DNA from: Rheinheimera sp. D18 | Lineage (GTDB): Bacteria > Pseudomonadota > Gammaproteobacteria > Enterobacterales > Alteromonadaceae | Direction of reading: 5' to 3' | Length of the DNA: 64,000 nucleotides | Assembly: GCF_004345025.1 (NCBI RefSeq) | Contig: NZ_CP037745.1 | Coordinates: 1,488,001 to 1,552,000 of the forward strand | Shown: in pieces, positions 1-64,000 of the stretch | How the letters are laid out: the number at the start of each line of letters is the position of its first letter | Numbering within the stretch: the stretch's first letter is position 1 | Position numbers and translations under genes: made by a program | Notes under the pieces: model-generated | The model's database searches: none | What the model was told of the DNA's origin: nothing | The model's input: only the letters and a program-made list of their open reading frames with translations

Positions 1-212
1 GCTTTCACTAAAATGCGCATTGCCGGCGAGGTATTAAACTCTAAATAAAACGCGCGGACAAAATGTACCACTTCCCAATGTGCCGGCGTTAACTGAATAT
101 TTTCCTGCTCCGCAAAAGCCAGTGCCACAGGTTCACTCCATACCGATAGATCGGCCAGATAACCATGCTTATCAAGCGCGAATAGGCTACCGTTAACTTT
201 TAATTCTGCCAT
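1..212 (-). CDS. tusE: TusE/DsrC-family sulfur relay protein (partial, C-terminus outside window)
   Basis: Final acceptor of the Tus sulfur relay that feeds sulfur to MnmA for 2-thiouridine synthesis at the tRNA wobble position. About 70 codons are visible, starting MAELKVNG and running through the conserved [13 protein letters not shown] segment typical of DsrC/TusE. The catalytic C-terminal cysteine lies beyond the window start, so activity cannot be judged. The start overlaps the end of tusB by 13 bases, which fits translational coupling in a tusDCBE operon. Confidence 0.92.
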
Positions 213-466
213 AGCAAATTTTGCTCTGCGCTGGCACATAAATCGACCCAGCGTTCATTATCTATTATTGTAAAAATAGTTGTGGGCGTGAGTTGCCGTA
301 CGCTTATATCTTGCTCGAGGACAAATAGTTGGTTGGTTGGCCAAGTTATATCGTTACGTAAGCATAAATATACCGCATCTTGTCGTAGTAAAATGGCATC
401 GGTGGGCCGACAAACGAGATTAAGTTCAGGCGTTAGCGTGGTGGAAATTAAACTGATCAGTTTCAT
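200..466 (-). CDS. tusB: TusB/DsrH sulfur relay protein
   Basis: Small subunit of the TusBCD heterohexamer, which takes persulfide sulfur from TusA and passes it to TusE. The product is 88 residues, close to the usual ~95 for TusB. Identification rests on size, on the [10 protein letters not shown] start that resembles other DsrH proteins, and on position between tusC and tusE. It follows tusC without a gap and overlaps tusE. DsrH proteins are poorly conserved, so context carries much of the weight. Confidence 0.85.
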
Positions 467-823
467 TTAACTACTTATAATTTGATGCTGTGAACTAAGC
501 ACGTGTTGTATTTCATCTTTATTTAGCGCAGTTACCGAAATACTAAGCTGGCTTAGGCTAATACCGCGTTCGCTTAATGATTGCTGACACACATACACCT
601 GCTCAATGTCATATAAATTAAATAACTTAAAACTACGTGGGTATATTTTTAGCTTAAAGTCGGCGTGCTCTACTATGGGTAATAGTTGAAATACCGCATC
701 GGCACAAAACAATATGCTAACACTGTACTCAACTGCCGCCAGTGCTAGAGCCATGTCTAGCGCCTCACGCCCGTTGCTAGAGCTAAAAGGGCTATGGCGC
801 TGAAGTACTAAAATATTACGCAT
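467..823 (-). CDS. tusC: TusC/DsrF sulfur relay protein
   Basis: Middle subunit of the TusBCD complex in tRNA 2-thiolation. It has 118 residues, the normal length, with an N-terminal ILVLQRHSPFSSSNGREALDMAL segment of the DsrE/F fold (a strand, a small-residue loop, then a helix). The start codon overlaps the stop of tusD in a TAATG arrangement and the gene abuts tusB, so the three are translationally linked. Confidence 0.9.
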   Translation of the reverse strand: MRNILVLQRHSPFSSSNGREALDMALALAAVEYSVSILFCADAVFQLLPIVEHADFKLKIYPRSFKLFNLYDIEQVYVCQQSLSERGISLSQLSISVTALNKDEIQHVLSSQHQIISS

Positions 824-1185
824 TAGAACTGTACCAACTTATCAATATTGGCTTGGCGCATAGCAAACTCGGCTAAACCCGCTGCAATATAACCGTTGCG
901 GGCTGGCAGCGACGGGCCAACTACGCCGCGTTTTTCAGCTGCGGTAATACAAAATAATAACGGGATACTGTGTCTCTGGCAAAATAGCGCTAATTCGCTA
1001 CTTAAGTCGGGTTCGTCAGTGGGTAAATCAATATGGCTGGCAGCGCAACATACCGCATCCTGATACAGAAAAATATGTTCGATACTATGTTGGTTAGCTA
1101 TAGCCGTTTGCGCAAATAGCAGCGCACTGGCTAAGCTCTGGTTGGCAAAACCATTGGACGTAAGTAATAAACCAAAGCGAGTCAT
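823..1185 (-). CDS. tusD: TusD/DsrE sulfurtransferase subunit
   Basis: Subunit of TusBCD that carries the active cysteine receiving sulfur from TusA. The conserved cysteine is visible in LLFCITAAEKRGVV, matching the ICVAAALRRGVV region of E. coli TusD. I start it at 1185 (MTRFGLLL, 120 residues). A longer open frame reaches 1224, but its extra 13 codons run through a strong terminator hairpin, and an AAGGG ribosome site sits six bases before the chosen ATG. First gene of tusDCBE. Confidence 0.92.
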   Translation of the reverse strand: MTRFGLLLTSNGFANQSLASALLFAQTAIANQHSIEHIFLYQDAVCCAASHIDLPTDEPDLSSELALFCQRHSIPLLFCITAAEKRGVVGPSLPARNGYIAAGLAEFAMRQANIDKLVQF

Positions 1186-1200
1186 AGTAGCCCTTAAATA

Positions 1201-1227
1201 AAAATGCCCCGACAGGCGGGGCATTTT
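1201..1227 (-). terminator. Rho-independent terminator after yccA, directly before tusD
   Basis: An 11-bp perfect stem (AAAATGCCCCG / CGGGGCATTTT) with a 5-base loop is followed on the minus strand by a T-rich tail. It lies 46 bases after the yccA stop and only 15 bases before the tusD start, so either tus transcription depends on read-through or the tus promoter is inside or just after yccA. Confidence 0.85.
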
Positions 1228-1272
1228 AACTAATTAGTTTAAACAGGCATAGTGTTGCGGCGCAGCTTTAGT

Positions 1273-1941
1273 TTAATCATCACCACCAAATACGCCTAAT
1301 AAACGCAGTAAGCTGACAAAAATGTTGAACACATTTAAGTATAAGCTTACCGTAGCGCGAATATAGTTGGTTTCGCCGCCAGAGATAATGCGGCTAGTGT
1401 CGAATAAAATAAAGCCTGACATTAGTAAGATAATGCCAGCACTAATGGCTAAGCTTAACGCTGGAATTGCAAAGAAAATATTCGCTATGGCGGCAACTAA
1501 CATCACAATTAAGCCAACCATTAAAAAACCACCCATAAAAGAGAAGTCTTTGCGTGTAGTTAGCGCATAAGCTGACAGGCTAAAGAAGATTAACGCAGTA
1601 CCACCTAGCGCTTGCATAATTAATGTTGGACCGTTCGCCATACCTGCATAATAGTTAAGCATTGGGCCAATTGACGCACCCATTGCACCGGTAAAGGCAA
1701 ATACCCAAAAAATCCCACTGGCTGAATCGGCTTTTTTATTAACAACAAATAGCATAATAAAAGCAGCAACAAAAAAAACTAGCGACATCGTTTGTGACAT
1801 ATTCATCGCCATTGCGATGCCTGCGGTAACTGTGCTTAGTACCAAAGTGATAGCCAGTAAAAAGTAGGTGTTACGCAGTACTTTATTAATTTCAATACTG
1901 CGTCCGGCAGTACCTAACGTAGAGGTTTCTCTGTATGACAT
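1273..1941 (-). CDS. yccA: Bax-inhibitor-1/YccA family inner membrane protein
   Basis: A 222-residue, seven-helix membrane protein of the BI-1/TMBIM family. In E. coli YccA (219 residues) is a substrate and modulator of the FtsH protease. About seven hydrophobic segments are visible from residue ~25 onward, after a short polar N-terminus, and the C-terminal part contains the ILFDTSRIISGG motif characteristic of the family. AGGAGA precedes the ATG. The yccA-tusE neighbourhood is also found in Enterobacteria. Confidence 0.93.
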   Translation of the reverse strand: MSYRETSTLGTAGRSIEINKVLRNTYFLLAITLVLSTVTAGIAMAMNMSQTMSLVFFVAAFIMLFVVNKKADSASGIFWVFAFTGAMGASIGPMLNYYAGMANGPTLIMQALGGTALIFFSLSAYALTTRKDFSFMGGFLMVGLIVMLVAAIANIFFAIPALSLAISAGIILLMSGFILFDTSRIISGGETNYIRATVSLYLNVFNIFVSLLRLLGVFGGDD

Positions 1942-2104
1942 AAAATTTTCTCCTAATACAAAGTTTTAGTGACGCATTTGACCGATATTATACGCAGTTA
2001 GTTTCATCCAGACCAGCTCTTAACAGTACAATTTAAGATTAAGCATATTTATTTTTACTTAGTACTTTCTTTTAATTGATGAACTGACTATTATACGCGG
2101 CGTC

Positions 2105-2195
2105 GGAGGGGTGGCAGAGTGGTTGAATGCACCGGTCTTGAAAACCGGCGTGGGTTAGTAGCCCATCGAGAGTTCGAATCTCTCCTCCTCCGCCA
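2105..2195 (+). tRNA. tRNA-Ser(UGA), copy 1
   Basis: A 91-base class II tRNA with acceptor stem GGAGGGG/CTCCTCC, anticodon loop CTTGAAA (anticodon TGA), a long variable arm, TTCGAAT in the T loop, and an encoded CCA end. A TTATAC-like -10 and a GC-rich discriminator (GCGGCG) lie just upstream, as in stringently controlled stable-RNA promoters. Confidence 0.98.
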
Positions 2196-2201
2196 TTAAA
2201 G

Positions 2202-2226
2202 CCACTTTTTTAAGTGGTTTTTTTGT
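2202..2226 (+). terminator. Terminator after first tRNA-Ser
   Basis: Stem CCACTT/AAGTGG with a TTTT loop followed by seven T residues, a few bases after the tRNA CCA end. Confidence 0.8.
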
Positions 2227-2340
2227 ATCCAAAATAAAGCCTATTATTTAGTTAACAGACACATCTGTTAGTTTCATTGTCTAAATAATGGCTTAGTTGT
2301 TGATTAACTAAGCAAACAGGCAAAAAACATAAAAAAGCAC

Positions 2341-2369
2341 TTTACAAAGTTGCAGACAGTTTTTAATAT
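2341..2369 (+). promoter_or_regulatory. Sigma-70 type promoter of second tRNA-Ser
   Basis: TTTACA at 2341-2346 and TAATAT at 2364-2369 are spaced by exactly 17 bases, followed by a GC-rich discriminator (GCGCCC). The mature tRNA starts 15 bases after the -10, which leaves a short leader. Confidence 0.7.
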
Positions 2370-2383
2370 GCGCCCTGTAACGC

Positions 2384-2474
2384 GGAGGGGTGGCAGAGTG
2401 GTTGAATGCACCGGTCTTGAAAACCGGCGTGGGTTAGTAGCCCATCGAGAGTTCGAATCTCTCCTCCTCCGCCA
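2384..2474 (+). tRNA. tRNA-Ser(UGA), copy 2
   Basis: Base-for-base identical to the copy at 2105 over 91 bases, including anticodon TGA and encoded CCA. It has its own promoter, because a terminator separates the two copies. This looks like a recent or concerted gene duplication. Confidence 0.98.
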
Positions 2475-2674
2475 CTTACACTCTCATTTCATCTGCTTAA
2501 ATCTACAAAATATTAACCTCATAATAAAATTCAGTTGTTTAATAATATTTGTCTTTCTGGCACACTAAGCTCTAATCGGTAATAAAAATAGCGTATCGGC
2601 GTATTAGCTGCGGGTTTTATGCTCAGTGATGCTAAATAAATAATTATAATATCCAGTGAAGCGGAGAGACGAAA

Positions 2675-3319
2675 TTGATTAACATTTTGTTAGTTGATGA
2701 TCACGAGCTTGTACGTACTGGGATCAGTCGCATACTAATGGATGAGCGCGGTATCAAGGTGATAGGCGAAGCTGGCTCTGGTGAAGAAGCTTTACAATTT
2801 TGTCGTCAACACGAACCCGATGTCGTGTTGATGGATATGAATATGCCCGGTATGGGCGGTATGACAGCAACAAAACGTATTTTACAGTATTGTCCAGATA
2901 TAAAAATATTGGCCTTGTCAGTGTCTTGCGAAGAACCTGTACCAACAAAGGTAATGCAGCTCGGTGCGGCCGGCTTTATTTCTAAAAACTCACCACCGCG
3001 TGAAATGGTGTCTGCGATCCGTAAAGTATATAGCGGTGTGCGGCATATATCGGATGAAGTTGCGCAAAAAATGGCCTTGAGTAAGGTTAATAATCAAAGT
3101 CAAAATCCATTTGATGATTTATCTGATCGTGAATTGCAAATTATGATGATGATTACGCAAGGACAAAAAGTCACTGATATTGCTGAACAGCTCAGCGTTA
3201 GTGCCAAAACTGTTAACTCGTATCGTTATCGTATGTTTGAGAAGCTGGCTATTAGTGGTGATGTGGAACTAACCCACTTGGCGCTGCGCCACGGTATGAT
3301 AGATATCGCTAAAGCCTAA
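2675..3319 (+). CDS. uvrY: UvrY/GacA-type response regulator
   Basis: Response regulator of the BarA/UvrY (GacS/GacA) system, which activates Csr-type small RNAs that titrate CsrA. 214 residues: a receiver domain at ~1-120 with the acidic pocket DDHE near the start and the phospho-acceptor aspartate in DVVLMDMNMPGMGG (about residue 54), then a LuxR-type helix-turn-helix (DRELQIMMMITQGQ, AKTVNSYRYRMFEKL). Translation starts with TTG at 2675: the frame reads (M)INILLVDDHELVR as in E. coli UvrY, with GGAGAG upstream. Its TAA shares a base with the uvrC ATG. Confidence 0.97.
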   Translation: MINILLVDDHELVRTGISRILMDERGIKVIGEAGSGEEALQFCRQHEPDVVLMDMNMPGMGGMTATKRILQYCPDIKILALSVSCEEPVPTKVMQLGAAGFISKNSPPREMVSAIRKVYSGVRHISDEVAQKMALSKVNNQSQNPFDDLSDRELQIMMMITQGQKVTDIAEQLSVSAKTVNSYRYRMFEKLAISGDVELTHLALRHGMIDIAKA

Positions 3320-5136
3320 TGTTTGATGCAAAAAGTTTTTTAAAATCGGTACCACGTCAGCCAGGTGTTTATCGCATGATAAACACCGCCGATCAGGTTA
3401 TTTATGTCGGTAAAGCTAAAGATCTTCGTGCTAGGTTAAGCAGTTACTTTCGCGCTAATGTCGACAGCATAAAAACCCGCTCGTTAGTAAACCAGATAGC
3501 TCAGGTAGAATACACATTAACCAATAGTGAAACTGAAGCGTTAATTCTAGAAAATAACCTGATTAAGCAGTTCTTACCACGCTATAACGTATTATTGCGT
3601 GATGATAAGTCGTACCCGTATATTTTAATTAGTGCGCATAAACATCCAAGAATTAGCTCACATCGCGGGCCGCGTAAAATAGACGGTCAGTATTTTGGCC
3701 CTTATCCTAATGCGGGTGCGGTGTGGCAAAGTTTAAAAACCCTACAAAAAATATTTCCTATTCGCCAATGCGAAGACGGTTTTTATCGTGCGAGAACTCG
3801 GCCCTGTTTGCAGTATCAATTAAAGTTATGCTCGGCGCCTTGCGTTGGTAAAATTTCCGATGAGGAATATCAGCAGCAAGTTAAACTAGCCAGTTTGTTT
3901 TTGCAGGGTAAGGATCAACAAGTACTTGATGATCTTGTGCAACAGATGACAAAAGCGAGTGAGCAATTGGCGTTTGAGCAGGCGGGGCAATTGCGCGATA
4001 AAATTATCGCCTTACGGAAAATTCAAGAACAGCAAAGCGTTAGTGGTAAACACGATGAAATGGACATTATCGGCTTTGCATACTCGCACGGCGTGGCGGC
4101 TGTACATGTATTATTTGTCCGTGAGCAAAAAGTGCTAGGCAGTAAGGCCTATTTTCCTAAGGTACCGGCTGATACCGAAGAAACCGAAATTTTAAGCGCA
4201 TTTTTATTGCAGTTTTATCTGGATGGCTACGGCGCGCAGCAAATGCCGCGTGAAATAGTTCTAGCCCAAGCGTTACCTGAGTTGGATGCGGTTGCCTTAG
4301 CTATTAGCGAGGTTGCTGGGCGAAAAGTGAAAATTACTTATGCCCAACGTGGTGAAAAAGCGCAATATTTGAATTTGGCGCAAAAAAATGCACAGTTATC
4401 ATGCGAGAATAAAAAGTCACTGGCGCAAAAAATGGTATTAAGGTACCAGCAATTGCAACAATTATTGCAGTTAACAGAACCAATAAATCGTATGGAATGC
4501 TTTGATATTAGCCATACTATGGGCCAGGCTACAATTGCATCTTGTGTGGTGTTTGACGGGCAGGGACCATACAAAGCCGAGTATCGCCGCTACAACGTTA
4601 CCGGCATTACAGGTGGAGATGATTACGCTGCGATGCAGTTTGCGCTAGATAAGCGTTACAGTAAGTTGCAAGACACGGATAAAATACCTGATATTATTTT
4701 AATTGATGGTGGCCAAGGTCAGCTTAATATTGCGATAGAACAATTTAGCCAGTGGCCGCACAGTAAAATGCCATTACTAATAGGTGTGGCTAAAGGCACA
4801 AGTAGAAAGCCTGGTCTTGAAACGTTAATTCTGGCGCAAACTGGCCGTAGTATTAACTTGCCAGAAGATGCACCAGCCTTACATCTTATTCAACAAATTC
4901 GTGATGAAGCCCATCGTTTTGCTATTACCGGACATCGCAATAAACGAGGTAAAGCGTTAATTAAAAGTCCACTAGAGTCAGTTAAAGGTATTGGCGAAAA
5001 ACGCCGTCAAGCGCTATTACAGTATCTTGGCGGTTTACAGGGCGTAATGCGTGCCTCTATTACTGAGCTGAGTTCAGTACCGGGTATATCAAAAGGGCAG
5101 GCGGAAAAGATTTACCAAGCCTGTCATAACAAGTAG
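3319..5136 (+). CDS. uvrC: Excinuclease ABC subunit C
   Basis: Dual-incision nuclease of nucleotide excision repair. Domains in order: an N-terminal GIY-YIG nuclease for the 3' cut (QPGVYRMI...VIYVGKAKDLRARLSSYF, residues ~15-50), a cysteine-rich patch (RPCLQYQLKLCSAPCVG), a UVR domain around 200-240 that contacts UvrB, an RNase H-like 5' nuclease (ECFDISH, IDGGQGQL), and tandem helix-hairpin-helix motifs at the C-terminus. 605 residues, normal length. The coupling to uvrY by TAATG is the standard gammaproteobacterial arrangement. Confidence 0.98.
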   Translation: MFDAKSFLKSVPRQPGVYRMINTADQVIYVGKAKDLRARLSSYFRANVDSIKTRSLVNQIAQVEYTLTNSETEALILENNLIKQFLPRYNVLLRDDKSYPYILISAHKHPRISSHRGPRKIDGQYFGPYPNAGAVWQSLKTLQKIFPIRQCEDGFYRARTRPCLQYQLKLCSAPCVGKISDEEYQQQVKLASLFLQGKDQQVLDDLVQQMTKASEQLAFEQAGQLRDKIIALRKIQEQQSVSGKHDEMDIIGFAYSHGVAAVHVLFVREQKVLGSKAYFPKVPADTEETEILSAFLLQFYLDGYGAQQMPREIVLAQALPELDAVALAISEVAGRKVKITYAQRGEKAQYLNLAQKNAQLSCENKKSLAQKMVLRYQQLQQLLQLTEPINRMECFDISHTMGQATIASCVVFDGQGPYKAEYRRYNVTGITGGDDYAAMQFALDKRYSKLQDTDKIPDIILIDGGQGQLNIAIEQFSQWPHSKMPLLIGVAKGTSRKPGLETLILAQTGRSINLPEDAPALHLIQQIRDEAHRFAITGHRNKRGKALIKSPLESVKGIGEKRRQALLQYLGGLQGVMRASITELSSVPGISKGQAEKIYQACHNK

Positions 5137-5169
5137 CATAGCGCTATAGAAGCTGTAGAGAATAAAAAG

Positions 5170-5724
5170 ATGTGGAATATTCCCAATCTGTTAACCCTGT
5201 TTCGATTATTTCTGATCCCTGTTTTTATCCTGTGTTTTTATTCTGGGCACGAGAACGCGCGGTTCTGGGCAGCGTTTGCTTTTTGGTTAGCAGCCATTAC
5301 CGATGCCTTAGATGGTTATTTGGCACGTAAACTTCAACAGTCAACTCCGTTTGGTGCGTTTCTCGACCCAGTAGCGGATAAAGTAATGGTATCGGTAGCC
5401 TTGGTTATTATTGCTGTAGATAGTAAATCACTGTGGGTAACGGTACCGGCTATTATTATGATTAGCCGTGAAATTGTGATATCAGCGTTACGTGAATGGA
5501 TGGCCGAAATTGGCAAGCGCGCTAATGTAGCGGTATCAAATTTAGGTAAATATAAAACCATTGCGCAAATGTTGGCGTTAATTGGCCTTATTTGGCGCCC
5601 AGAGCATTGGTTAGTAAGTTGGTTTACACCGGCTGGGATGCTATTGCTTTATATTGCGACAGTATTAACTGTGTGGTCGATGTTGAGTTATTTAAAAGCA
5701 GCATGGCGCGATTTGGTGCATTAA
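5170..5724 (+). CDS. pgsA: CDP-diacylglycerol-glycerol-3-phosphate phosphatidyltransferase
   Basis: Inner-membrane enzyme making phosphatidylglycerol phosphate, the committed step to phosphatidylglycerol and cardiolipin. The CDP-alcohol phosphotransferase motif is complete: DALDGYLAR, eight residues, then GAFLDPVAD, supplying all four metal-binding aspartates. Several hydrophobic helices surround it. 184 residues, as in E. coli. It lies 33 bases after uvrC and before the tRNA operon, the usual order. Confidence 0.97.
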   Translation: MWNIPNLLTLFRLFLIPVFILCFYSGHENARFWAAFAFWLAAITDALDGYLARKLQQSTPFGAFLDPVADKVMVSVALVIIAVDSKSLWVTVPAIIMISREIVISALREWMAEIGKRANVAVSNLGKYKTIAQMLALIGLIWRPEHWLVSWFTPAGMLLLYIATVLTVWSMLSYLKAAWRDLVH

Positions 5725-5797
5725 GCCTTATTTTTGCTGCTTATTAACACAACTCAGTCAAATTTTAATCAGTCAGACGCAAAACAAGAATTTATTA

Positions 5798-5825
5798 TTG
5801 ACTGGCTGAATTAAAACAGTAGAAT
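5798..5825 (+). promoter_or_regulatory. Promoter of the Gly-Cys-Leu-Gly tRNA operon
   Basis: TTGACT at 5798-5803 and TAGAAT at 5820-5825 with a 16-base spacer, followed by a GC-containing discriminator (GCGATTCG). It is the only good sigma-70 match between pgsA and the first tRNA. Confidence 0.65.
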
Positions 5826-5858
5826 GCGATTCGTGTTAGGGCACATGGTCATAACAAC

Positions 5859-5934
5859 GCGAGTATAGCTCAGCTGGTAGAGCGCGACCTTGCCAAGGTC
5901 GAGGTCACGAGTTCGAACCTCGTTACTCGCTCCA
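5859..5934 (+). tRNA. glyW: tRNA-Gly(GCC), copy 1
   Basis: 76 bases with acceptor GCGAGTA/TACTCGC, anticodon loop TTGCCAA (GCC), TTCGAAC in the T loop and encoded CCA. First member of a Gly-Cys-Leu cluster after pgsA, matching the E. coli glyW-cysT-leuZ order. Confidence 0.98.
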
Positions 5935-5964
5935 ACTCTTTAAAAGAGTTAAAATTGTTTGATT

Positions 5965-6038
5965 GGCGGGTTGGCAGAATGGCCATGCAGCGGATTGCAA
6001 ATCCGTCCATCTCGGTTCGACTCCGGGACCCGCCTCCA
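5965..6038 (+). tRNA. cysT: tRNA-Cys(GCA)
   Basis: 74 bases with acceptor GGCGGGT/ACCCGCC, anticodon loop TTGCAAA (GCA), T-loop TTCGACT and encoded CCA. It lies between the Gly and Leu tRNAs. Confidence 0.98.
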
Positions 6039-6078
6039 TATCACAGTTTATAGTTGTATAGTAAAACTAAAGTTGTCT

Positions 6079-6165
6079 GCCCGGGTGGTGAAATCGGTAG
6101 ACACAAGGGATTTAAAATCCCTCGCTCGAAAGGGCATGCCGGTTCAAGTCCGGCCCCGGGCACCA
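6079..6165 (+). tRNA. leuZ: tRNA-Leu(UAA)
   Basis: 87-base class II tRNA with acceptor GCCCGGG/CCCGGGC, anticodon loop TTTAAAA (TAA), a long variable arm, T-loop TTCAAGT and encoded CCA. Confidence 0.98.
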
Positions 6166-6182
6166 TTTAGTACCAGATTTAT

Positions 6183-6258
6183 GCGAGTATAGCTCAGCTG
6201 GTAGAGCGCGACCTTGCCAAGGTCGAGGTCACGAGTTCGAACCTCGTTACTCGCTCCA
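6183..6258 (+). tRNA. tRNA-Gly(GCC), copy 2
   Basis: Identical over all 76 bases to the tRNA-Gly at 5859. It sits 17 bases after tRNA-Leu and ends the operon. The E. coli cluster has only three genes here, so this is an extra copy. Confidence 0.98.
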
Positions 6259-6265
6259 AATTAAA

Positions 6266-6291
6266 AAACGCAGCCTAGAGCTGCGTTTTTT
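6266..6291. terminator. Bidirectional terminator between tRNA operon and DASS transporter gene
   Basis: Stem ACGCAGC/GCTGCGT flanked by A-run and T-run on either side, so it can serve the plus-strand tRNA operon and the minus-strand transporter gene that ends at 6308. Confidence 0.85.
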
Positions 6292-6307
6292 ATTGCTTGT
6301 GATATCA

Positions 6308-7750
6308 CTAAAAATGAAAGATATGGCGCGCTATAAACAGTACAAACACGGTAATCAAGCCAATAGCGATGATATTAAGTACTAAGCCCGCCTTCACCAT
6401 ATCAATTATCTTCAACTTACCTGAAGCAAACACTATAGCGTTTGGAGGTGTGGCCACCGGCATCATAAAGGCGCAGCTAGCAGCTACCGCAGCCGGTATT
6501 ACTAGCATGGCAGCTGATGTATTTAGCGATACAGCAATTGGGCCAAGCAAAGGTAAAAATGCCGCCGCCGTCGCAGTATTACTGGTGATTTCTGTTAAAA
6601 ATATAATGACGGTTGTTACTAACAAAATAAGTAATACCAGATTGATATTACCTAGCTGGCTAATTTGCAATGCGATATAAGATGATAAGCCAGAGTTATC
6701 TATCTGTGCCGCTAAGGTTAAGCCTCCGCCAAATAGCAATAAAATACCCCACGGTAGTTTTTGGCAATCTTCCCACTGCAAAATACGCTGTCCAGTTTTT
6801 AGTGAGATTGGCAAGATAAATAGTAAGCAGGCCGCCGCAATAGCAATTAAGGCATCATCCAGTTTTATACCTATTATTGAACTGATAGGGCGATTAAATA
6901 CCCAAAAAAAAGCCGCTAATACAAAAACAACTAAGACTAGTTTTTCCGCGATATGCATTTTACCTAGCTGTTGTAACCGAGTAGCATAAAGCGCGCGGCT
7001 ATTTAGTTTGGGCAAAGCATCTAGTTTAAAGTGGATTTGAGTTAGCCAAAACCAACAAAAACAGAGTAAACAAATGGCTAATGGCACGCCAAATAGCATC
7101 CAATCGCTAAAGCTAAGCTGTAACTGGTAACTGCGTTCAAGATACGCCGCCAGTAACGCATTAGGCGGTGTGCCAATAAGGGTAGCAATGCCGCCGATGC
7201 TGGCAGAATAAGCAATGGCCAATAATACCGCTTTGGCAAAGTTCTCGTCTTTACAGCCGTGATCTTGTTGCATGGCGATAATAGATAAACCAATAGGTAA
7301 CATCATTACTGCCGTAGCGGTATTGGACATCCACATGGATAAAAACGCGGTGACTATCATAATGCCGGCTATTTGCTGGCTAGGCTTGCTACCAACCAAT
7401 AACATGGTTAATAGCGCAATTCGCTTGTGTAAATTCCAACGCTCCATCGCTATGGATAATATAAAACCGCCAAGAAATAAAAATATTAACGGGTGAGCGT
7501 AGGGTGCAGTAACGTTGCTAATAGAATCGAGCCCAAGCAGCGGCACCAGCACGATAGGTAAAAGTGCAGTAACGGGAATAGGCACTGGCTCTGTAACCCA
7601 CCATAGCGCCATCCAAGCGGTAACGCCGCTAATTAGCCATGCACTGTGCGACATGCCCGCAAAAGCGGGCTCAGATAGTAGCGTAAGCAAAAAAAGCGAA
7701 GGGCCAACGAGTAATGAAAGATAATAAGGCCAAGTAAAATTAAAGCGCAT
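6308..7750 (-). CDS. DASS/SLC13-family sodium:dicarboxylate (anion) symporter
   Basis: Inner-membrane secondary transporter of the divalent anion:sodium symporter family; the likely substrates are dicarboxylates such as succinate or malate, but sulfate or citrate cannot be excluded. 480 residues with 11 or more hydrophobic helices. The two inverted-repeat signature motifs are visible: MSNTATAVMMLPI with GTPPNA, and ITSNTATAAAFLPLL with ATPPNAIVFASG. ATG at 7750 is preferred to the in-frame GTG at 7753 because GAGG is five bases from the GTG-ATG pair. It follows rluF by 17 bases on the same strand and may be co-transcribed with it. Confidence 0.88.
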   Translation of the reverse strand: MRFNFTWPYYLSLLVGPSLFLLTLLSEPAFAGMSHSAWLISGVTAWMALWWVTEPVPIPVTALLPIVLVPLLGLDSISNVTAPYAHPLIFLFLGGFILSIAMERWNLHKRIALLTMLLVGSKPSQQIAGIMIVTAFLSMWMSNTATAVMMLPIGLSIIAMQQDHGCKDENFAKAVLLAIAYSASIGGIATLIGTPPNALLAAYLERSYQLQLSFSDWMLFGVPLAICLLCFCWFWLTQIHFKLDALPKLNSRALYATRLQQLGKMHIAEKLVLVVFVLAAFFWVFNRPISSIIGIKLDDALIAIAAACLLFILPISLKTGQRILQWEDCQKLPWGILLLFGGGLTLAAQIDNSGLSSYIALQISQLGNINLVLLILLVTTVIIFLTEITSNTATAAAFLPLLGPIAVSLNTSAAMLVIPAAVAASCAFMMPVATPPNAIVFASGKLKIIDMVKAGLVLNIIAIGLITVFVLFIARHIFHF

Positions 7751-7767
7751 CACAACCTCAAATTACG

Positions 7768-8529
7768 TTAATCGTCAAAGCTATTAGTTAACGCGGTATT
7801 GTCTTGGTTAATATTATCCGAGGTAACAAGTTGTTGTTCTAACATACGAATTTCAATAGGCTCTAATAAACGCCATTGACCAGGTTTTAAACCCGCTACA
7901 CGAATATGCATAATGCGAGTGCGTTTTAAACTTTGTACTTCATAGCCCAGATATTCACACATACGCCGAATTTGTCGGTTTAAACCTTGAGTTAAAATAA
8001 TAGTAAAGCTTTGCTTTGAGCGCTGTTGAACGGTGCAAGGTAGGGTGATGGTATCTAAAATTGGCACGCCACGGCTCATTTGTTGAATAAAACGCTCCGT
8101 AATCGGCCGATTTACCGTAACGACGTATTCTTTTTCGTGAGCATTACCGGCGCGGAGAATTTTATTAACGATATCACCATCATTGGTAAGAAAAATAAGT
8201 CCATCAGAGGGTTTATCTAAACGGCCAATAGGGAAGATACGTTCGGGGTAGCGCACTGCGTCAATAATATTTCCCTGTATATGACGTTCAGTAGTGCAGG
8301 TAATACCCACGGGTTTATTGTAAGCAAGATACACTCGTTTTGGTTTGGCTTTTAATGGTTTACCATCAATCAGTACCTGATCTTGTTCCGATACTTTTAA
8401 ACCAACTGGCGCAACTGCACCGTTTACCGTTACTTGGCCATTTTCAATAAATTTATCGGCCTCGCGCCGAGAACAAAAACCGGTGTCACTAATAAATTTG
8501 TTTAAGCGAAACAAGGTGGCGTCAGACAT
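7768..8529 (-). CDS. rluF: 23S rRNA pseudouridine synthase RluF
   Basis: Isomerises U2604 (and, in E. coli, a tyrosine tRNA uridine) to pseudouridine. An S4 RNA-binding domain (RLNKFISDTGFCSRREADKFI) opens the protein, followed by the RsuA-family catalytic core with the aspartate in FPIGRLDKPSDGLIFLT and the GLNRQIRRMCEYLGYEV segment. E. coli RluF shares long stretches, including KILRAGN-HEKEY. I start at 8529 (MSDATLFRLNK, 253 residues); the open frame extends 31 codons upstream through the next gene's terminator, which is unlikely to be coding. It lacks the long basic tail of the E. coli protein. Confidence 0.93.
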   Translation of the reverse strand: MSDATLFRLNKFISDTGFCSRREADKFIENGQVTVNGAVAPVGLKVSEQDQVLIDGKPLKAKPKRVYLAYNKPVGITCTTERHIQGNIIDAVRYPERIFPIGRLDKPSDGLIFLTNDGDIVNKILRAGNAHEKEYVVTVNRPITERFIQQMSRGVPILDTITLPCTVQQRSKQSFTIILTQGLNRQIRRMCEYLGYEVQSLKRTRIMHIRVAGLKPGQWRLLEPIEIRMLEQQLVTSDNINQDNTALTNSFDD

Positions 8530-8607
8530 AAATACACTAAATTCCAATAGGGTCAACGTGTGCCGATAGTTTAGGGGGTAAGACTGCTTTTCGCTACAAC
8601 ATATAAA

Positions 8608-8637
8608 AAAAAGGCTTAACATTGTTAAGCCTTTTTC
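8608..8637 (-). terminator. Terminator of the tubulin-like gene
   Basis: Stem AAGGCTTAAC/GTTAAGCCTT with a 3-base loop, followed on the minus strand by eight T residues, 15 bases after the stop codon. A strong intrinsic terminator, which suggests the tubulin-like gene is transcribed alone. Confidence 0.88.
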
Positions 8638-8651
8638 TCGGTTATCTCAAT

Positions 8652-10820
8652 TTACTTAGCTGCGTCTGACTGCGAGCTAGGCTGTGCATTAAGTGAAATA
8701 ACTTTTGTCTTACTAATTTTATGGCGATAAATTTCACGCAGGTATTTAATGGCCTTTTTAACGCTGTCGCGACTTAAGCGTATATCGTTAATTGATACAA
8801 ACTTATCTTTATTATGAATAAGTTCACGATACTTTTTCTCGTACATTGGTTTGATAGCGTACCAGTTGGTATCAAGAATTTTTGCTGGGTTTTCAAATTC
8901 ATTTAGCATGGTGTCAAGCTGTGCTTCGTCAAATTTGTCTGAACGAATAAAATTAAGCATTGCTTGGTCTAATTGCTCGTCAAAGCGGTAATTATCTTTG
9001 GCAAAACAGCGCTTAATAAAAGCAACGATTAAAGTTAAAAAATCATCGCTTAAACATGGGCTTTTTACAATTAGTGTTGTGAGCGAAATATTGGCAGACG
9101 CGCCTATTACCAACGCATAACGTTTTAATGTGGTGTTAGGAAATAACGAGTTTAGGTGCGACTTTAACCGGTTAAGATCCATGTAAGATAACTTGTAGTC
9201 TTTGGGTAATGACACAATAGACACTACAGAGGAGCAGTTTTTAAAGAAGTGAAGATCGTTCAATTCTGCAGCGTTGTAGCCGTTTTTTACATAGTTAGCC
9301 AAGGTTTCGCGATAACTGCTCGACTCTATAGGCAACAAACTTATGCCTTCTATGGCTTGTGTCACTTTGTTAAAGTGCGGTAAATCAATAGAGCGGAAAA
9401 ACAAATCATCAATATTCAAGCTGGTGCCAGTTTTTTTATCGGTCGCGTTAGCGTCAGGCGGAATAACTGACTCAGCATAAGCTATGGCAACCGGGCCAGC
9501 TAAACTCATAAACAGGTCGTTGGCGTCTAGCCGAATAGTTTCGCCGATGTCGATGCCGGCACGACGGAAATAGTTCTCGTCGTAATCTGTGGTTACTGCT
9601 TGCGCTGTTAAAATATTAAAAATTTGCTGAGAAATATATTGGTTAGCATATTTTTCCATGGCGTTAACATCGATATGTTGGATACCACCATCATCAGTTT
9701 CTTCGGCATAGCGCATAATGTCGTTTGAAATCAGCATCATCGCGTTCCAAGGGCGAATGCGATGCATAACACTAGATTCGCTGGTTTCTTCGTTATCAAA
9801 GTTATACGAAAAATCCCATTCTTCAGCTAAGTACTTACATAATAAGCGGCCAGCATTAATATGCAGCGCTTCTGACATTTCGACACCGTGATCCGAAATG
9901 TTCGGTAAAATACAAATACCGCTGGTAAATATAGGTTCAAAGACAAAAGAGTGGCCGCGATTTTCTTCATCTTCGACTAAGGTGCGGGTATCAAAGGTTT
10001 TGCTCATATAGGCATATTGCTGAGCTAAACCAAATTCAGAAGCCATGCCGGAACCTGTACCACCGCCAGCGCTGAAAATATAGAAATACAAACGCGATTG
10101 GTTGGCTTTTATGCCACAGGAGTCGATAAGGTAAGAGTGAATATTCTTCCAATCGGTGTTGGCAAAACGCTGCGTATCTTTATTAAGAATAATTTTAGCT
10201 AAATATTGTCCCAAAATAGGGGCGTTACCGGCGCCACCGGCATGAACTTCAGATAAGTCCATAATTTTCATTTTGGTGTAATCATGCAAAAAGCCGCTGC
10301 TTTCACCTTTATGTGAAAAGCGAATACGGCCTTCGATATCTTTATCTAAGTCGCCAAGCATGACTAAAGGCTCAATTAAGAATACCGGCTTTAACGCTTG
10401 AGAATTAGATAAATGCAGGCTGCGCTTAATCCAGCGCATGGGTTGGTATTCTTGCTCGCGAGATTGCTTTTCTTCGTTATTAAATTCGTTCAGGTAAAAG
10501 TTGCGCGCGTTATACACTAAAGAGGCGACATCCAGTGCGATATTAGAACCACAGCGGCCTAAGCCAATAAGGCAGACTGATGGAAAATTCTGCTGCTTAC
10601 GGCTTTCAATTTCATTATCTGGATTTTGAACCGGAAATACACTAGTACGTAAGGCGTCTAGGTTGGTTAATATTTTGTTGAGATCACGCTCGGTAAAATA
10701 CATATAACGATCACTAGCAAAAGAAGGCGCAGCCACTGTTGTAGTGACTTTCTTCACCGCTGTTTTTACGGCAAGCACATCCTCTTGGGAATTAAATTCG
10801 CTTTTTATTTTGTTGTTCAT
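8652..10820 (-). CDS. Tubulin/FtsZ-superfamily GTPase-like protein, large, solitary
   Basis: 722-residue protein with the loops of the tubulin/FtsZ nucleotide-binding fold in the right order: T1 GLGRCGSN (~86-93), a T3-like GGAGN (~195-199), the signature T4 loop GGGTGSG (~252-258), and a T7-like loop with LDANDLF, giving a DxxD pair (~432 and 435) like FtsZ NxDxxD but with arginine in place of the asparagine. A ~75-residue polar N-terminus and ~250 residues of unassigned C-terminus (ending in a basic stretch) flank the core, making it twice the size of FtsZ. It is not FtsZ, TubZ or CetZ by length; the Tubulin_2/FtsZ-like groups implicated in membrane remodelling are the nearest I know. ATG at 10820 has AGGAAG seven bases upstream; an adjacent in-frame TTG is less likely. 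It is a single-gene unit. Function unknown. Confidence 0.8.
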   Translation of the reverse strand: MNNKIKSEFNSQEDVLAVKTAVKKVTTTVAAPSFASDRYMYFTERDLNKILTNLDALRTSVFPVQNPDNEIESRKQQNFPSVCLIGLGRCGSNIALDVASLVYNARNFYLNEFNNEEKQSREQEYQPMRWIKRSLHLSNSQALKPVFLIEPLVMLGDLDKDIEGRIRFSHKGESSGFLHDYTKMKIMDLSEVHAGGAGNAPILGQYLAKIILNKDTQRFANTDWKNIHSYLIDSCGIKANQSRLYFYIFSAGGGTGSGMASEFGLAQQYAYMSKTFDTRTLVEDEENRGHSFVFEPIFTSGICILPNISDHGVEMSEALHINAGRLLCKYLAEEWDFSYNFDNEETSESSVMHRIRPWNAMMLISNDIMRYAEETDDGGIQHIDVNAMEKYANQYISQQIFNILTAQAVTTDYDENYFRRAGIDIGETIRLDANDLFMSLAGPVAIAYAESVIPPDANATDKKTGTSLNIDDLFFRSIDLPHFNKVTQAIEGISLLPIESSSYRETLANYVKNGYNAAELNDLHFFKNCSSVVSIVSLPKDYKLSYMDLNRLKSHLNSLFPNTTLKRYALVIGASANISLTTLIVKSPCLSDDFLTLIVAFIKRCFAKDNYRFDEQLDQAMLNFIRSDKFDEAQLDTMLNEFENPAKILDTNWYAIKPMYEKKYRELIHNKDKFVSINDIRLSRDSVKKAIKYLREIYRHKISKTKVISLNAQPSSQSDAAK

Positions 10821-10944
10821 CAATCTACTTCCTGTCTCTGTCGAGGCGATACTGCTAGTAATATATGTTACGTTCAGTATTAAAGGTAGTAGTAGTTTGA
10901 AATTAAGCTAGCGTTAAGAAAGTTAAAACAAAATTGCAGCAACT

Positions 10945-10984
10945 GAGCATACTATATAGAACTTGAATTTTACATAGTATGCTC
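10945..10984. repeat. Perfect 11-bp inverted repeat after the ETF-QO gene
   Basis: GAGCATACTAT at 10945-10955 and ATAGTATGCTC at 10974-10984 form a stem that can extend by two or three more pairs. It begins ten bases after the ETF-QO stop and lies 125 bases before the tubulin-like start codon. No T-run follows in either direction, so it is not a typical intrinsic terminator; it may protect the 3' end of the mRNA or be an operator. Confidence 0.7.
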
Positions 10985-10993
10985 GATAGCCCC

Positions 10994-12643
10994 TCACATA
11001 TTCGGGTAGTTAGGCCCACCCGCGCCTTCCGGTGTCACCCATGTAATGTTCTGCGACGGATCTTTAATGTCGCAGGTTTTACAATGAATACAGTTTTGCG
11101 CGTTTATTTGAAGTTTAGGCTCGTTTTGCTCATCTTGCACAATTTCATACACCCCGGCAGGGCAGTAACGTTGTGCGGGCTCGTTATATTTAGGCAAATT
11201 AACACTAATTGGAATACGCGGATCTTTTAACTTTAAATGACAAGGTTGTTCTTCTTCGTGGTTGGTATTGGATAAATACACTGAGGTTAAGCGGTCAAAA
11301 CTTAAAATATTATCAGGTTTAGCGTAATGAATAACCGGTGCCTCACTGGCTAATTTCATTTGCGCATAATCGTAACTATTGTCTTTTAGTGTAAACGGTA
11401 GTTTACCGGCAAAGATGTTTTGATCCAGCGTGTTGAATGCACCGCCCCAGAAGGTACCAAATTTATGCATTGCCGGGCCAAAGTTACGTGAGCGATATAA
11501 TTCGTCATATAACCAGCTGTTTTTAATCGCATCAGCAAATTCGACTAAATCTTTACCTGAGCTATCGTCTGCTTGCAGTGCGCTAAACAGCGTTTCTGCT
11601 GCCAAGATGCCAGACTTCATGGCGGTGTGGTTGCCTTTAATCTTGGCAAAGTTTAGTGTTCCGGCATCACAACCGACTAATAAACCGCCGTTGAAGCTCA
11701 TTTTAGGTAGGCTGTTTAATCCGCCCTTAGTTATAGCCCGAGCGCCGTAGCTAACACGCTTACCATTTTTCAAATACTGGCTAATAACCGGGTGCTGTTT
11801 ATAACGTTGAAACTCTTCAAATGGGCTTAAATGCGGGTTGCTATAATTAAGATCGACAATTAAACCCACCATCACTTGCTGGTCTTCACCATGATATAAA
11901 TAACCACCACCAGAGGTGTCACCAGTTAAAGGCCAACCGGCTGAGTGCACGACTAAGCCTTCATGATAATTTTCGGCGGGCACATCCCAAATTTCTTTAA
12001 AACCCAATGCATAATGCTGCGGTGACTGGCCTTGGTCTAATTTAAAATGGCTGATTAATTGTTTACCCAAATGCCCGCGGCAACCTTCGGCAAACACCGT
12101 GTACTTAGCGCGCAGCTCCATGCCCGGTGTAAAGCTATCTTTAGGTTGGCCATGTTTATCTAAGCCCATATCACCAATAAGAATACCTTTGACCACGTCG
12201 TCTTCAATTAATACTTCACTGGCAGCAAAGCCGGGAAATATTTCTACGCCTAATTGCTCGGCTTGTTGTGCCAACCAGCGACACAAGTTAGCAATTGAGA
12301 CAATATAGTTACCGCTGTTGTGCATCGTTTTAGGTACGGCTATGCTGGGCAACTTGGTTGCGTGCTCGGCATTTTTAAACAGATAAATATCATCATGTTT
12401 AACCGTGGTTTTTACGGGGGCATCAAGCTGCTGCCAATCAGGGAAAAGTTCTGCTAGCGCGCGGGTTTCAAATACTGCGCCCGATAAGATGTGAGCTCCA
12501 ACTTCAGAGCCTTTTTCTACCACACAGACTGAAAGCTCTTTTGCTGCGGCTTTGGCTTGTTGCATCAATTTGATCGCAGTAGACAAGCCCGCTGGGCCGG
12601 CACCTACTATTACTACATCAAATTCCATTGATTCTCTTTCCAC
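10994..12643 (-). CDS. etfD: Electron transfer flavoprotein-ubiquinone oxidoreductase
   Basis: Membrane-associated flavo-iron-sulfur protein passing electrons from ETF to ubiquinone, so linking acyl-CoA dehydrogenases to respiration. An N-terminal FAD Rossmann motif (VVIVGAGPAGLSTA) is followed by EKGSEVGAHILSGAVFE, typical of ETF-QO, and the C-terminus carries the [4Fe-4S] cysteines (YCPAGVYE, then CIHCKTCDIKDP). I start at GTG 12643, which gives the family's usual MERESMEFDVV beginning with AGAGG eight bases upstream; ATG at 12628 and GTG at 12652 are alternatives. Divergent from etfBA, with candidate operators between them. Confidence 0.95.
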   Translation of the reverse strand: MERESMEFDVVIVGAGPAGLSTAIKLMQQAKAAAKELSVCVVEKGSEVGAHILSGAVFETRALAELFPDWQQLDAPVKTTVKHDDIYLFKNAEHATKLPSIAVPKTMHNSGNYIVSIANLCRWLAQQAEQLGVEIFPGFAASEVLIEDDVVKGILIGDMGLDKHGQPKDSFTPGMELRAKYTVFAEGCRGHLGKQLISHFKLDQGQSPQHYALGFKEIWDVPAENYHEGLVVHSAGWPLTGDTSGGGYLYHGEDQQVMVGLIVDLNYSNPHLSPFEEFQRYKQHPVISQYLKNGKRVSYGARAITKGGLNSLPKMSFNGGLLVGCDAGTLNFAKIKGNHTAMKSGILAAETLFSALQADDSSGKDLVEFADAIKNSWLYDELYRSRNFGPAMHKFGTFWGGAFNTLDQNIFAGKLPFTLKDNSYDYAQMKLASEAPVIHYAKPDNILSFDRLTSVYLSNTNHEEEQPCHLKLKDPRIPISVNLPKYNEPAQRYCPAGVYEIVQDEQNEPKLQINAQNCIHCKTCDIKDPSQNITWVTPEGAGGPNYPNM

Positions 12644-12714
12644 TGCACGCACCTCTTGGAGTTTATTATTTACAGCTTACGCCGCTTTTATCATGGTGTT
12701 TAGGGTATTGCAGG

Positions 12715-12730
12715 TTGACGTTAACGTCAA
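12715..12730. promoter_or_regulatory. Perfect 16-bp palindrome, candidate LiuR-type operator
   Basis: TTGACGTTAACGTCAA lies in the divergent etfD/etfBA region, 72 bases from the etfD start. It resembles sites predicted for LiuR, the MerR-family regulator of branched-chain amino acid and acyl-CoA degradation in gammaproteobacteria; that assignment is from memory of the motif. Confidence 0.6.
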
Positions 12731-12766
12731 CAGTAAGTAAATTGTGACAAACATAACTATTATAGC

Positions 12767-12782
12767 TTTACCTTAACGTAAC
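12767..12782. promoter_or_regulatory. Second, imperfect LiuR-like site before etfB
   Basis: TTTACCTTAACGTAAC matches the palindrome at 12715 at 12 of 16 positions. It lies just after a TATTAT-like -10 element and so could cover the etfBA transcription start. Confidence 0.45.
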
Positions 12783-12829
12783 CCTGTAGTGAATCGCGTA
12801 ATTTCTTGCGGGAAAAGAATGAGGAACAT

Positions 12830-13579
12830 ATGAAAATATTAGTGCCGGTAAAACGGGTAATAGATTACAACGTAAAAGTACGTGTAAAAGCCGATCAGAC
12901 AGGTGTTGACTTAGCAAACGTCAAAATGGCGCTTAACCCATTTTGTGAGATTGCTATAGAAGAAGCTGTGCGTTTAAAAGAGGCGGGTAAGGCATCTGAA
13001 GTCGTGGTGATATCTATAGGTACTACGGCTGTGCAAGAACAGCTAAGAACGGCATTGGCGCTGGGTGCTGATCGCGCAATACATATAGAAACTGAACTGA
13101 GCTTAGACTCACTGCAGGTTGCTAAGCTATTAGCTAAGTTAGTTGGCGAAGAACAGCCAGATCTGGTTATTCTGGGCAAGCAGGCAATTGATTCAGATAA
13201 TAACCAAACCGGTCAGATGTTAGCTGCGCTTACCGGTATGGGGCAGGGAACCTTTGCCTCTAAAGTGCAAATAAACGATGGCAAGGTACAGGTTACCCGC
13301 GAGATAGATGGTGGTTTGCAAACAGTTGAACTAACGCTACCGGCTGTGGTGTCGACCGACCTACGTTTAAACGAGCCGCGTTACGCGTCGTTGCCGAATA
13401 TTATGAAAGCTAAGAAGAAGCCACTTGAAGTAAAAGCGGCTGACAGTTTTGGTGTTAATTTGCAGTCGAATGTTACCGTAGTAAAAGTTGCTGCACCTGC
13501 TGTGCGTCAAGGCGGTATTAAAGTGGAATCAGTCGCTGAACTGGTTGACAAATTAAAGCATGAAGCGAAGGTGATCTAA
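12830..13579 (+). CDS. etfB: Electron transfer flavoprotein beta subunit
   Basis: AMP-binding small subunit of ETF, the soluble electron carrier for acyl-CoA dehydrogenases. 249 residues starting [20 protein letters not shown], the family N-terminus, with [16 protein letters not shown] and [20 protein letters not shown] following as in other EtfB proteins. The ATG at 12830 is preceded by GAGGAA; an upstream in-frame start at 12806 would cover this ribosome site. The stop overlaps the etfA ATG by one base. Confidence 0.96.
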
Positions 13580-14505
13580 TGGCTATTTTACTTATTGCAG
13601 AACATAACAATCAAAGCTTGAAAAGCGAAACGCATAAGGTCGTGCAAGCGGCGAGTGCAATTGGTGGTGATATTACGGTGCTGGTTGCCGGTTTAAATTG
13701 TGCTGCGGCAGCAAACGAAGCAGCAACGATTATAGGTGTTAGTAAAGTATTACTGGCTGATAATGCGGCCTATGAGCATCAATTAGCGGAAAATATTGCC
13801 GGTTTAGTTGCCGAATTAGGCGCTAATTTCAGCCATATTTTGGCGCCAGCAACGACTACAGGTAAAAACTTTTTACCTCGCGTGGCAGCAATGCTAGACG
13901 TAGCTCAAATTTCTGATGTTATCGCTATTGAAAGCAGCGATACGTTTGTCCGGCCTATATACGCCGGTAATGCTATTGCAACGGTTAAATCTACTGATGC
14001 AATTAAAGTATTAACGGTGCGCCCAGCCGCGTTCCGTGCTGCACAAACGGGTAACAGTGCAACGGTTGAAACTGTTGCGGCAGTGCATGATGCCGGCGTA
14101 TCGAAATATATTAGTGCTGAATTGACTAAGTCTGAACGTCCCGAGCTGACAGCGGCTCGCGTGGTTATTTCTGGTGGTAGAGGCATGCAAAATGGCGAAA
14201 ACTTTGCGCTATTAAACGGCATTGCGGATAAGCTAGGTGCGGCAATAGGCGCATCGCGCGCTGCGGTAGACGCGGGTTTTGTGCCGAATGATATGCAGGT
14301 AGGTCAAACCGGTAAAATTGTTGCACCTGATCTGTATATTGCCGTAGGGATCTCTGGTGCAATTCAGCATTTAGCTGGTATGAAAGACTCAAAAGTTATA
14401 GTAGCAATTAATAAAGATGCAGAAGCGCCGATATTCCAAATTGCGGATTATGGTTTAGTTGCTGATTTATTTACGGTATTACCGGAATTAGAACAGTTGC
14501 TGTAA
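13579..14505 (+). CDS. etfA: Electron transfer flavoprotein alpha subunit
   Basis: FAD-binding subunit of ETF. 308 residues; the C-terminal FAD domain shows VVISGGRGMQNGENF, AIGASRAAVDAGFVPNDMQVGQTGK and YIAVGISGAIQHLAGM, all diagnostic of EtfA. Translationally coupled to etfB (TAATG). It ends before a bidirectional terminator shared with fur. Confidence 0.97.
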   Translation: MAILLIAEHNNQSLKSETHKVVQAASAIGGDITVLVAGLNCAAAANEAATIIGVSKVLLADNAAYEHQLAENIAGLVAELGANFSHILAPATTTGKNFLPRVAAMLDVAQISDVIAIESSDTFVRPIYAGNAIATVKSTDAIKVLTVRPAAFRAAQTGNSATVETVAAVHDAGVSKYISAELTKSERPELTAARVVISGGRGMQNGENFALLNGIADKLGAAIGASRAAVDAGFVPNDMQVGQTGKIVAPDLYIAVGISGAIQHLAGMKDSKVIVAINKDAEAPIFQIADYGLVADLFTVLPELEQLL

Positions 14506-14520
14506 CGAGAATTACTAATA

Positions 14521-14547
14521 AAAAAGCCAGCTAAATGCTGGCTTTTT
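14521..14547. terminator. Bidirectional terminator between etfA and fur
   Basis: Stem AAAAGCCAGC/GCTGGCTTTT with a 5-base loop; A- and T-runs on both sides suit convergent transcription of etfBA and fur. Confidence 0.85.
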
Positions 14548-14603
14548 TGTTGCTACCGTTTAATAAGCAACAAATTTACGCGCTTTAACTTTAGTATAAG
14601 TTA

Positions 14604-15044
14604 TTAATTAGCTGCGCTATTTTTTTTACACTGCACAGTGTCTTTACACTCGCCGTATAAATATAAACTATGATGGCTAAGTTTAATGCCATTTTTTTCG
14701 GCAATCTCTAGCTGCTTAGCTTCAATAACATCATCTTCAAACTCAACCACTCTGCCACATTTTAAACACACAAGATGATCGTGGTGCTCGCCGTCTGACA
14801 ATTCAAATACTGACTTACCGCCTTCAAAATGATGACGGGTGATAATACCTGCGTCGTCAAATTGATTTAGTACGCGATAAACTGTTGCTAGGCCAATATC
14901 TTCGCCGATATCGAGTAATATTTTATAAACATCTTCGGCACTAATATGCTGATGTTTTGGATCTTGTAAGATCTCTAAAATTTTTACCCGTGGCAAGGTC
15001 ACTTTCAGGCCGGCTTTGCGTAACTCACTGTTGTGATCTGACAT
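14604..15044 (-). CDS. fur: Ferric uptake regulator Fur
   Basis: Iron-responsive repressor. 146 residues: a winged-helix DNA-binding domain (LRKAGLKVTLPRVKILEIL, ATVYRVLNQFDDAGI) followed by the metal and dimerisation domain with HHDHLVCLKCGRVVEF, which supplies histidines and the CxxC zinc site. Length and sequence are ordinary for gammaproteobacterial Fur. It stands near fldA, as in E. coli, but a DUF4442 gene on the other strand is inserted between them. Confidence 0.97.
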   Translation of the reverse strand: MSDHNSELRKAGLKVTLPRVKILEILQDPKHQHISAEDVYKILLDIGEDIGLATVYRVLNQFDDAGIITRHHFEGGKSVFELSDGEHHDHLVCLKCGRVVEFEDDVIEAKQLEIAEKNGIKLSHHSLYLYGECKDTVQCKKNSAAN

Positions 15045-15198
15045 AAAAACTCTAACTCTGGCTTATACATGCCAAAGATTATAGAGGCATTGGCAGGAGA
15101 ATGATACGGCAAAATGCCTAACAGATTTTAAAGCAAAGCTTGTTCTGTACAATTTGCAAAGTACAATAGCGTTTATCAGGTCGTACCAGAGTGTGTTT

Positions 15199-15666
15199 AT
15201 GAAATGGATGTTTAATCCAGCAGTTATGCGGTATTTATTAAATTTTTGGCCGCCGTTTTTATTTCCTGGAATAAAAGTTGAAGAGTTACGCGACGATTAT
15301 CGTTACTGCAAAGTGATATTAAAAGGGCGGCCTTGGACACGTAATATTAATAATAGCCAATTTGGTGGCTCAATGTTTTCGATGACCGATCCTATCTATC
15401 CGTTAATGCTGATGGGGGCGCTGGGTAAAGAGTATATTGTTTGGGACAAACAAGCAGACATTAATTTTATTATCCCAGGTAAAGGTAAGCTAGTGGCGGA
15501 GTTTTGGTTAGCTGATCATGAAATTGATGCAATTAAACGGGCGACAGAAAGTGGTGAAAAACATTTTCCGCAGTTTGTAGTAAATATTAAGGATAGTAAT
15601 AACCAGATTGTGGCAGAGGTAAACCGCACGGTGTACATTCGCAAAAAGGCGCAGTATCGACCTTAA
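15199..15666 (+). CDS. DUF4442 protein, hotdog-fold thioesterase-like
   Basis: A 155-residue protein of the DUF4442 family, which has the hotdog fold of acyl-CoA thioesterases; no substrate is established. The segment NNSQFGGSMFSMTDPIYPLMLMGAL matches the family core. I chose ATG 15199 (MKWMFNPAVMRYLL) because relatives have only about a dozen residues before the WPPFL segment; a TTG at 15154 would add 15 residues, and neither has a strong ribosome site. Transcribed against its neighbours fur and fldA. Confidence 0.75.
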   Translation: MKWMFNPAVMRYLLNFWPPFLFPGIKVEELRDDYRYCKVILKGRPWTRNINNSQFGGSMFSMTDPIYPLMLMGALGKEYIVWDKQADINFIIPGKGKLVAEFWLADHEIDAIKRATESGEKHFPQFVVNIKDSNNQIVAEVNRTVYIRKKAQYRP

Positions 15667-15678
15667 GTCGCAGCTAAA

Positions 15679-15705
15679 AAAGCCGGCACTAACGCCGGCT
15701 TTTTC
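15679..15705. terminator. Bidirectional terminator between DUF4442 gene and fldA
   Basis: Stem AGCCGGC/GCCGGCT with A-run upstream and T-run downstream, placed between two convergent genes. Confidence 0.85.
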
Positions 15706-16235
15706 TAGATACCTTCAAATTCTTTTAGGCTCATTTCTTCGTATATTTGTTTACACCATTGCTTAACGCGCTGTTCGGTTAGCTCTGGTTGGCGATCTTC
15801 ATCAATACCTAAACCTACAAAGTGCTTGTCGTCCGTTAAGGCTTTAGATGCAACAAAGTTGTAACTCGCTGTTGGCCAGTGGCCAACGATAATGGCGCCT
15901 TTAGGTTCAATAATGTCGCGCAGTGTACCCATAGCATCTAGGAAGTACTCAGCATAATCTTCTTGATCACCGCAGCCAAAAATTGCGACCAACTTGTTAT
16001 TAAAGTCAATATTCTCTAACTCAGGGAAAAAATCATCCCAATCACACTGCGCTTCGCCATAATACCAAGTAGGGATACCGAGTAGCAGTAAGTCAAAGGC
16101 CGCAATATCTTCTTTACTACTTTTAGCAATATCGCGAATATCAAACAAATGTTTACCCAGTTCTTTCTGGATCATTTTGGCGATATGCTCAGTGTTGCCG
16201 GTATCACTACCAAAAAAAATGCCTACAGTTGCCAT
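15705..16235 (-). CDS. fldA: Flavodoxin
   Basis: Long-chain flavodoxin, an FMN electron carrier for enzymes such as IspG/IspH, biotin synthase and anaerobic ribonucleotide reductase activation. 176 residues. The FMN phosphate loop GSDTGNTE is at the N-terminus; IPTWYYGEAQCDWDDFFPEL and FGCGDQEDYAEYFLDAMG supply the isoalloxazine-binding loops and the long-chain insertion. Last gene of the minus-strand run ybfF, DUF2788, ybfE, fldA. Confidence 0.97.
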   Translation of the reverse strand: MATVGIFFGSDTGNTEHIAKMIQKELGKHLFDIRDIAKSSKEDIAAFDLLLLGIPTWYYGEAQCDWDDFFPELENIDFNNKLVAIFGCGDQEDYAEYFLDAMGTLRDIIEPKGAIIVGHWPTASYNFVASKALTDDKHFVGLGIDEDRQPELTEQRVKQWCKQIYEEMSLKEFEGI

Positions 16236-16248
16236 TAATCTAACCTTC

Positions 16249-16521
16249 TTACCTAGATAAAACTTGAGCCAAAATATGTTCTAAATACGCACTGCGTGTC
16301 ATTTTGGCTTGTTCAGCTTGTTCACTCAGTGCAGTATACAATTGTTCAGACACTTTAAACTCAATGCGCTTTAAACCTTTATTACGATCACGTTTAACTT
16401 GATTACGCTTGTTCAGTTTAAGCTGTTCGTCGCGAGGCAACACGTTAGTTTTTGGCCGCCCGGGACGCTTATCCTGCGCAAATAAATCAATTGTGGTGCG
16501 ATCAGTGGCAATTTTCGCCAT
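16249..16521 (-). CDS. ybfE: YbfE-like small basic protein
   Basis: 90-residue protein, very basic in the middle (RPGRPKTNVLPRDEQLKLNKRNQVKRDRNKG... in pieces), ending in a ribbon-helix-helix-like segment (IEFKVSEQLYTALSEQAEQ, MTRSAYLEHIL). Matches E. coli YbfE, annotated as LexA-regulated, by sequence feel and by position directly before fldA. I see no CTG-N10-CAG LexA site immediately upstream here. A DNA-binding role is inferred from the fold only. Confidence 0.8.
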   Translation of the reverse strand: MAKIATDRTTIDLFAQDKRPGRPKTNVLPRDEQLKLNKRNQVKRDRNKGLKRIEFKVSEQLYTALSEQAEQAKMTRSAYLEHILAQVLSR

Positions 16522-16532
16522 TAATCTTAACC

Positions 16533-16733
16533 TTATTGCTCAAAAAAATACGGTACTATGTTTTTGATAATAAACACTGCAGGCGAAAGAAATAGCACCA
16601 GCCAGACAAAAAACTGGCCGAATTTAGGTGCATTACTTTTCTTTAGCACATCGCGTATTGCCATAATGATAAACAAATACAATATGCCAAGCCCAAACCA
16701 CAAACCCAAAGACTCAAACTGCTCAATAGACAT
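16533..16733 (-). CDS. DUF2788 small membrane protein
   Basis: 66 residues with two hydrophobic helices (LGLWFGLGILYLFIIMAI; FVWLVLFLSPAVFIIKNI) separated by a short basic loop. Corresponds to DUF2788, found in Alteromonadales and pseudomonads next to ybfE/ybfF. Function unknown. It lies 11 bases before ybfE, so probably the same transcript. Confidence 0.8.
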   Translation of the reverse strand: MSIEQFESLGLWFGLGILYLFIIMAIRDVLKKSNAPKFGQFFVWLVLFLSPAVFIIKNIVPYFFEQ

Positions 16734-16798
16734 GGTATTAAACCTGAGCTATAAAAAAGTGCGCGCATTGTAGCATAACTTGGCAGAAATTTAGTGTG

Positions 16799-17569
16799 TT
16801 AACGTAATAAAAAGTCGATGACTAATCGGCTAAACATGGCTGGTTTTTCCGCATGCAACCAATGGCCGGTGTCTTGAATAACTTTCACTTCGGCTTTGGG
16901 GAATAGCTGCGTAATGCGTTGTTTATATTCAGGTAAAATATAATCTGAATTACCGCCTTTAATAAACAACGTCGGTCCAAGGTATTGCCCTTGTTCTGCC
17001 CCGGCTGAAATTAGCTCGTTATAATTATCGTGTAACGCGGCTAAATTAAAGCGCCAAGCAAAGCTGTCGTTTTCTTTAATTAAACTTTTTAGTAAAAATT
17101 GTCGTACGCCAGGCTCAGTAATAAATTCCGCCAACTGTTTATCGGCATCAGTTCGGCTGGTTATACTTGCTAAATCAACGGCTATTAAACCAGCAAACAC
17201 ATTACTATGCCGAGGTGGGTAGTGTATTGGTGCTATGTCTGCCAAAATAAGTTTGGTTACGCGCTCGGGATAAGCTAGCGCAAATGCCATAGCAAGTTTA
17301 CCGCCCATAGAATGGCCTAGCAGTGCAACCTGGTTAATGCCTAAAGCATCAAGTGTTTGCGCCAGATCTTCTGTCATTAGTGCATAATTCATCTGTTCAC
17401 TATGCTCAGATCTGCCGTGATTACGCACATCAATATTAATTATGTGAAACTGTTCACTTAAACTGCGTGCTATTACGCCTAAGTTCTCATAACTACCAAA
17501 CAGACCATGTATTAGAACTACAGGTGTTGAACTGTTGTGCTGGCCACTGCTATGGGTATATAAAAGCAT
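16799..17569 (-). CDS. ybfF: Alpha/beta-hydrolase esterase YbfF
   Basis: 256-residue serine hydrolase; E. coli YbfF hydrolyses palmitoyl-CoA, malonyl-CoA and short esters in vitro. Visible: the oxyanion segment VVLIHGLFGSYEN, the nucleophile elbow LLGHSMGGKLAM, and the terminal catalytic histidine in DTGHWLHAEKP. First gene of the minus-strand cluster to fldA and divergent from seqA, as in E. coli. Confidence 0.9.
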   Translation of the reverse strand: MLLYTHSSGQHNSSTPVVLIHGLFGSYENLGVIARSLSEQFHIINIDVRNHGRSEHSEQMNYALMTEDLAQTLDALGINQVALLGHSMGGKLAMAFALAYPERVTKLILADIAPIHYPPRHSNVFAGLIAVDLASITSRTDADKQLAEFITEPGVRQFLLKSLIKENDSFAWRFNLAALHDNYNELISAGAEQGQYLGPTLFIKGGNSDYILPEYKQRITQLFPKAEVKVIQDTGHWLHAEKPAMFSRLVIDFLLR

Positions 17570-17678
17570 AGAAAACTCGCTTATTTAGTTAAGGATGTTA
17601 GTTTATCAAATCATGTTGCTGGCGTCAGTCGATAAGGCTTTATATAATGGCTTCACCTTTAGCGCGCGGAATAAATAT

Positions 17679-18185
17679 ATGAAAACCATCGAAATAGATG
17701 ACGAGCTGTATCAGTACATTGCTGGTCAGACTAAAAAAATAGGCGAAAGTGCATCAGAAATCCTACGGCGTTTGCTGCTAGGTGATGCTGCAGCTTCAGT
17801 GCCTGAAACGGTGGAAATCATAACCCCTGAATCGGTATCAGTAGTTAATAACAATATTTTTGATCTTGTGCATAAGCAAGACTTGCAAGCAGAGTCGAGT
17901 GTGGTGGGGCGGTTTTTGTTTATTTTATCGGCCTTAGCCCGCGCGCATAAAAAGCAATTTACTAAAGTATTGGAGATTAAAGGCCGTAATCGACTGTACT
18001 TTGGCCGCAGTGCCGAAGAGCTGTCAGAAGCGGGTAGTAGCACTAACCCTAAGCAGATCCCCAATACTGATTTTTGGGTTATTACTAACTCAAATACAAC
18101 GCGTAAAAAAATGATGTTAACCGAAACCGCCGCTAAGCTTGGTTACACTGAGCAGGACGCCGAACGCATTCGTGATTTGTTATAA
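17679..18185 (+). CDS. seqA: Replication-initiation negative modulator SeqA
   Basis: Binds hemimethylated GATC clusters and sequesters new origins. 168 residues from ATG 17679: the oligomerisation domain MKTIEIDDELYQYIAGQTKKIGES (in two parts, residues 1-35), a linker with low conservation, then the DNA-binding domain (RNRLYFGRSAEEL, IPNTDFWVITNSNTTRKKMML). The open frame continues 28 codons upstream, but MKTIEIDDELY is the family start. Its presence implies Dam methylation in this organism. Upstream of pgm, the usual pair. Confidence 0.96.
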   Translation: MKTIEIDDELYQYIAGQTKKIGESASEILRRLLLGDAAASVPETVEIITPESVSVVNNNIFDLVHKQDLQAESSVVGRFLFILSALARAHKKQFTKVLEIKGRNRLYFGRSAEELSEAGSSTNPKQIPNTDFWVITNSNTTRKKMMLTETAAKLGYTEQDAERIRDLL

Positions 18186-18197
18186 CAAGGAATTTTT

Positions 18198-19847
18198 ATG
18201 TCTTTACACCCACTTGCTGGGCAACCGGTGCCAAGCGCATTAGTGCCTAATATAAGCCGACTTATGACGGCGTATTATGTACTTGAGCCCGATGTACAAA
18301 TGCACCCAGAGCATAAAGTGAGTTTTGGTACTTCAGGCCACCGTGGCAGCGCATTAAGCTGCTCATTTAACGAACCACACGTGTTGGCAATTTGTCAGGC
18401 AATAGCAGATTACCGGAAAAAGCACGCGATTACTGGGCCATTATTTTTAGGTAAAGACACCCATGCCTTATCAGAAGCGGCCTTTGCTACTGCGCTTGAA
18501 GTACTAATAGCGAACAAGATCCAGGTGTGTATTCAAAAAGACTTCGGCTATACGCCAACACCGGTTATTTCGCATGCCATTTTAACGCAGAACGCTGGTG
18601 CAACGTCGCAACTCGCCGATGGCATTGTGATCACACCATCGCATAATCCGCCGCAAGACGGTGGTATAAAATATAATCCGCCGCATGGTGGCCCAGCCGA
18701 CACTGATGTAACTAATTGGATAGAAGCACGCGCTAATGAGTTGCTAAGCAAGGAGTTAGACGGTGTAAAAATGATGCCTTACGCCTTGGCGCTGCAATCC
18801 GGTTATTGCCAGCATATTGATTATATTGAGCATTATGTTGAAGATTTAAAGAATGTTATAGATATGGATGCCATTGCTAAAGCCGGTATTCGTATTGGGG
18901 TTGACCCGCTTGGTGGCTCAGGGCTGGCTTACTGGCCACGCATTGCTAAACGTTATGGTTTAAACATTACCGTGGTTAACGACAAGATTGATCCAGCGTT
19001 TGCATTTATGCCGTTAGATAAAGATGGGCAAATTCGCATGGACTGTTCATCTGAATATTCGATGGCGAATTTAATAAAGTTAAAAGACCAGTTTGATATC
19101 GCTATTGGTAATGATCCCGATTTTGACCGCCACGGCATTGTCACCAAAAGCGGTGGTTTAATGAACCCAAATCATTACCTAGCGGTTGCCATTAACTACT
19201 TATTGGCTAATCGATCACAGTGGCATAACGAGTTAGCTATTGGTAAAACGTTGGTATCCAGTGCCTTAATTGATCGCGTGGTTGCCGCTCGTGGTCGCAC
19301 TTTGTTTGAGGTGTCGGTAGGTTTTAAGTGGTTTGTTGAAGGTTTACACAATGGTAAGGTTGCTTTTGGCGGTGAAGAAAGCGCTGGCGCCAGCTTTTTA
19401 CGCTTTGACGGAACCGCTTGGTCTACCGATAAAGATGGTTTTATTTTGGGCCTATTGGCCGCCGAAATGTTAGCTAAAACCGGCATTGATCCGTATTTGC
19501 AATATCAGGCGTTAACGCAAGAGCTAGGTTCACCATTGTATAAGCGGTTTGACGCGCCCGCCACAGCAGGACAAAAAGCGGCCCTGAAACAACTGGATGC
19601 CAGTAGTGTTTCGCAAACCCAGTTAGCCGGTGATGCCATTCTAGCAGTGTTAACCAAGGCACCAGGCAATAATGCAGATATTGGCGGCGTTAAAGTGGTA
19701 ACCAGTAATGGCTGGTTTGCCGCACGGCCGTCAGGCACTGAAAACTCATATAAAATTTACATGGAAAGCTTTGTTGATGACGCCCATTTACAACAGTTAG
19801 AGCTGGATGCTAAGGCATTTGTTGAATCTGTATTCAGTAAAATATAA
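18198..19847 (+). CDS. pgm: Phosphoglucomutase (alpha-D-glucose-specific)
   Basis: Interconverts glucose-1-phosphate and glucose-6-phosphate, feeding the Entner-Doudoroff genes at the window's right end. 549 residues. Visible: FGTSGHRGS near the N-terminus, the phosphoserine loop [21 protein letters not shown], the metal loop DPDFDRHGI, the sugar-binding GGEESAG, and the phosphate-binding [12 protein letters not shown]. 12 bases after seqA with AAGGA upstream of the ATG. Confidence 0.97.
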
Positions 19848-19928
19848 GCTGTGGTAATATTTCGACATCTTGATAAGAATGCAGCGCTGATGATGGCCAA
19901 TAATATAATACGGTGTTACTAGTTGCTA

Positions 19929-21671
19929 ATGGCTAACATGTTCAGTGCGTACATAAAGCGAGCGAGGGCGATATTTATTATCGCCCTTCTGTTTTGCAGT
20001 TGTTTAGTTAAAGCCTCGGCATTGTCAGAGTTAGAATTAATTGATGATACTAAAGCCATCGATATTAGCGCGTTTCGAGAAAAACTTGCCGATTTCTCGC
20101 GGCAACATAAAGTTTTATCGGCCGATGAGTTGAGCTATTTTCAATTGTTGCAAGGGTATAGCTATATTCTCGTAAACGATTACAAAGCCGCCACCCGTCA
20201 GTTAGAAGATATGCTGATGACCGCGCAAAATAACGACCTACGATTTCGCGCAAAAGCATGGTTAATTAATGCTTATATTTTGCAGTATAATTATCAAAGC
20301 GCGTTTTCTTTTTTAGAGCAAATTAACCGCCAAGTTGAAGATATTAGCAATATCCGCGCCCGCGACCACGGCATGAGTATATTAGCCTATACCTACAACC
20401 AGCTTGAGCAATTTGATACGGCAAAATATTATGCCGAGCAATTAGTTAGCGACACCTTATCGGGAAAAACACGTTGCCATGCTAACCATCATGTGCTTGC
20501 CGCCTTAGTGGGGTTGGCACAATGGCGTGAGTTTGACCAACGTTATAACGCCGCCGAAGCGCAGTGCTTAGCTGTTGATGAACGCTTGGTAGTAAGTTTA
20601 ATGCGGTTAAAGTATTTAGACTATTTACTGCACGACAACCGCGCTATTGAAGCTATCAGCTTTTTTAAAACGATAGCCGCTGAAATTAATGCTACGGCGC
20701 ACAAACAGATTATTGCCAATGCCCAGCTGTTATATGCCAAAGCGTTATTTCAGCAAAAAAACTATCCAGAAGCCTTAACTGAAGCTAATAAAGCGCTAAC
20801 GTTATTCGAAGGCAGTGATGACAATAAAGTTTCTGTTGCAACCTACGCGTTATTGCAACAGCTTCACACGATAAATAAAGATTATAAACAGGCATTGGCA
20901 TACCAGCTAAAATTTAGTGATGCTGAAAAGACACTCAGTGACGCACGCTATAAGCGAATGCAGGCCTATTACATGGCGCGTACTGACGTTGATACTAACA
21001 ATCGACAAATGGCGATGTTGCAAAAAGATAATGAACTTACTTTATTACAAAAAAATGCCTATCAACAACATATTCAACAACAACGCCTATTAGCTTTAGC
21101 GCTAATTAGCGTGTTAATTCTGATCAGTGTTTTACTCTATTTAGCGGTTACTGGGCGTCGCCGGTTTAAAAGGATGGCCGAGTTTGACCAACTTACCGGG
21201 ATTAGTAATAGATATCACTTTAATAACCAAGCCAAGGTAGCGTTAGATTATTGCGAAAGTAACGCTAAGCCCGTTGCGCTTATGCTGTTTGAATTGGATA
21301 ACTTTGCCCGCATTAATCAAGAGTACGGCCAAACAACAGGAGATTGGCTGTTACAGCGCGTGGTGCTTACCTGCCGTAATTTTATGCGTAATAATGATGT
21401 GTTTGGTCGAATTGGTGATGAAGAGTTTGTACTTGTGTTGCCCGGTTGCCTTACTGATAAAGCCGTATTACTAGCTGAAATATGCCGTGACGCCATTAGT
21501 AATATTACTAAAGTCGATAGTATTCCGCCGTTATCGATTACGGCAAGTTTTGGTGTAACAGGTTCTGATAATTCAGGTTATCAATTGAAACAATTACTGG
21601 CTGATGCCGACGTTGCTATGTATCAAGCAAAAGCGGCTGGGCGCAATAGAGTTGTGGTTTTTTCCAGCTAA
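19929..21671 (+). CDS. TPR-containing membrane GGDEF protein, putative diguanylate cyclase
   Basis: 580 residues. An N-terminal hydrophobic signal (AIFIIALLFCSCLVKASA) precedes ~330 residues of helical repeats that look like TPRs, then a coiled coil (~340-375), a transmembrane helix (LLALALISVLILISVLLYLAV) and a cytoplasmic GGDEF domain. The active-site motif reads RIGDEEF rather than R-x-GGDEF (GDEEF at ~496-500), while the product-inhibition I-site RxxD is present as RNND (~487-490). So a periplasmic sensor fused to a cyclase whose activity is uncertain. Start uncertain: ATG 19929 or 19938; no clear ribosome site. Confidence 0.85.
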   Translation: MANMFSAYIKRARAIFIIALLFCSCLVKASALSELELIDDTKAIDISAFREKLADFSRQHKVLSADELSYFQLLQGYSYILVNDYKAATRQLEDMLMTAQNNDLRFRAKAWLINAYILQYNYQSAFSFLEQINRQVEDISNIRARDHGMSILAYTYNQLEQFDTAKYYAEQLVSDTLSGKTRCHANHHVLAALVGLAQWREFDQRYNAAEAQCLAVDERLVVSLMRLKYLDYLLHDNRAIEAISFFKTIAAEINATAHKQIIANAQLLYAKALFQQKNYPEALTEANKALTLFEGSDDNKVSVATYALLQQLHTINKDYKQALAYQLKFSDAEKTLSDARYKRMQAYYMARTDVDTNNRQMAMLQKDNELTLLQKNAYQQHIQQQRLLALALISVLILISVLLYLAVTGRRRFKRMAEFDQLTGISNRYHFNNQAKVALDYCESNAKPVALMLFELDNFARINQEYGQTTGDWLLQRVVLTCRNFMRNNDVFGRIGDEEFVLVLPGCLTDKAVLLAEICRDAISNITKVDSIPPLSITASFGVTGSDNSGYQLKQLLADADVAMYQAKAAGRNRVVVFSS

Positions 21672-21744
21672 GCAGTCAGCAATGTGTTGTCTAATGCACT
21701 AATACTGTAGAATTAACGCCAGTCTTATTTTATGGAGCTGGCGC

Positions 21745-22824
21745 ATGTCTGAATTTACTGATTTAAAATCGTTGTCTAGCGCAGAATATTTACAACAAGC
21801 TGGCGACTTCCTCAAGCTTACCCTAGCGCAACCGGATACGCTTGAACCCTTTAGTTTTAACCTAACCGACGGCACCAAGGTTCAGGTTTGGGATACCGGC
21901 GTTATTTGTTTTGAACCTACAGTGTTAACCCCTAATGATATTGTGTTGTCTTGTGGTGTGCATGGTAATGAAACTGCGCCAATTGAAATTTGTGCTGCGC
22001 TGGTGCAAGACTTGTTACTCGGCCGTTTAACGTTAAAACATCGCCTATTAGTGCTGTTTGCTAACCCGCCAGCCATTAATGCGTCAACGCGTGAAATTAG
22101 TGAAAATTTAAATCGTTTATTCTCTGGCACGCATAGCAAAATAGACGGTGCACATAACGCAGAACGTACGCGGGCTAAGGCTTTGGAACAGTATGTAAAT
22201 CAATTTTATAATGCGGCACGCGTAACTGAAACGGTTTCGCGTAACCGCTGTTTGTATGATCTGCATACCGCTATTCGCGGTTCTCGTTTTGAAAAGTTCG
22301 CGGTATACCCATTTTTGCATAACAAGCCGTGGCAAAAGGCTCAGTTTGAGTTTCTGCACGCCTGTGATGTAACAACGGTGCTATTAATGCAAACCCCTGC
22401 AACTACCTTTAGTTATTACGCCTCTAACACGCATGGCGCCGACTCTTTCACTATAGAGCTAGGCAAAGTGCAACCTTTTGGCCAAAACGATATGCGGCGC
22501 TTTGCCAAAGTGAACCACGCACTGCGCCAATTAATTAGCGAGGATGCGGTAACAACCAAAAGTTTTGACGAGTCACAATTTCAGTTGTATCAGGTGTATC
22601 GCGCAATTAATAAACAGACGGAAGCGTTTGAACTACATTTTGCCGATGATGTCGAAAATTTCACTTGCTATCCTGTAGGCACATTGCTAGCAAGCGATGG
22701 CGAGATTGAATATCGTGTCGAGCAAGAAGGCGAAGCGTTGATTTTCCCCAACGCTAAGGTCGCAAAAGGCCAGCGTGCCATGCTGATGGTGGTGCCAACC
22801 AGCGTAGTGCATAACTTAGCTTAA
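21745..22824 (+). CDS. astE: Succinylglutamate desuccinylase
   Basis: Zinc enzyme of the last step of the arginine succinyltransferase pathway, releasing glutamate and succinate. 359 residues, slightly longer than E. coli AstE (322). Zinc ligands and catalytic region visible as CGVHGNETAPIEI (HxxE), NLNRLFSG, LYDLHTAIRGSRFEKFAVYP, and FTIELGKV. GGAG precedes the ATG. No other ast genes are in this window, so it is separated from astCADB. Confidence 0.93.
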   Translation: MSEFTDLKSLSSAEYLQQAGDFLKLTLAQPDTLEPFSFNLTDGTKVQVWDTGVICFEPTVLTPNDIVLSCGVHGNETAPIEICAALVQDLLLGRLTLKHRLLVLFANPPAINASTREISENLNRLFSGTHSKIDGAHNAERTRAKALEQYVNQFYNAARVTETVSRNRCLYDLHTAIRGSRFEKFAVYPFLHNKPWQKAQFEFLHACDVTTVLLMQTPATTFSYYASNTHGADSFTIELGKVQPFGQNDMRRFAKVNHALRQLISEDAVTTKSFDESQFQLYQVYRAINKQTEAFELHFADDVENFTCYPVGTLLASDGEIEYRVEQEGEALIFPNAKVAKGQRAMLMVVPTSVVHNLA

Positions 22825-22925
22825 CGCAGAGTTTGGCTAAACGTGGCGGCGTAAAAGAGTAAATTTTTGCTGACACTCCTTGGCCTAAATTGGTTGTGCA
22901 AACCTAGCCTGCAGTTGCAATGCAG

Positions 22926-22941
22926 TTTACGTAAAGGTAAA
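22926..22941. promoter_or_regulatory. LiuR-like palindromic site upstream of the bkd operon
   Basis: TTTACGTAAAGGTAAA matches the etf palindrome at 12715 at 12 of 16 positions with the same ACGT-core layout. It lies 57 bases before the bkdA1 start, a plausible operator position. Confidence 0.5.
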
Positions 22942-22997
22942 GTTGCCGCCGACAAGAAGCTGAATGCTTAATATGTTTAACAAATAAGAGACACCCT

Positions 22998-24182
22998 ATG
23001 ACGAACCCAAATAACGCCACCATCACGACGGTGCACACTGCAGAGTTTACTGCCGGTGATGCGTTAAAAATTCCTACGTTACGCATTTTGCGAGACGATG
23101 GCAGCCTTTACGAAGGTGCCGTTGCGCCAGAGCTAGATAAGGCTACTGCGCTTAAAATGTACGATACTATGGTGTTTATTCGTGTGCTTGATGAGCGCAT
23201 GCTAGCAGCTCAGCGCCAAGGTCGTATTAGCTTTTATATGCAGTGCTTAGGCGAAGAGGCCACTACCGTGGGTAGTGCGGCTGCATTAGATGACAAAGAC
23301 ATGATTATGGCGCAGTACCGTGAACAAGGTGCGTTGCGTTATCGCGGTTTCACGTTAGAGCAGTTTATGAATCAATTGTTTTCTAACGAAAAAGATTTAG
23401 GCAAGGGCCGTCAAATGCCAGTGCATTACGGTAGTAAAGATATTTACTACATGACTATTTCATCTCCTCTGGGTACGCAAATTCCACAAGCCAGTGGTTA
23501 TGCTTATGCACAAAAACTGCGCGGCCTTAAAAACGGCACTATTTGCTACTTTGGTGAAGGCGCTGCATCTGAAGGCGATTTTCATGCCGGTTTAAATATG
23601 GCAGCGGTACATAAAGCGCCAGTAATTTTCTTCTGTCGTAATAACGGCTATGCCATTTCAACACCAGCTAGTGAGCAGTTCGTTGGTGACGGTATTGCTT
23701 GTCGTGCCGTAGGTTATGGCATGAAAGCGTTGCGTGTTGACGGTGCTGATATTTTAGCGGTGTTTAAAGCAACACAAATGGCGCGTGAACACACGATGAA
23801 ACACAATGAGCCGGTGTTAATTGAGTCTATTGCTTATCGCTTAGGCGCGCACTCTTCATCTGACGATCCTAGTGGTTATCGCTCTAAAGAAGAAGAAGAA
23901 AAATGGCGGCAAAATGATCCTATTTCACGGTTTCGTTTATGGTTGCTGGAAAAAGGTTGGTTAAACGAAGCCGATGACAAAAATACCATTGATGCATTAC
24001 GTACAGAAATTTTAGATGCATTAAAAGTAGCAGAAAAAGTGGCTAAGCCTGGTATTGAACACCTTATATCTGATGTGTATGCAGAACCTATTCCTGCGTT
24101 ACAACAACAATTAGACGAACTAAAAGCGCATATCCGTAAGTATCCAGATGCTTATCCGGTAACAGCGGGGAGACTAGACTAA
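22998..24182 (+). CDS. bkdA1: Branched-chain 2-oxoacid dehydrogenase E1 alpha
   Basis: Thiamine-diphosphate E1 alpha subunit that decarboxylates the 2-oxoacids of valine, leucine and isoleucine. 394 residues. The ThDP motif begins [18 protein letters not shown] and ends near [11 protein letters not shown], and the phosphorylation-loop region reads [16 protein letters not shown], as in the branched-chain family rather than pyruvate dehydrogenase. Overlaps bkdA2 by one base. Confidence 0.93.
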
Positions 24183-25159
24183 TGGCAAAAATGAACATGC
24201 TTCAAGCCATTAATAATGCGCTTGATTTAGCGATGGCCAAAGACGATAGCGTAGTATGCTTTGGCGAAGACGTAGGCCACTTTGGTGGTGTATTTCGTGC
24301 TACCAGCAAGTTACAAGAAAAGTATGGTAAGGCACGCTGCTTTAATACTCCGTTAACCGAACAAGGTATCGCTGGCTTTGCCAACGGTATGGCGGCACAA
24401 GGTATGAAACCGGTCGCTGAAATTCAGTTTGCCGATTACATTTTTCCGGCGTTTGATCAAATTGTTAATGAAACCGCTAAGTTCCGCTATCGTTCAGGTA
24501 ATGAGTTTGATGTTGGCGGCTTAGTGTTTCGTAGCCCTTACGGCGGCGGTATCGCTGGTGGACATTATCATAGCCAATCACCAGAAGCTTACTTTGCTCA
24601 TACTCCGGGTTTAAAAGTGGTGATCCCGCGTGATCCCTACCAAGCTAAAGGCTTGCTATTAGCGTCTATTGCGTCACCAGATCCAGTTATTTTCTTTGAA
24701 CCAAAGAAATTGTACCGTGCGTCAGTGGGCGAAGTGCCAGAAGAGTATTACGAAATAGAACTGGGTAAAGCCGAAATAACGCAACAAGGTAAAGATATTA
24801 CCGTGCTAGCGTGGGGCGCCCAAATGGAAACGGTACAAAAAGCGGTAGAAATGGCAGAGAAAGAGGGCATCTCGTGTGAAGTAATTGACCTGCGCAGCAT
24901 TTTACCGTGGGATGCTGATACCGTTGCTAATTCAGTGAAGAAAACTGGCCGTTTAGTTATTAACCATGAAGCGCCCTTAACCGGTGGCTTTGCTGGTGAA
25001 ATTGCTGCAACTATTCAAAAAATGTGTTTCTTGCATTTAGAAAGCCCAATTGAGCGGGTGTGTGGTTTAGATACTCCTTATCCATTGGCGCTAGAAAAAG
25101 AGTATGTGGCCGATCATTTAAAAACCTATGAAGCCATTAAACGCGCGATAAATTTCTAA
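24182..25159 (+). CDS. bkdA2: Branched-chain 2-oxoacid dehydrogenase E1 beta
   Basis: Transketolase-like beta subunit that forms the E1 heterotetramer with the upstream product. 325 residues, beginning [33 protein letters not shown] and [15 protein letters not shown] are family-typical, and the C-terminal transketolase domain ([23 protein letters not shown]) is complete. Confidence 0.94.
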
Positions 25160-25170
25160 CGGAGGCAGCG

Positions 25171-26751
25171 ATGAAAAAAGATTTTATTCTGCCTGATATC
25201 GGTGAAGGCATTGTTGAGTGTGAACTGGTTGAATGGCTAGTTGCTGAAGGCGACACTATTAAAGAAGATCAACCTGTTTGTGATGTTATGACAGACAAAG
25301 CCTTGGTACAAATACCGGCAGTGCACGATGGTATAGTATCAAAGTTGTACTATGCCAAAGGCGATATTGCCAAGGTACACGCGCCCTTATTTGAAATGCA
25401 AATTGCCGCTGATGGCCAAGCGGTATCCGCCCCGGCGGCCGTTATACCACCTGCTGCCACGGCAACGCATAGTGCTGCGCCAGCGGCAACAGTAATGGCT
25501 AGCGAAGACTTTATTTTGCCCGATATTGGCGAAGGTATTGTTGAGTGCGAATTGGTTGAATGGTTAGTTGCTGAAGGTGATGACATTGTCGAAGACCAAC
25601 CGGTCTGTGATGTGATGACGGACAAAGCATTGGTACAAATTCCGGCTAAGTATTCAGGCAAGGTAACACGCTTGTATTATGCCAAGGGTGAAATAGCCAA
25701 AGTACATGCGCCTTTATTTGCTATGCAGCATGCCGGTACTGCCGCAGCTGCCCCTGCTGTGGTTGCAACAACTACTGCGGTTCAGCAAGCGAATGTTCCG
25801 TTGCAAGCAAAAGCTACTGCTCAAGCGGCCAACGTACAAGCTAAAGTAATCAATACTAAAGCGCTGGCCAGCCCAGCGGTACGTCGTTTAGCACGCGAGC
25901 TTAATATTGATTTAAACACGGTACCAGGTAGCGGCGAAAAAGGTCGAGTATACAAAGAAGATGTACACGCCTTTGTTAGCGGCAATAGCAAAGCTGTTGC
26001 GGTTTCTGCAGTAGCATCAGCACCTAGCGCTACAGTAGCGCCAGCAGCTAATCGCGTTGAGCCAATTAAGGGTATTAAAGCGATAATGGCGCGGCAAATG
26101 ACCGAGTCAGTATCAACTATTCCGCATTTTACCTATTGCGAAGAAATTGATTTAACCGAGCTCATCGCGCTGCGTAGTAGCTTAAAAGATGGCTATGCCA
26201 AACAGGGAATAAAATTAACCATGATGCCGTTTTTTATTAAAACGCTGTCATTGGCTATTAAGCAATTCCCGATTATGAACTCTCAGGTTAGCGCTGATTG
26301 TACTGAACTTACTTATATGACTGACCATAACGTAGGTATTGCGGTTGACTCTAAAGTCGGCTTATTAGTACCGAACATTAAAGGTTGTCAGCATAAGTCG
26401 GTTATTCAAATTGCCGAAGAATTAGGTCAGCTTACTGACAAGGCCCGTGAAGGCCGCGTAAGCCCTGCTGATTTAAAAGGTGGTACTATTAGTATCTCTA
26501 ATATTGGTGCGCTTGGCGGTACGGTGGCAACACCCATTATCAATAAACCTGAAGTAGCCATAGTCGCCCTAGGTAAGGTACAAACCTTACCGCGCTTTAA
26601 TAGCAGGGGTGAAGTAGAGGCTCGGCAAATTATGATGATTAGCTGGTCTGGTGATCATCGGGTTATTGATGGTGGCACCATTGCGCGCTTTACCAACCTA
26701 TGGAAGCAATACCTAGAGCAACCAGCTAGTATGTTAGTTGAAATGGCATAA
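25171..26751 (+). CDS. bkdB: Branched-chain 2-oxoacid dehydrogenase E2, two lipoyl domains
   Basis: Dihydrolipoyl acyltransferase core of the complex. 526 residues: two nearly identical lipoyl domains (~3-78 and ~111-187, each with the lipoylated lysine in VMTDKALVQIPA), joined by Ala/Pro-rich linkers, a peripheral subunit-binding domain (SPAVRRLARELNIDLNTV), and the catalytic domain ending SWSGDHRVIDGGTI with the active-site histidine. Many relatives have one lipoyl domain. No E3 gene follows, so lipoamide dehydrogenase must come from elsewhere, probably the pyruvate dehydrogenase locus. Confidence 0.94.
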   Translation: MKKDFILPDIGEGIVECELVEWLVAEGDTIKEDQPVCDVMTDKALVQIPAVHDGIVSKLYYAKGDIAKVHAPLFEMQIAADGQAVSAPAAVIPPAATATHSAAPAATVMASEDFILPDIGEGIVECELVEWLVAEGDDIVEDQPVCDVMTDKALVQIPAKYSGKVTRLYYAKGEIAKVHAPLFAMQHAGTAAAAPAVVATTTAVQQANVPLQAKATAQAANVQAKVINTKALASPAVRRLARELNIDLNTVPGSGEKGRVYKEDVHAFVSGNSKAVAVSAVASAPSATVAPAANRVEPIKGIKAIMARQMTESVSTIPHFTYCEEIDLTELIALRSSLKDGYAKQGIKLTMMPFFIKTLSLAIKQFPIMNSQVSADCTELTYMTDHNVGIAVDSKVGLLVPNIKGCQHKSVIQIAEELGQLTDKAREGRVSPADLKGGTISISNIGALGGTVATPIINKPEVAIVALGKVQTLPRFNSRGEVEARQIMMISWSGDHRVIDGGTIARFTNLWKQYLEQPASMLVEMA

Positions 26752-26791
26752 CCAAGGTCTTTAGCCCTTGGCAGCGTAGTTGCTTTCTGAT

Positions 26792-26819
26792 AAAACCCAC
26801 TGATGCTAGTGGGTTTTTT
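26792..26819 (+). terminator. Terminator of the bkd operon
   Basis: Stem AAAACCCACT/AGTGGGTTTT with a 6-base loop followed by T residues, 40 bases after the bkdB stop. Confidence 0.85.
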
Positions 26820-26836
26820 GTATTTAAGGGATGCTA

Positions 26837-27094
26837 ATGAACGAGTTTGAAGATTTAAAGGTATTATTTCAGGCCAGCAGCCCACTAATTATTATTGAAA
26901 GTTACGAAGAGCCACGGGCGTTGCTACCAATAAAACGCCTTGCCGCTAACTTAATGCGGCCAGTATTTAAGTGGACCATTACCGAAGGCTTGTTGCGCTT
27001 AGATAGTGAACACGCCGCCCAAGTATTTAATGCCGATCCTACCAATGTGTTAGCGCAAATAAAAGCCACGCGGCAGCGCTGTGTAAAGGCTTAA
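26837..27094 (+). pseudogene. N-terminal remnant of a Ycf46-like AAA ATPase
   Basis: 85 codons (MNEFEDLKVLFQASSPLIII...) that resemble the non-catalytic N-terminus of Ycf46-type AAA ATPases of roughly 500 residues: the IESYEEPRAL, RPVFKWTITEGLLRL and LAQIKATRQR pieces are the usual lead-in to the ATPase core. The frame then stops, and the kinase gene begins five bases later, so no Walker A, Walker B or arginine finger is encoded here. Either a deletion removed the ATPase domain or the fragment persists as a small protein; an AAGGG site still precedes the ATG. The family assignment is by memory of homologues. Confidence 0.6.
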
Positions 27095-27098
27095 ATAG

Positions 27099-28928
27099 AT
27101 GCAATATAAAAGTCAGTTACGTAATTTTTATATACCCGAAGAGCAATCTATTTATTTGCTTAATGCCAACGATGCGAAAAAACTAAAAGATTGGGTAGCC
27201 TTGTGTATCTCTGAGCTACAAAAACTAGGTTATAAAAACATTTCTTTGTTAGGTAAGGGCGCTTATGGCTTCGCCTTTTGTGGTTTAGATACTACTGGTG
27301 AAGAGTGCGTATTTAAATTCTCACGTATTAACTTACCGCAACATATTCAAGAACGTTTGGCCGATGAAGCCTACATGCTGTCACAGGTTAAGCACGTTAA
27401 TGTGCCAAGCTATATCACTTATCAGGTAGTAAAAAAACAAGGCATCTTGATGATGCAACGCGGTAAGGGTATCGACTTAGAGCAATTTAGTTTAAAGCAT
27501 GGGCGTATTAGCGCACGTTTGCTTATTGATATTGCTTGTCAGCTAGCCGATGTACTACTTGCACTACGTAACTATCGTAAAGATGGAGAGCCACAACCGA
27601 TAGTACATGGCGATATAAAGCCTTCTAATTTAGTGTTTGATCAACCAAGTGGTTTACTTAGCGTTATTGATTGGGGCTCATCAGTTTTTGCCCAGTTAGA
27701 CCAGCATGGCCAGTATTTGTCTAATAATGTAATGCAACTAATGTCTGCCGATTTACAAATATCGAATGCGCGTATGGGCGATGTGTATTTTATTGGCCGT
27801 GAACAACGCCTAGGTGCGTTGTCTAGCCCACGCTTCGACGAGCAAGGCGTAGCTGGCACCTTATACGCGCTAGCATCCGGCCAGTCGTGTCGCTTTGGCC
27901 ATAATGCGATACCTGCACGCAGCTTAGGCTTACCGGTAGAATTTGCGACCTTATTAGACAGTATGCTGTCTGACGATGTGCAATTACGTAACCAGGCCGG
28001 CGATTATTTTTTACAGCAGATGCCAAGATTAAAACGTTTGGTTTTGCCCGAGGTAAGCTTATTTGACGATACGCCACTGCTGCCGGTTTGGGTTAGTCCG
28101 CAGGTTCGTGAACTGGATACGGTGGTATACTCGTCACGTAAATCCTTTTTACGCGAGCATAGTGAACAAGATGGTATTGCCTATATCGATGATGCGCAGC
28201 TTGAACGTTATTATAAAAATTATTTAGAAGGTATGGGCGAAACTGAAAAAGCCTTTGTTGCTGCAGTAAGCCGATTAGCTAAATATCCGGTAGTGGGGGG
28301 CTTAGTTATAAACTGGCAGGTTGATGGGATTTATATCGATTCGAGTTTAAATTTATATAATGAAAGTTTAACCGAGTCGTTTGCGCTATCCGTTAATAAT
28401 GTAATAACGTTAGCTCGCGCTATTGCTAAAATCGGTATCTTTAAGGCATGCTTATTTAACGCCCGTAATACCATACATATTAGTCGTGACAGCCGTGACG
28501 TCGCTTTTATTCCTGCAGCTGATGCCGTAATACCTTATCAAATCTCACCAATACTCAGTACGGACGATGCCAGTCGGCAGCATTCTTATTTTGAAGACGG
28601 TAAAGATCCTGATGAGCAGCTAACATTGCCGGTCTCAATTATGGATGATATTGCTCGGCTTAACCTAATTCGACACACCGGTTGCATTATTTTTGAAGTT
28701 AGTAGTTTGTATATGAAGGTACATAGTTATTTTCGTTTGCTCGATCCTGAAGCTGAACCAGAGTTTGCCCAGTTGCTAAAAAGCATAGTCACCAAAATTG
28801 CTTTAATAAACGATGTAGGCGTTGGCGGCTATATGAAACTACCGTACAAAGATACCCGATTTTTTAGCCATCAAGCGCAACAGCCCGTATGTTACTTTCC
28901 GGCTAATCCGCATAAAAGTAACGAATGA
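27099..28928 (+). CDS. Eukaryotic-like protein kinase with unassigned C-terminal half
   Basis: 609 residues, no membrane helix. The kinase fold occupies ~45-310: glycine loop GKGAYG (52-57), VAIK-type lysine K73 in VFKFSR, a likely alpha-C glutamate E90, catalytic loop HGDIKPSN (170-177, with D172 and N177), and D191-W-G in place of DFG. All phosphotransfer residues are present, so activity is expected. Residues ~330-609 match no domain I know; they include YIDDAQLERYYKNYLEGMGE and a predicted mixed alpha/beta tail. It directly follows the AAA remnant. Substrate unknown; DWG kinases occur in lipopolysaccharide and small-molecule kinases as well, so protein as substrate is an inference. Confidence 0.8.
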   Translation: MQYKSQLRNFYIPEEQSIYLLNANDAKKLKDWVALCISELQKLGYKNISLLGKGAYGFAFCGLDTTGEECVFKFSRINLPQHIQERLADEAYMLSQVKHVNVPSYITYQVVKKQGILMMQRGKGIDLEQFSLKHGRISARLLIDIACQLADVLLALRNYRKDGEPQPIVHGDIKPSNLVFDQPSGLLSVIDWGSSVFAQLDQHGQYLSNNVMQLMSADLQISNARMGDVYFIGREQRLGALSSPRFDEQGVAGTLYALASGQSCRFGHNAIPARSLGLPVEFATLLDSMLSDDVQLRNQAGDYFLQQMPRLKRLVLPEVSLFDDTPLLPVWVSPQVRELDTVVYSSRKSFLREHSEQDGIAYIDDAQLERYYKNYLEGMGETEKAFVAAVSRLAKYPVVGGLVINWQVDGIYIDSSLNLYNESLTESFALSVNNVITLARAIAKIGIFKACLFNARNTIHISRDSRDVAFIPAADAVIPYQISPILSTDDASRQHSYFEDGKDPDEQLTLPVSIMDDIARLNLIRHTGCIIFEVSSLYMKVHSYFRLLDPEAEPEFAQLLKSIVTKIALINDVGVGGYMKLPYKDTRFFSHQAQQPVCYFPANPHKSNE

Positions 28929-29068
28929 TTGTACAAATCTCGAGCGAATAAACGCAGTCACCGATTAAAAGTGACACTGAGTCGAAATCTTTGCTGAGAA
29001 GAGGTTTAATTTCTTAGGTAAACCGAGTAATGTACGGGTTTTGAGTTTTAAACAGAATACTGCATTTC

Positions 29069-29542
29069 ATGTCTAACGATAAAACAGCGTCATACAAACT
29101 GCTAAATCAGCAAGCTCAAGCCATTATAGAGCAGGAACCTGATCTTATTGCCAATATGGCAAACCTCAGTGCTTTATTGTTTAACCAGCTACCAGACTTA
29201 AATTGGGCCGGATTCTATATCCTACGCGGTGATGAGTTGGTGCTTGGACCATTTCAGGGCCAAGTAGCTTGTGTGCGTATACCTGTAGGTAAAGGTGTCT
29301 GCGGTACGGCAGTGGCTACAGGTCAGGTGCAACTGGTTAAAGATGTACACGAGTTCGAAGGCCACATAGCCTGCGACAGTGCCAGCAACTCTGAAATTGT
29401 GCTACCACTTCGACATAACGGTAACATTATTGGCGTATTAGATATTGATAGTCCTTATATTGCTCGTTTTGACTTAGATGATCAGCATGGACTTGAGCAA
29501 TTTGTTTCTGTGTTTGAACAGCATCTGGCGAAAACGCTATGA
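29069..29542 (+). CDS. msrC: Free methionine-(R)-sulfoxide reductase (GAF domain)
   Basis: Reduces free methionine-R-sulfoxide. 157 residues making up a single GAF domain. All three conserved cysteines of E. coli MsrC are visible: GQVACVRIPVGKGVCGTA and HIACDSASNSEIVLPL. Its last codons overlap the next gene's start (ATGA), pointing to an operon msrC-(unknown)-proQ-prc. Confidence 0.94.
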   Translation: MSNDKTASYKLLNQQAQAIIEQEPDLIANMANLSALLFNQLPDLNWAGFYILRGDELVLGPFQGQVACVRIPVGKGVCGTAVATGQVQLVKDVHEFEGHIACDSASNSEIVLPLRHNGNIIGVLDIDSPYIARFDLDDQHGLEQFVSVFEQHLAKTL

Positions 29543-29847
29543 AAGATGCTATTTCTTTGCATGACTATTTGTTTGATGTTGCTGACATTGGCGATTGGGA
29601 AGGCGAAGAAGAACTAGTAACAGATAAGATTAACGAGGTGTATCACGCTGTTTGGCGAGCATTGCCCGACGATATTAGCGTGGCGCAGGTTGATTTTTTA
29701 CTACCAGGGATCTGGGATCAGCTGCGCGGTGGTACCATACTGCTAGAAACCGATGAGTACGAACTAATTGATTGGGCGTTGGCATATGTTCGCCAACAGC
29801 TGGAAGAAGGTATACCTGAAATGGATACCGCAGATGATGAAGAGTGA
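29539..29847 (+). CDS. Small acidic protein of unknown function
   Basis: 102 residues, strongly acidic, ending EEGIPEMDTADDEE. No domain recognised and no signal or membrane segment. Overlaps msrC by four bases (ATGA) and ends seven bases before proQ, so it is translated with them. The tight coupling on both sides argues that it is a real gene. A link to oxidative repair or to ProQ would be guesswork. Confidence 0.8.
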   Translation: MKDAISLHDYLFDVADIGDWEGEEELVTDKINEVYHAVWRALPDDISVAQVDFLLPGIWDQLRGGTILLETDEYELIDWALAYVRQQLEEGIPEMDTADDEE

Positions 29848-29854
29848 AGCGTTA

Positions 29855-30550
29855 ATGACCACCCCAACCGAACAAAATGTAAAAATTAGCAATGTTAAAG
29901 AAGTACTAGCGTATCTTGCGCAGCAATTTCCAGCATGCTTTAGTTTAACTGGCGAAGCTAAACCATTGAAAATTGGTATTTTTCAAGACTTAGCACAAAA
30001 GTTACAAGATGATGCAACCGTTAGTAAAACGCAACTACGCCAAGCTTTGCGAGTGTATACCTCAAGCTGGCGTTATCTTGAATCAACTAAAGAAGGCGTA
30101 GCCCGAGTTGATTTAGACGGTGCAACTGGTGAGCTAATTGATGCCTCTCAGGCTGAACACGCTAATAAAGTGTTAGATGAAAGCAAAGCGCGCGCAGCAG
30201 AAAAACGTAAGGCCAAAATAGCAGAAGCTAAGGCTAAACAAGCTACGGTGGCAGCGCCAGAAAAACCTGCTTACAAAAAAACTGCGAACAAAAAGCCCGC
30301 TACAGCCTCTAACCAAACCAAGGTTAGCCCTACATCAGTGAAACCTGTAGTAGATGTACCGGCTAAACCAGCGGTAACGTTAGAGCGTATAACAGCAGAG
30401 CACGTTGTTGTTGGTGGTAAAGTATTACTTAAGCTAGGGCAAAACCCAATGCTTGCAACCGTACTTGAAGTTAACAAAGACGATGTGACTGTGCAGCTAG
30501 GCTCTGGTATGGTGATCAAAACCCGTCAGGATAGCTTGTATTTAGCCTGA
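29855..30550 (+). CDS. proQ: RNA chaperone ProQ
   Basis: FinO/ProQ-family RNA-binding protein acting on structured sRNAs and mRNA 3' ends. 231 residues from ATG 29855: the FinO domain at ~10-120 (VLAYLAQQFPACF, KPLKIGIFQDL, QLRQALRVYTSSWRYLE), a basic Ala/Lys/Pro linker (~125-175), and a Tudor-like C-terminal domain (VVVGGKVLLKLGQNPMLATVLE). The open frame extends upstream into the preceding gene; MTTPTEQNVKISNVKEVL is the natural start. Followed by prc after 17 bases, the standard pair. Confidence 0.95.
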   Translation: MTTPTEQNVKISNVKEVLAYLAQQFPACFSLTGEAKPLKIGIFQDLAQKLQDDATVSKTQLRQALRVYTSSWRYLESTKEGVARVDLDGATGELIDASQAEHANKVLDESKARAAEKRKAKIAEAKAKQATVAAPEKPAYKKTANKKPATASNQTKVSPTSVKPVVDVPAKPAVTLERITAEHVVVGGKVLLKLGQNPMLATVLEVNKDDVTVQLGSGMVIKTRQDSLYLA

Positions 30551-30567
30551 CCAACTCTGAGACGCTT

Positions 30568-32592
30568 ATGAAAAAATTATCAGTACTTGCAACCGCGATT
30601 CTTGTCGCTTTTAGTATCAATGCCTCTCCCGAATCGAAAACTGAGCCGCTTGTACTGCCTTCAATTACTCAAGATGCACAGCATGCTACTGCGAGTAAAA
30701 GGATCACTGCATTATTTACCCGCGGGCATTATATCGACGTGCAACTTAATGATAAGTTGTCGTCTAAGATGTTTGATACTTATTTGAAAAATCTTGATTA
30801 CTACCGCAATGTACTGACTAAAGCTGATGTTGATGCCTTCGAGCAATACCGCGATAAATTTGATGATGCAATTAATAAAGGCAATCTTAATTTTGCTTTT
30901 GATATGTTTAATTTAGCGCTAAAGCGACGCTTTGAACATTTTGATTATGCTTTGCAATTATTAAATAAAGGCTTCGATTTTACTACTGATGATCAGTACG
31001 TGTATGACCGTGAAAAAGCCAGTTGGCCAATCAACGAAACTGAACTTAACGAAATATGGCGTCAGCGTGTTAAATTTGATGCCTTAAATTTAAAGTTAGC
31101 CGGCAAGAGTGCCGAAGACATTCAGCAAATTTTGGTTAAACGTTACCGTAATAGCCAAAAACGTTTAACGCAAAGTGAAAGCGAAGATGTCTTTCAACAA
31201 ATAATGAATTCGTTTGCTCGAAGCATTGAAGCCCATACCTCGTATTTGTCACCAAGAAATGCTGACCGTTTTCAACAAGAAATGAACTTGTCGCTTGAGG
31301 GTATTGGCGCCGTGTTACGTGCTGATGAAGACTACACTGTTATTCAGAGTTTGGTGCCAGGTGGCCCTGCCGATTTAACTCAGAAGCTCAAACCTAAAGA
31401 TAAGATTATTGGTGTTGCCCAAGATAAAACCGAGTTTGTTGATGTTATTGGTTGGCGCTTAGACGATGTTGTTGATCTGATTAAAGGTCCTAAGGGTAGT
31501 ACGGTAAGGTTGCAGGTAGTTAGTGCTAACGAAATTGGTACTAGCCACGCGCAAGTCATCAGTATTGTCCGCGATAAAATTCGTTTAGAAGACCGAGCGG
31601 CAAAAGCAGAAGTGTTTAAGCCTCAGCTATCAGAATTACAGCAAAAAATTGGTGTTATTAGCATTCCTGGTTTTTACAATAACTTGTCTGAAGATGTAAA
31701 AAAACTACTGGTAGAGCTTAAAGAAAGCGCGGTGGAAGGCATTATTATTGATCTGCGTGGTAACGGTGGTGGTTCATTACAAGAGGCGACCTTGCTTACC
31801 GGATTATTTATTGATCGCGGGCCTGTAGTACAAATTCGTGAAGGTGATGGCAAAGTATCGGTATCGCAAGATAACGATGGTGTTAGCTATTACGACGGTA
31901 CTCTTACCGTAATGGTTGACCGTTATAGTGCATCTGCCTCAGAAATTTTTGCTGCAGCAATGCAAGATTATGGCCGCGCACTAATCGTTGGCGAGCAAAC
32001 CTTTGGTAAGGGTACGGTGCAACAACATCGTGGTTTAGGTCGAATTTATGACATGTTCGATCATCCGTTAGGTAGTGTGCAATATACCATTGCTAAGTTT
32101 TACCGTATTAATGGTGGCAGTACTCAACATAAAGGCGTGATCCCTGATATTCAATTTCCTACCGCAATTGACCCAGCTGAATGGGGAGAAAGCAAAGAGG
32201 AATATGCATTGCCTTGGGATTCAATAAACGCAGCACGATACGAAAGCTTGTCTGATCTTAGCGCCATCATTCCTGCCCTAAGAGAAAAGCATCAAGCGCG
32301 TATTAATGCCGAAGCTGAATTTCAGTATCTGCTAGAAGATATTGCTGAGTACAAACAGCAAGCGGATGATAAAACCCTTTCGTTAAAAGAAGCAGAACGC
32401 GTTGCCGAGCGTGATAAAACGAAAGCTAAGCAATTGGCACGAGTCAATATTCGCTTAAAACGTTTTGGCTTGCCTGAGGTGGCGTCGTTAGACGATGTAC
32501 CAGAGAAACTAGAGAAAATTGATCCGTTTTTAGAAGAAGCGGCAAATATCACCGCTGATTTTAAACAGATTAATCGTTTGGCAAAAAAATAG
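30568..32592 (+). CDS. prc: Tail-specific (carboxy-terminal) protease Prc/Tsp
   Basis: Periplasmic serine protease that trims PBP3 (FtsI) and degrades ssrA-tagged or misfolded proteins, in E. coli with NlpI. 674 residues. A cleavable signal (MKKLSVLATAILVAFSINAS), a PDZ domain near 240-330 (SLEGIGAVLRADEDYTVIQS), and the S41 catalytic domain with serine in DRYSASASEIFAAAMQDYG and the lysine in GEQTFGKGTVQQ. DUF3340-type C-terminal helices follow. Confidence 0.96.
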   Translation: MKKLSVLATAILVAFSINASPESKTEPLVLPSITQDAQHATASKRITALFTRGHYIDVQLNDKLSSKMFDTYLKNLDYYRNVLTKADVDAFEQYRDKFDDAINKGNLNFAFDMFNLALKRRFEHFDYALQLLNKGFDFTTDDQYVYDREKASWPINETELNEIWRQRVKFDALNLKLAGKSAEDIQQILVKRYRNSQKRLTQSESEDVFQQIMNSFARSIEAHTSYLSPRNADRFQQEMNLSLEGIGAVLRADEDYTVIQSLVPGGPADLTQKLKPKDKIIGVAQDKTEFVDVIGWRLDDVVDLIKGPKGSTVRLQVVSANEIGTSHAQVISIVRDKIRLEDRAAKAEVFKPQLSELQQKIGVISIPGFYNNLSEDVKKLLVELKESAVEGIIIDLRGNGGGSLQEATLLTGLFIDRGPVVQIREGDGKVSVSQDNDGVSYYDGTLTVMVDRYSASASEIFAAAMQDYGRALIVGEQTFGKGTVQQHRGLGRIYDMFDHPLGSVQYTIAKFYRINGGSTQHKGVIPDIQFPTAIDPAEWGESKEEYALPWDSINAARYESLSDLSAIIPALREKHQARINAEAEFQYLLEDIAEYKQQADDKTLSLKEAERVAERDKTKAKQLARVNIRLKRFGLPEVASLDDVPEKLEKIDPFLEEAANITADFKQINRLAKK

Positions 32593-32618
32593 TACATAGC
32601 ATTTAAAGTTCGAAGCAG

Positions 32619-32640
32619 GGCGGTATTATTACCGCCTTTG
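32619..32640 (+). terminator. Weak terminator after prc
   Basis: Stem GGCGGTA/TACCGCC with a 4-base loop and a short T-rich tail (TTTGTTA). Confidence 0.55.
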
Positions 32641-32674
32641 TTAATATAAATTATAATAATTATAAAGGTTTAGT

Positions 32675-34006
32675 ATGAGCGCACGTGGTGAATTCTCTTC
32701 GAGAATTGGCTTTGTCCTTGCTGCATCAGGGTCAGCAGTAGGGCTTGGAAATATTTGGGGATTTCCAGCGCAGGTTGCCAGCAATGGTGGTGCTGCTTTT
32801 GTTTTAATGTATTTAATTTTAGCATTTTTGCTGGCTTATCCCGTATTAATGGCTGAGTTCCTTATAGGTAGAGCAACCAAGTCAAACGTGGTAGATGCAC
32901 TAGGGCAGGTTACTAAAAGTAATTTAGGCCGGGCAGTAGGCATGTGGGGTATTGCCACTGTATCTCTTATTTTGGCATTTTACGGTATTGTTGGCGGTTG
33001 GATGCTTGCCTATGCACTGCAAGCGTTAGCCAATTTACTTGGTCTAGAGCAGCTAGCGCAGTGGTTAGTTGCCTCTTCATTAGCTCGTGATATCATTTTT
33101 TGTGCACTATTTATGTTACTAACGGTGGGAATAGTTAGTGGTGGTGTCGTTAAAGGTATCGAACGTTGGTCAGTACGCTTAATGCCTGCGTTGTTTATTA
33201 TTATGTTGCTGTTGTTTGGTTATGTAATGACCCAAGCCGGTGCAATGGACGGTTTGAAAGTTTACTTACTGCCTAATTTTTCCGATATCCTTAATCCTAA
33301 TTTACTTATCAGTGCCATGGGCCAAGCGTTTTTCTCAATGTCTTTAGGCGTGGGTACTATGCTGATTTACGGCTCTTATGTTAGCCATAAAGAAAACTTA
33401 CCTAAACTTGGTGCCGCGGTATCACTTATTGATATAGGTGTCGCCGTGCTTGCAGGGTTACTAATTATTCCTGCAATGTACGTAGCGCTTCATAATGGCG
33501 TACAAATTTTTGGTGAAGACGGCAAGTTATTGGCCGAAGACACGCTGATTTTTGCGGTATTACCCTCATTATTTAATACTATGGGCTTGGCCGGAATATT
33601 TGTTGCGCTGGCATTTTTTCTTTTAATGTCAATTGCTTCGCTAACATCGTCTATTTCAATGTTAGAAGTTCCGGTATCTTATGTCGTTGAAAAACAAAAA
33701 GTAACTCGGCATAAAGCGGTTTGGTTAATTGCGGCGATTATCTTTGCTATTAGCGTGGTGATCATTTTCAATTTTGCTAGCTTGTTTGGTTTTGTTATCG
33801 CGTTAACTACGCGTTATAGCCAACCTTTGCTCGGTTTAATGTTATGCATTTTTGCTGGCTGGATCTGGCATCGCAACGAAATTTTACGTGAACTGCAAAA
33901 AAATTACGCGAAAGCTGAGTATTCGATGTTCTGGCGAATTTGGCCGTGGTATGTCAAGTTTGTCTGCCCAGTAGTAATACTCGTGATGTTTTATCGTTCA
34001 CTGTGA
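32675..34006 (+). CDS. NSS-family sodium-dependent transporter
   Basis: Sodium-coupled amino acid transporter of the neurotransmitter:sodium symporter (LeuT) family. 443 residues, about 11-12 helices, at the short end of bacterial NSS proteins. The helix-1 signature reads GFVLAASGSAVGLGNIWGFP, followed by NGGAAFVLMY and MAEFLIGRAT, as in LeuT. Sodium-binding and substrate-binding unwound segments are intact as far as can be judged. Substrate not predictable. Terminated before the next transporter gene. Confidence 0.9.
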   Translation: MSARGEFSSRIGFVLAASGSAVGLGNIWGFPAQVASNGGAAFVLMYLILAFLLAYPVLMAEFLIGRATKSNVVDALGQVTKSNLGRAVGMWGIATVSLILAFYGIVGGWMLAYALQALANLLGLEQLAQWLVASSLARDIIFCALFMLLTVGIVSGGVVKGIERWSVRLMPALFIIMLLLFGYVMTQAGAMDGLKVYLLPNFSDILNPNLLISAMGQAFFSMSLGVGTMLIYGSYVSHKENLPKLGAAVSLIDIGVAVLAGLLIIPAMYVALHNGVQIFGEDGKLLAEDTLIFAVLPSLFNTMGLAGIFVALAFFLLMSIASLTSSISMLEVPVSYVVEKQKVTRHKAVWLIAAIIFAISVVIIFNFASLFGFVIALTTRYSQPLLGLMLCIFAGWIWHRNEILRELQKNYAKAEYSMFWRIWPWYVKFVCPVVILVMFYRSL

Positions 34007-34041
34007 TCGTGAATTTATTTTCCTATAACAAGAAAAAATTG

Positions 34042-34065
34042 AAAGGCGCTATTAGTGCCTTTTCT
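34042..34065 (+). terminator. Terminator between NSS and NhaC transporter genes
   Basis: Nine-pair stem (AAAGGCGCT with AGTGCCTTT, including one G-T pair) with a 3-base loop and a TTTT tail. Confidence 0.65.
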
Positions 34066-34081
34066 AAATCGGAGTAACACA

Positions 34082-35551
34082 ATGTCTGACAAACAGCCCA
34101 GTTTTCTGGATGCTTCTATTCCACTTATCACACTGATCGTTTTATTGTCGGCGTCTGTGTATCTATTTGGTGATAACTCTTCTTACGGTCCGAACCAAGT
34201 TGCTTTATTTATGGCCACAGCCGTTGCTGTCGTCATTGGTTTAAAAAATGGCTACCGTTGGTCGATTATTGAAAAAGCCATGGTAAAGGGTGTTTCTATA
34301 TCACTAGGCGCGGTACTTATTTTGTTATCGGTTGGCGCATTAATAGGTACTTGGATGTTATCTGGTACTGTACCAACATTAATTTACTACGGCTTGCAGC
34401 TTATTAGCCCTAGTTGGTTTTATGCAGCTAGCTGTTTGTTATGTGGCATTGTGGCTATGAGCATTGGTAGTTCTTGGACTACCGCAGCAACCATTGGTGT
34501 TGCTTTAATTGGTGTGGCTCAAGGCCTAGGTTTGTCACCGGCAATTACGGCCGGTGCTATTGTATCGGGCGCTTATTTTGGCGATAAAATTTCACCACTA
34601 AGTGAAACCACGAACTTAGCACCAGCAGTGGCCGGTGCTGATTTGTTTGATCATATTCGACATATGCTGTGGACGACCATACCAAGCTATGCTCTTGCTT
34701 TAGTTCTATTTACTATTATTGGCTTTAATGCTGATATTACTTCAGATTTTGCGCGAATTAATGAAATTAGTAACGTGTTACAAGAAAACTTTTCGATTAG
34801 CTTTGTCGCTTTAATTCCGCTATTTGTTTTGCTTATAATGGCTGTGAAAAAGGTCCCTGCTTTTCCGACAGTTTTTATTGGCGCCATGTTAGGTGCGGTA
34901 TGGGCCGTATTTTTTCAGCAAGATTTAATGGCGCGTCTGGTAGAAAAAGATCTGGCCTATGCGCTGGGCTCACTTAAGTTAATATGGCACATATTACACG
35001 CAGGGTTTGCTATAGAAACGGGCAACGCTAGCTTAAATTCATTGCTTAGCGGTGGTGGCATGTCCAGTATGCTTAATACTATTTGGTTAGTGTTTTGCGC
35101 TATGATGTTTGGTGCAACCATTGAAAAAATTGGTTTACTACGTAAGTTTGTATCGTCAATTTTGTATTTTGCCAAAAGCACGGGGTCGTTAATTACCAGC
35201 ACTATCGTTACCTGTTTTATTACTAACGTACTAAGCGCTGATCAGTATATGTCAATTGTAATGCCGGGAAGAATGTTTAAAGAAGAGTACGAGCGTCGTA
35301 ACTTGGCACCAGTTAATCTGTCTCGTACCTTAGAAGATGGCGGCACTATTACTAGCCCGCTAATACCATGGAATACTTGTGGTGCTTATATGCACAGTGT
35401 ATTGCAAGTAAGCCCGCTAGATTACGCAATGTACGCCTTCTTTAACTTAATAAACCCTGTGTTAGCGATAATTTATGCTTACTGTGGTATTAAAATTCTT
35501 AAACTTAGCCCGCCTGATTCCGTGATCAGTGAAGTGGCAGCAAAAGCCTAA
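34082..35551 (+). CDS. nhaC: NhaC-family Na+/H+ antiporter
   Basis: 489 residues with about 12 helices. Family-typical segments: SIGSSWTTAATIGVALIGVA, SGAYFGDKISPLSETTNLAPA and EDGGTITSPLIPWNTCGAYM. NhaC proteins exchange sodium for protons; some members (for example malate/lactate antiporters) move organic anions, so the substrate is not fixed. ATG 34082 has GGAG eight bases upstream; a GTG at 34055 lies in the terminator and is rejected. Confidence 0.9.
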   Translation: MSDKQPSFLDASIPLITLIVLLSASVYLFGDNSSYGPNQVALFMATAVAVVIGLKNGYRWSIIEKAMVKGVSISLGAVLILLSVGALIGTWMLSGTVPTLIYYGLQLISPSWFYAASCLLCGIVAMSIGSSWTTAATIGVALIGVAQGLGLSPAITAGAIVSGAYFGDKISPLSETTNLAPAVAGADLFDHIRHMLWTTIPSYALALVLFTIIGFNADITSDFARINEISNVLQENFSISFVALIPLFVLLIMAVKKVPAFPTVFIGAMLGAVWAVFFQQDLMARLVEKDLAYALGSLKLIWHILHAGFAIETGNASLNSLLSGGGMSSMLNTIWLVFCAMMFGATIEKIGLLRKFVSSILYFAKSTGSLITSTIVTCFITNVLSADQYMSIVMPGRMFKEEYERRNLAPVNLSRTLEDGGTITSPLIPWNTCGAYMHSVLQVSPLDYAMYAFFNLINPVLAIIYAYCGIKILKLSPPDSVISEVAAKA

Positions 35552-35555
35552 AAAG

Positions 35556-35582
35556 AAGCCTGACTTGTTCAGGCTTTTTTAT
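35556..35582 (+). terminator. Terminator of nhaC
   Basis: Stem AAGCCTGA/TCAGGCTT with a 5-base loop followed by TTTTTT. Confidence 0.88.
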
Positions 35583-35620
35583 CAGTATATTTGTAGTAGT
35601 TAAACTATTAGGACCGCATT

Positions 35621-38209
35621 ATGGCGCAAAACAGCAGTAGCAGAGTGGCAAAACATCGGCTTGATTATCAACCGCCAAGCTTTTTAATTTCAAAGGTAGC
35701 CTTGCGTTTTGAGCTAGATAAAACAGCTACTAAAGTAACATCTGTTATGCAGTTAGAGCGTCAAATTAGCGGCATTGCATTAAAACTAGATGGTCAAGAT
35801 TTAACACTATTAAGTGTCGCGATAAACGGTGTTGAATTAACCACTAGCCAGTACCAGCAGGATGAAGCTAGCCTTACTTTAGTAAGTGTGCCTGATCGCT
35901 TTGAGTTGACGGTAGTTACCCAGATAGCGCCAGTGGACAATACGGCGCTGGAAGGCCTATACATGGCTGGCGATACCTATAGTACGCAATGCGAAGCCGA
36001 AGGCTTTCGTCGGATCAGTTATTTTTTAGACCGTCCTGATGTTTTGGCTGAGTATGAAGTAACCATTCAAGCGGATGCTAAACAATACCCCTATTTATTA
36101 TCTAATGGCAATAAGGTAAGTGAGCACATTGATGCTAAGGGCATGCGCATTAGCAAATGGCATGATCCATACCCTAAACCCAGTTATTTATTTGCCGTAG
36201 TCGCCGGTGATTTTGACGTATTAACCGATACCTTTACTACACGTTCAGGTCGTGAAGTAAGCTTGCAACTCTTTGTTGATAAAGGCTATACCAGTAAAGG
36301 CGAGTTTGCCGTAGCCTCATTAAAACGAGCAATGCTATGGGATGAACAGCGTTTTAATCTTGAGTATGATTTAGATATTTATATGGTGGTCGCGGTCGAC
36401 TTTTTTAATATGGGCGCAATGGAAAACAAAGGCCTGAACATTTTCAATAGTAAGTATGTATTAGCGGATGCTAGCACCGCAACTGATCGTGATTATTTTA
36501 ATATTGAATCAATTATAGGCCATGAATATTTTCATAACTGGACGGGTAATCGCGTAACGTGCAGAGATTGGTTTCAGCTGAGCTTAAAAGAAGGCTTAAC
36601 GGTATTTCGCGATCAAGAATTTAGCGCTGATATGGCATCGGCTACGCTATGTCGAATTGATGCGGTAAAAATGATCCGTACTGCACAATTTGCCGAAGAC
36701 GCTAGCCCAATGGCACACCCTATTCGGCCTGATTCCGTAATAGAGATGAATAACTTTTATACCGTCACTGTTTATGACAAAGGCGCCGAAGTTATTCGTA
36801 TGTTACAAACATTGTTAGGCAAAGAGCGGTTTAATGCGGGTTTAGCGCTGTACTTAAAACGTTTTGATGGGCAAGCAGCAACTTGTGATGATTTTTTAAG
36901 TGCGATGCAACAGGCCAGTGGCCGCGATTTAACGCAGTTTTCGCTATGGTATAGCCAGTCTGGTACACCAGAGTTAACGGTTAGCGAATCTTATAACGCG
37001 CAATCTGGACAACTAAGTTTGACGGTGCAGCAACATACGCCAAGCACGGCCGATCAATCGGAAAAACAGCCCTTACTTATACCGATAAACATTGAGTTGC
37101 TATTAGCTAACGGTGTTAAACAAACGCATTTGTTGCAGTTAACTGAAGCAACACAACAGTTTGTATTTGATGGTATAACTAGCCAGCCCGTTGTAGTTTG
37201 GTTGGCACACTTTTCTGCGCCAGTGAAGTTGATTCAACAAGCTGAAGATACAACGTTATTACACATTGCCGCACAGGCTTCAGATGGCGTGGCGCGCTGG
37301 GATGCCATGCAGCAATTTTGGAGTAGAAAAGTACAGCAAGTTATTAACGGTGCCGATGCGGTTTTAGTTCTGCCTGAATTGCTATTTACTACTATGCAGC
37401 AGTGGCTAAGCCAATCAGGGCCTGATTTGGCCTTAACTGCTGAGCTTTTAACCTTACCTGATTTTGATACCTTAGCTGAGCAATACAGTGTAATTCCAGT
37501 TGACGCCATTTTAACGGCGTTACAACAGTTTAAACAACATCTTGCGACTAGGCTACAGGCAGACTTTAACGCCTGTTATCAAAGCATTACCCAAACAAGG
37601 TACCAGTATAACGAAGCGTCAGTTGGTCAACGTAGCCTAAAGGCGATATGCTTAAGTTATCTTGCGGTAAATACCGCTGCCCACGCTGAGCTACTTAAAA
37701 CCCATTATCACCAAGCTGATAATATGACCGATAAAATGTCTGCGCTAGTTGCCAGCCAGCAACACTGTCCTGAGTTGTTCAATGCGCTTGTTAGTGATTT
37801 TGCTAATAGCTGGCAGCATGATGCGTTGGTTATGGATAAGGTATTTTCACTTGTCGGCTCTGAACCATCAGAGCCGGTATTTACTGGTATAGAAAAAATG
37901 CTAACGCACCCTGTATTTAGCTGGAAAAACCCGAATCGGGTTAGGGCGCTATTTTCGGCATTTTGTTTACGTAACCCACAACAGTTTCATCGAATAGATG
38001 GCAAAGGTTATCAATTAATTAAGCAAACCGTGGCAAAGCTAGATCTAATAAACCCACAGATAGCAGCGCGGTTAATAACCCCCTTACTAAGTTGGCGGCG
38101 ATTCGATAATGAACGTCAACAATTGATGCGCAGTGCTCTGCAATCGCTGGCATCTGAGCAAACATTAAGTAATGATGTATTTGAAAAGGTTAACCGAAGC
38201 TTGAACTAA
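35621..38209 (+). CDS. pepN: Aminopeptidase N
   Basis: M1-family zinc aminopeptidase with broad N-terminal specificity. 862 residues. The exopeptidase motif GAMENKGLNIF and zinc site HEYFHNWTGNRV followed by LKEGLTVFRDQEFS are complete, and the C-terminal helical domain (~550-862) is present. Its TAA overlaps the next gene's ATG by one base. Confidence 0.97.
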   Translation: MAQNSSSRVAKHRLDYQPPSFLISKVALRFELDKTATKVTSVMQLERQISGIALKLDGQDLTLLSVAINGVELTTSQYQQDEASLTLVSVPDRFELTVVTQIAPVDNTALEGLYMAGDTYSTQCEAEGFRRISYFLDRPDVLAEYEVTIQADAKQYPYLLSNGNKVSEHIDAKGMRISKWHDPYPKPSYLFAVVAGDFDVLTDTFTTRSGREVSLQLFVDKGYTSKGEFAVASLKRAMLWDEQRFNLEYDLDIYMVVAVDFFNMGAMENKGLNIFNSKYVLADASTATDRDYFNIESIIGHEYFHNWTGNRVTCRDWFQLSLKEGLTVFRDQEFSADMASATLCRIDAVKMIRTAQFAEDASPMAHPIRPDSVIEMNNFYTVTVYDKGAEVIRMLQTLLGKERFNAGLALYLKRFDGQAATCDDFLSAMQQASGRDLTQFSLWYSQSGTPELTVSESYNAQSGQLSLTVQQHTPSTADQSEKQPLLIPINIELLLANGVKQTHLLQLTEATQQFVFDGITSQPVVVWLAHFSAPVKLIQQAEDTTLLHIAAQASDGVARWDAMQQFWSRKVQQVINGADAVLVLPELLFTTMQQWLSQSGPDLALTAELLTLPDFDTLAEQYSVIPVDAILTALQQFKQHLATRLQADFNACYQSITQTRYQYNEASVGQRSLKAICLSYLAVNTAAHAELLKTHYHQADNMTDKMSALVASQQHCPELFNALVSDFANSWQHDALVMDKVFSLVGSEPSEPVFTGIEKMLTHPVFSWKNPNRVRALFSAFCLRNPQQFHRIDGKGYQLIKQTVAKLDLINPQIAARLITPLLSWRRFDNERQQLMRSALQSLASEQTLSNDVFEKVNRSLN

Positions 38210-38430
38210 TGCACCGTTATTTTTTTAATGCCATGCTTAGCGCAGAACAATGCTATGGTTATTATCGTGGTGACATACGCAACATTATTGTTACTGCTGA
38301 TGATGGCATGCGCATTCAGCTAAATTTTCGCCATTTTCAGCGTTTTATCGAGTCAAACGGCATCAAAGGCCGGTTTCGTCTAACGCTAGATCAGCAGGGT
38401 GGTTTTATTAGCTTAGAGAAAATTAGTTAG
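38209..38430 (+). CDS. DUF2835 protein
   Basis: 73 residues, matching the DUF2835 family by the ATADDGMRIQLNFRHFQRFI-like core (here VTADDGMRIQLNFRHFQRF) and the end GRFRLTLDQQGGFISLEKI. Function unknown. Translationally coupled to pepN (TAATG). Confidence 0.82.
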   Translation: MHRYFFNAMLSAEQCYGYYRGDIRNIIVTADDGMRIQLNFRHFQRFIESNGIKGRFRLTLDQQGGFISLEKIS

Positions 38431-38748
38431 AGCTTATACTTTAAACGCATGGTTAAAATAATTACTTGCTTAAAGTACTGGTTTGACCTTTAATTTCATA
38501 GGCTTATATAAAAACGTATTGGCTCGTAAATAGCCGATTAAACCACAACAGCTAATATTAGTGTGAAAGATAAACAGAAATATCAAAAACTGAATACAAA
38601 TCAACAGATTTACGCTCGAGCAGGCCTTGCTTGCTGCTTGAAATGATGTAATTATTTTGACTAAGTGAGCTGAGCTCCGATCAGTGGGCTTAATATTATA
38701 ATTAAAAAAACATTTATAAATCCTGCAGGGACAGGGGGGAGAAACAAG
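38431..38748 (+). other. 318-base region between DUF2835 gene and the DUF1302 operon
   Basis: No open frame worth calling. It holds a candidate promoter near its start (see 38483), an imperfect palindrome AGCAGGCCTTGCT near 38620, and a G-rich ribosome site (GGGGGGAG) directly before the DUF1302 gene. I see no clear intrinsic terminator after DUF2835. If the promoter is right, the operon has a leader of about 230 bases. Confidence 0.6.
38483..38510 (+). promoter_or_regulatory. Candidate sigma-70 promoter of the DUF1302 operon
   Basis: TTGACC at 38483-38488 and TATATA at 38505-38510 with a 16-base spacer. Best match in the gap, but it is 240 bases from the gene. Confidence 0.4.
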
Positions 38749-40842
38749 ATGAATAAAAGGTCAATAACCTTTGCTAAGAAACCCTTAGCTGTGGGTGTTG
38801 CTTCTGCGCTGTTTGCCTTGTCATTGGCACCGGTACAAGCTGCATCCTGGAGTTTAGGTGATGTTAACATCACTTTTGACTCTACATTTTCTTACGGTGG
38901 TAGCTGGCGTGCAGAAGAGCGTAATTTTGATACGATCAGTAAAGTAAATCATCCACGCTTCGATTGGGATGGTTACAACGCCGCAACCAACAATATTTAT
39001 TTACCATCACAAATTTGGCAACAACCCGGTGCGTACTCAAGTAATGGCGATGCCGGAAATTTGAATTACGATCGCGGCGATATGTTCAGCAGCCTTGCTA
39101 AAGGTTTACACGAGCTGTCTATTTCAAAAGACAATATCGGCCTCTTTACCCGCTTTATGTATTTTTACGATTTCGCCTTAATGGACAACGACGTTGCTTA
39201 TACCAATCCGGTGTCTGGCCAGCGCGTCGATCCTTGTGCTGACAGCGATGCTCGGGCACTAACCTGTCGTGATATACGCCTGCTTGATGCTTATGTATAT
39301 GGTAATTTTAGTTTTAACGATGGTATGAACCCAGTTACGGTTAAAGTAGGCCAGCAAGTACTAAGCTGGGGTGAAAGTACTTTAATTCAGCATGGTATTA
39401 ATATTACTCCTATCGACGTAGGCGTAGCCCGTGCGCCAGGTGCTGAGTTAAAAGAAGCCTATATTCCTGTAGGTATGGCAACGTTAAATATTGGTTTAAC
39501 TGAAAATTTATCTACCGAAATATTTTATCAGTACGAGTGGGTAAATAGCTATCTACCTGTACCTGGTACTTATTTTTCTACTAATGACTTCGCCGGTGAG
39601 GGCGGTTACTTACAAAACGTACAGCTTGGTTTTGCCGGTAACCCAGATATTGATCTCGCCCACGTACTACAAAGTTTAAACCAGCTTGGTGCAGGTGTCG
39701 CCGGTGGCGTATTAGACCCAAGCGTAGCAGCGCAAGCCTATTTAGCTTATCCAACTAAGGTAACATTGCGGCCGTATGGTAGTGCGGGTGAAATAAAACC
39801 GAAAAATGGTGGCCAATACGGTATTAAATTTGACTATTTTGCTACTGATTTAAATGACACAGAGTTTTCAGTGTATTACATGAATTACCATAGCCGAGTG
39901 CCGGTAATATCGGGTATTGCGTCAGACTTCTCTCAAATTGGTGCTGATATCGGTCGTTTAGCTGCATTGCAGGCTAGCGGTGGCGTTACTAAAGACAACA
40001 TTACGCAACTGGCTGCGTTTTCTAAAGCGTTAGTTGAATATCCAGAAGATATTAAATTATATGGTTTTAGTTTTAATACCACCGTCGGCGAAACCTCTGT
40101 TGCTGCTGAAATCGCTTATCGTCAAGATGAACCATTACAAATCGATGACGTTGAAATTTTGTATGCAGGTATGCCAGAGCAATTAGCTAATGCGGGGTTA
40201 CGCCCTGATTTAGCCGGTATTTCACAAATAGGCCGCGATCCAAAATATGGCGCAAAGGTAGCTCCTGGACAAAAGGCGAGTGGTTTTATTCTTAGTGATA
40301 CCTTGCAAGCACAGATGACATTTACCCATTTATTTGGCCCTACACTGGGCTCGGATAACTTAACCATGCTAGCTGAGGTTGGTGGTATTCGTATTCAAGA
40401 TATGCCTGATCAAAGTGTCTTGCGTTTAAATGGTCCGAACACCGACCGCAGTGGCGCACCTTTATTAGGGCTAACTAACGGAGAGCTGGTAAATAAAGAT
40501 GGTTTGCTAACCGGTTTATCTAATGGTGGCGAAACTAATCCATTTCCAACTGCATCAGCTTGGGGCTATCGTTTACTGGCTAAAGCCGATTACAACAACG
40601 TATTTGCTGGTGTTAACTTATCGCAGCGCGTTGTGTTTTCGCATGATGTTAATGGTATAACACCAGATCCACTGTTTATGTTTGTTGAAGACCGTAAGTC
40701 ATTAGCTTATGCGGTAAGCTTCGATTATTTAAGTAAGTGGTCAGGTGAGGTGTCATACAACGTTTTCTGGGGCGGTCAGGGTACAACGAATAACGTTGCA
40801 GACCGTGACTTTATCTCTTTCAATATTAAATACTCTATTTAA
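38749..40842 (+). CDS. DUF1302 family outer-membrane protein
   Basis: 697 residues with an N-terminal signal (basic MNKRSITFAKK, hydrophobic core, cleavage after PVQAA). The mature protein alternates short hydrophobic strands and loops in the manner of an outer-membrane beta barrel. Family members are regularly found with DUF1329 partners, often near steroid, aromatic or lipid metabolism genes; a channel for hydrophobic molecules is an inference. First gene of a four-gene run. Confidence 0.85.
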   Translation: MNKRSITFAKKPLAVGVASALFALSLAPVQAASWSLGDVNITFDSTFSYGGSWRAEERNFDTISKVNHPRFDWDGYNAATNNIYLPSQIWQQPGAYSSNGDAGNLNYDRGDMFSSLAKGLHELSISKDNIGLFTRFMYFYDFALMDNDVAYTNPVSGQRVDPCADSDARALTCRDIRLLDAYVYGNFSFNDGMNPVTVKVGQQVLSWGESTLIQHGINITPIDVGVARAPGAELKEAYIPVGMATLNIGLTENLSTEIFYQYEWVNSYLPVPGTYFSTNDFAGEGGYLQNVQLGFAGNPDIDLAHVLQSLNQLGAGVAGGVLDPSVAAQAYLAYPTKVTLRPYGSAGEIKPKNGGQYGIKFDYFATDLNDTEFSVYYMNYHSRVPVISGIASDFSQIGADIGRLAALQASGGVTKDNITQLAAFSKALVEYPEDIKLYGFSFNTTVGETSVAAEIAYRQDEPLQIDDVEILYAGMPEQLANAGLRPDLAGISQIGRDPKYGAKVAPGQKASGFILSDTLQAQMTFTHLFGPTLGSDNLTMLAEVGGIRIQDMPDQSVLRLNGPNTDRSGAPLLGLTNGELVNKDGLLTGLSNGGETNPFPTASAWGYRLLAKADYNNVFAGVNLSQRVVFSHDVNGITPDPLFMFVEDRKSLAYAVSFDYLSKWSGEVSYNVFWGGQGTTNNVADRDFISFNIKYSI

Positions 40843-40858
40843 GGGACGAGCACTAACT

Positions 40859-42220
40859 ATGAATAAACTCACCCTAATTTCGTCAGCAATAGCACTAGTA
40901 TTAAGCTGTTCAGTATCGGCTAAAATTACATCAGAGCAGGCAGCACGACTAGGTAACGATTTAACACCGCTTGGCGCTGAAAAGGCGGCTAGCGCAGATG
41001 GTTCTATTCCTGCTTGGAATGGTGGCATTACTGCAGCACCCGCTGGATACACAGTTGGCATGCATCATCCTGATCCATTTTCAGATGATAAGGTGTTGAT
41101 AACCATAGATAAATCAAACTTAGACCAGTATAAAAACTTACTAAGTCCAGGTCAGATTAAACTATTTGAAATTTACCCTGATAGTTACAAAATGAATATC
41201 TACCAATCGCGTCGTACGGCGTCATTTCCCCAATACGTATACGATGCTACTAAAGACATTGCGACTAAAGCAGAGTTAATAGAAGGCGGTAACGGTATTA
41301 TAAATGCTGCGATTGGCATTCCGTTTCCAATGCCTGCAACCGGTTTAGAAGCCGTATGGAACCATTTATTGCGCTATCGCGGTGTTGCTGCAAGTCGCAA
41401 TGGTGGCCAAGCCGCACCAACAGCTACGGGTTCGTACACTATTATTGGTTTTGATGAACAAATTATATTTAAGTACTCAGATCCTAAAGCGACACCTGAA
41501 GCGTTAACTCAAGAAAATATATTATTCCGCTTTAAGCAAAGTGTTACTTCACCAGCGCGTTTGGCAGGTACGGCGTTATTGGTACATGAAACCATGGACC
41601 AAGTAAAAACACCGCGTCAAGCATGGACTTATAATACGGGGCAACGTCGTGTGCGCCGCGCACCTAACGTAGCTTATGATGCACCAGGTACCGCATCGGA
41701 TGGCCTGCGTACTACTGATGACTTTGATATGTTTAACGGTTCACCAGATCGTTATAACTGGACATTAGTTGGTAAGCAGGAGCTGTATATTCCGTATAAC
41801 AGCTATAAGTTACATAGTGATAAAGTAAAATATGCGGATTTATTGCTACCAGGTCATATTAATCCTGAATATGTGCGCTGGGAAAAACATCGCGTTTGGG
41901 TTGTTGAAGCTAAACTGAAAGATAATACTCGTCATGTCTACGGTAAGCGGGTGTTTTATATCGATGAAGATAGCTGGCAGATCCATGTTGCCGACCTATA
42001 CGACAACCGTGATGAATTATACCGTGTTGCGGTAGCGCATGGTCTTAACTACTACGAAGTGCCAACGCATTGGAGTACGTTAGAGGTTTATCATGATCTT
42101 AACTCGCGTCGCTATATCGCCATTGGTTTAGATAACGAAGATAAAATGTACGATTTCTCTGTTAAATTAACTGATGCTGATTTCACTCCTGCGGCGCTGC
42201 GTCGTGAAGGTACAAGATAA
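40859..42220 (+). CDS. DUF1329 family periplasmic protein
   Basis: 453 residues with a signal peptide (MNKLTLISSAIALVLSCSVSA). Conserved DUF1329 pieces include LTPLGAEKAAS, IPAWNGGI, TPRQAWTYNTGQRRVRRAP and WEKHRVWVVEA. The LolA/LolB-like fold reported for such proteins suggests binding of a lipid or other hydrophobic ligand in the periplasm. Starts 16 bases after DUF1302; a longer frame from 40745 overlaps that gene and is not used. Confidence 0.88.
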   Translation: MNKLTLISSAIALVLSCSVSAKITSEQAARLGNDLTPLGAEKAASADGSIPAWNGGITAAPAGYTVGMHHPDPFSDDKVLITIDKSNLDQYKNLLSPGQIKLFEIYPDSYKMNIYQSRRTASFPQYVYDATKDIATKAELIEGGNGIINAAIGIPFPMPATGLEAVWNHLLRYRGVAASRNGGQAAPTATGSYTIIGFDEQIIFKYSDPKATPEALTQENILFRFKQSVTSPARLAGTALLVHETMDQVKTPRQAWTYNTGQRRVRRAPNVAYDAPGTASDGLRTTDDFDMFNGSPDRYNWTLVGKQELYIPYNSYKLHSDKVKYADLLLPGHINPEYVRWEKHRVWVVEAKLKDNTRHVYGKRVFYIDEDSWQIHVADLYDNRDELYRVAVAHGLNYYEVPTHWSTLEVYHDLNSRRYIAIGLDNEDKMYDFSVKLTDADFTPAALRREGTR

Positions 42221-42299
42221 GCAGTTAGTGTTATAACCACGGTTGGCCAAGTGCCAACCGTTTTTATTTTTAATCTTTTATAGAGTAAAAAACTTTAGT

Positions 42300-43334
42300 A
42301 TGCGTAAAAAAAATATCTGTCTAACAGCCTTGTTTGCTGTGTTTTGTGCAGCTGCAATGGCGGCTGAGCCGGCTGATAATCAACCGCAGCAAGCTGACAT
42401 AGCAAGGCTTGCTGAAAAAGTATTGCTTACCGATATTATTGATGTTAATCAGCAAAGTTTGGTTGCAGTGGGTGAGCGTGGGCATATATTAATCAGTAAT
42501 GATGGCCAAAACTGGTTACAAGCCGTTGTTCCGGTGCAGGCTAATTTGAATAGCGTGTTCTTTGTCAACAAACTGCAAGGCTGGGCGGTAGGGCATGATG
42601 CCAGTATTTTAGTGACCACTGACGGCGGCGCAAACTGGCAATTACAACATTATGCACCAAGTACAGATAAACCTTTGTTTGATGTGTATTTTGCTGATAA
42701 AGACCGAGGCATAGCAGTGGGTGCCTATGGTTTATTTTACCGTACTGAAGATGGTGGTAATACGTGGCAAACCGAGTTTCATCCGGAGCTACTTGCCGAA
42801 GAAGAGCAAGAATACTTAGAAGAGTTAGCAGAGACTGATCCTGATATGTATGAAGTAGAACGGGGCGCTATTTTACCGCATTTTAATCGGTTATATGCTG
42901 ACGGCAATGTGCTTTATATGGTTGGTGAGGCAGGTTTTGTTGCAAAAAGTATTGACAATGGCCTTAATTGGAACCGGCTTGAAGCATTTTATAATGGTTC
43001 GTTATTCGATATTACTCGCACTGCACAAATGACTTTAATTACCGTCGGTTTACGTGGTAATGCCTTTATTAGCAATGATCAAGGACAAAGCTGGGCAGCG
43101 CTTATCTTAAACAAGCAGGCGACGTTAAACAGTGCGTTTTCTGATGATAAAGGCCGCTTATATTTAGTAGGTAATGCCGGTACATTATTAATGAGTACCG
43201 ATAATGGCGTATCGTTTAAAGACTTTTCGCTAGCAGATGGCAAAGCTATCGTTAATGGTTTGCTCTGGCGCGATCAGCTGTTATTAACAACAGAAGTAGG
43301 CATTAAGACGATTAATTTGAGTGAATTAAAATAA
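42300..43334 (+). CDS. YCF48-related beta-propeller, periplasmic
   Basis: 344 residues. Signal peptide ending AAAMAAE, then repeated BNR-like blades (GHILISNDGQNWLQA, ASILVTTDGGANWQL, GLFYRTEDGGNTWQT, GNAFISNDQGQSWAA), the pattern of photosystem II assembly factor YCF48 relatives. In non-phototrophs these accompany RND/MMPL transporters, presumably as a periplasmic assembly or docking factor. ATG 42300 precedes the signal; 42243 would add an uncharged tail before it. It ends two bases before the transporter gene. Confidence 0.85.
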   Translation: MRKKNICLTALFAVFCAAAMAAEPADNQPQQADIARLAEKVLLTDIIDVNQQSLVAVGERGHILISNDGQNWLQAVVPVQANLNSVFFVNKLQGWAVGHDASILVTTDGGANWQLQHYAPSTDKPLFDVYFADKDRGIAVGAYGLFYRTEDGGNTWQTEFHPELLAEEEQEYLEELAETDPDMYEVERGAILPHFNRLYADGNVLYMVGEAGFVAKSIDNGLNWNRLEAFYNGSLFDITRTAQMTLITVGLRGNAFISNDQGQSWAALILNKQATLNSAFSDDKGRLYLVGNAGTLLMSTDNGVSFKDFSLADGKAIVNGLLWRDQLLLTTEVGIKTINLSELK

Positions 43335-43335
43335 A

Positions 43336-45651
43336 ATGAGTTTAAATCGATTAGTTAATAAATTTGAATATGCGCTATTTCGTCATCGCGCGGTCGTTAT
43401 CTTTGCTTTTGTATTGGCAACGTTATTTTTATTATTTAAAGCCACGACGATCAAGCTTGATGCCGCATTTACAAAAAATATACCGTTAAAACATGAATAT
43501 ATGCAAACCTATCTGCGCCATGCGCAAGACTTTGGTGGTGCTAATAATATTCTTATCTCGTTGTGTGACAATAGCGGCGATATTTTTAATGCCAACTTTT
43601 TTGATACCTTACGTAAAGCCCATGATGAATTATTATATACGCCGGGTGTTGACCGCGTTTTAGTTAAATCGCTATTTAGCCCCAGCACACGCTTTGTCGA
43701 AGTAGTTGAAGATGGCTTTGCCGGTGGCCCGGTTATTCCTGCTGATTTCGTCGCTAACAAAGCAGGGCTAGCCAAAGTAAAAGAGAATACCGAAAAAGCC
43801 GGTATCGTCGGTCGGATGGTGGCCGATGATTACAGTTGCGCCATGATTTCTGCCCAATTATTTGAAGTGGACCCTGACACTGGAAAGCAATTAGATACCA
43901 TAGGTTTTGCCAATACGTTAGAACATAACATTCGTAATAAGTATCAATCAGATAGCATTAGTGTACATATCATCGGTTTTGCCAAAATGGTTGGCGACGT
44001 TGCGAATGGTGCTAAAGGTGTGTTGCTGTTTTTCGCCATTGCGATTGCTGTTACCTCTATTATGGTGTTTTTCTTCTGCCGTTCGATAATGCTAACGGTG
44101 TTACCTATTGCTTGTTCGTTAATTGCCGTGATTTGGCAGATGGGATTATTGTCTGTAATGGGCTTTGGTATCGACCCCATGTCTATTTTAGTGCCGTTTC
44201 TGGTATTTGCTATTGGTGTAAGCCATGGTGTGCAAATGATTAATTCTACCGGCAAGCGTGTTGCAGCGGGTATGAATGCAAAAACTGCAGCGCAAGCCAG
44301 TTTTAGAAAGCTACTGGTGCCAGGTGGTGTTGCGCTGTTATCAGACACCGTCGGATTTTTAACGTTGCTAATTATTGAAATTGGCGTGATCCGTGAACTG
44401 GCTATTACCGCTAGCTTAGGTGTGGCAGTAATTATTCTGACTAACTTAGTTTTACTTCCGGTATTAATGTCGTTTGTGAAATTTAGCCAACGTTATAAAG
44501 AGCATGCGGCAGCGCCAACGCCCAAGACCGATAAAATTTGGTTTGCCTTGTCAGCGTTAGCCACGCGTAAATACGCTGCGGTTATTTTAATTATTACTGC
44601 TGCATTATTTGCCTTTGGTTATATGCAAAGCCAACAATTAAAAATTGGTGATTTACATAAAGGTGCTCCAGCGCTACATGAAGACTCGCGTTATAACCAA
44701 GATACCGATCTTATTACTAAACGTTATGCTATTTCAGTAGACTATTTAAATGTGATGGTAGAAACCATCCCTAGTGCCTGTACCGAACATAGTATTATGG
44801 CGAAAATTGACCGCTTTCAATGGTTAATGGAAAACATTGAAGGTGTGCAATCTACGGTATCACTGGCGTCGGTTTCCAAATCGATTAACGCCGCCTTTAA
44901 CGAAGGTAACGTAAAGTGGCGGGTGCTACCGCGTAATACGCAAAGTTTAGTACAGGCATCGTCACGCGTTGAAACCAGCACCGGTTTGTTAAATGCGGAC
45001 TGCTCGGTAATGCCGGTTATTCTGTTTTTGCACGATCACAAAGCTGAAACTATGGAGCGAGTGGTATTTGCTGCCAAAAAATATGCGCAAGAGCTTAACG
45101 ATGAACAAACGCATTTTATGCTAGCTTCAGGCCCCGCCGGCGTTATGGCGGCAACCAATGAAGCGGTAGCGGAAGCGCAACAACCCATGATGTGGTATGT
45201 GTATGGCGCGGTTATTTTGCTTTGCCTACTTAGCTTTCGCTCACTGCGGGCAACAATATCGGTGATAGTGCCATTATATGTGGTGTCGGTATTGGCAACG
45301 GCATTAATGACTTGGCTACAAATTGGCCTTACGGTATCAACCTTGCCGGTTATTGCGCTAGGGGTGGGGATCGGCGTCGATTATGGTATTTATATTTTAT
45401 CAAATATGACGCCGATGCTGCGCGATGGTGTGCCACTGCGCCAAGCCTATTATGAAGCGTTAAAAGAGCGCGGTAGTGCGGTATTGTTTACGGGTATCAC
45501 CTTAGCAATAGGCGTAAGTACTTGGGTGTTTTCAGCATTAAAATTCCAAGTTGATATGGGTATTTTATTAACCTTTATGTTTGTGGTTAATATGCTCGGT
45601 GCTATTGTCGTATTACCTGCTCTAGCCGCTTTTTTATGGCGCAAAAAATAA
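43336..45651 (+). CDS. RND/MMPL superfamily transporter
   Basis: 771 residues with the two-fold RND layout: helix 1 (~18-36), a large periplasmic loop, a bundle of helices (~225-385), helix 7 (~412), a second loop, and a closing bundle (~610-770). Sterol-sensing-like segments appear (GFGIDPMSILVPFLVFAIGVSHG, GVGIGVDYGIYILS, split here). Size and pattern match the predicted exporters of COG1033, not tripartite AcrB pumps (~1030). Likely transports a hydrophobic compound or lipid with its three upstream partners. Confidence 0.88.
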   Translation: MSLNRLVNKFEYALFRHRAVVIFAFVLATLFLLFKATTIKLDAAFTKNIPLKHEYMQTYLRHAQDFGGANNILISLCDNSGDIFNANFFDTLRKAHDELLYTPGVDRVLVKSLFSPSTRFVEVVEDGFAGGPVIPADFVANKAGLAKVKENTEKAGIVGRMVADDYSCAMISAQLFEVDPDTGKQLDTIGFANTLEHNIRNKYQSDSISVHIIGFAKMVGDVANGAKGVLLFFAIAIAVTSIMVFFFCRSIMLTVLPIACSLIAVIWQMGLLSVMGFGIDPMSILVPFLVFAIGVSHGVQMINSTGKRVAAGMNAKTAAQASFRKLLVPGGVALLSDTVGFLTLLIIEIGVIRELAITASLGVAVIILTNLVLLPVLMSFVKFSQRYKEHAAAPTPKTDKIWFALSALATRKYAAVILIITAALFAFGYMQSQQLKIGDLHKGAPALHEDSRYNQDTDLITKRYAISVDYLNVMVETIPSACTEHSIMAKIDRFQWLMENIEGVQSTVSLASVSKSINAAFNEGNVKWRVLPRNTQSLVQASSRVETSTGLLNADCSVMPVILFLHDHKAETMERVVFAAKKYAQELNDEQTHFMLASGPAGVMAATNEAVAEAQQPMMWYVYGAVILLCLLSFRSLRATISVIVPLYVVSVLATALMTWLQIGLTVSTLPVIALGVGIGVDYGIYILSNMTPMLRDGVPLRQAYYEALKERGSAVLFTGITLAIGVSTWVFSALKFQVDMGILLTFMFVVNMLGAIVVLPALAAFLWRKK

Positions 45652-45676
45652 TTAATTTTATTGCATGAATAAACAC

Positions 45677-45704
45677 GAAAATGGCCGAAAGGCCATTTTC
45701 TATT
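45677..45704 (+). terminator. Terminator of the DUF1302-RND operon
   Basis: Ten-pair stem GAAAATGGCC/GGCCATTTTC closed by a GAAA tetraloop and followed by TATTT. Confidence 0.85.
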
Positions 45705-45879
45705 TACTTGTACTGAATAACTTCGCAATAACCCTAAATATCACTGGTTTAACCAGAACAAAACCACCAAATAGTACTCGAAAAGCGCTACAATAGTGAC
45801 TACACTGCGCACCGGACACGCTCTGGTTTGTTCGGTAGCGCCTGCTGTTAAATGCAGTGACTGCAAAAAGGATACAAAA

Positions 45880-48800
45880 ATGGCATTGAAAGACGGTCAA
45901 CCCTCTGTATTACTACAAAATGTTAATAAATTAATCAAACAAAAAGTAAAAGATCAGGTTGGCCTGGTCGAGAAATTTGCTTATACGCTGTACGGTAATA
46001 TGTCTGATGAAGACTTAGATGGCCGTAATGACAGTGACCTATATGGTGCAGCGCTTAGCTTGTGGCAAACATTTAATGGCCATGCTGAAGCTACAGTAAA
46101 AATTCGGGTATTCAATCCGGAATTAGCAAAATTTGGCTGGGAATCTAAACATACTATCGTTGAGATGGTGGTGCCTGATATGCCATTTTTGGTTGATTCT
46201 GTGCGGATGGCACTAAGTCGTCACAGTATTACGGCGCATTTGCTATTGCATTATCCATTGCAAACCGAACGCGACAACCAGCAACAAATTACTGATTTCT
46301 TTAAGCTTGGCAGCAAAGCGAAAGCGAGCACGGAACAAACCGTATTTCATATTGAAATTGACCGCATGACTGATACTGCGGCAATACAGCAGTTAACCGA
46401 TGAACTGCACTCAGTAATGAAAGACGTGTCACTTGCCGTGCAAGATTGGCAGCCTGTGAGTGATAAACTGCAGCAAGTCATTAGCAACTTGCCTAAGCAA
46501 GCGAATAAATGCTCTGCAGAAGATATTACCCAAACCACTGAATTTTTAAACTGGTTAGCTAAAGATAACTTCACCTTGTTAGGCTATCGCGAATATTCAA
46601 TTACACCGGTAGAAGGTGATTACAAAATTAGCGGTATTGACGCTAGCTCATTGGGTTTAATGCGCCGCTCTGCGTCACGTGATCTGATGTTGTCTGAGCT
46701 ACCAGAGATTGGCCGTAAGCAGGCATTAAGTAATGCGTTATTAGTATTAACTAAGACCAATAACAAATCACGGGTGCACCGTCCGGCTTATATAGATTAC
46801 ATCGGCGTGAAGAAGTTTGATAAAGACGGTAAAGTTGTTGGTGAAGACCGCTTTATTGGTTTGTTCTCATCATCGTTTTATAACAACAGTGCTGCCGATA
46901 TTCCGTTACTGAAAAACAAACTTGGCACTGTAATGCAGATGTCAGAGTTTTCAGCCGGTACTCACGCTTATAAAGCGTTATTAAATATTTTAGAAACTTA
47001 TCCACGTGATGAGTTAATCCAAGCTACAGCCGATGAGTTATTGCATGTCGCGATGGGCGTGCTGCAAATGCAGGAGCGTGATATGACGCGCCTGTTTATG
47101 CGTAAAGATAGTTTTGGTCGTTTTGTTTCGGCCATGGTGTATGTGCCGCGCGAGCGTTACAACACGCAATTGCGTAAACAAACTCAGGCGGTACTACAAC
47201 GCGCTCTGGGTAGCGATGAGTCGGTAGAGTTTACTACTTATTTTTCTGAATCTGTGTTGGCACGTACGCACTACTTAGTACGGATCAACGATAGCCATGT
47301 AGAGTATAAAGTGAAAGATATTGAACGTAATCTAATTGAAGCAGCCCGCACTTGGGAAGACAAATTTGAAACCGCATTAATTGGTGCATACGGCGAAGCG
47401 CGTGGTCGCGAGCTGATTGCTAAGTATGTTAATGCCTTCCCGCGCAGCTATAAAGAAGAAATGTTACCGAGTGATGCATTAGTTGATATCGGTAAACTTG
47501 AAGCGTTAAACGACGATCGCAAGTTAGAAATGTTATTCTACCGTCCGCAAGAAGAAAAAGCCGACAGTAAAGCGGTACGTTTAAACTTATTCCACAAAGA
47601 TCACCCAATTCATTTATCAGACGTACTGCCAATGTTAGAAAATTTTGGCCTGCGCGTTATTGGTGAAACACCTTATGCAGTGAAATGTGCTGACGGTTCT
47701 GTAAGCTGGATCCTAAATTTCACTATGGAATTAAATTGCGCAGTGCCGGCTAACTTTGAAGCGGCCCAGCAATCATTCCAAGAGTCGTTCGCAAAAGTGT
47801 GGGGCGGCGATTTAGAAGATGACGGCTTTAACCGTTTAATCCTAAGCGCAGGTTTAAGTGGTCGTGAAGCATCATTACTGCGTGCTTTGGCAAAATATAA
47901 GCGCCAAATTGGCGGTACATTTAGCCAATCTTATGTTGAAAGCACTTTCACTCGTTATGCCGAACTGGCTAACTTATTGGTACAACTGTTTAATAGCAAG
48001 TTTGACCCAAGCGCTAAAGACGGTGCAGCGGTGTCAGCTAAGTTAGAAGACAAAATAGCGGCGGCACTAGAAAACGTAGCCAACCTTGATGATGACCGTA
48101 TTATCCGTCGTTATGTCGACATGATTAACGCCATTGTCCGCACTAACTACTTCCAAAAGAGTGCACAGGGTACAGAGAAATCGTATATCTCGTTTAAGAT
48201 TAAAGCTGATTTAATCCCAGATATGCCAATGCCAGTGCCAATGTTTGAAATTTTTGTTTACTCACCAAGAATTGAAGGTTCGCATTTACGTTTTGGTAAG
48301 GTTGCGCGTGGTGGTTTACGTTGGTCAGACCGTCGTGAAGATTTCCGTACCGAAGTTCTGGGCCTAGTTAAAGCGCAAACGGTAAAAAATACCGTTATTG
48401 TACCTAGCGGCTCAAAAGGTGGTTTTGTTTGTAAAAAGTTACCAGAAACCGGTGGTCGTGAAGCCTTTATCAACGAAGGTAAAGAATGTTACCGCACCTT
48501 TATTCGTGGTTTGTTAGATGTTACCGACAACATTATTCAAGGTGAAATCGTGCCACCAAAAGACGTAGTGCGTCTTGACGTTGACGATCCGTACCTAGTA
48601 GTCGCAGCTGACAAAGGTACTGCAACCTTCTCGGATATTTCTAACGGCATTTCTGCAGAATACAATTTCTGGATGGGCGATGCTTTTGCATCAGGTGGCT
48701 CAAACGGTTACGACCATAAGAAAATGGGTATTACTGCCCGCGGTGGTTGGGAATCGGTTAAACGCCATTTCCGTGAAGTTGGCATTGACTGCCAAACTAC

Positions 48801-50718
48801 CGACTTTACCTGTGTGGGTATAGGTGACATGGCGGGTGACGTTTTCGGTAACGGTATGTTGTTGTCTAAGCACCTATGTTTGCAGGTTGCCTTTAACCAT
48901 ATGCACATCTTTGTTGACCCAAAACCAAACTCAGCCAAAGGCTGGGAAGAGCGTAATCGTCTGTTTAGATTACCAACTTCTACTTGGGATGATTACGATA
49001 AGTCATTGATTTCAGAAGGTGGTGGTGTTTTCTCTCGTAGCGCGAAGGCAATTAAGTTGTCGCCGCAAATGCAAGAAATGTTGGCCACGACTAAAACCAG
49101 CATGACACCAACCGAACTGATCCGCGAAGCCTTGATGATGAAGGTCGATCTGATTTGGAACGGTGGTATTGGTACCTACTTAAAAGCTAGCACTGAAACA
49201 CACGCTGAAGTGGGCGACCGTGGTTCAGAAGCTATGCGCGTTAATGGTAAAGATTTAAAAGCGACTATCGTTGGTGAAGGCGGTAACTTAGGCGCAACCC
49301 AACGCGGCCGTATTGAATACGCGCTAAACGGTGGTCGTATTAATACCGACTTCGTTGATAACGTAGGTGGCGTAACCTGTTCAGATAACGAAGTAAATAT
49401 TAAAATTTTACTTAACACTCTAGTTGCATCTGGCGATTTAACATTAAAGCAGCGTAACCAATTGTTATTGGATATGACGCCAGATATAACCGCGATTGTG
49501 CTTAGAGACTGTTACAGCCAAACGCAGAGTATCAGTATTTCGTCATTACTGGGTGCTGAGCAGTTAAAAGAATATACCCGCTTTATTCATGAGCTAGAAA
49601 AAGACGGTAAGTTAAACCGTGAACTAGAGTTTTTACCATCTGATGATGAATTAGCTGAGCGCGCAGCGAAAGGCCAAGGTTTAACACGCCCTGAGCTAGC
49701 GATACTTACTGCTTACGGCAAAATGGTACTTAAAGAACGCTTAGTACTGCCAGAAATTTACGAAAATGCTTACTTTAAACGTCAGCTATTCAGTAATTTT
49801 CCGCAATTATTGCAAGATAAGTACGCTGCAGAAATGGAAAATCATCCGTTAAAAGCCGAAATTATTGCTACTAAACTAGCTAATATGATGGTTAACGAAA
49901 TGGGCCCTAACTTCGCTCAGCGTATGCAAGAAGAAGCTGGTGCGAGCTTAGGTGAAGTAACGTTATGTTATGCTATTGCACGTGATCTGTTTGACTTGCC
50001 AACAATGTGGCATAAGTTAGAACAGCTGGATAACGTTATTTCAGCCACGTTACAAACTAAGTTTTTACACCAGTTACGCCGCACTATGCGCCGTGTAACA
50101 CGCTGGTTCTTGCGTCATCGCAATAAGGCATTAGATATTCAACAAACGGTTGATTTCTTTAAGCCAGCGTATCAGCAGTTAAGTAAAGATTTATCTAACT
50201 ACTTAGCACCAGCCGAAGCAGAGCAACTGCTGCAGAAACAAGCTGCGTTAGTAGAGCAGGGTGTACCAGAAGATATTGCGAAATACTTAGCGCAGTTAAG
50301 TACCGTATTCTCGGTAATGGATATTGCCCAAGTAGTTGATGCTGAAAAAATGGCATTACCACTGGTTGCGGAAATTTACTTTAAACTAGGTGATAAGCTG
50401 GACTTACACTGGTTCTTAGAGCAAATTACTAATCAACCAGTAGCGAATCATTGGCAGGCGTTAGCACGTGCGTCTTATCGTGAAGAGCTAGACTGGCAGC
50501 AACGTTCATTATCGGCGGTTGTTGCGCGTAGCTGTGGTAAAACCTGTTCTGCAGATGAAGTTATTTCTACTTGGATCACCGAACATAATGCACTACTTGA
50601 ACGCTGGCGTTTAATGCTGGCTGAGTTTAAAACTACTAAGAACCATGAATTTGCTAAATTCTCAGTAGCACTGCGTGAATTAATGTTATTAAGTCACCAC
50701 TGCGACACTGTAAAATAG
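45880..50718 (+). CDS. gdhB: Large NAD-specific glutamate dehydrogenase
   Basis: Oxidative deamination of glutamate to 2-oxoglutarate by the ~180-kDa NAD-GDH type of proteobacteria. 1612 residues: a long N-terminal regulatory region with ACT-like segments (~1-650), then the catalytic core with VARGGLRWSDRREDFRTEVLG, VIVPSGSKGGFV and a dinucleotide-binding stretch (GIGDMAGDVFGNGMLLS), and a C-terminal helical region. AAGGAT precedes ATG 45880; the frame extends 28 codons upstream without support. Confidence 0.96.
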   Translation: MALKDGQPSVLLQNVNKLIKQKVKDQVGLVEKFAYTLYGNMSDEDLDGRNDSDLYGAALSLWQTFNGHAEATVKIRVFNPELAKFGWESKHTIVEMVVPDMPFLVDSVRMALSRHSITAHLLLHYPLQTERDNQQQITDFFKLGSKAKASTEQTVFHIEIDRMTDTAAIQQLTDELHSVMKDVSLAVQDWQPVSDKLQQVISNLPKQANKCSAEDITQTTEFLNWLAKDNFTLLGYREYSITPVEGDYKISGIDASSLGLMRRSASRDLMLSELPEIGRKQALSNALLVLTKTNNKSRVHRPAYIDYIGVKKFDKDGKVVGEDRFIGLFSSSFYNNSAADIPLLKNKLGTVMQMSEFSAGTHAYKALLNILETYPRDELIQATADELLHVAMGVLQMQERDMTRLFMRKDSFGRFVSAMVYVPRERYNTQLRKQTQAVLQRALGSDESVEFTTYFSESVLARTHYLVRINDSHVEYKVKDIERNLIEAARTWEDKFETALIGAYGEARGRELIAKYVNAFPRSYKEEMLPSDALVDIGKLEALNDDRKLEMLFYRPQEEKADSKAVRLNLFHKDHPIHLSDVLPMLENFGLRVIGETPYAVKCADGSVSWILNFTMELNCAVPANFEAAQQSFQESFAKVWGGDLEDDGFNRLILSAGLSGREASLLRALAKYKRQIGGTFSQSYVESTFTRYAELANLLVQLFNSKFDPSAKDGAAVSAKLEDKIAAALENVANLDDDRIIRRYVDMINAIVRTNYFQKSAQGTEKSYISFKIKADLIPDMPMPVPMFEIFVYSPRIEGSHLRFGKVARGGLRWSDRREDFRTEVLGLVKAQTVKNTVIVPSGSKGGFVCKKLPETGGREAFINEGKECYRTFIRGLLDVTDNIIQGEIVPPKDVVRLDVDDPYLVVAADKGTATFSDISNGISAEYNFWMGDAFASGGSNGYDHKKMGITARGGWESVKRHFREVGIDCQTTDFTCVGIGDMAGDVFGNGMLLSKHLCLQVAFNHMHIFVDPKPNSAKGWEERNRLFRLPTSTWDDYDKSLISEGGGVFSRSAKAIKLSPQMQEMLATTKTSMTPTELIREALMMKVDLIWNGGIGTYLKASTETHAEVGDRGSEAMRVNGKDLKATIVGEGGNLGATQRGRIEYALNGGRINTDFVDNVGGVTCSDNEVNIKILLNTLVASGDLTLKQRNQLLLDMTPDITAIVLRDCYSQTQSISISSLLGAEQLKEYTRFIHELEKDGKLNRELEFLPSDDELAERAAKGQGLTRPELAILTAYGKMVLKERLVLPEIYENAYFKRQLFSNFPQLLQDKYAAEMENHPLKAEIIATKLANMMVNEMGPNFAQRMQEEAGASLGEVTLCYAIARDLFDLPTMWHKLEQLDNVISATLQTKFLHQLRRTMRRVTRWFLRHRNKALDIQQTVDFFKPAYQQLSKDLSNYLAPAEAEQLLQKQAALVEQGVPEDIAKYLAQLSTVFSVMDIAQVVDAEKMALPLVAEIYFKLGDKLDLHWFLEQITNQPVANHWQALARASYREELDWQQRSLSAVVARSCGKTCSADEVISTWITEHNALLERWRLMLAEFKTTKNHEFAKFSVALRELMLLSHHCDTVK

Positions 50719-50734
50719 TAAGTTAACTGGCTAC

Positions 50735-50765
50735 AATACCCCGGCAAGTCCGGGGTATTTTTTTG
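50735..50765 (+). terminator. Terminator of gdhB
   Basis: Stem AATACCCCGG/CCGGGGTATT with a 5-base loop and a run of T. Confidence 0.9.
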
Positions 50766-50782
50766 TTTAAAAAAGGCAGTGT

Positions 50783-51793
50783 ATGTTTTATCCAATAGCA
50801 CAAAAAGTCATGTTCGCTTGTGACGCAGAGTGGTCACATAACTTTGCTCTAGGTAGTTTAAAACGCTTGGCTCATACGCCTATCGCTGGTTTATGGCGAC
50901 AAAATTTACCTGTTAAACCGGTTACGGTTGCAGGCATTCGCTTTGATAACCCATTGGGCTTAGCTGCTGGTTTAGATAAAAACGCGGAATGTATTGATGC
51001 CTTTGGTCAAATGGGCTTTGGCTTTCTTGAAGTAGGCACGGTGACACCTAAACCGCAGCTGGGTAATGATAAACCTCGGATCTTCCGTTTACCGCAGTCA
51101 GAGGCCATTATTAACCGTATGGGGTTTAATAATAAAGGCGTAGATTACTTGGTGCAAAATGTTAAAAACGCCCGCTATAAAGGTGTTTTAGGCATTAATA
51201 TTGGTAAAAATAAAGACACACCAAACGAGCAGGGCAAAGACGATTATATTCACTGCATGCGCAAGGTTTATATTCATGCTAGTTATATTACTGTCAATAT
51301 TTCGTCGCCAAATACACCTGGTCTACGCGATTTACAGTTCGGGAATGCGTTACTGGATTTGTTATTAAGCGTAAAAAACGAGCAACTAGATTTACAAGCA
51401 AAGTACGATAAATACGTGCCCGTGTTTGTAAAAATAGCGCCGGATATGGATCTCATCGCGGTAAATCAGATTGCTGAAACCCTGCTAAAAAGCAAAATGG
51501 ATGGTGTTATTGCTACCAATACCACGTTAGAACGCAGCTTTGTGCAAGGGCAGCGTTACGCCAATGAAGCGGGTGGTTTAAGCGGTTTACCTGTACAAGC
51601 AAAAAGCACGGAGGTGTTGCGTCAGTTGCGTGCTGCAGTAGGTACTGATATGCCAATTATAGGCGTTGGTGGCATTAATGATGCCGCGTCAGCACAAGAT
51701 AAACTTGCCGCAGGAGCAAATTTGTTGCAGGTGTATACGGGTTTTATTTATCGTGGCCCAGAGCTAATAAAACAGATCGTAACGAGCTTATAA
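50783..51793 (+). CDS. pyrD: Dihydroorotate dehydrogenase (quinone), class 2
   Basis: Membrane-attached FMN enzyme of pyrimidine synthesis using quinone. 336 residues, as in E. coli, with an N-terminal helical membrane-binding portion, [16 protein letters not shown], the catalytic serine in [14 protein letters not shown], and the FMN phosphate site [19 protein letters not shown]. The pyrD-zapC order is conserved in Enterobacteria. Confidence 0.97.
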
Positions 51794-51812
51794 GGATCCG
51801 TAGCTGATCTTG

Positions 51813-51843
51813 GCACGTTAGAACAAAAAAGTCTTTAACGTGC
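51813..51843. repeat. Inverted repeat between pyrD and zapC
   Basis: GCACGTTA at 51813-51820 and TAACGTGC at 51836-51843, a perfect 8-bp pair with a 15-base loop, 19 bases after pyrD. No T-run follows, so it is either a weak hairpin or a protein site. Confidence 0.45.
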
Positions 51844-51910
51844 TGAACAACTTAGTGTACTTATATAAGAGATAGAATTAACAGTTTAATAAATGCAGAC
51901 AGGGAATACC

Positions 51911-52426
51911 ATGCTTAGGCCATCAGAACACTGGTTCTGGACATACTGTGCACAAAAAGACCGCTTATTGCTAGATATTAGTAATGAGGCACAGTATTGC
52001 TCGCCATATAGCGCAGCGCAACTAGCATATAAACCACAGCAGCAACCGTTATCGATAGCTGAAGCGCAAGCATTTTGGCACATGGATGATAGCCTGCAGC
52101 AGCTAGATATTGCGCCAGCAGTACGCTTAGAGCTTTGTCTTAGCGGCCTGTCAGCGTTTTTTATGCAACAACAGGCGCATAAAAGCTGGTATTTTCAGCA
52201 AGGCACAGGCTGCGATGCCAAGCAATTCGATTTAGTCATACTGCGCGGTTTAAGCAACCAATATGCGTTAGTGTTAAATGCTGAAACTGATTGTGTTACC
52301 TGTTTATTATTAGGTGATATTAGTACGCTAGCAGGTAAACACTTAGTAAGACTAAATGTAGTTCGGGTGCTGCGTAACCGTATTAGTCGCTTTAAGGTCG
52401 ATGCCGCTTATCGTTATACCGCGTAA
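51911..52426 (+). CDS. zapC: Cell division protein ZapC
   Basis: FtsZ-bundling protein of the division ring. 171 residues from ATG 51911 with AGGGA upstream (an ATG at 51893 has no such site). Similarity to E. coli ZapC is low but clear in layout: W-W near the N-terminus then DRLLLDISNEAQYCSPY, a KSWYFQ segment, CLLLGDISTLAGKHLVRLN, and NRISRF near the end. Downstream of pyrD as in E. coli. Confidence 0.88.
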   Translation: MLRPSEHWFWTYCAQKDRLLLDISNEAQYCSPYSAAQLAYKPQQQPLSIAEAQAFWHMDDSLQQLDIAPAVRLELCLSGLSAFFMQQQAHKSWYFQQGTGCDAKQFDLVILRGLSNQYALVLNAETDCVTCLLLGDISTLAGKHLVRLNVVRVLRNRISRFKVDAAYRYTA

Positions 52427-52502
52427 ATTTAACTAGGTTTTATTTCTCTTCGCTAAAGATCCGACTAAACTAGCGGCTATTTTATTGTAGTGGAGCAGCG
52501 TT

Positions 52503-53705
52503 ATGTCTGCCGTACCCCCATCATCATCTGAGCTTGCAGCTTTTCTGCAATTGTTAAAGACAGCATTATCAACGCAGCAGCTGATAAAGTTAGTACTTAG
52601 TAAGTATCAAGGTGACGAGCCAATTAAACAGCTGCAGATTAGGCCAGTAGAACTAAAGCAGCTATGGCAGCTTAGCTTTACCTATAAATACCAAACTAAC
52701 GATATAACCCGTAATTTTAGCCCTGAAGAGGCGCTGACAGAAATTACCCAGCTCCTTGGCAAGCAATATGCTGCAGCAAACCTATTTACTACGGAGGTTG
52801 AGGCGCAAGTCTCTATCAGTAAAAAAGGTAAAATATTGTTACAACAAAAAGCCTTGCCGCAGCCTATCAACCAAGTGGTCGCTAGCCATAATCGCGAGAA
52901 GCAACGTTACCTCAGTTTAGAGCGGCCGTTTTTAACTGAATTAGGCGTAACGGACGCAGAGCACCAACTCATTCCGGCAATGGCACGCAAGTGGAAGCAA
53001 ATAAATAAATTTCTTGAGGTTTTTTCTGGCGCATTAAAAGACTCTGGCCTAAACCAGCACCAACAATTACATGTGGCCGATTTTGGCTCTGGTAAAGCTT
53101 ACCTTACCTTCGCTATGCATGATTATTTAACTAATACATTAGCGCTTGAAGCTAAGGTTACTGGTGTAGAGTTAAGACAAAACTTAGTTGAGCTGTGTAA
53201 TAACACTGCGCTTAAGTTAGGCCTTAACGGCATAGATTTTGAACAGGGTGACGTAAAGCATTTTAAAGCGCGCGGCATTAACGTAATGATTGCGCTACAT
53301 GCCTGCGATATTGCCACCGATTATGCGATTCATATGGGTATAGCTACCGGCGCCGAAATTATTATGTGCTCACCGTGTTGTCACAAACAAATACGGCCGC
53401 AAATGAGAATGCCTAGTGTATTGGCACCTATGTTAGCGCATGGTATTCATTTGGGCCAAGAGGCTGAAATGGTAACTGATAGCCTAAGGGCATTATTACT
53501 TGAAGCCTTTGGTTATAGCACTAAGGTATTTGAATTCGTTTCGCTGGAGCACACCAGTAAAAACAAGATGATTTTAGCCATTAAAAATAAACAGAAATAC
53601 AGCAAAACCGCGATTTTAAAGCAGGTTAATGCGATTAAGAACTTCTATGGTATTAAACAGCATTATTTAGAAAAGCTGCTAAATATTGAAAATGAGTCGG
53701 ATTAA
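52503..53705 (+). CDS. SAM-dependent methyltransferase, METTL25/GSTCD-like
   Basis: 400 residues: an unassigned N-terminal ~130, then a class I methyltransferase fold with motif I VADFGSGKAYLTFA (~196-209), a post-I acidic residue in VTGVELRQNLVELC, and a CSPCCHKQIRPQM segment with HACDIATDYAI before it. The ALHACD and CCHK combination is characteristic of the Methyltransf_32 group (human GSTCD, METTL25). Substrate unknown; RNA or protein are both possible. Start is supported by its position after a GGAGC. Confidence 0.8.
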   Translation: MSAVPPSSSELAAFLQLLKTALSTQQLIKLVLSKYQGDEPIKQLQIRPVELKQLWQLSFTYKYQTNDITRNFSPEEALTEITQLLGKQYAAANLFTTEVEAQVSISKKGKILLQQKALPQPINQVVASHNREKQRYLSLERPFLTELGVTDAEHQLIPAMARKWKQINKFLEVFSGALKDSGLNQHQQLHVADFGSGKAYLTFAMHDYLTNTLALEAKVTGVELRQNLVELCNNTALKLGLNGIDFEQGDVKHFKARGINVMIALHACDIATDYAIHMGIATGAEIIMCSPCCHKQIRPQMRMPSVLAPMLAHGIHLGQEAEMVTDSLRALLLEAFGYSTKVFEFVSLEHTSKNKMILAIKNKQKYSKTAILKQVNAIKNFYGIKQHYLEKLLNIENESD

Positions 53706-53795
53706 CCGCTGCTGTTGCGTAGATATTCTCGGGTTGATGTGGCAAATTAACACCGCATTAGATAATTAAAATTACAATAATTATAAGGAAGGGAA

Positions 53796-55298
53796 ATGGA
53801 AGGCTTTATTAGTGCGCTAAACAGCATTATCTGGAGCCAAGCGCTTATTTACTTGTGTCTTGGTGCTGGCTTGTTTTATTCAATACTCACACGTTTTGCG
53901 CAAGTGCGTCACTTCAAAGAAATGTGCAAACTCCTACTTAACAACACCGAATCTGATAAGGGCATTTCGTCGTTTCAGGCATTAGCCGTATCGTTATCGG
54001 GTCGAGTGGGTGTCGGTAATATTGCCGGTGTAGCTGCTGCCATTGGTTTTGGTGGGCCAGGTGCTATCTTTTGGATGTGGGTTGTAGCCTTTTTAGGTGC
54101 TAGTACAGCTTATGCAGAATCGACTTTAGGTCAAATTTATAAAGTAGAAGAAAACGGCCAATATCGCGGTGGCCCAGCATATTATTTTGAACGCTGTTTA
54201 GGCTGGCGTTGGCTAGGTATTGTTTTTGCTATTTCAGCCATTATTGGCTGTGGTATTTTCTTGCCTGGCGTTCAAGCTAATGCTGTAGGTAATGCGGTAA
54301 CGCAAATTTTTGGTGAAGGCGATATGGTAGTAACCAGCTTCGGCGTGGTCGGCACCCATAAGTTGATAGCCCTAGCTGTTATTTTAATTGTGTTAGCTTT
54401 TATTATATTTGGCGGAATTAAACGCATTGCTCATTTCACGCAAATAATTGTGCCGTTTATGGCGCTTGGCTATATCGTGATGGCCTTAATTGTCGTATTT
54501 CTTAACATTGAAAAAATACCAGAAGTGTTTTCGCTTATTTTTAGTGATGCCTTTACGGCGCAAGCCGGTTTTGGTGCAGCCATTGGTTGGGGGGTAAAAC
54601 GTGGTATTTACTCTAATGAAGCAGGTCAGGGTACTGGCCCACATGCGGCAGCTGCTGCTGAAGTAGATCATCCGGCGCAGCAAGGTTTAGTGCAAGCGTT
54701 CTCGGTATACGTAGACACCTTGTTTGTATGCACGGCAACGGCGTTAATGATCCTTATTACACAACAATATAACGTGGTAGGTGAATTACCTGCTGGCCAA
54801 TTTATTGTACAAAACGTGGATGCGGCAACAGAAATTGGTTCTGCCGCCTTTACGCAAATGGCGCTATTAAGTGTGTTTGGTAATTTTGGTCAAATATTTG
54901 CTGGTTTGGCGTTATTCTTTTTCGCCTTTACGACTATCTTGGCTTATTACTATATAACTGAAACCAACGTAGCGTATTTAAATCGGGTATTTAATAACAA
55001 ACTATCGTCTTTGGTATTTAAGTTGCTGTTAATGTTTATGGTTGCTTATGGCACGGTAAATAACGCAGGTTATATTTGGAACATCGGTGATATCGGCGTT
55101 GGTATGATGGCTTGGGTAAACGTGATCGGTATTCTGGCAATCTTCTTTATGTATCGGCCAACTATGCGTTGCCTGCGTGATTATGAGCGGCAGAAAAAAG
55201 CCGGTGGACCAATTACTTTTGACCCTGTAAGTTTGGGCATTAAAAATGCTACTTTCTGGGAGAAGAAACTAGTAAAGCAACAGACAGAGAAACAGTAA
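53796..55298 (+). CDS. AGCS-family sodium:alanine/glycine symporter
   Basis: 500 residues with about 10-11 helices. The family signature GRVGVGNIAGVAAAIGFGGPGA (split) and WGVKRGIYSNEAGQGTGPHAAAAAE are intact. Brings in alanine or glycine with sodium. AAGGAAGGG precedes the ATG. Convergent with pykA. Confidence 0.94.
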   Translation: MEGFISALNSIIWSQALIYLCLGAGLFYSILTRFAQVRHFKEMCKLLLNNTESDKGISSFQALAVSLSGRVGVGNIAGVAAAIGFGGPGAIFWMWVVAFLGASTAYAESTLGQIYKVEENGQYRGGPAYYFERCLGWRWLGIVFAISAIIGCGIFLPGVQANAVGNAVTQIFGEGDMVVTSFGVVGTHKLIALAVILIVLAFIIFGGIKRIAHFTQIIVPFMALGYIVMALIVVFLNIEKIPEVFSLIFSDAFTAQAGFGAAIGWGVKRGIYSNEAGQGTGPHAAAAAEVDHPAQQGLVQAFSVYVDTLFVCTATALMILITQQYNVVGELPAGQFIVQNVDAATEIGSAAFTQMALLSVFGNFGQIFAGLALFFFAFTTILAYYYITETNVAYLNRVFNNKLSSLVFKLLLMFMVAYGTVNNAGYIWNIGDIGVGMMAWVNVIGILAIFFMYRPTMRCLRDYERQKKAGGPITFDPVSLGIKNATFWEKKLVKQQTEKQ

Positions 55299-55320
55299 TA
55301 GTAAGTTGATAGAGCTTAAA

Positions 55321-55349
55321 ACGAAAAACCCGGTGTAAGACCGGGTTTT
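55321..55349. terminator. Bidirectional terminator between AGCS gene and pykA
   Basis: Stem AAAACCCGGT/ACCGGGTTTT with a 5-base loop, flanked by A- and T-runs. Confidence 0.88.
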
Positions 55350-55368
55350 CTATTTTACGCGAATGAGG

Positions 55369-56805
55369 TTATTTAACTTGTACTATTTTACAGGTGTTTG
55401 ATGCACCTATAGTTTCCATTATGTCACCGTAGGTGATAACCACTAAATCACCAGTCTTTAATTCTGCTTGATGTTTTATGGCGTCAATTGCTGCATCAGC
55501 TAGTGACTTACCCGTTATTACCGTGCTGTCAAAAAATACCGGATATACACCGCGGTATAGCGCCATTTTATTTAACGTTTTGGTATGCCGAGATAGCGCA
55601 TAAATAGGCTGTGGTGACGTAATACGCGACATCAGCTTGCCGGTATAACCTGACTCAGTGAGCGTAATAATGGCTTTAATACCGTCTAAGTGGTTAGCCG
55701 CGTACATCGCAGATAACGCAATAGTTTCACTAATTTCGGTGAAAGCGACGTCCATACGATGTTTAGATATTTGCACGCTTGGGTGTTTTTCCGCACCGTC
55801 ACATACTCGCGCCATAGCTTTAACCGTTTCAGTTGGGTATTTACCTGCTGCGGTTTCTGCCGATAGCATTACCGCATCTGTGCCATCTAATACTGCGTTG
55901 GCGACGTCCATCACTTCAGCCCGTGTCGGCATAGGGCTTTCAATCATACTTTCCATCATTTGCGTAGCCGTAATTACCACGCGGTTTAATTGGCGAGAAC
56001 GGGCAATAATCCGCTTTTGTTGGCCAACTAGCTCCGCATCGCCAATTTCTACGCCCAAATCACCACGTGCCACCATTACGGCATCTGATGTACGAATAAT
56101 GTCATCTAAGGTTTCATCGTCAGCTACTGCTTCTGCGCGTTCAATTTTCGCCATAATACGTGCTTCTGAACCTGCGGCCTTCGCTAGTTCACGAGCTAAA
56201 CGAATGTCATCACCGCTACGTGGGAAAGATACCGCTAAATAGTCGACATCAATTTCTGCTGCAGTAAGAATATCACGTTTGTCTTTATCGGTTAGGGCAG
56301 GGGCAGTTAAACCACCACCTTGACGGTTAATACCTTTATTATTACTTAGCTTACCGCCAACAGTAACTGTGGTATAAACACGCGAACCTTCAACCTTATC
56401 TACCGCAAGCTGAATGCGACCATCATCTAACAGCAGTAAATCGCCAGCTTTCACATCTTGTGGCAATTCTTTATAGTCGATACCTACTTGCTGCTCGTCA
56501 CCTTCACCTTTGGCAAGCTCAGCATCTAGTACGTAAGCATTACCTTCTTCAAGTATTACCGAACCATTTTTAAAGGTTGAAACCCGAATTTTGGGCCCCT
56601 GTAAATCACCTAATATAGCGACGTGGGCACCAAGCTTTGTCGCCGCAGCTCGAACCATCTGTGCCCGTTCGCGGTGATCATCAGAGCTACCATGCGAGAA
56701 GTTTAAACGGAAAACAGATGCACCGGCTTGGATCAGTTTTTCAATAGATATTTGCGTATTGGTTGCTGGGCCAAGGGTGGCGACAATTTTAGTTCTTCTA
56801 TGCAT
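55369..56805 (-). CDS. pykA: Pyruvate kinase (PykA type)
   Basis: Phosphoenolpyruvate to pyruvate. 478 residues, close to E. coli PykA (480). Visible: the N-terminal [12 protein letters not shown], substrate-site [12 protein letters not shown], the metal and phosphate region [23 protein letters not shown] and the signature [20 protein letters not shown]. HexR-type box 53 bases upstream of the start. In Shewanella pykA is a HexR target. Confidence 0.97.
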
Positions 56806-56857
56806 GATTACTTCCTGCTAGTTACAAAGAGGGCGGTGTTGAATGACGTTAGTGTAA

Positions 56858-56872
56858 TGTAATTTAATTACA
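56858..56872. promoter_or_regulatory. HexR-type operator upstream of pykA
   Basis: TGTAATTTAATTACA, a 15-base palindrome that matches the HexR consensus reported for Shewanella (TGTAAT-www-ATTACA). Confidence 0.8.
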
Positions 56873-56935
56873 GAATATAGCTTAAGACTGAAGAAAACGA
56901 CCAACGCCGCAGTTGCTATGACCACTGTCCTTGGT

Positions 56936-57793
56936 TTAGTTGTTAAAATCTTTTCTATCAAAACGCGACCCACGAAGGCTGTCTTTTACCTTTTTCAAAT
57001 TTTCTCTAAATTTGCTGCCGCGCCGCAGTGTGAAACCGGTAGCTAAGATATCTATTAACACTAACTGAGCAACGCGTGACGCCATAGGCATATACATATC
57101 AGTGTCTTCAGGTACATCTAACGATAATACCAAGGTACACTCTTTTGCTAGCGGGCTATCGTATGACGTAATGCCAATGACGGTAGCATCATTTTCACGA
57201 GCTATAGTTGCGATATCACATAGGTTTTTGGTTCTGCCGGTATGGCTAATGCACACGACTACATCACCCTCTGTACTATTAATGGCGCTCATGCGTTGCA
57301 TCACAATGTCGTCGAAACAAACAACAGGCACATTAAAGCGAAAAAACTTGTTTTGCGCGTCGTGCGCTACCGAAGCAGAAGCACCTAAACCAAAAAATGA
57401 AATCTTTTTGGCTTGGGTAAGTACGTCTACCGCACGATTAATAGTGTTAATATCTACCCGTTGTCTAGCGGTGTCTAACGCTGCCATTGTCGATTCAAAT
57501 ATTTTAGCCGTATAGGCTTCAGGACCGTCGTCTTCTTCAACATGACGGTTAACATAGGGCGTGCCGTTGGCTAAGCTTTGCGCTAGATGTAGTTTAAAAT
57601 CAGGAAAGCCTTTAGTATCAAGCCTGCGGCAAAACCGGTTAACGGTAGGCTCACTTACGTTAGCCATTTTTGCTAATGTGGCTATGCTAGAGTGTATGCT
57701 AACTTGCGGGTTAGCCAGAATAACGTCAGCAACTTTGCGTTCTGATTTACTAAAGTTAGTTACATTATTGACGATTTTTTCTAGCACATTCAT
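56936..57793 (-). CDS. hexR: HexR, RpiR-family regulator of central carbon metabolism
   Basis: 285 residues: N-terminal helix-turn-helix (ASIATLAKMANVSEPTVNRFCRRL in pieces, residues ~30-60) and a C-terminal SIS sugar-phosphate-binding domain (~125-250, GLGASASVAHDAQNKFFRF, VVCISHTGRTKN). In proteobacteria HexR senses KDPG and controls zwf, edd and related genes. Divergent from zwf with a palindrome between them. Confidence 0.96.
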   Translation of the reverse strand: MNVLEKIVNNVTNFSKSERKVADVILANPQVSIHSSIATLAKMANVSEPTVNRFCRRLDTKGFPDFKLHLAQSLANGTPYVNRHVEEDDGPEAYTAKIFESTMAALDTARQRVDINTINRAVDVLTQAKKISFFGLGASASVAHDAQNKFFRFNVPVVCFDDIVMQRMSAINSTEGDVVVCISHTGRTKNLCDIATIARENDATVIGITSYDSPLAKECTLVLSLDVPEDTDMYMPMASRVAQLVLIDILATGFTLRRGSKFRENLKKVKDSLRGSRFDRKDFNN

Positions 57794-57950
57794 CCGGTGA
57801 TCCCTAGCTTATAATTAGGCTGATACAATTTGTTCTGTAGTATGTTGTCTTTCTTCACGTCAACAGAAAAGTATTAAAGTTACTACAAAATAACAGATCC
57901 GTTGCTAAGGCTGCCTTATTATATAAGAATAGTCAAAACATTACGCAATT

Positions 57951-57965
57951 CGTAATTTAATTACG
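57951..57965. promoter_or_regulatory. HexR-type operator between hexR and zwf
   Basis: CGTAATTTAATTACG, identical in its 13 central bases to the pykA site. It lies 82 bases before the zwf start and 158 before hexR. Confidence 0.75.
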
Positions 57966-58046
57966 TTATATTTGGTTTACAAGCTTAATCCGCTGCGTTA
58001 GCATCGGTTAAGTGTTGTAAAATTACATATATTTTAAGGGTTAGAT

Positions 58047-59516
58047 ATGGCAGCAACTGCGCAAAACTCTGCATGCGATTTAATTTTATTTGGTACCAAA
58101 GGTGATTTAGCGCGGCGGAAGCTATTACCCGCTATGTACCAATTAGAAAAAGCCAATTTGTTTTGTGTCGACTCTCGCATTATTGGTGTGGCGCGAGATG
58201 AGCTATCGACCGAAGAGTATACTGAGCTGGTATTAACCAATCTAAATAAGTTTCTTAAAGAACCTCTAGATAACGAGGTATGGCAGCGGTTACAGAAAAA
58301 ACTCACTTACGTGCAGTTAGATCTCACTAACGAGCAAGATTACCAAAAGCTTGCCGATGTTACTAACTGCAATAAGCGCGTACCTGTAAGCTATTTTGCT
58401 ACGCCACCGTCATTATTTGGCGCTATATGTAAAGGGCTTGCGTCTGCTGGTTTAGCTACAGGATCGGCGCGGGTGGTATTAGAAAAACCAATTGGTCATG
58501 ACTTGGCTTCATCAAAGATAATTAACGATCAGGTTGCTGAGTTTTATGATGAGAGCCAGATCTACCGTATTGACCACTATCTAGGTAAAGAAACCGTACT
58601 CAACTTGTTGGCGCTGCGTTTTGCTAACGCTATTTTTGCTAGTAATTGGGATCATAACTCTATTGATCACGTGCAAATTACCGTTGCCGAAGAAGTTGGC
58701 GTAGAAGGCCGCTGGAGCTATTACGACGATGCCGGTCAAATGCGCGACATGGTACAAAATCATCTATTACAAGTGCTTACCCTAATTGCCATGGAGCCTC
58801 CTGCACGGTTAGATGCAGATAGTATTCGTGATGAAAAGCTTAAAGTGCTCAAAGCACTACGTAAAATAGATCTCAGCAACATTCAAGAAAAAACCGTGCG
58901 AGGCCAATATGCCAGCGGTTTTGTTGCTGGTAAAGCTGCACCGGGTTATTTAGAAGAGGACGGCGCAAGACTAAATAGTAGAACTGAAACTTTTGTCGCC
59001 ATAAAAGTAGATATTGATAACTGGCGTTGGGCTGGTGTGCCATTTTACTTGCGCACGGGTAAGCGAATGGCATCTAAGTTAAGCGAAGTTGTTATTAGTT
59101 TTAAGCCGCAACCACATAATATTTTCCACGCTACCTACAGCCATTTACCTGCTAATAAGCTCATTATTCGTTTACAACCGGATGAAGGCGTTGAAATCCA
59201 AGTATTAAACAAGATACCAGGCTTAGGTGAAACCATGCGCCTGCAGGAAAGCAAACTGGATTTAAGCTTTGACGAAACCTTTAAATCACAGCGTATTGCT
59301 GATGCTTACGAGCGTTTATTACTGGAGGCTATGTTAGGTAATCAATATTTGTTTGTGCGACGCGATGAAGTAGAACATGCCTGGCGCTGGATTGACGGTA
59401 TTTTAGATGCGTGGAAGATAAATAATGAACCACCAAAGTCATATCAAGCAGGAAGCTGGGGTCCGGTTGCGGCTATATCGTTACTAGCTCGTGATGATCG
59501 TAATTGGGAGGAATAA
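58047..59516 (+). CDS. zwf: Glucose-6-phosphate 1-dehydrogenase
   Basis: First enzyme of the Entner-Doudoroff and oxidative pentose phosphate routes. 489 residues. N-terminal nucleotide-binding LILFGTKGDLARRKLLPA, active-site RIDHYLGKETV with the substrate-binding histidine, and LRTGKRM near the C-terminus. AAGGG six bases before ATG. Head of zwf-pgl-edd-glk-eda. Confidence 0.98.
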   Translation: MAATAQNSACDLILFGTKGDLARRKLLPAMYQLEKANLFCVDSRIIGVARDELSTEEYTELVLTNLNKFLKEPLDNEVWQRLQKKLTYVQLDLTNEQDYQKLADVTNCNKRVPVSYFATPPSLFGAICKGLASAGLATGSARVVLEKPIGHDLASSKIINDQVAEFYDESQIYRIDHYLGKETVLNLLALRFANAIFASNWDHNSIDHVQITVAEEVGVEGRWSYYDDAGQMRDMVQNHLLQVLTLIAMEPPARLDADSIRDEKLKVLKALRKIDLSNIQEKTVRGQYASGFVAGKAAPGYLEEDGARLNSRTETFVAIKVDIDNWRWAGVPFYLRTGKRMASKLSEVVISFKPQPHNIFHATYSHLPANKLIIRLQPDEGVEIQVLNKIPGLGETMRLQESKLDLSFDETFKSQRIADAYERLLLEAMLGNQYLFVRRDEVEHAWRWIDGILDAWKINNEPPKSYQAGSWGPVAAISLLARDDRNWEE

Positions 59517-59519
59517 ATT

Positions 59520-60212
59520 ATGATGCAGTTACACAAATTTAATGACACTACAGCACTGAATGCCGATTTTTCCGATAGGTTGGTAACTATTTTACAGCAG
59601 GCCATTACGCAACGCGGCGCGGCGTATTTAGTAGTTTCCGGTGGTAAAACACCACAAGCCTTATTTACTGCACTCAGTCAGGTTAATTTAGCCTGGGATA
59701 AAGTTACGGTATTGTTGGCAGATGACCGTTGGTTAGATGATAGCCAAACTGACTCAAACGAGCGGTTAGTTAAAGCTACTTTATTACAAAACAAAGCCAG
59801 CGCGGCCCGTTTTATTAGCCTATATGCCAATACGCCATCAGCCTTTACGGGGGCTGCAGAAGTACTGCCGCGCATTAGCGCTTTACCCACTTTTGATGCA
59901 GTCATTCTGGGTATGGGCGAAGATGGCCATACTGCCTCTTTATTCCCATGTAGTGCACAAATAACGGCAGGTTTAGCTGAGGGGGCACCTGCTGTATTAG
60001 CAGTAGAACCGACTACCGCACCTTACCAACGTATGTCGCTTAGCCTGCCACGATTATTAGATAGTCGGCATCTATTTTTGCATTTAGTTGGCAGTAATAA
60101 ATTGGCGGTACTTAATAAAGCGATGGCAGAGCAAGACGTATTAGCTATGCCAATACGAGCATTCTTACAACATCCGCTAGCGCAAGTTACGGTAATGTAT
60201 AGCGACACCTAG
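59520..60212 (+). CDS. pgl: 6-phosphogluconolactonase
   Basis: Hydrolyses 6-phosphogluconolactone. 230 residues of the NagB/DevB type: VVSGGKTPQALFTAL near residue 40, VTVLLADDRWL, and the signature VILGMGEDGHTASLFP. Starts three bases after zwf, so coupled. ATG at 59520 or 59523. Confidence 0.95.
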   Translation: MMQLHKFNDTTALNADFSDRLVTILQQAITQRGAAYLVVSGGKTPQALFTALSQVNLAWDKVTVLLADDRWLDDSQTDSNERLVKATLLQNKASAARFISLYANTPSAFTGAAEVLPRISALPTFDAVILGMGEDGHTASLFPCSAQITAGLAEGAPAVLAVEPTTAPYQRMSLSLPRLLDSRHLFLHLVGSNKLAVLNKAMAEQDVLAMPIRAFLQHPLAQVTVMYSDT

Positions 60213-60227
60213 GGAGTAAATGGAAAA

Positions 60228-62066
60228 ATGGTTATGTTACCTGAGATCCAGCAAGTGACCGACAGTATTATTGCCCGTAGCCAAAAAAGCCGCGAAATTT
60301 ATCTGCAACGTATACAGGCGGCTAGGTTAAAAGGACCGCATCGAGGCGTATTAAGTTGCGGTAATTTAGCCCACGGTTTTGCCGCGTGTAATTCGCAAGA
60401 TAAAGGCGATTTACGCAGTTTAACCAAAGCAAATATTGGCATTATTTCGTCGTACAACGACATGCTGTCGGCACATCAACCTTATGAGCACTATCCTGCA
60501 TTATTAAAGCAAGCGGTATCTGAGGTGGGAAGTGTCGCGCAGTTTGCCGGTGGTGTGCCAGCAATGTGTGATGGAATTACTCAGGGCCAGCCCGGTATGG
60601 AATTAAGCCTGCTTAGCCGTGACATCATTGCTATGTCAGCAGCGATTGGCTTGTCGCACAATATGTTTGATGGCGGTTTAATGCTGGGTATTTGTGACAA
60701 AATCGTGCCAGGCTTGTTTATGGCAGCAATGAGTTTTGGTCACTTACCCTTTGTGTTTGTGCCTGCGGGGCCAATGCCGTCCGGTATTCCTAATAAAGAA
60801 AAGGCTCGCGTACGGCAGTTATTTGCAGAAGGAAAAGTAGGCAAAGAGCAGTTACTTGAAGCTGAATCGGCATCTTATCATGCTGCAGGCACCTGCACCT
60901 TCTATGGCACAGCCAATTCGAATCAGTTGGTTATTGAAATTATGGGGCTGCATTTACCCGGTTCGTCCTTTGTTAATCCCAGCACTTTGCTTCGTGATGA
61001 GCTAACTAAAGCTGCGGCCCGCCAAGTAACACGTTTAACAGATTTAGGCCCAGATTATCTGCCAATCGGCCAGATGATTGACGCTAAATCTATTGTTAAT
61101 GGCATTGTTGGCTTATTGGCTACCGGTGGTTCAACTAACCATACTATGCATTTAATTGCGATGGCGCGCTCTGCCGGTTTTATCGTTAATTGGGACGATT
61201 TCGCCAAACTGTCTGCGGCTACGCCGTTATTAACGCGTATTTACCCGAACGGACAGGCCGATATTAACCACTTTCAACATGCCGGTGGTATGGCACTGCT
61301 TATTCGTGAGCTACTTGATGCCGGTTTATTACACGAAGACGTACAAACTATTGCCGGTAAGGGCTTGCGCCGCTATACCCAGCAACCGGTTATACAAGAC
61401 GGTAAATTACAATGGATAGAGGCACCGGCCCAGTCGTTAGACTTTGATGTACTGACCTGCGTAAGTAAACCGTTTAAAAGCCATGGTGGCCTTGAAGTGT
61501 TATCGGGTAATGTCGGGCGCGGTGTTATTAAAACTTCAGCGCTACGCGAAGGTACCGAAGTGGTAACGGCGCCAGCAGTAGTATTTTCTAGCCAGCATGA
61601 GCTCGACGCCGCGTTTCAGGCCGGTGATTTAAATAAAGACTGTATTGTTGTAGTGCGCTTTCAAGGGCCTAAAGCCTGTGGTATGCCAGAGCTGCACAAA
61701 CTTACGCCGCCACTTGGCGTGTTACAAGACCGTGGTTTTAAAGTTGCTTTAGTCACTGACGGTCGTATGTCTGGAGCATCAGGTAAGGTACCAGCCGCTA
61801 TTCACGTAACGCCAGAAGCACTGGATGGTGGCAATATTGCACGCATTCAAACCGGCGATATGATGACGGTAGATGGTTTAACCGGCCGCTTAGAGCTACT
61901 CATTTCGGACGCAGATCTCGCTGCGCGCGAAGCGGTAACGCTTAGCATGCAAGATAATCTTCATGGTATGGGCCGAGAAATGTTTGGCGCATTGCGTAGC
62001 CAACTTACCGGCGCGGAGCAAGGCGCATGCAGTTTATTCGGCACCGAGGAGCACCTGCATGGCTAA
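60228..62066 (+). CDS. edd: 6-phosphogluconate dehydratase
   Basis: Iron-sulfur dehydratase making 2-keto-3-deoxy-6-phosphogluconate. 612 residues. IlvD/Edd cysteines appear in [28 protein letters not shown] and the PKACGMPEL region; [15 protein letters not shown] is also typical. ATG 60228 or 60234, with AGGGAG upstream. Its end overlaps the glk start by eight bases. Confidence 0.97.
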
Positions 62067-63033
62067 CTTGCCAACTTATGCCATTGTGGCTGATATTGGT
62101 GGTACCAATGCCCGTTTTAGCCGGGTTGATCTGACAACCTTAGCGCTAGATAAGGTGGCGGTGTATGCCTGTGCCGATTTTGCCAGCCTAGCCGCTGCAC
62201 TTATACATTATCAAACAGAACAACAGTTGATGCTAATGAAGCATGTCGCTATTGCCATTGCTTGTCCGGTTAACGGCGACCAAATTAGCATGACTAATTT
62301 TCATTGGCAGTTTTCAGTAAATGCTATGCAGCGGCAGCTAGGCTTAGAAGCACTACTGGTTATTAACGATTTTACTGCCGTCGCCATGTGTCTGCCCGCA
62401 TTAAATGCCGAACAGAAGGTGCAAGTGGGTGCGGGAGAAATACAACAGGGTAAACCTATGCTAGTGCTGGGTGCCGGTACCGGGCTTGGTGTTGCCTATC
62501 TATTAAAGATTGACGACACCTTTATTCCATTACCAAGCGAAGGTGGGCATACCGAATTTGCGGTGCAAACTGAGCAAGAATGGTTTATTAAGCAACAATT
62601 AGCCAAAGAATACGGCCACGTATCAGCCGAACGAATATTATCTGGCCCTGGGCTGGAAGCAATATTTAACGCCTTGGCACGCTATCGAGGGCAAGACGTA
62701 GCACCGACAAGTGCCGCACAAATTGCCGCACAGGCACTGACGGGGAAGTCTGAATTGGCCAAAGACAGTGTTAACCAATTTTTTGCCAGTTTAGGCAGCG
62801 TGGCTGGCGATCTGGCATTAACTTTAAGTACCTTTGGCGGCGTTTATATCGCCGGTGGTATTACGCCCAAACTGTTACCACTGATGGCTGATAGTGAATT
62901 TAGATCTCGTTTTGAAACAAAAGGTCGATTAAGTGCATTTAATCGCCAGATCGCAACCTATGTTGTTACTGCTGCTCAGCCCGGTTTAGTAGGCGCGGCA
63001 GTGTATTTAAAACAATTTTTGGCGAGTAATTAA
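62059..63033 (+). CDS. glk: Glucokinase
   Basis: ATP-dependent glucose phosphorylation of the GlkB/Glk family. 324 residues from ATG 62059: phosphate-binding [12 protein letters not shown], a [11 protein letters not shown] catalytic segment, [12 protein letters not shown], and [16 protein letters not shown] eight bases upstream, inside edd. A longer frame from 61963 runs within edd and is not used. Placement between edd and eda ties glucose uptake to the pathway. Confidence 0.95.
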
Positions 63034-63034
63034 T

Positions 63035-63682
63035 ATGGCATTTAAAAATTGGCAGTTACAACCCCAAACCTTATTTAACCAAGGGCCTGTAGTGCCAGTT
63101 ATTGTGGTTAAAGATCTCGCCGATGCTGTACCTATGGCCAAAGCGCTAGTGGCCGGTGGTATAAAAGTATTAGAAGTAACACTGCGTACACCTATTGCGC
63201 TGGACGCGATCCGTTTACTCGCAAAAGAAGTACCTGACGCCATTGTTGGTGCCGGTACTATAACTACGCCAGAACAGTTACAACAATGCATTGCCGCTGG
63301 AGCTAAGTTTGCAATAAGCCCCGGCCTTACACGTGAATTACTGCAAGCGGGGAAAGACGCCAGTATTCCGCTTATTCCAGGCATTGCCAGTATTTCTGAG
63401 TTAATGGAAGGGGTGAGCTTGGGTTATAGCCACTTTAAATTTTTTCCGGCTGAAGCCGCTGGTGGCGTAAAAACACTAAAATCGATTTATGGTCCATTTG
63501 CTGACGTATGCTTTTGCCCAACGGGTGGCATTAACGACAGTAATTTTATGGATTACTTAGCGTTACCCAACGTGAAATGTGTTGGTGGCTCTTGGATCGT
63601 ACCTGACGACGCCATAATACAAAAAGATTGGCAACGCATTACCGAGCTTTGCCAAGCCGCAGTAATTAAAAGCCGCGCCTAA
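63035..63682 (+). CDS. eda: KDPG/KHG aldolase
   Basis: Cleaves KDPG to pyruvate and glyceraldehyde-3-phosphate. 215 residues. The Schiff-base lysine is in [14 protein letters not shown], and the catalytic glutamate in [16 protein letters not shown]. Last gene of the sugar operon, one base after glk, with a terminator beyond. Confidence 0.97.
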
Positions 63683-63705
63683 CCTGTTGCAGCCTAATAA
63701 CCATT

Positions 63706-63736
63706 AACGCCTAGTTTTAACTAGGCGTTTGTTTTG
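63706..63736 (+). terminator. Terminator of the zwf-eda operon
   Basis: Eleven-pair stem AACGCCTAGTT/AACTAGGCGTT with a 2-3 base loop and a T-rich tail. Confidence 0.85.
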
Positions 63737-63830
63737 AGTTTACGTTCAAATAAGCGTATAGTAGCGCACTTTTTGCCCTTGGTAGTTTTGTCTACCTAGG
63801 TATCAGTCCTAACCTGTTCTGGAACACACT

Positions 63831-64000
63831 GTGATATCAACTGCTAACATTACAATGCAATTTGGCGCCAAGCCGTTGTTTGAAAATATTTCAATTAAAT
63901 TCGGCGATGGTAATCGCTACGGTTTAATTGGTGCGAACGGCTGTGGTAAATCCACTTTTATGAAAATTTTAAGTCGTGAACTTGAGCCAAGTGCGGGAAA
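63831..64000 (+). CDS. ybiT: ABC-F ATPase, YbiT-like (partial, runs off window)
   Basis: 56 codons visible, starting at a GTG ([21 protein letters not shown]) with GGAA upstream. Walker A is present as GANGCGKST, and the N-terminus aligns with E. coli YbiT ([31 protein letters not shown]). ABC-F proteins act on ribosomes, not in membranes. The rest lies outside the window. Confidence 0.9.

Follow-up and report, generated by a model that had tools for sequence, protein, structure and literature searches.

The window analysed here, a 64,000-nucleotide stretch of the Rheinheimera sp. D18 genome (3.3 Mb, a single contig), contains a real gene for a large tubulin-like protein of the type named FtsZl2, and we put the probability that this family member works as a self-contained, GTP-dependent filament outside the divisome at roughly 0.6. 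Judged by its loop motifs and profile matches, the protein belongs to the tubulin/FtsZ superfamily and fits FtsZl2 wherever this can be tested, with no new family called for.

8652..10820 (-): FtsZl2-type tubulin-like gene, 722 a.a (open reading frame and purifying selection)

The open reading frame extends over 8652-10823 on the (-) strand, with AGGAAG just 5′ of the start codon (ATG at 10820), and the 722-a.a product has no TM segment (best 19-residue mean of 1.5). A search of the whole genome gave a single match to the family, and one Pfam-recognised FtsZ (382 a.a) is present at another locus. The coexistence with a normal FtsZ is supported, in line with an earlier sequence-only reading of the same DNA, which had inferred a filament separate from cell division. 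The same reading had described a protein about double the size of FtsZ, which is correct (722 vs 382 a.a), although a large family of this kind had already been named in 2010.

Putative nucleotide-binding loops and family membership

The loops assigned or proposed in the protein, together with a candidate helix near its C-terminus, are as follows:

10542..10565 (-): T1-like loop GLGRCGSN, residues 86-93 (inside the Pfam Tubulin match; intact loci)
10218..10238 (-): T3-like loop GGAGNAP, residues 195-201 (motif position, intact loci, profile comparison)
10047..10067 (-): T4 signature GGGTGSG, residues 252-258 (motif position, intact loci, profile comparison)
9717..9734 (-): proposed T6 LISNDI, residues 363-368, with N366 (read by eye; the Tubulin_2 match ends at 366; no support in the FtsZ profile comparison)
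9513..9533 (-): proposed T7 RLDANDL, residues 430-436, with D432/D435 (motif position; FtsZ T7 alignment no better than shuffles)
8709..8771 (-): candidate basic amphipathic C-terminal helix, residues 684-704 (top amphipathic-plus-charge score in the protein)

The T1, T3, T4, and T7 motifs had been described as lying in tubulin order and spacing. Their order holds, as the ordered set occurred in 0/20,000 composition shuffles (GGGTG(S/T)G by itself also in 0/20,000), but their spacing does not; T1-T3, T3-T4, T4-T6, and T6-T7 are 109, 57, 111, and 67 residues apart, compared to 52, 36, 57, and 45 in the FtsZ of the same genome. Each of the four motifs is intact in all 80 loci inspected (the best 80 of 527 confirmed contig loci). 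The T1 loop of FtsZ has glycines where the window protein has R, C, and S.

The two top Pfam matches of the window protein by bits are Tubulin (15.9 bits, residues 82-118, around T1) and Tubulin_2 (15.3 bits, E 0.012, residues 195-366). The profile search suggested earlier finds both families, with the window protein below the curated cut-offs (33 and 27 bits, respectively). Among 18 aligned members, Tubulin is matched by 18/18 (best E 8e-4) and Tubulin_2 by 17/18 (best E 6e-4), making these the commonest of the 14 Pfam families matched; the next, DUF6562 (9/18 members), was taken as a chance match, as were hits to ribosomal L23. Neither sequence nor profile searches of the PDB found a convincing match, and family and PDB searches gave none for the C-terminal region.

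We also compared the family with an alignment of 32 FtsZ proteins, using column shuffles (60 and 150) as the control. The T3-T4 region scored above all shuffles in both runs (60/60 and 150/150). The T1-T3 region scored above 145/150 shuffles but in the wrong register, its own T3 being aligned to the T1 of FtsZ, so that T1 is not supported by this comparison. For T6-T7-H8, 141/150 shuffles were equally good (48/60 for T7 in the 60-shuffle run), and for the C-terminal part 12/150 (41/60 in the 60-shuffle run); the best local alignments of both lay outside the expected register in the 150-shuffle comparison. A whole-length hhalign alignment (E 0.006) paired T1, T3, and T4 with those of FtsZ but went out of register beyond them. 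A good-looking alignment by eye of residues 530-586 with the FtsZ C-terminal domain failed the shuffle control and was dropped.

The superfamily membership claimed earlier thus stands on the T3-T4 region and on the Tubulin and Tubulin_2 matches across the members. Common descent of the nucleotide-binding core with FtsZ is supported around T3-T4 and, via weak Pfam matches, around T1, while T7 and the region beyond are proposed from reading by eye and from the 2010 paper. The T7-like DxxD pair noted earlier (D432/D435) is a conserved motif, though its identity as T7 is no better than chance by profile, and the earlier remark on arginine replacing asparagine depends on that assignment.

The FtsZl2 family was named after PFL_1302 of Pseudomonas fluorescens Pf-5, having been found through the GGGTG(S/T)G signature. 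As described in the part of the paper dealing with the family (Makarova & Koonin 2010, PMC2875224), its members have this signature and a T1 loop, with T6, T7, and H7 present, and a C-terminal region of ~300 a.a that differs from those of other families, has no coiled coil, and is of mixed alpha/beta type. The same part of the paper (PMC2875224) places FtsZl2 only in Proteobacteria, without conserved gene neighbors, and reports finding no clue to its function, filaments nevertheless being predicted. The window protein matches this description in being Proteobacterial, in its GGGTGSG and T1-like loops, in inserts between the loops, in its companion FtsZ, in a long C-terminal region without known relatives (286 residues follow T7), and in the lack of conserved neighbors; no difference was found. 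Strain Pf-5 is now classed as P. protegens. In P. protegens FD6, four DNA matches to the GGGTG(S/T)G pattern were found, with FtsZ and the orthologue of the window protein as the only real proteins among them; the third match reads into an in-frame stop, and the fourth lies in a 94-a.a open frame taken as a non-gene. As the sole non-FtsZ protein with this signature, the FD6 orthologue likely corresponds to PFL_1302. In the literature searched, largely non-subscription papers, no experimental work on FtsZl2 was found and the family name occurred only in the 2010 computational paper. A text match in PMC7327170 proved to be the mutant name FtsZL272E, and PMC9871819 sets Tubulin_2-type sequences aside.

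Other superfamily members fit less well. FtsZ shares the T3-T4 region and probably the T1 and T7 loops, but the window protein has larger spacings and a Tubulin score far below cut-off, and a C-terminal peptide pattern of the DIPxFL kind is absent from the family (0/18 members). The FtsZl1 family is linked through the weak Tubulin_2 match at residues 195-366; its vWA, kinase, GTPase, and OmpA neighbors, reported alongside the genomic case for membrane remodeling (PMC2875224, section on FtsZl1), are missing beside the window gene. TubZ/PhuZ and CetZ share the superfamily signature and are about half the size of the window protein, and TubZ is plasmid- or phage-borne with a partition operon, whereas the window family is chromosomal, with no phage or plasmid copies found.

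The helix at residues 684-704 is a candidate anchor. In the relatives, the 40 residues past the SINDIRL motif were scanned for a basic amphipathic stretch, and the best stretch fell in this helix in 33/35 rows (the window protein counted twice), peaking beside it in L004 and L023; L052, without the SINDIRL anchor motif, was left unscored. Most of the score comes from charge (+6), which leaves lipid binding, nucleic-acid binding, or plain packing as possible roles for the helix.

Genomic context and transcription

Two possible transcript ends flank the gene:

8605..8639 (-): intrinsic terminator, 16-pair stem and T run, directly 3′ of the tubulin-like gene (terminator scan)
10945..10984 (-): inverted repeat GAGCATACTAT...ATAGTATGCTC, just past the stop of the upstream gene (sequence reading; absent from the terminator scan output)

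The terminator scan returned five sites in the region compared to 3.2 expected, and the stem at 8605..8639 is by far the longest. The inverted repeat is possibly the transcript end of the upstream gene. The 170-base gap 5′ of the tubulin-like gene gave no sigma-70-like promoter match, and four promoter-like sites occur in the region vs 7.6 in shuffles; the absence of a promoter match in the gap means that the gene may be co-transcribed with the upstream etf-QO. No LexA, sigma-54, or PhoB-like patterns were found in the ~250 bases upstream of the gene in 14 loci (with the first in-frame ATG as start). Single-gene expression, as proposed earlier, is likely given the terminator behind the gene, neighbors common only to related genera, and presence or absence of the gene on its own, the lack of a promoter match being the point against it.

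The neighboring genes encode an RluF-like protein (just below the NCBIfam cut-off), a DASS transporter (named from NCBIfam), an FAD-dependent oxidoreductase, and an ETF-beta (the best of several matches below cut-off). The oxidoreductase, so labeled by NCBIfam, is presumably ETF-QO. No vWA and GTPase operon of the FtsZl1 kind lies in the neighborhood. As listed, the RluF-like frame (7768-8622, (-)) begins within the 8605..8639 terminator, so its true start is probably a later ATG ~31 codons on. Elsewhere in the window are two tRNA-Ser(TGA) genes (2105-2195 and 2384-2474, (+)) and a Gly-Cys-Leu-Gly tRNA cluster (5859-6258); the genes ahead of this cluster we take to be uvrC/pgsA-like.

The suggestion that a neighbor survey might reveal a conserved partner found no backing. 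Across 32 loci (crude open reading frame calling), neighbors are common only to related genera, besides large common families (such as RND-type transporters) at varying positions, and different genus groups carry the gene at different chromosomal sites. Within the genus, the gene lies beside etf-QO in 19/21 carriers, the two being on separate contigs in the others. Nine of the ten non-carriers have the etf-QO locus; rluF directly adjoins etf-QO in six of these, one (L203 of G1015) has the gap between the two filled by an aldo/keto reductase gene, and neither is seen within 1.5 kb in two. An aldo/keto reductase gene also occurs directly or one gene behind the tubulin-like gene in Alkalimonas and R. 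soli. As etf-QO and rluF adjoin in 6/9 non-carriers where carriers have the gene, an operon partner is unlikely, and the FtsZl2-type gene is an independent unit, which extends the statement in PMC2875224 that FtsZl2 has no conserved neighbors.

Distribution, conservation, and descent

All genomes were sampled within the phylum of the window. Matches occur in 30/295 genomes and 13/99 genera of the order sample, 27 of them intact (leaving out G017, with 32% identity and probably of another family, and the broken G009 and G152); in 59/295 genomes and 17/52 genera of the family sample, a few being partial or split; and in 21/31 genomes of the genus itself. The class sample yielded 2/369 genomes (that of the window included) and the phylum sample 9/398 (that of the window and one broken copy included). 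In a genus inferred to be Pseudomonas, 100/149 genomes have a match, 97 apparently full length (leaving out a 24% match in G1134, a partial one in G1083, and a split one in G1091). The best 80 of the 527 confirmed contig loci all bear gammaproteobacterial names, the nearest named loci among them being Rheinheimera, Arsukibacterium, and Alkalimonas. Genomes carry one copy each, except G1232, of doubtful purity, with two (C13:8756-10852 and C7:4276-6372), possibly an assembly or purity effect. Decayed copies with stop codons were seen in L029 and L139-L141 (G009) and in L030 (G152), other sampled members of the same genera being intact. Missing from most sampled genomes and decayed in some, the gene is dispensable; its distribution is patchy and mostly single-copy, with gain and loss as a lone gene. 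Within the genus, the 21 carriers have larger genomes than the 10 non-carriers (4.2 vs 3.7 Mb, p 0.001, relatedness ignored).

Where present, the gene is very strongly conserved and under purifying selection. Relative to Rheinheimera aquimaris, 73 changes fall on first, 29 on second, and 372 on third codon positions over 722 codons, with 63 amino-acid changes (9%), while the etf-QO-like (82/549) and rluF-like (39/258) neighbors diverge more (15% of protein positions each). Invariant columns run along the entire length beyond a variable N-terminus and are not confined to interface motifs. Identity to the window protein is 76-80% in Pseudomonas and 82% in Cellvibrio, compared to 64-73% in other families of its own order. 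Between P. protegens and the window genome, the tubulin-like protein is 80% identical and FtsZ 69% (218/314). In the tree, Cellvibrio falls inside a Rheinheimera-Alishewanella-Paraglaciecola group (support 85/82), and the Pseudomonas group and other families branch from one unresolved fork. Together, these identities and the tree placement hint at some transfer between lineages. A general rule of slower evolution than FtsZ is contradicted by a same-family copy (L005) with only 73% identity, where two same-family FtsZ proteins from other genomes show 80 and 86%.

Predicted mechanism and alternative readings

Read most plausibly, the protein is a predicted GTP-dependent filament or switch that is self-contained and stands apart from the divisome, with a self-anchoring filament as the most attractive form and a non-polymerising switch as the main rival. 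In the filament, GTP would be bound through T1/T3/T4, subunits would stack head to tail, and D432/D435 in the T7 loop of one subunit would supply the missing part of the neighboring subunit's GTPase site in the manner of FtsZ, with GTP turnover making the polymer dynamic. Recruitment to the Z-ring by FtsA/ZipA is improbable, since the FtsZ-type C-terminal peptide is missing. The family-specific C-terminal ~135 residues, with the basic amphipathic helix at their end, may instead attach the polymer to the membrane, to nucleic acid, or to a component of the core cell, and no operon partner would be needed for action. Both filament formation and membrane remodeling had been put forward as inferences by the sequence-only reading; of these, filaments are also predicted for FtsZl2 in the 2010 paper, while the remodeling case in its relevant section concerned FtsZl1 (PMC2875224). 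A fuller version, which we hold to be doubtful, is a one-gene cytoskeletal module, in which the basic helix would be the filament's own anchor, the gene would be gained and lost singly in unrelated Gammaproteobacteria, and the target would be some core component that they all share; contacts with this target would then account for the tight constraint along nearly all of the chain.

Somewhat unlikely, but still a tentative possibility, is a non-polymerising GTPase of tubulin fold that acts as a nucleotide-dependent switch or sensor, its large inserts and C-terminal region binding a partner encoded elsewhere. The enlargement of every inter-motif spacing relative to FtsZ would suit such a protein, as would a T7, the loop for hydrolysis across the interface, that carries R in place of the usual N and that profiles do not recognise; the invariant columns likewise fit many protein contacts. 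Against this stand the filaments predicted by the 2010 authors in their account of FtsZl2 (PMC2875224) and the proposed T7 aspartates, intact in the 80 best loci, though with so many columns invariant the latter say little.

It is improbable that the protein moves DNA, either as a chromosomal relative of the TubZ-type plasmid and phage segregation filaments or as a domesticated mobile-element gene. Patchy presence, differing chromosomal sites among genus groups, and the hint of horizontal movement given by the P. protegens orthologue (80% identical, compared to 69% for FtsZ) all point that way, but no match was found in 50,697 phage and 72,556 plasmid records, none of 34 pattern matches in viral contigs was confirmed, and no constant partner adjoins the gene. 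Structure prediction was uninformative on the fold, with AlphaFold models of the full-length protein (18-sequence alignment) and residues 78-453 (30-sequence alignment) reaching pLDDT values of 32.4 and 32.3, respectively, probably owing to too little divergence among the aligned sequences (76-96% identity to the window protein); a Foldseek search with the latter, low-confidence model gave no match at E <= 0.001 and no tubulin among the 50 matches listed out of 82. Glycine loops arising by convergence on another fold are a very improbable source of the tubulin-like motifs, for while only T3-T4 stands out in the FtsZ profile comparisons and the AlphaFold models are too low in confidence to show a fold, the motif set is ordered beyond all 20,000 shuffles, no other Pfam family is matched by as many members as Tubulin and Tubulin_2, and an HHpred result for PFL_1302, independent of the present analysis, places that protein with the tubulins (PMC2875224, section on FtsZl2).

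A large tubulin-like family was already known, as FtsZl2; new here are the purifying selection, the patchy and mostly single-copy distribution, the absence from the phage and plasmid records searched, the neighbor pattern, and the presence or absence of the gene on its own. The predicted filament concerns a strongly constrained tubulin relative in easily grown bacteria, including several Pseudomonas species, and because close relatives naturally differ in whether they carry the gene, its function is open to direct testing. Should the prediction hold, common Gammaproteobacteria would possess a second chromosomal cytoskeletal filament, which would be new to cell biology.
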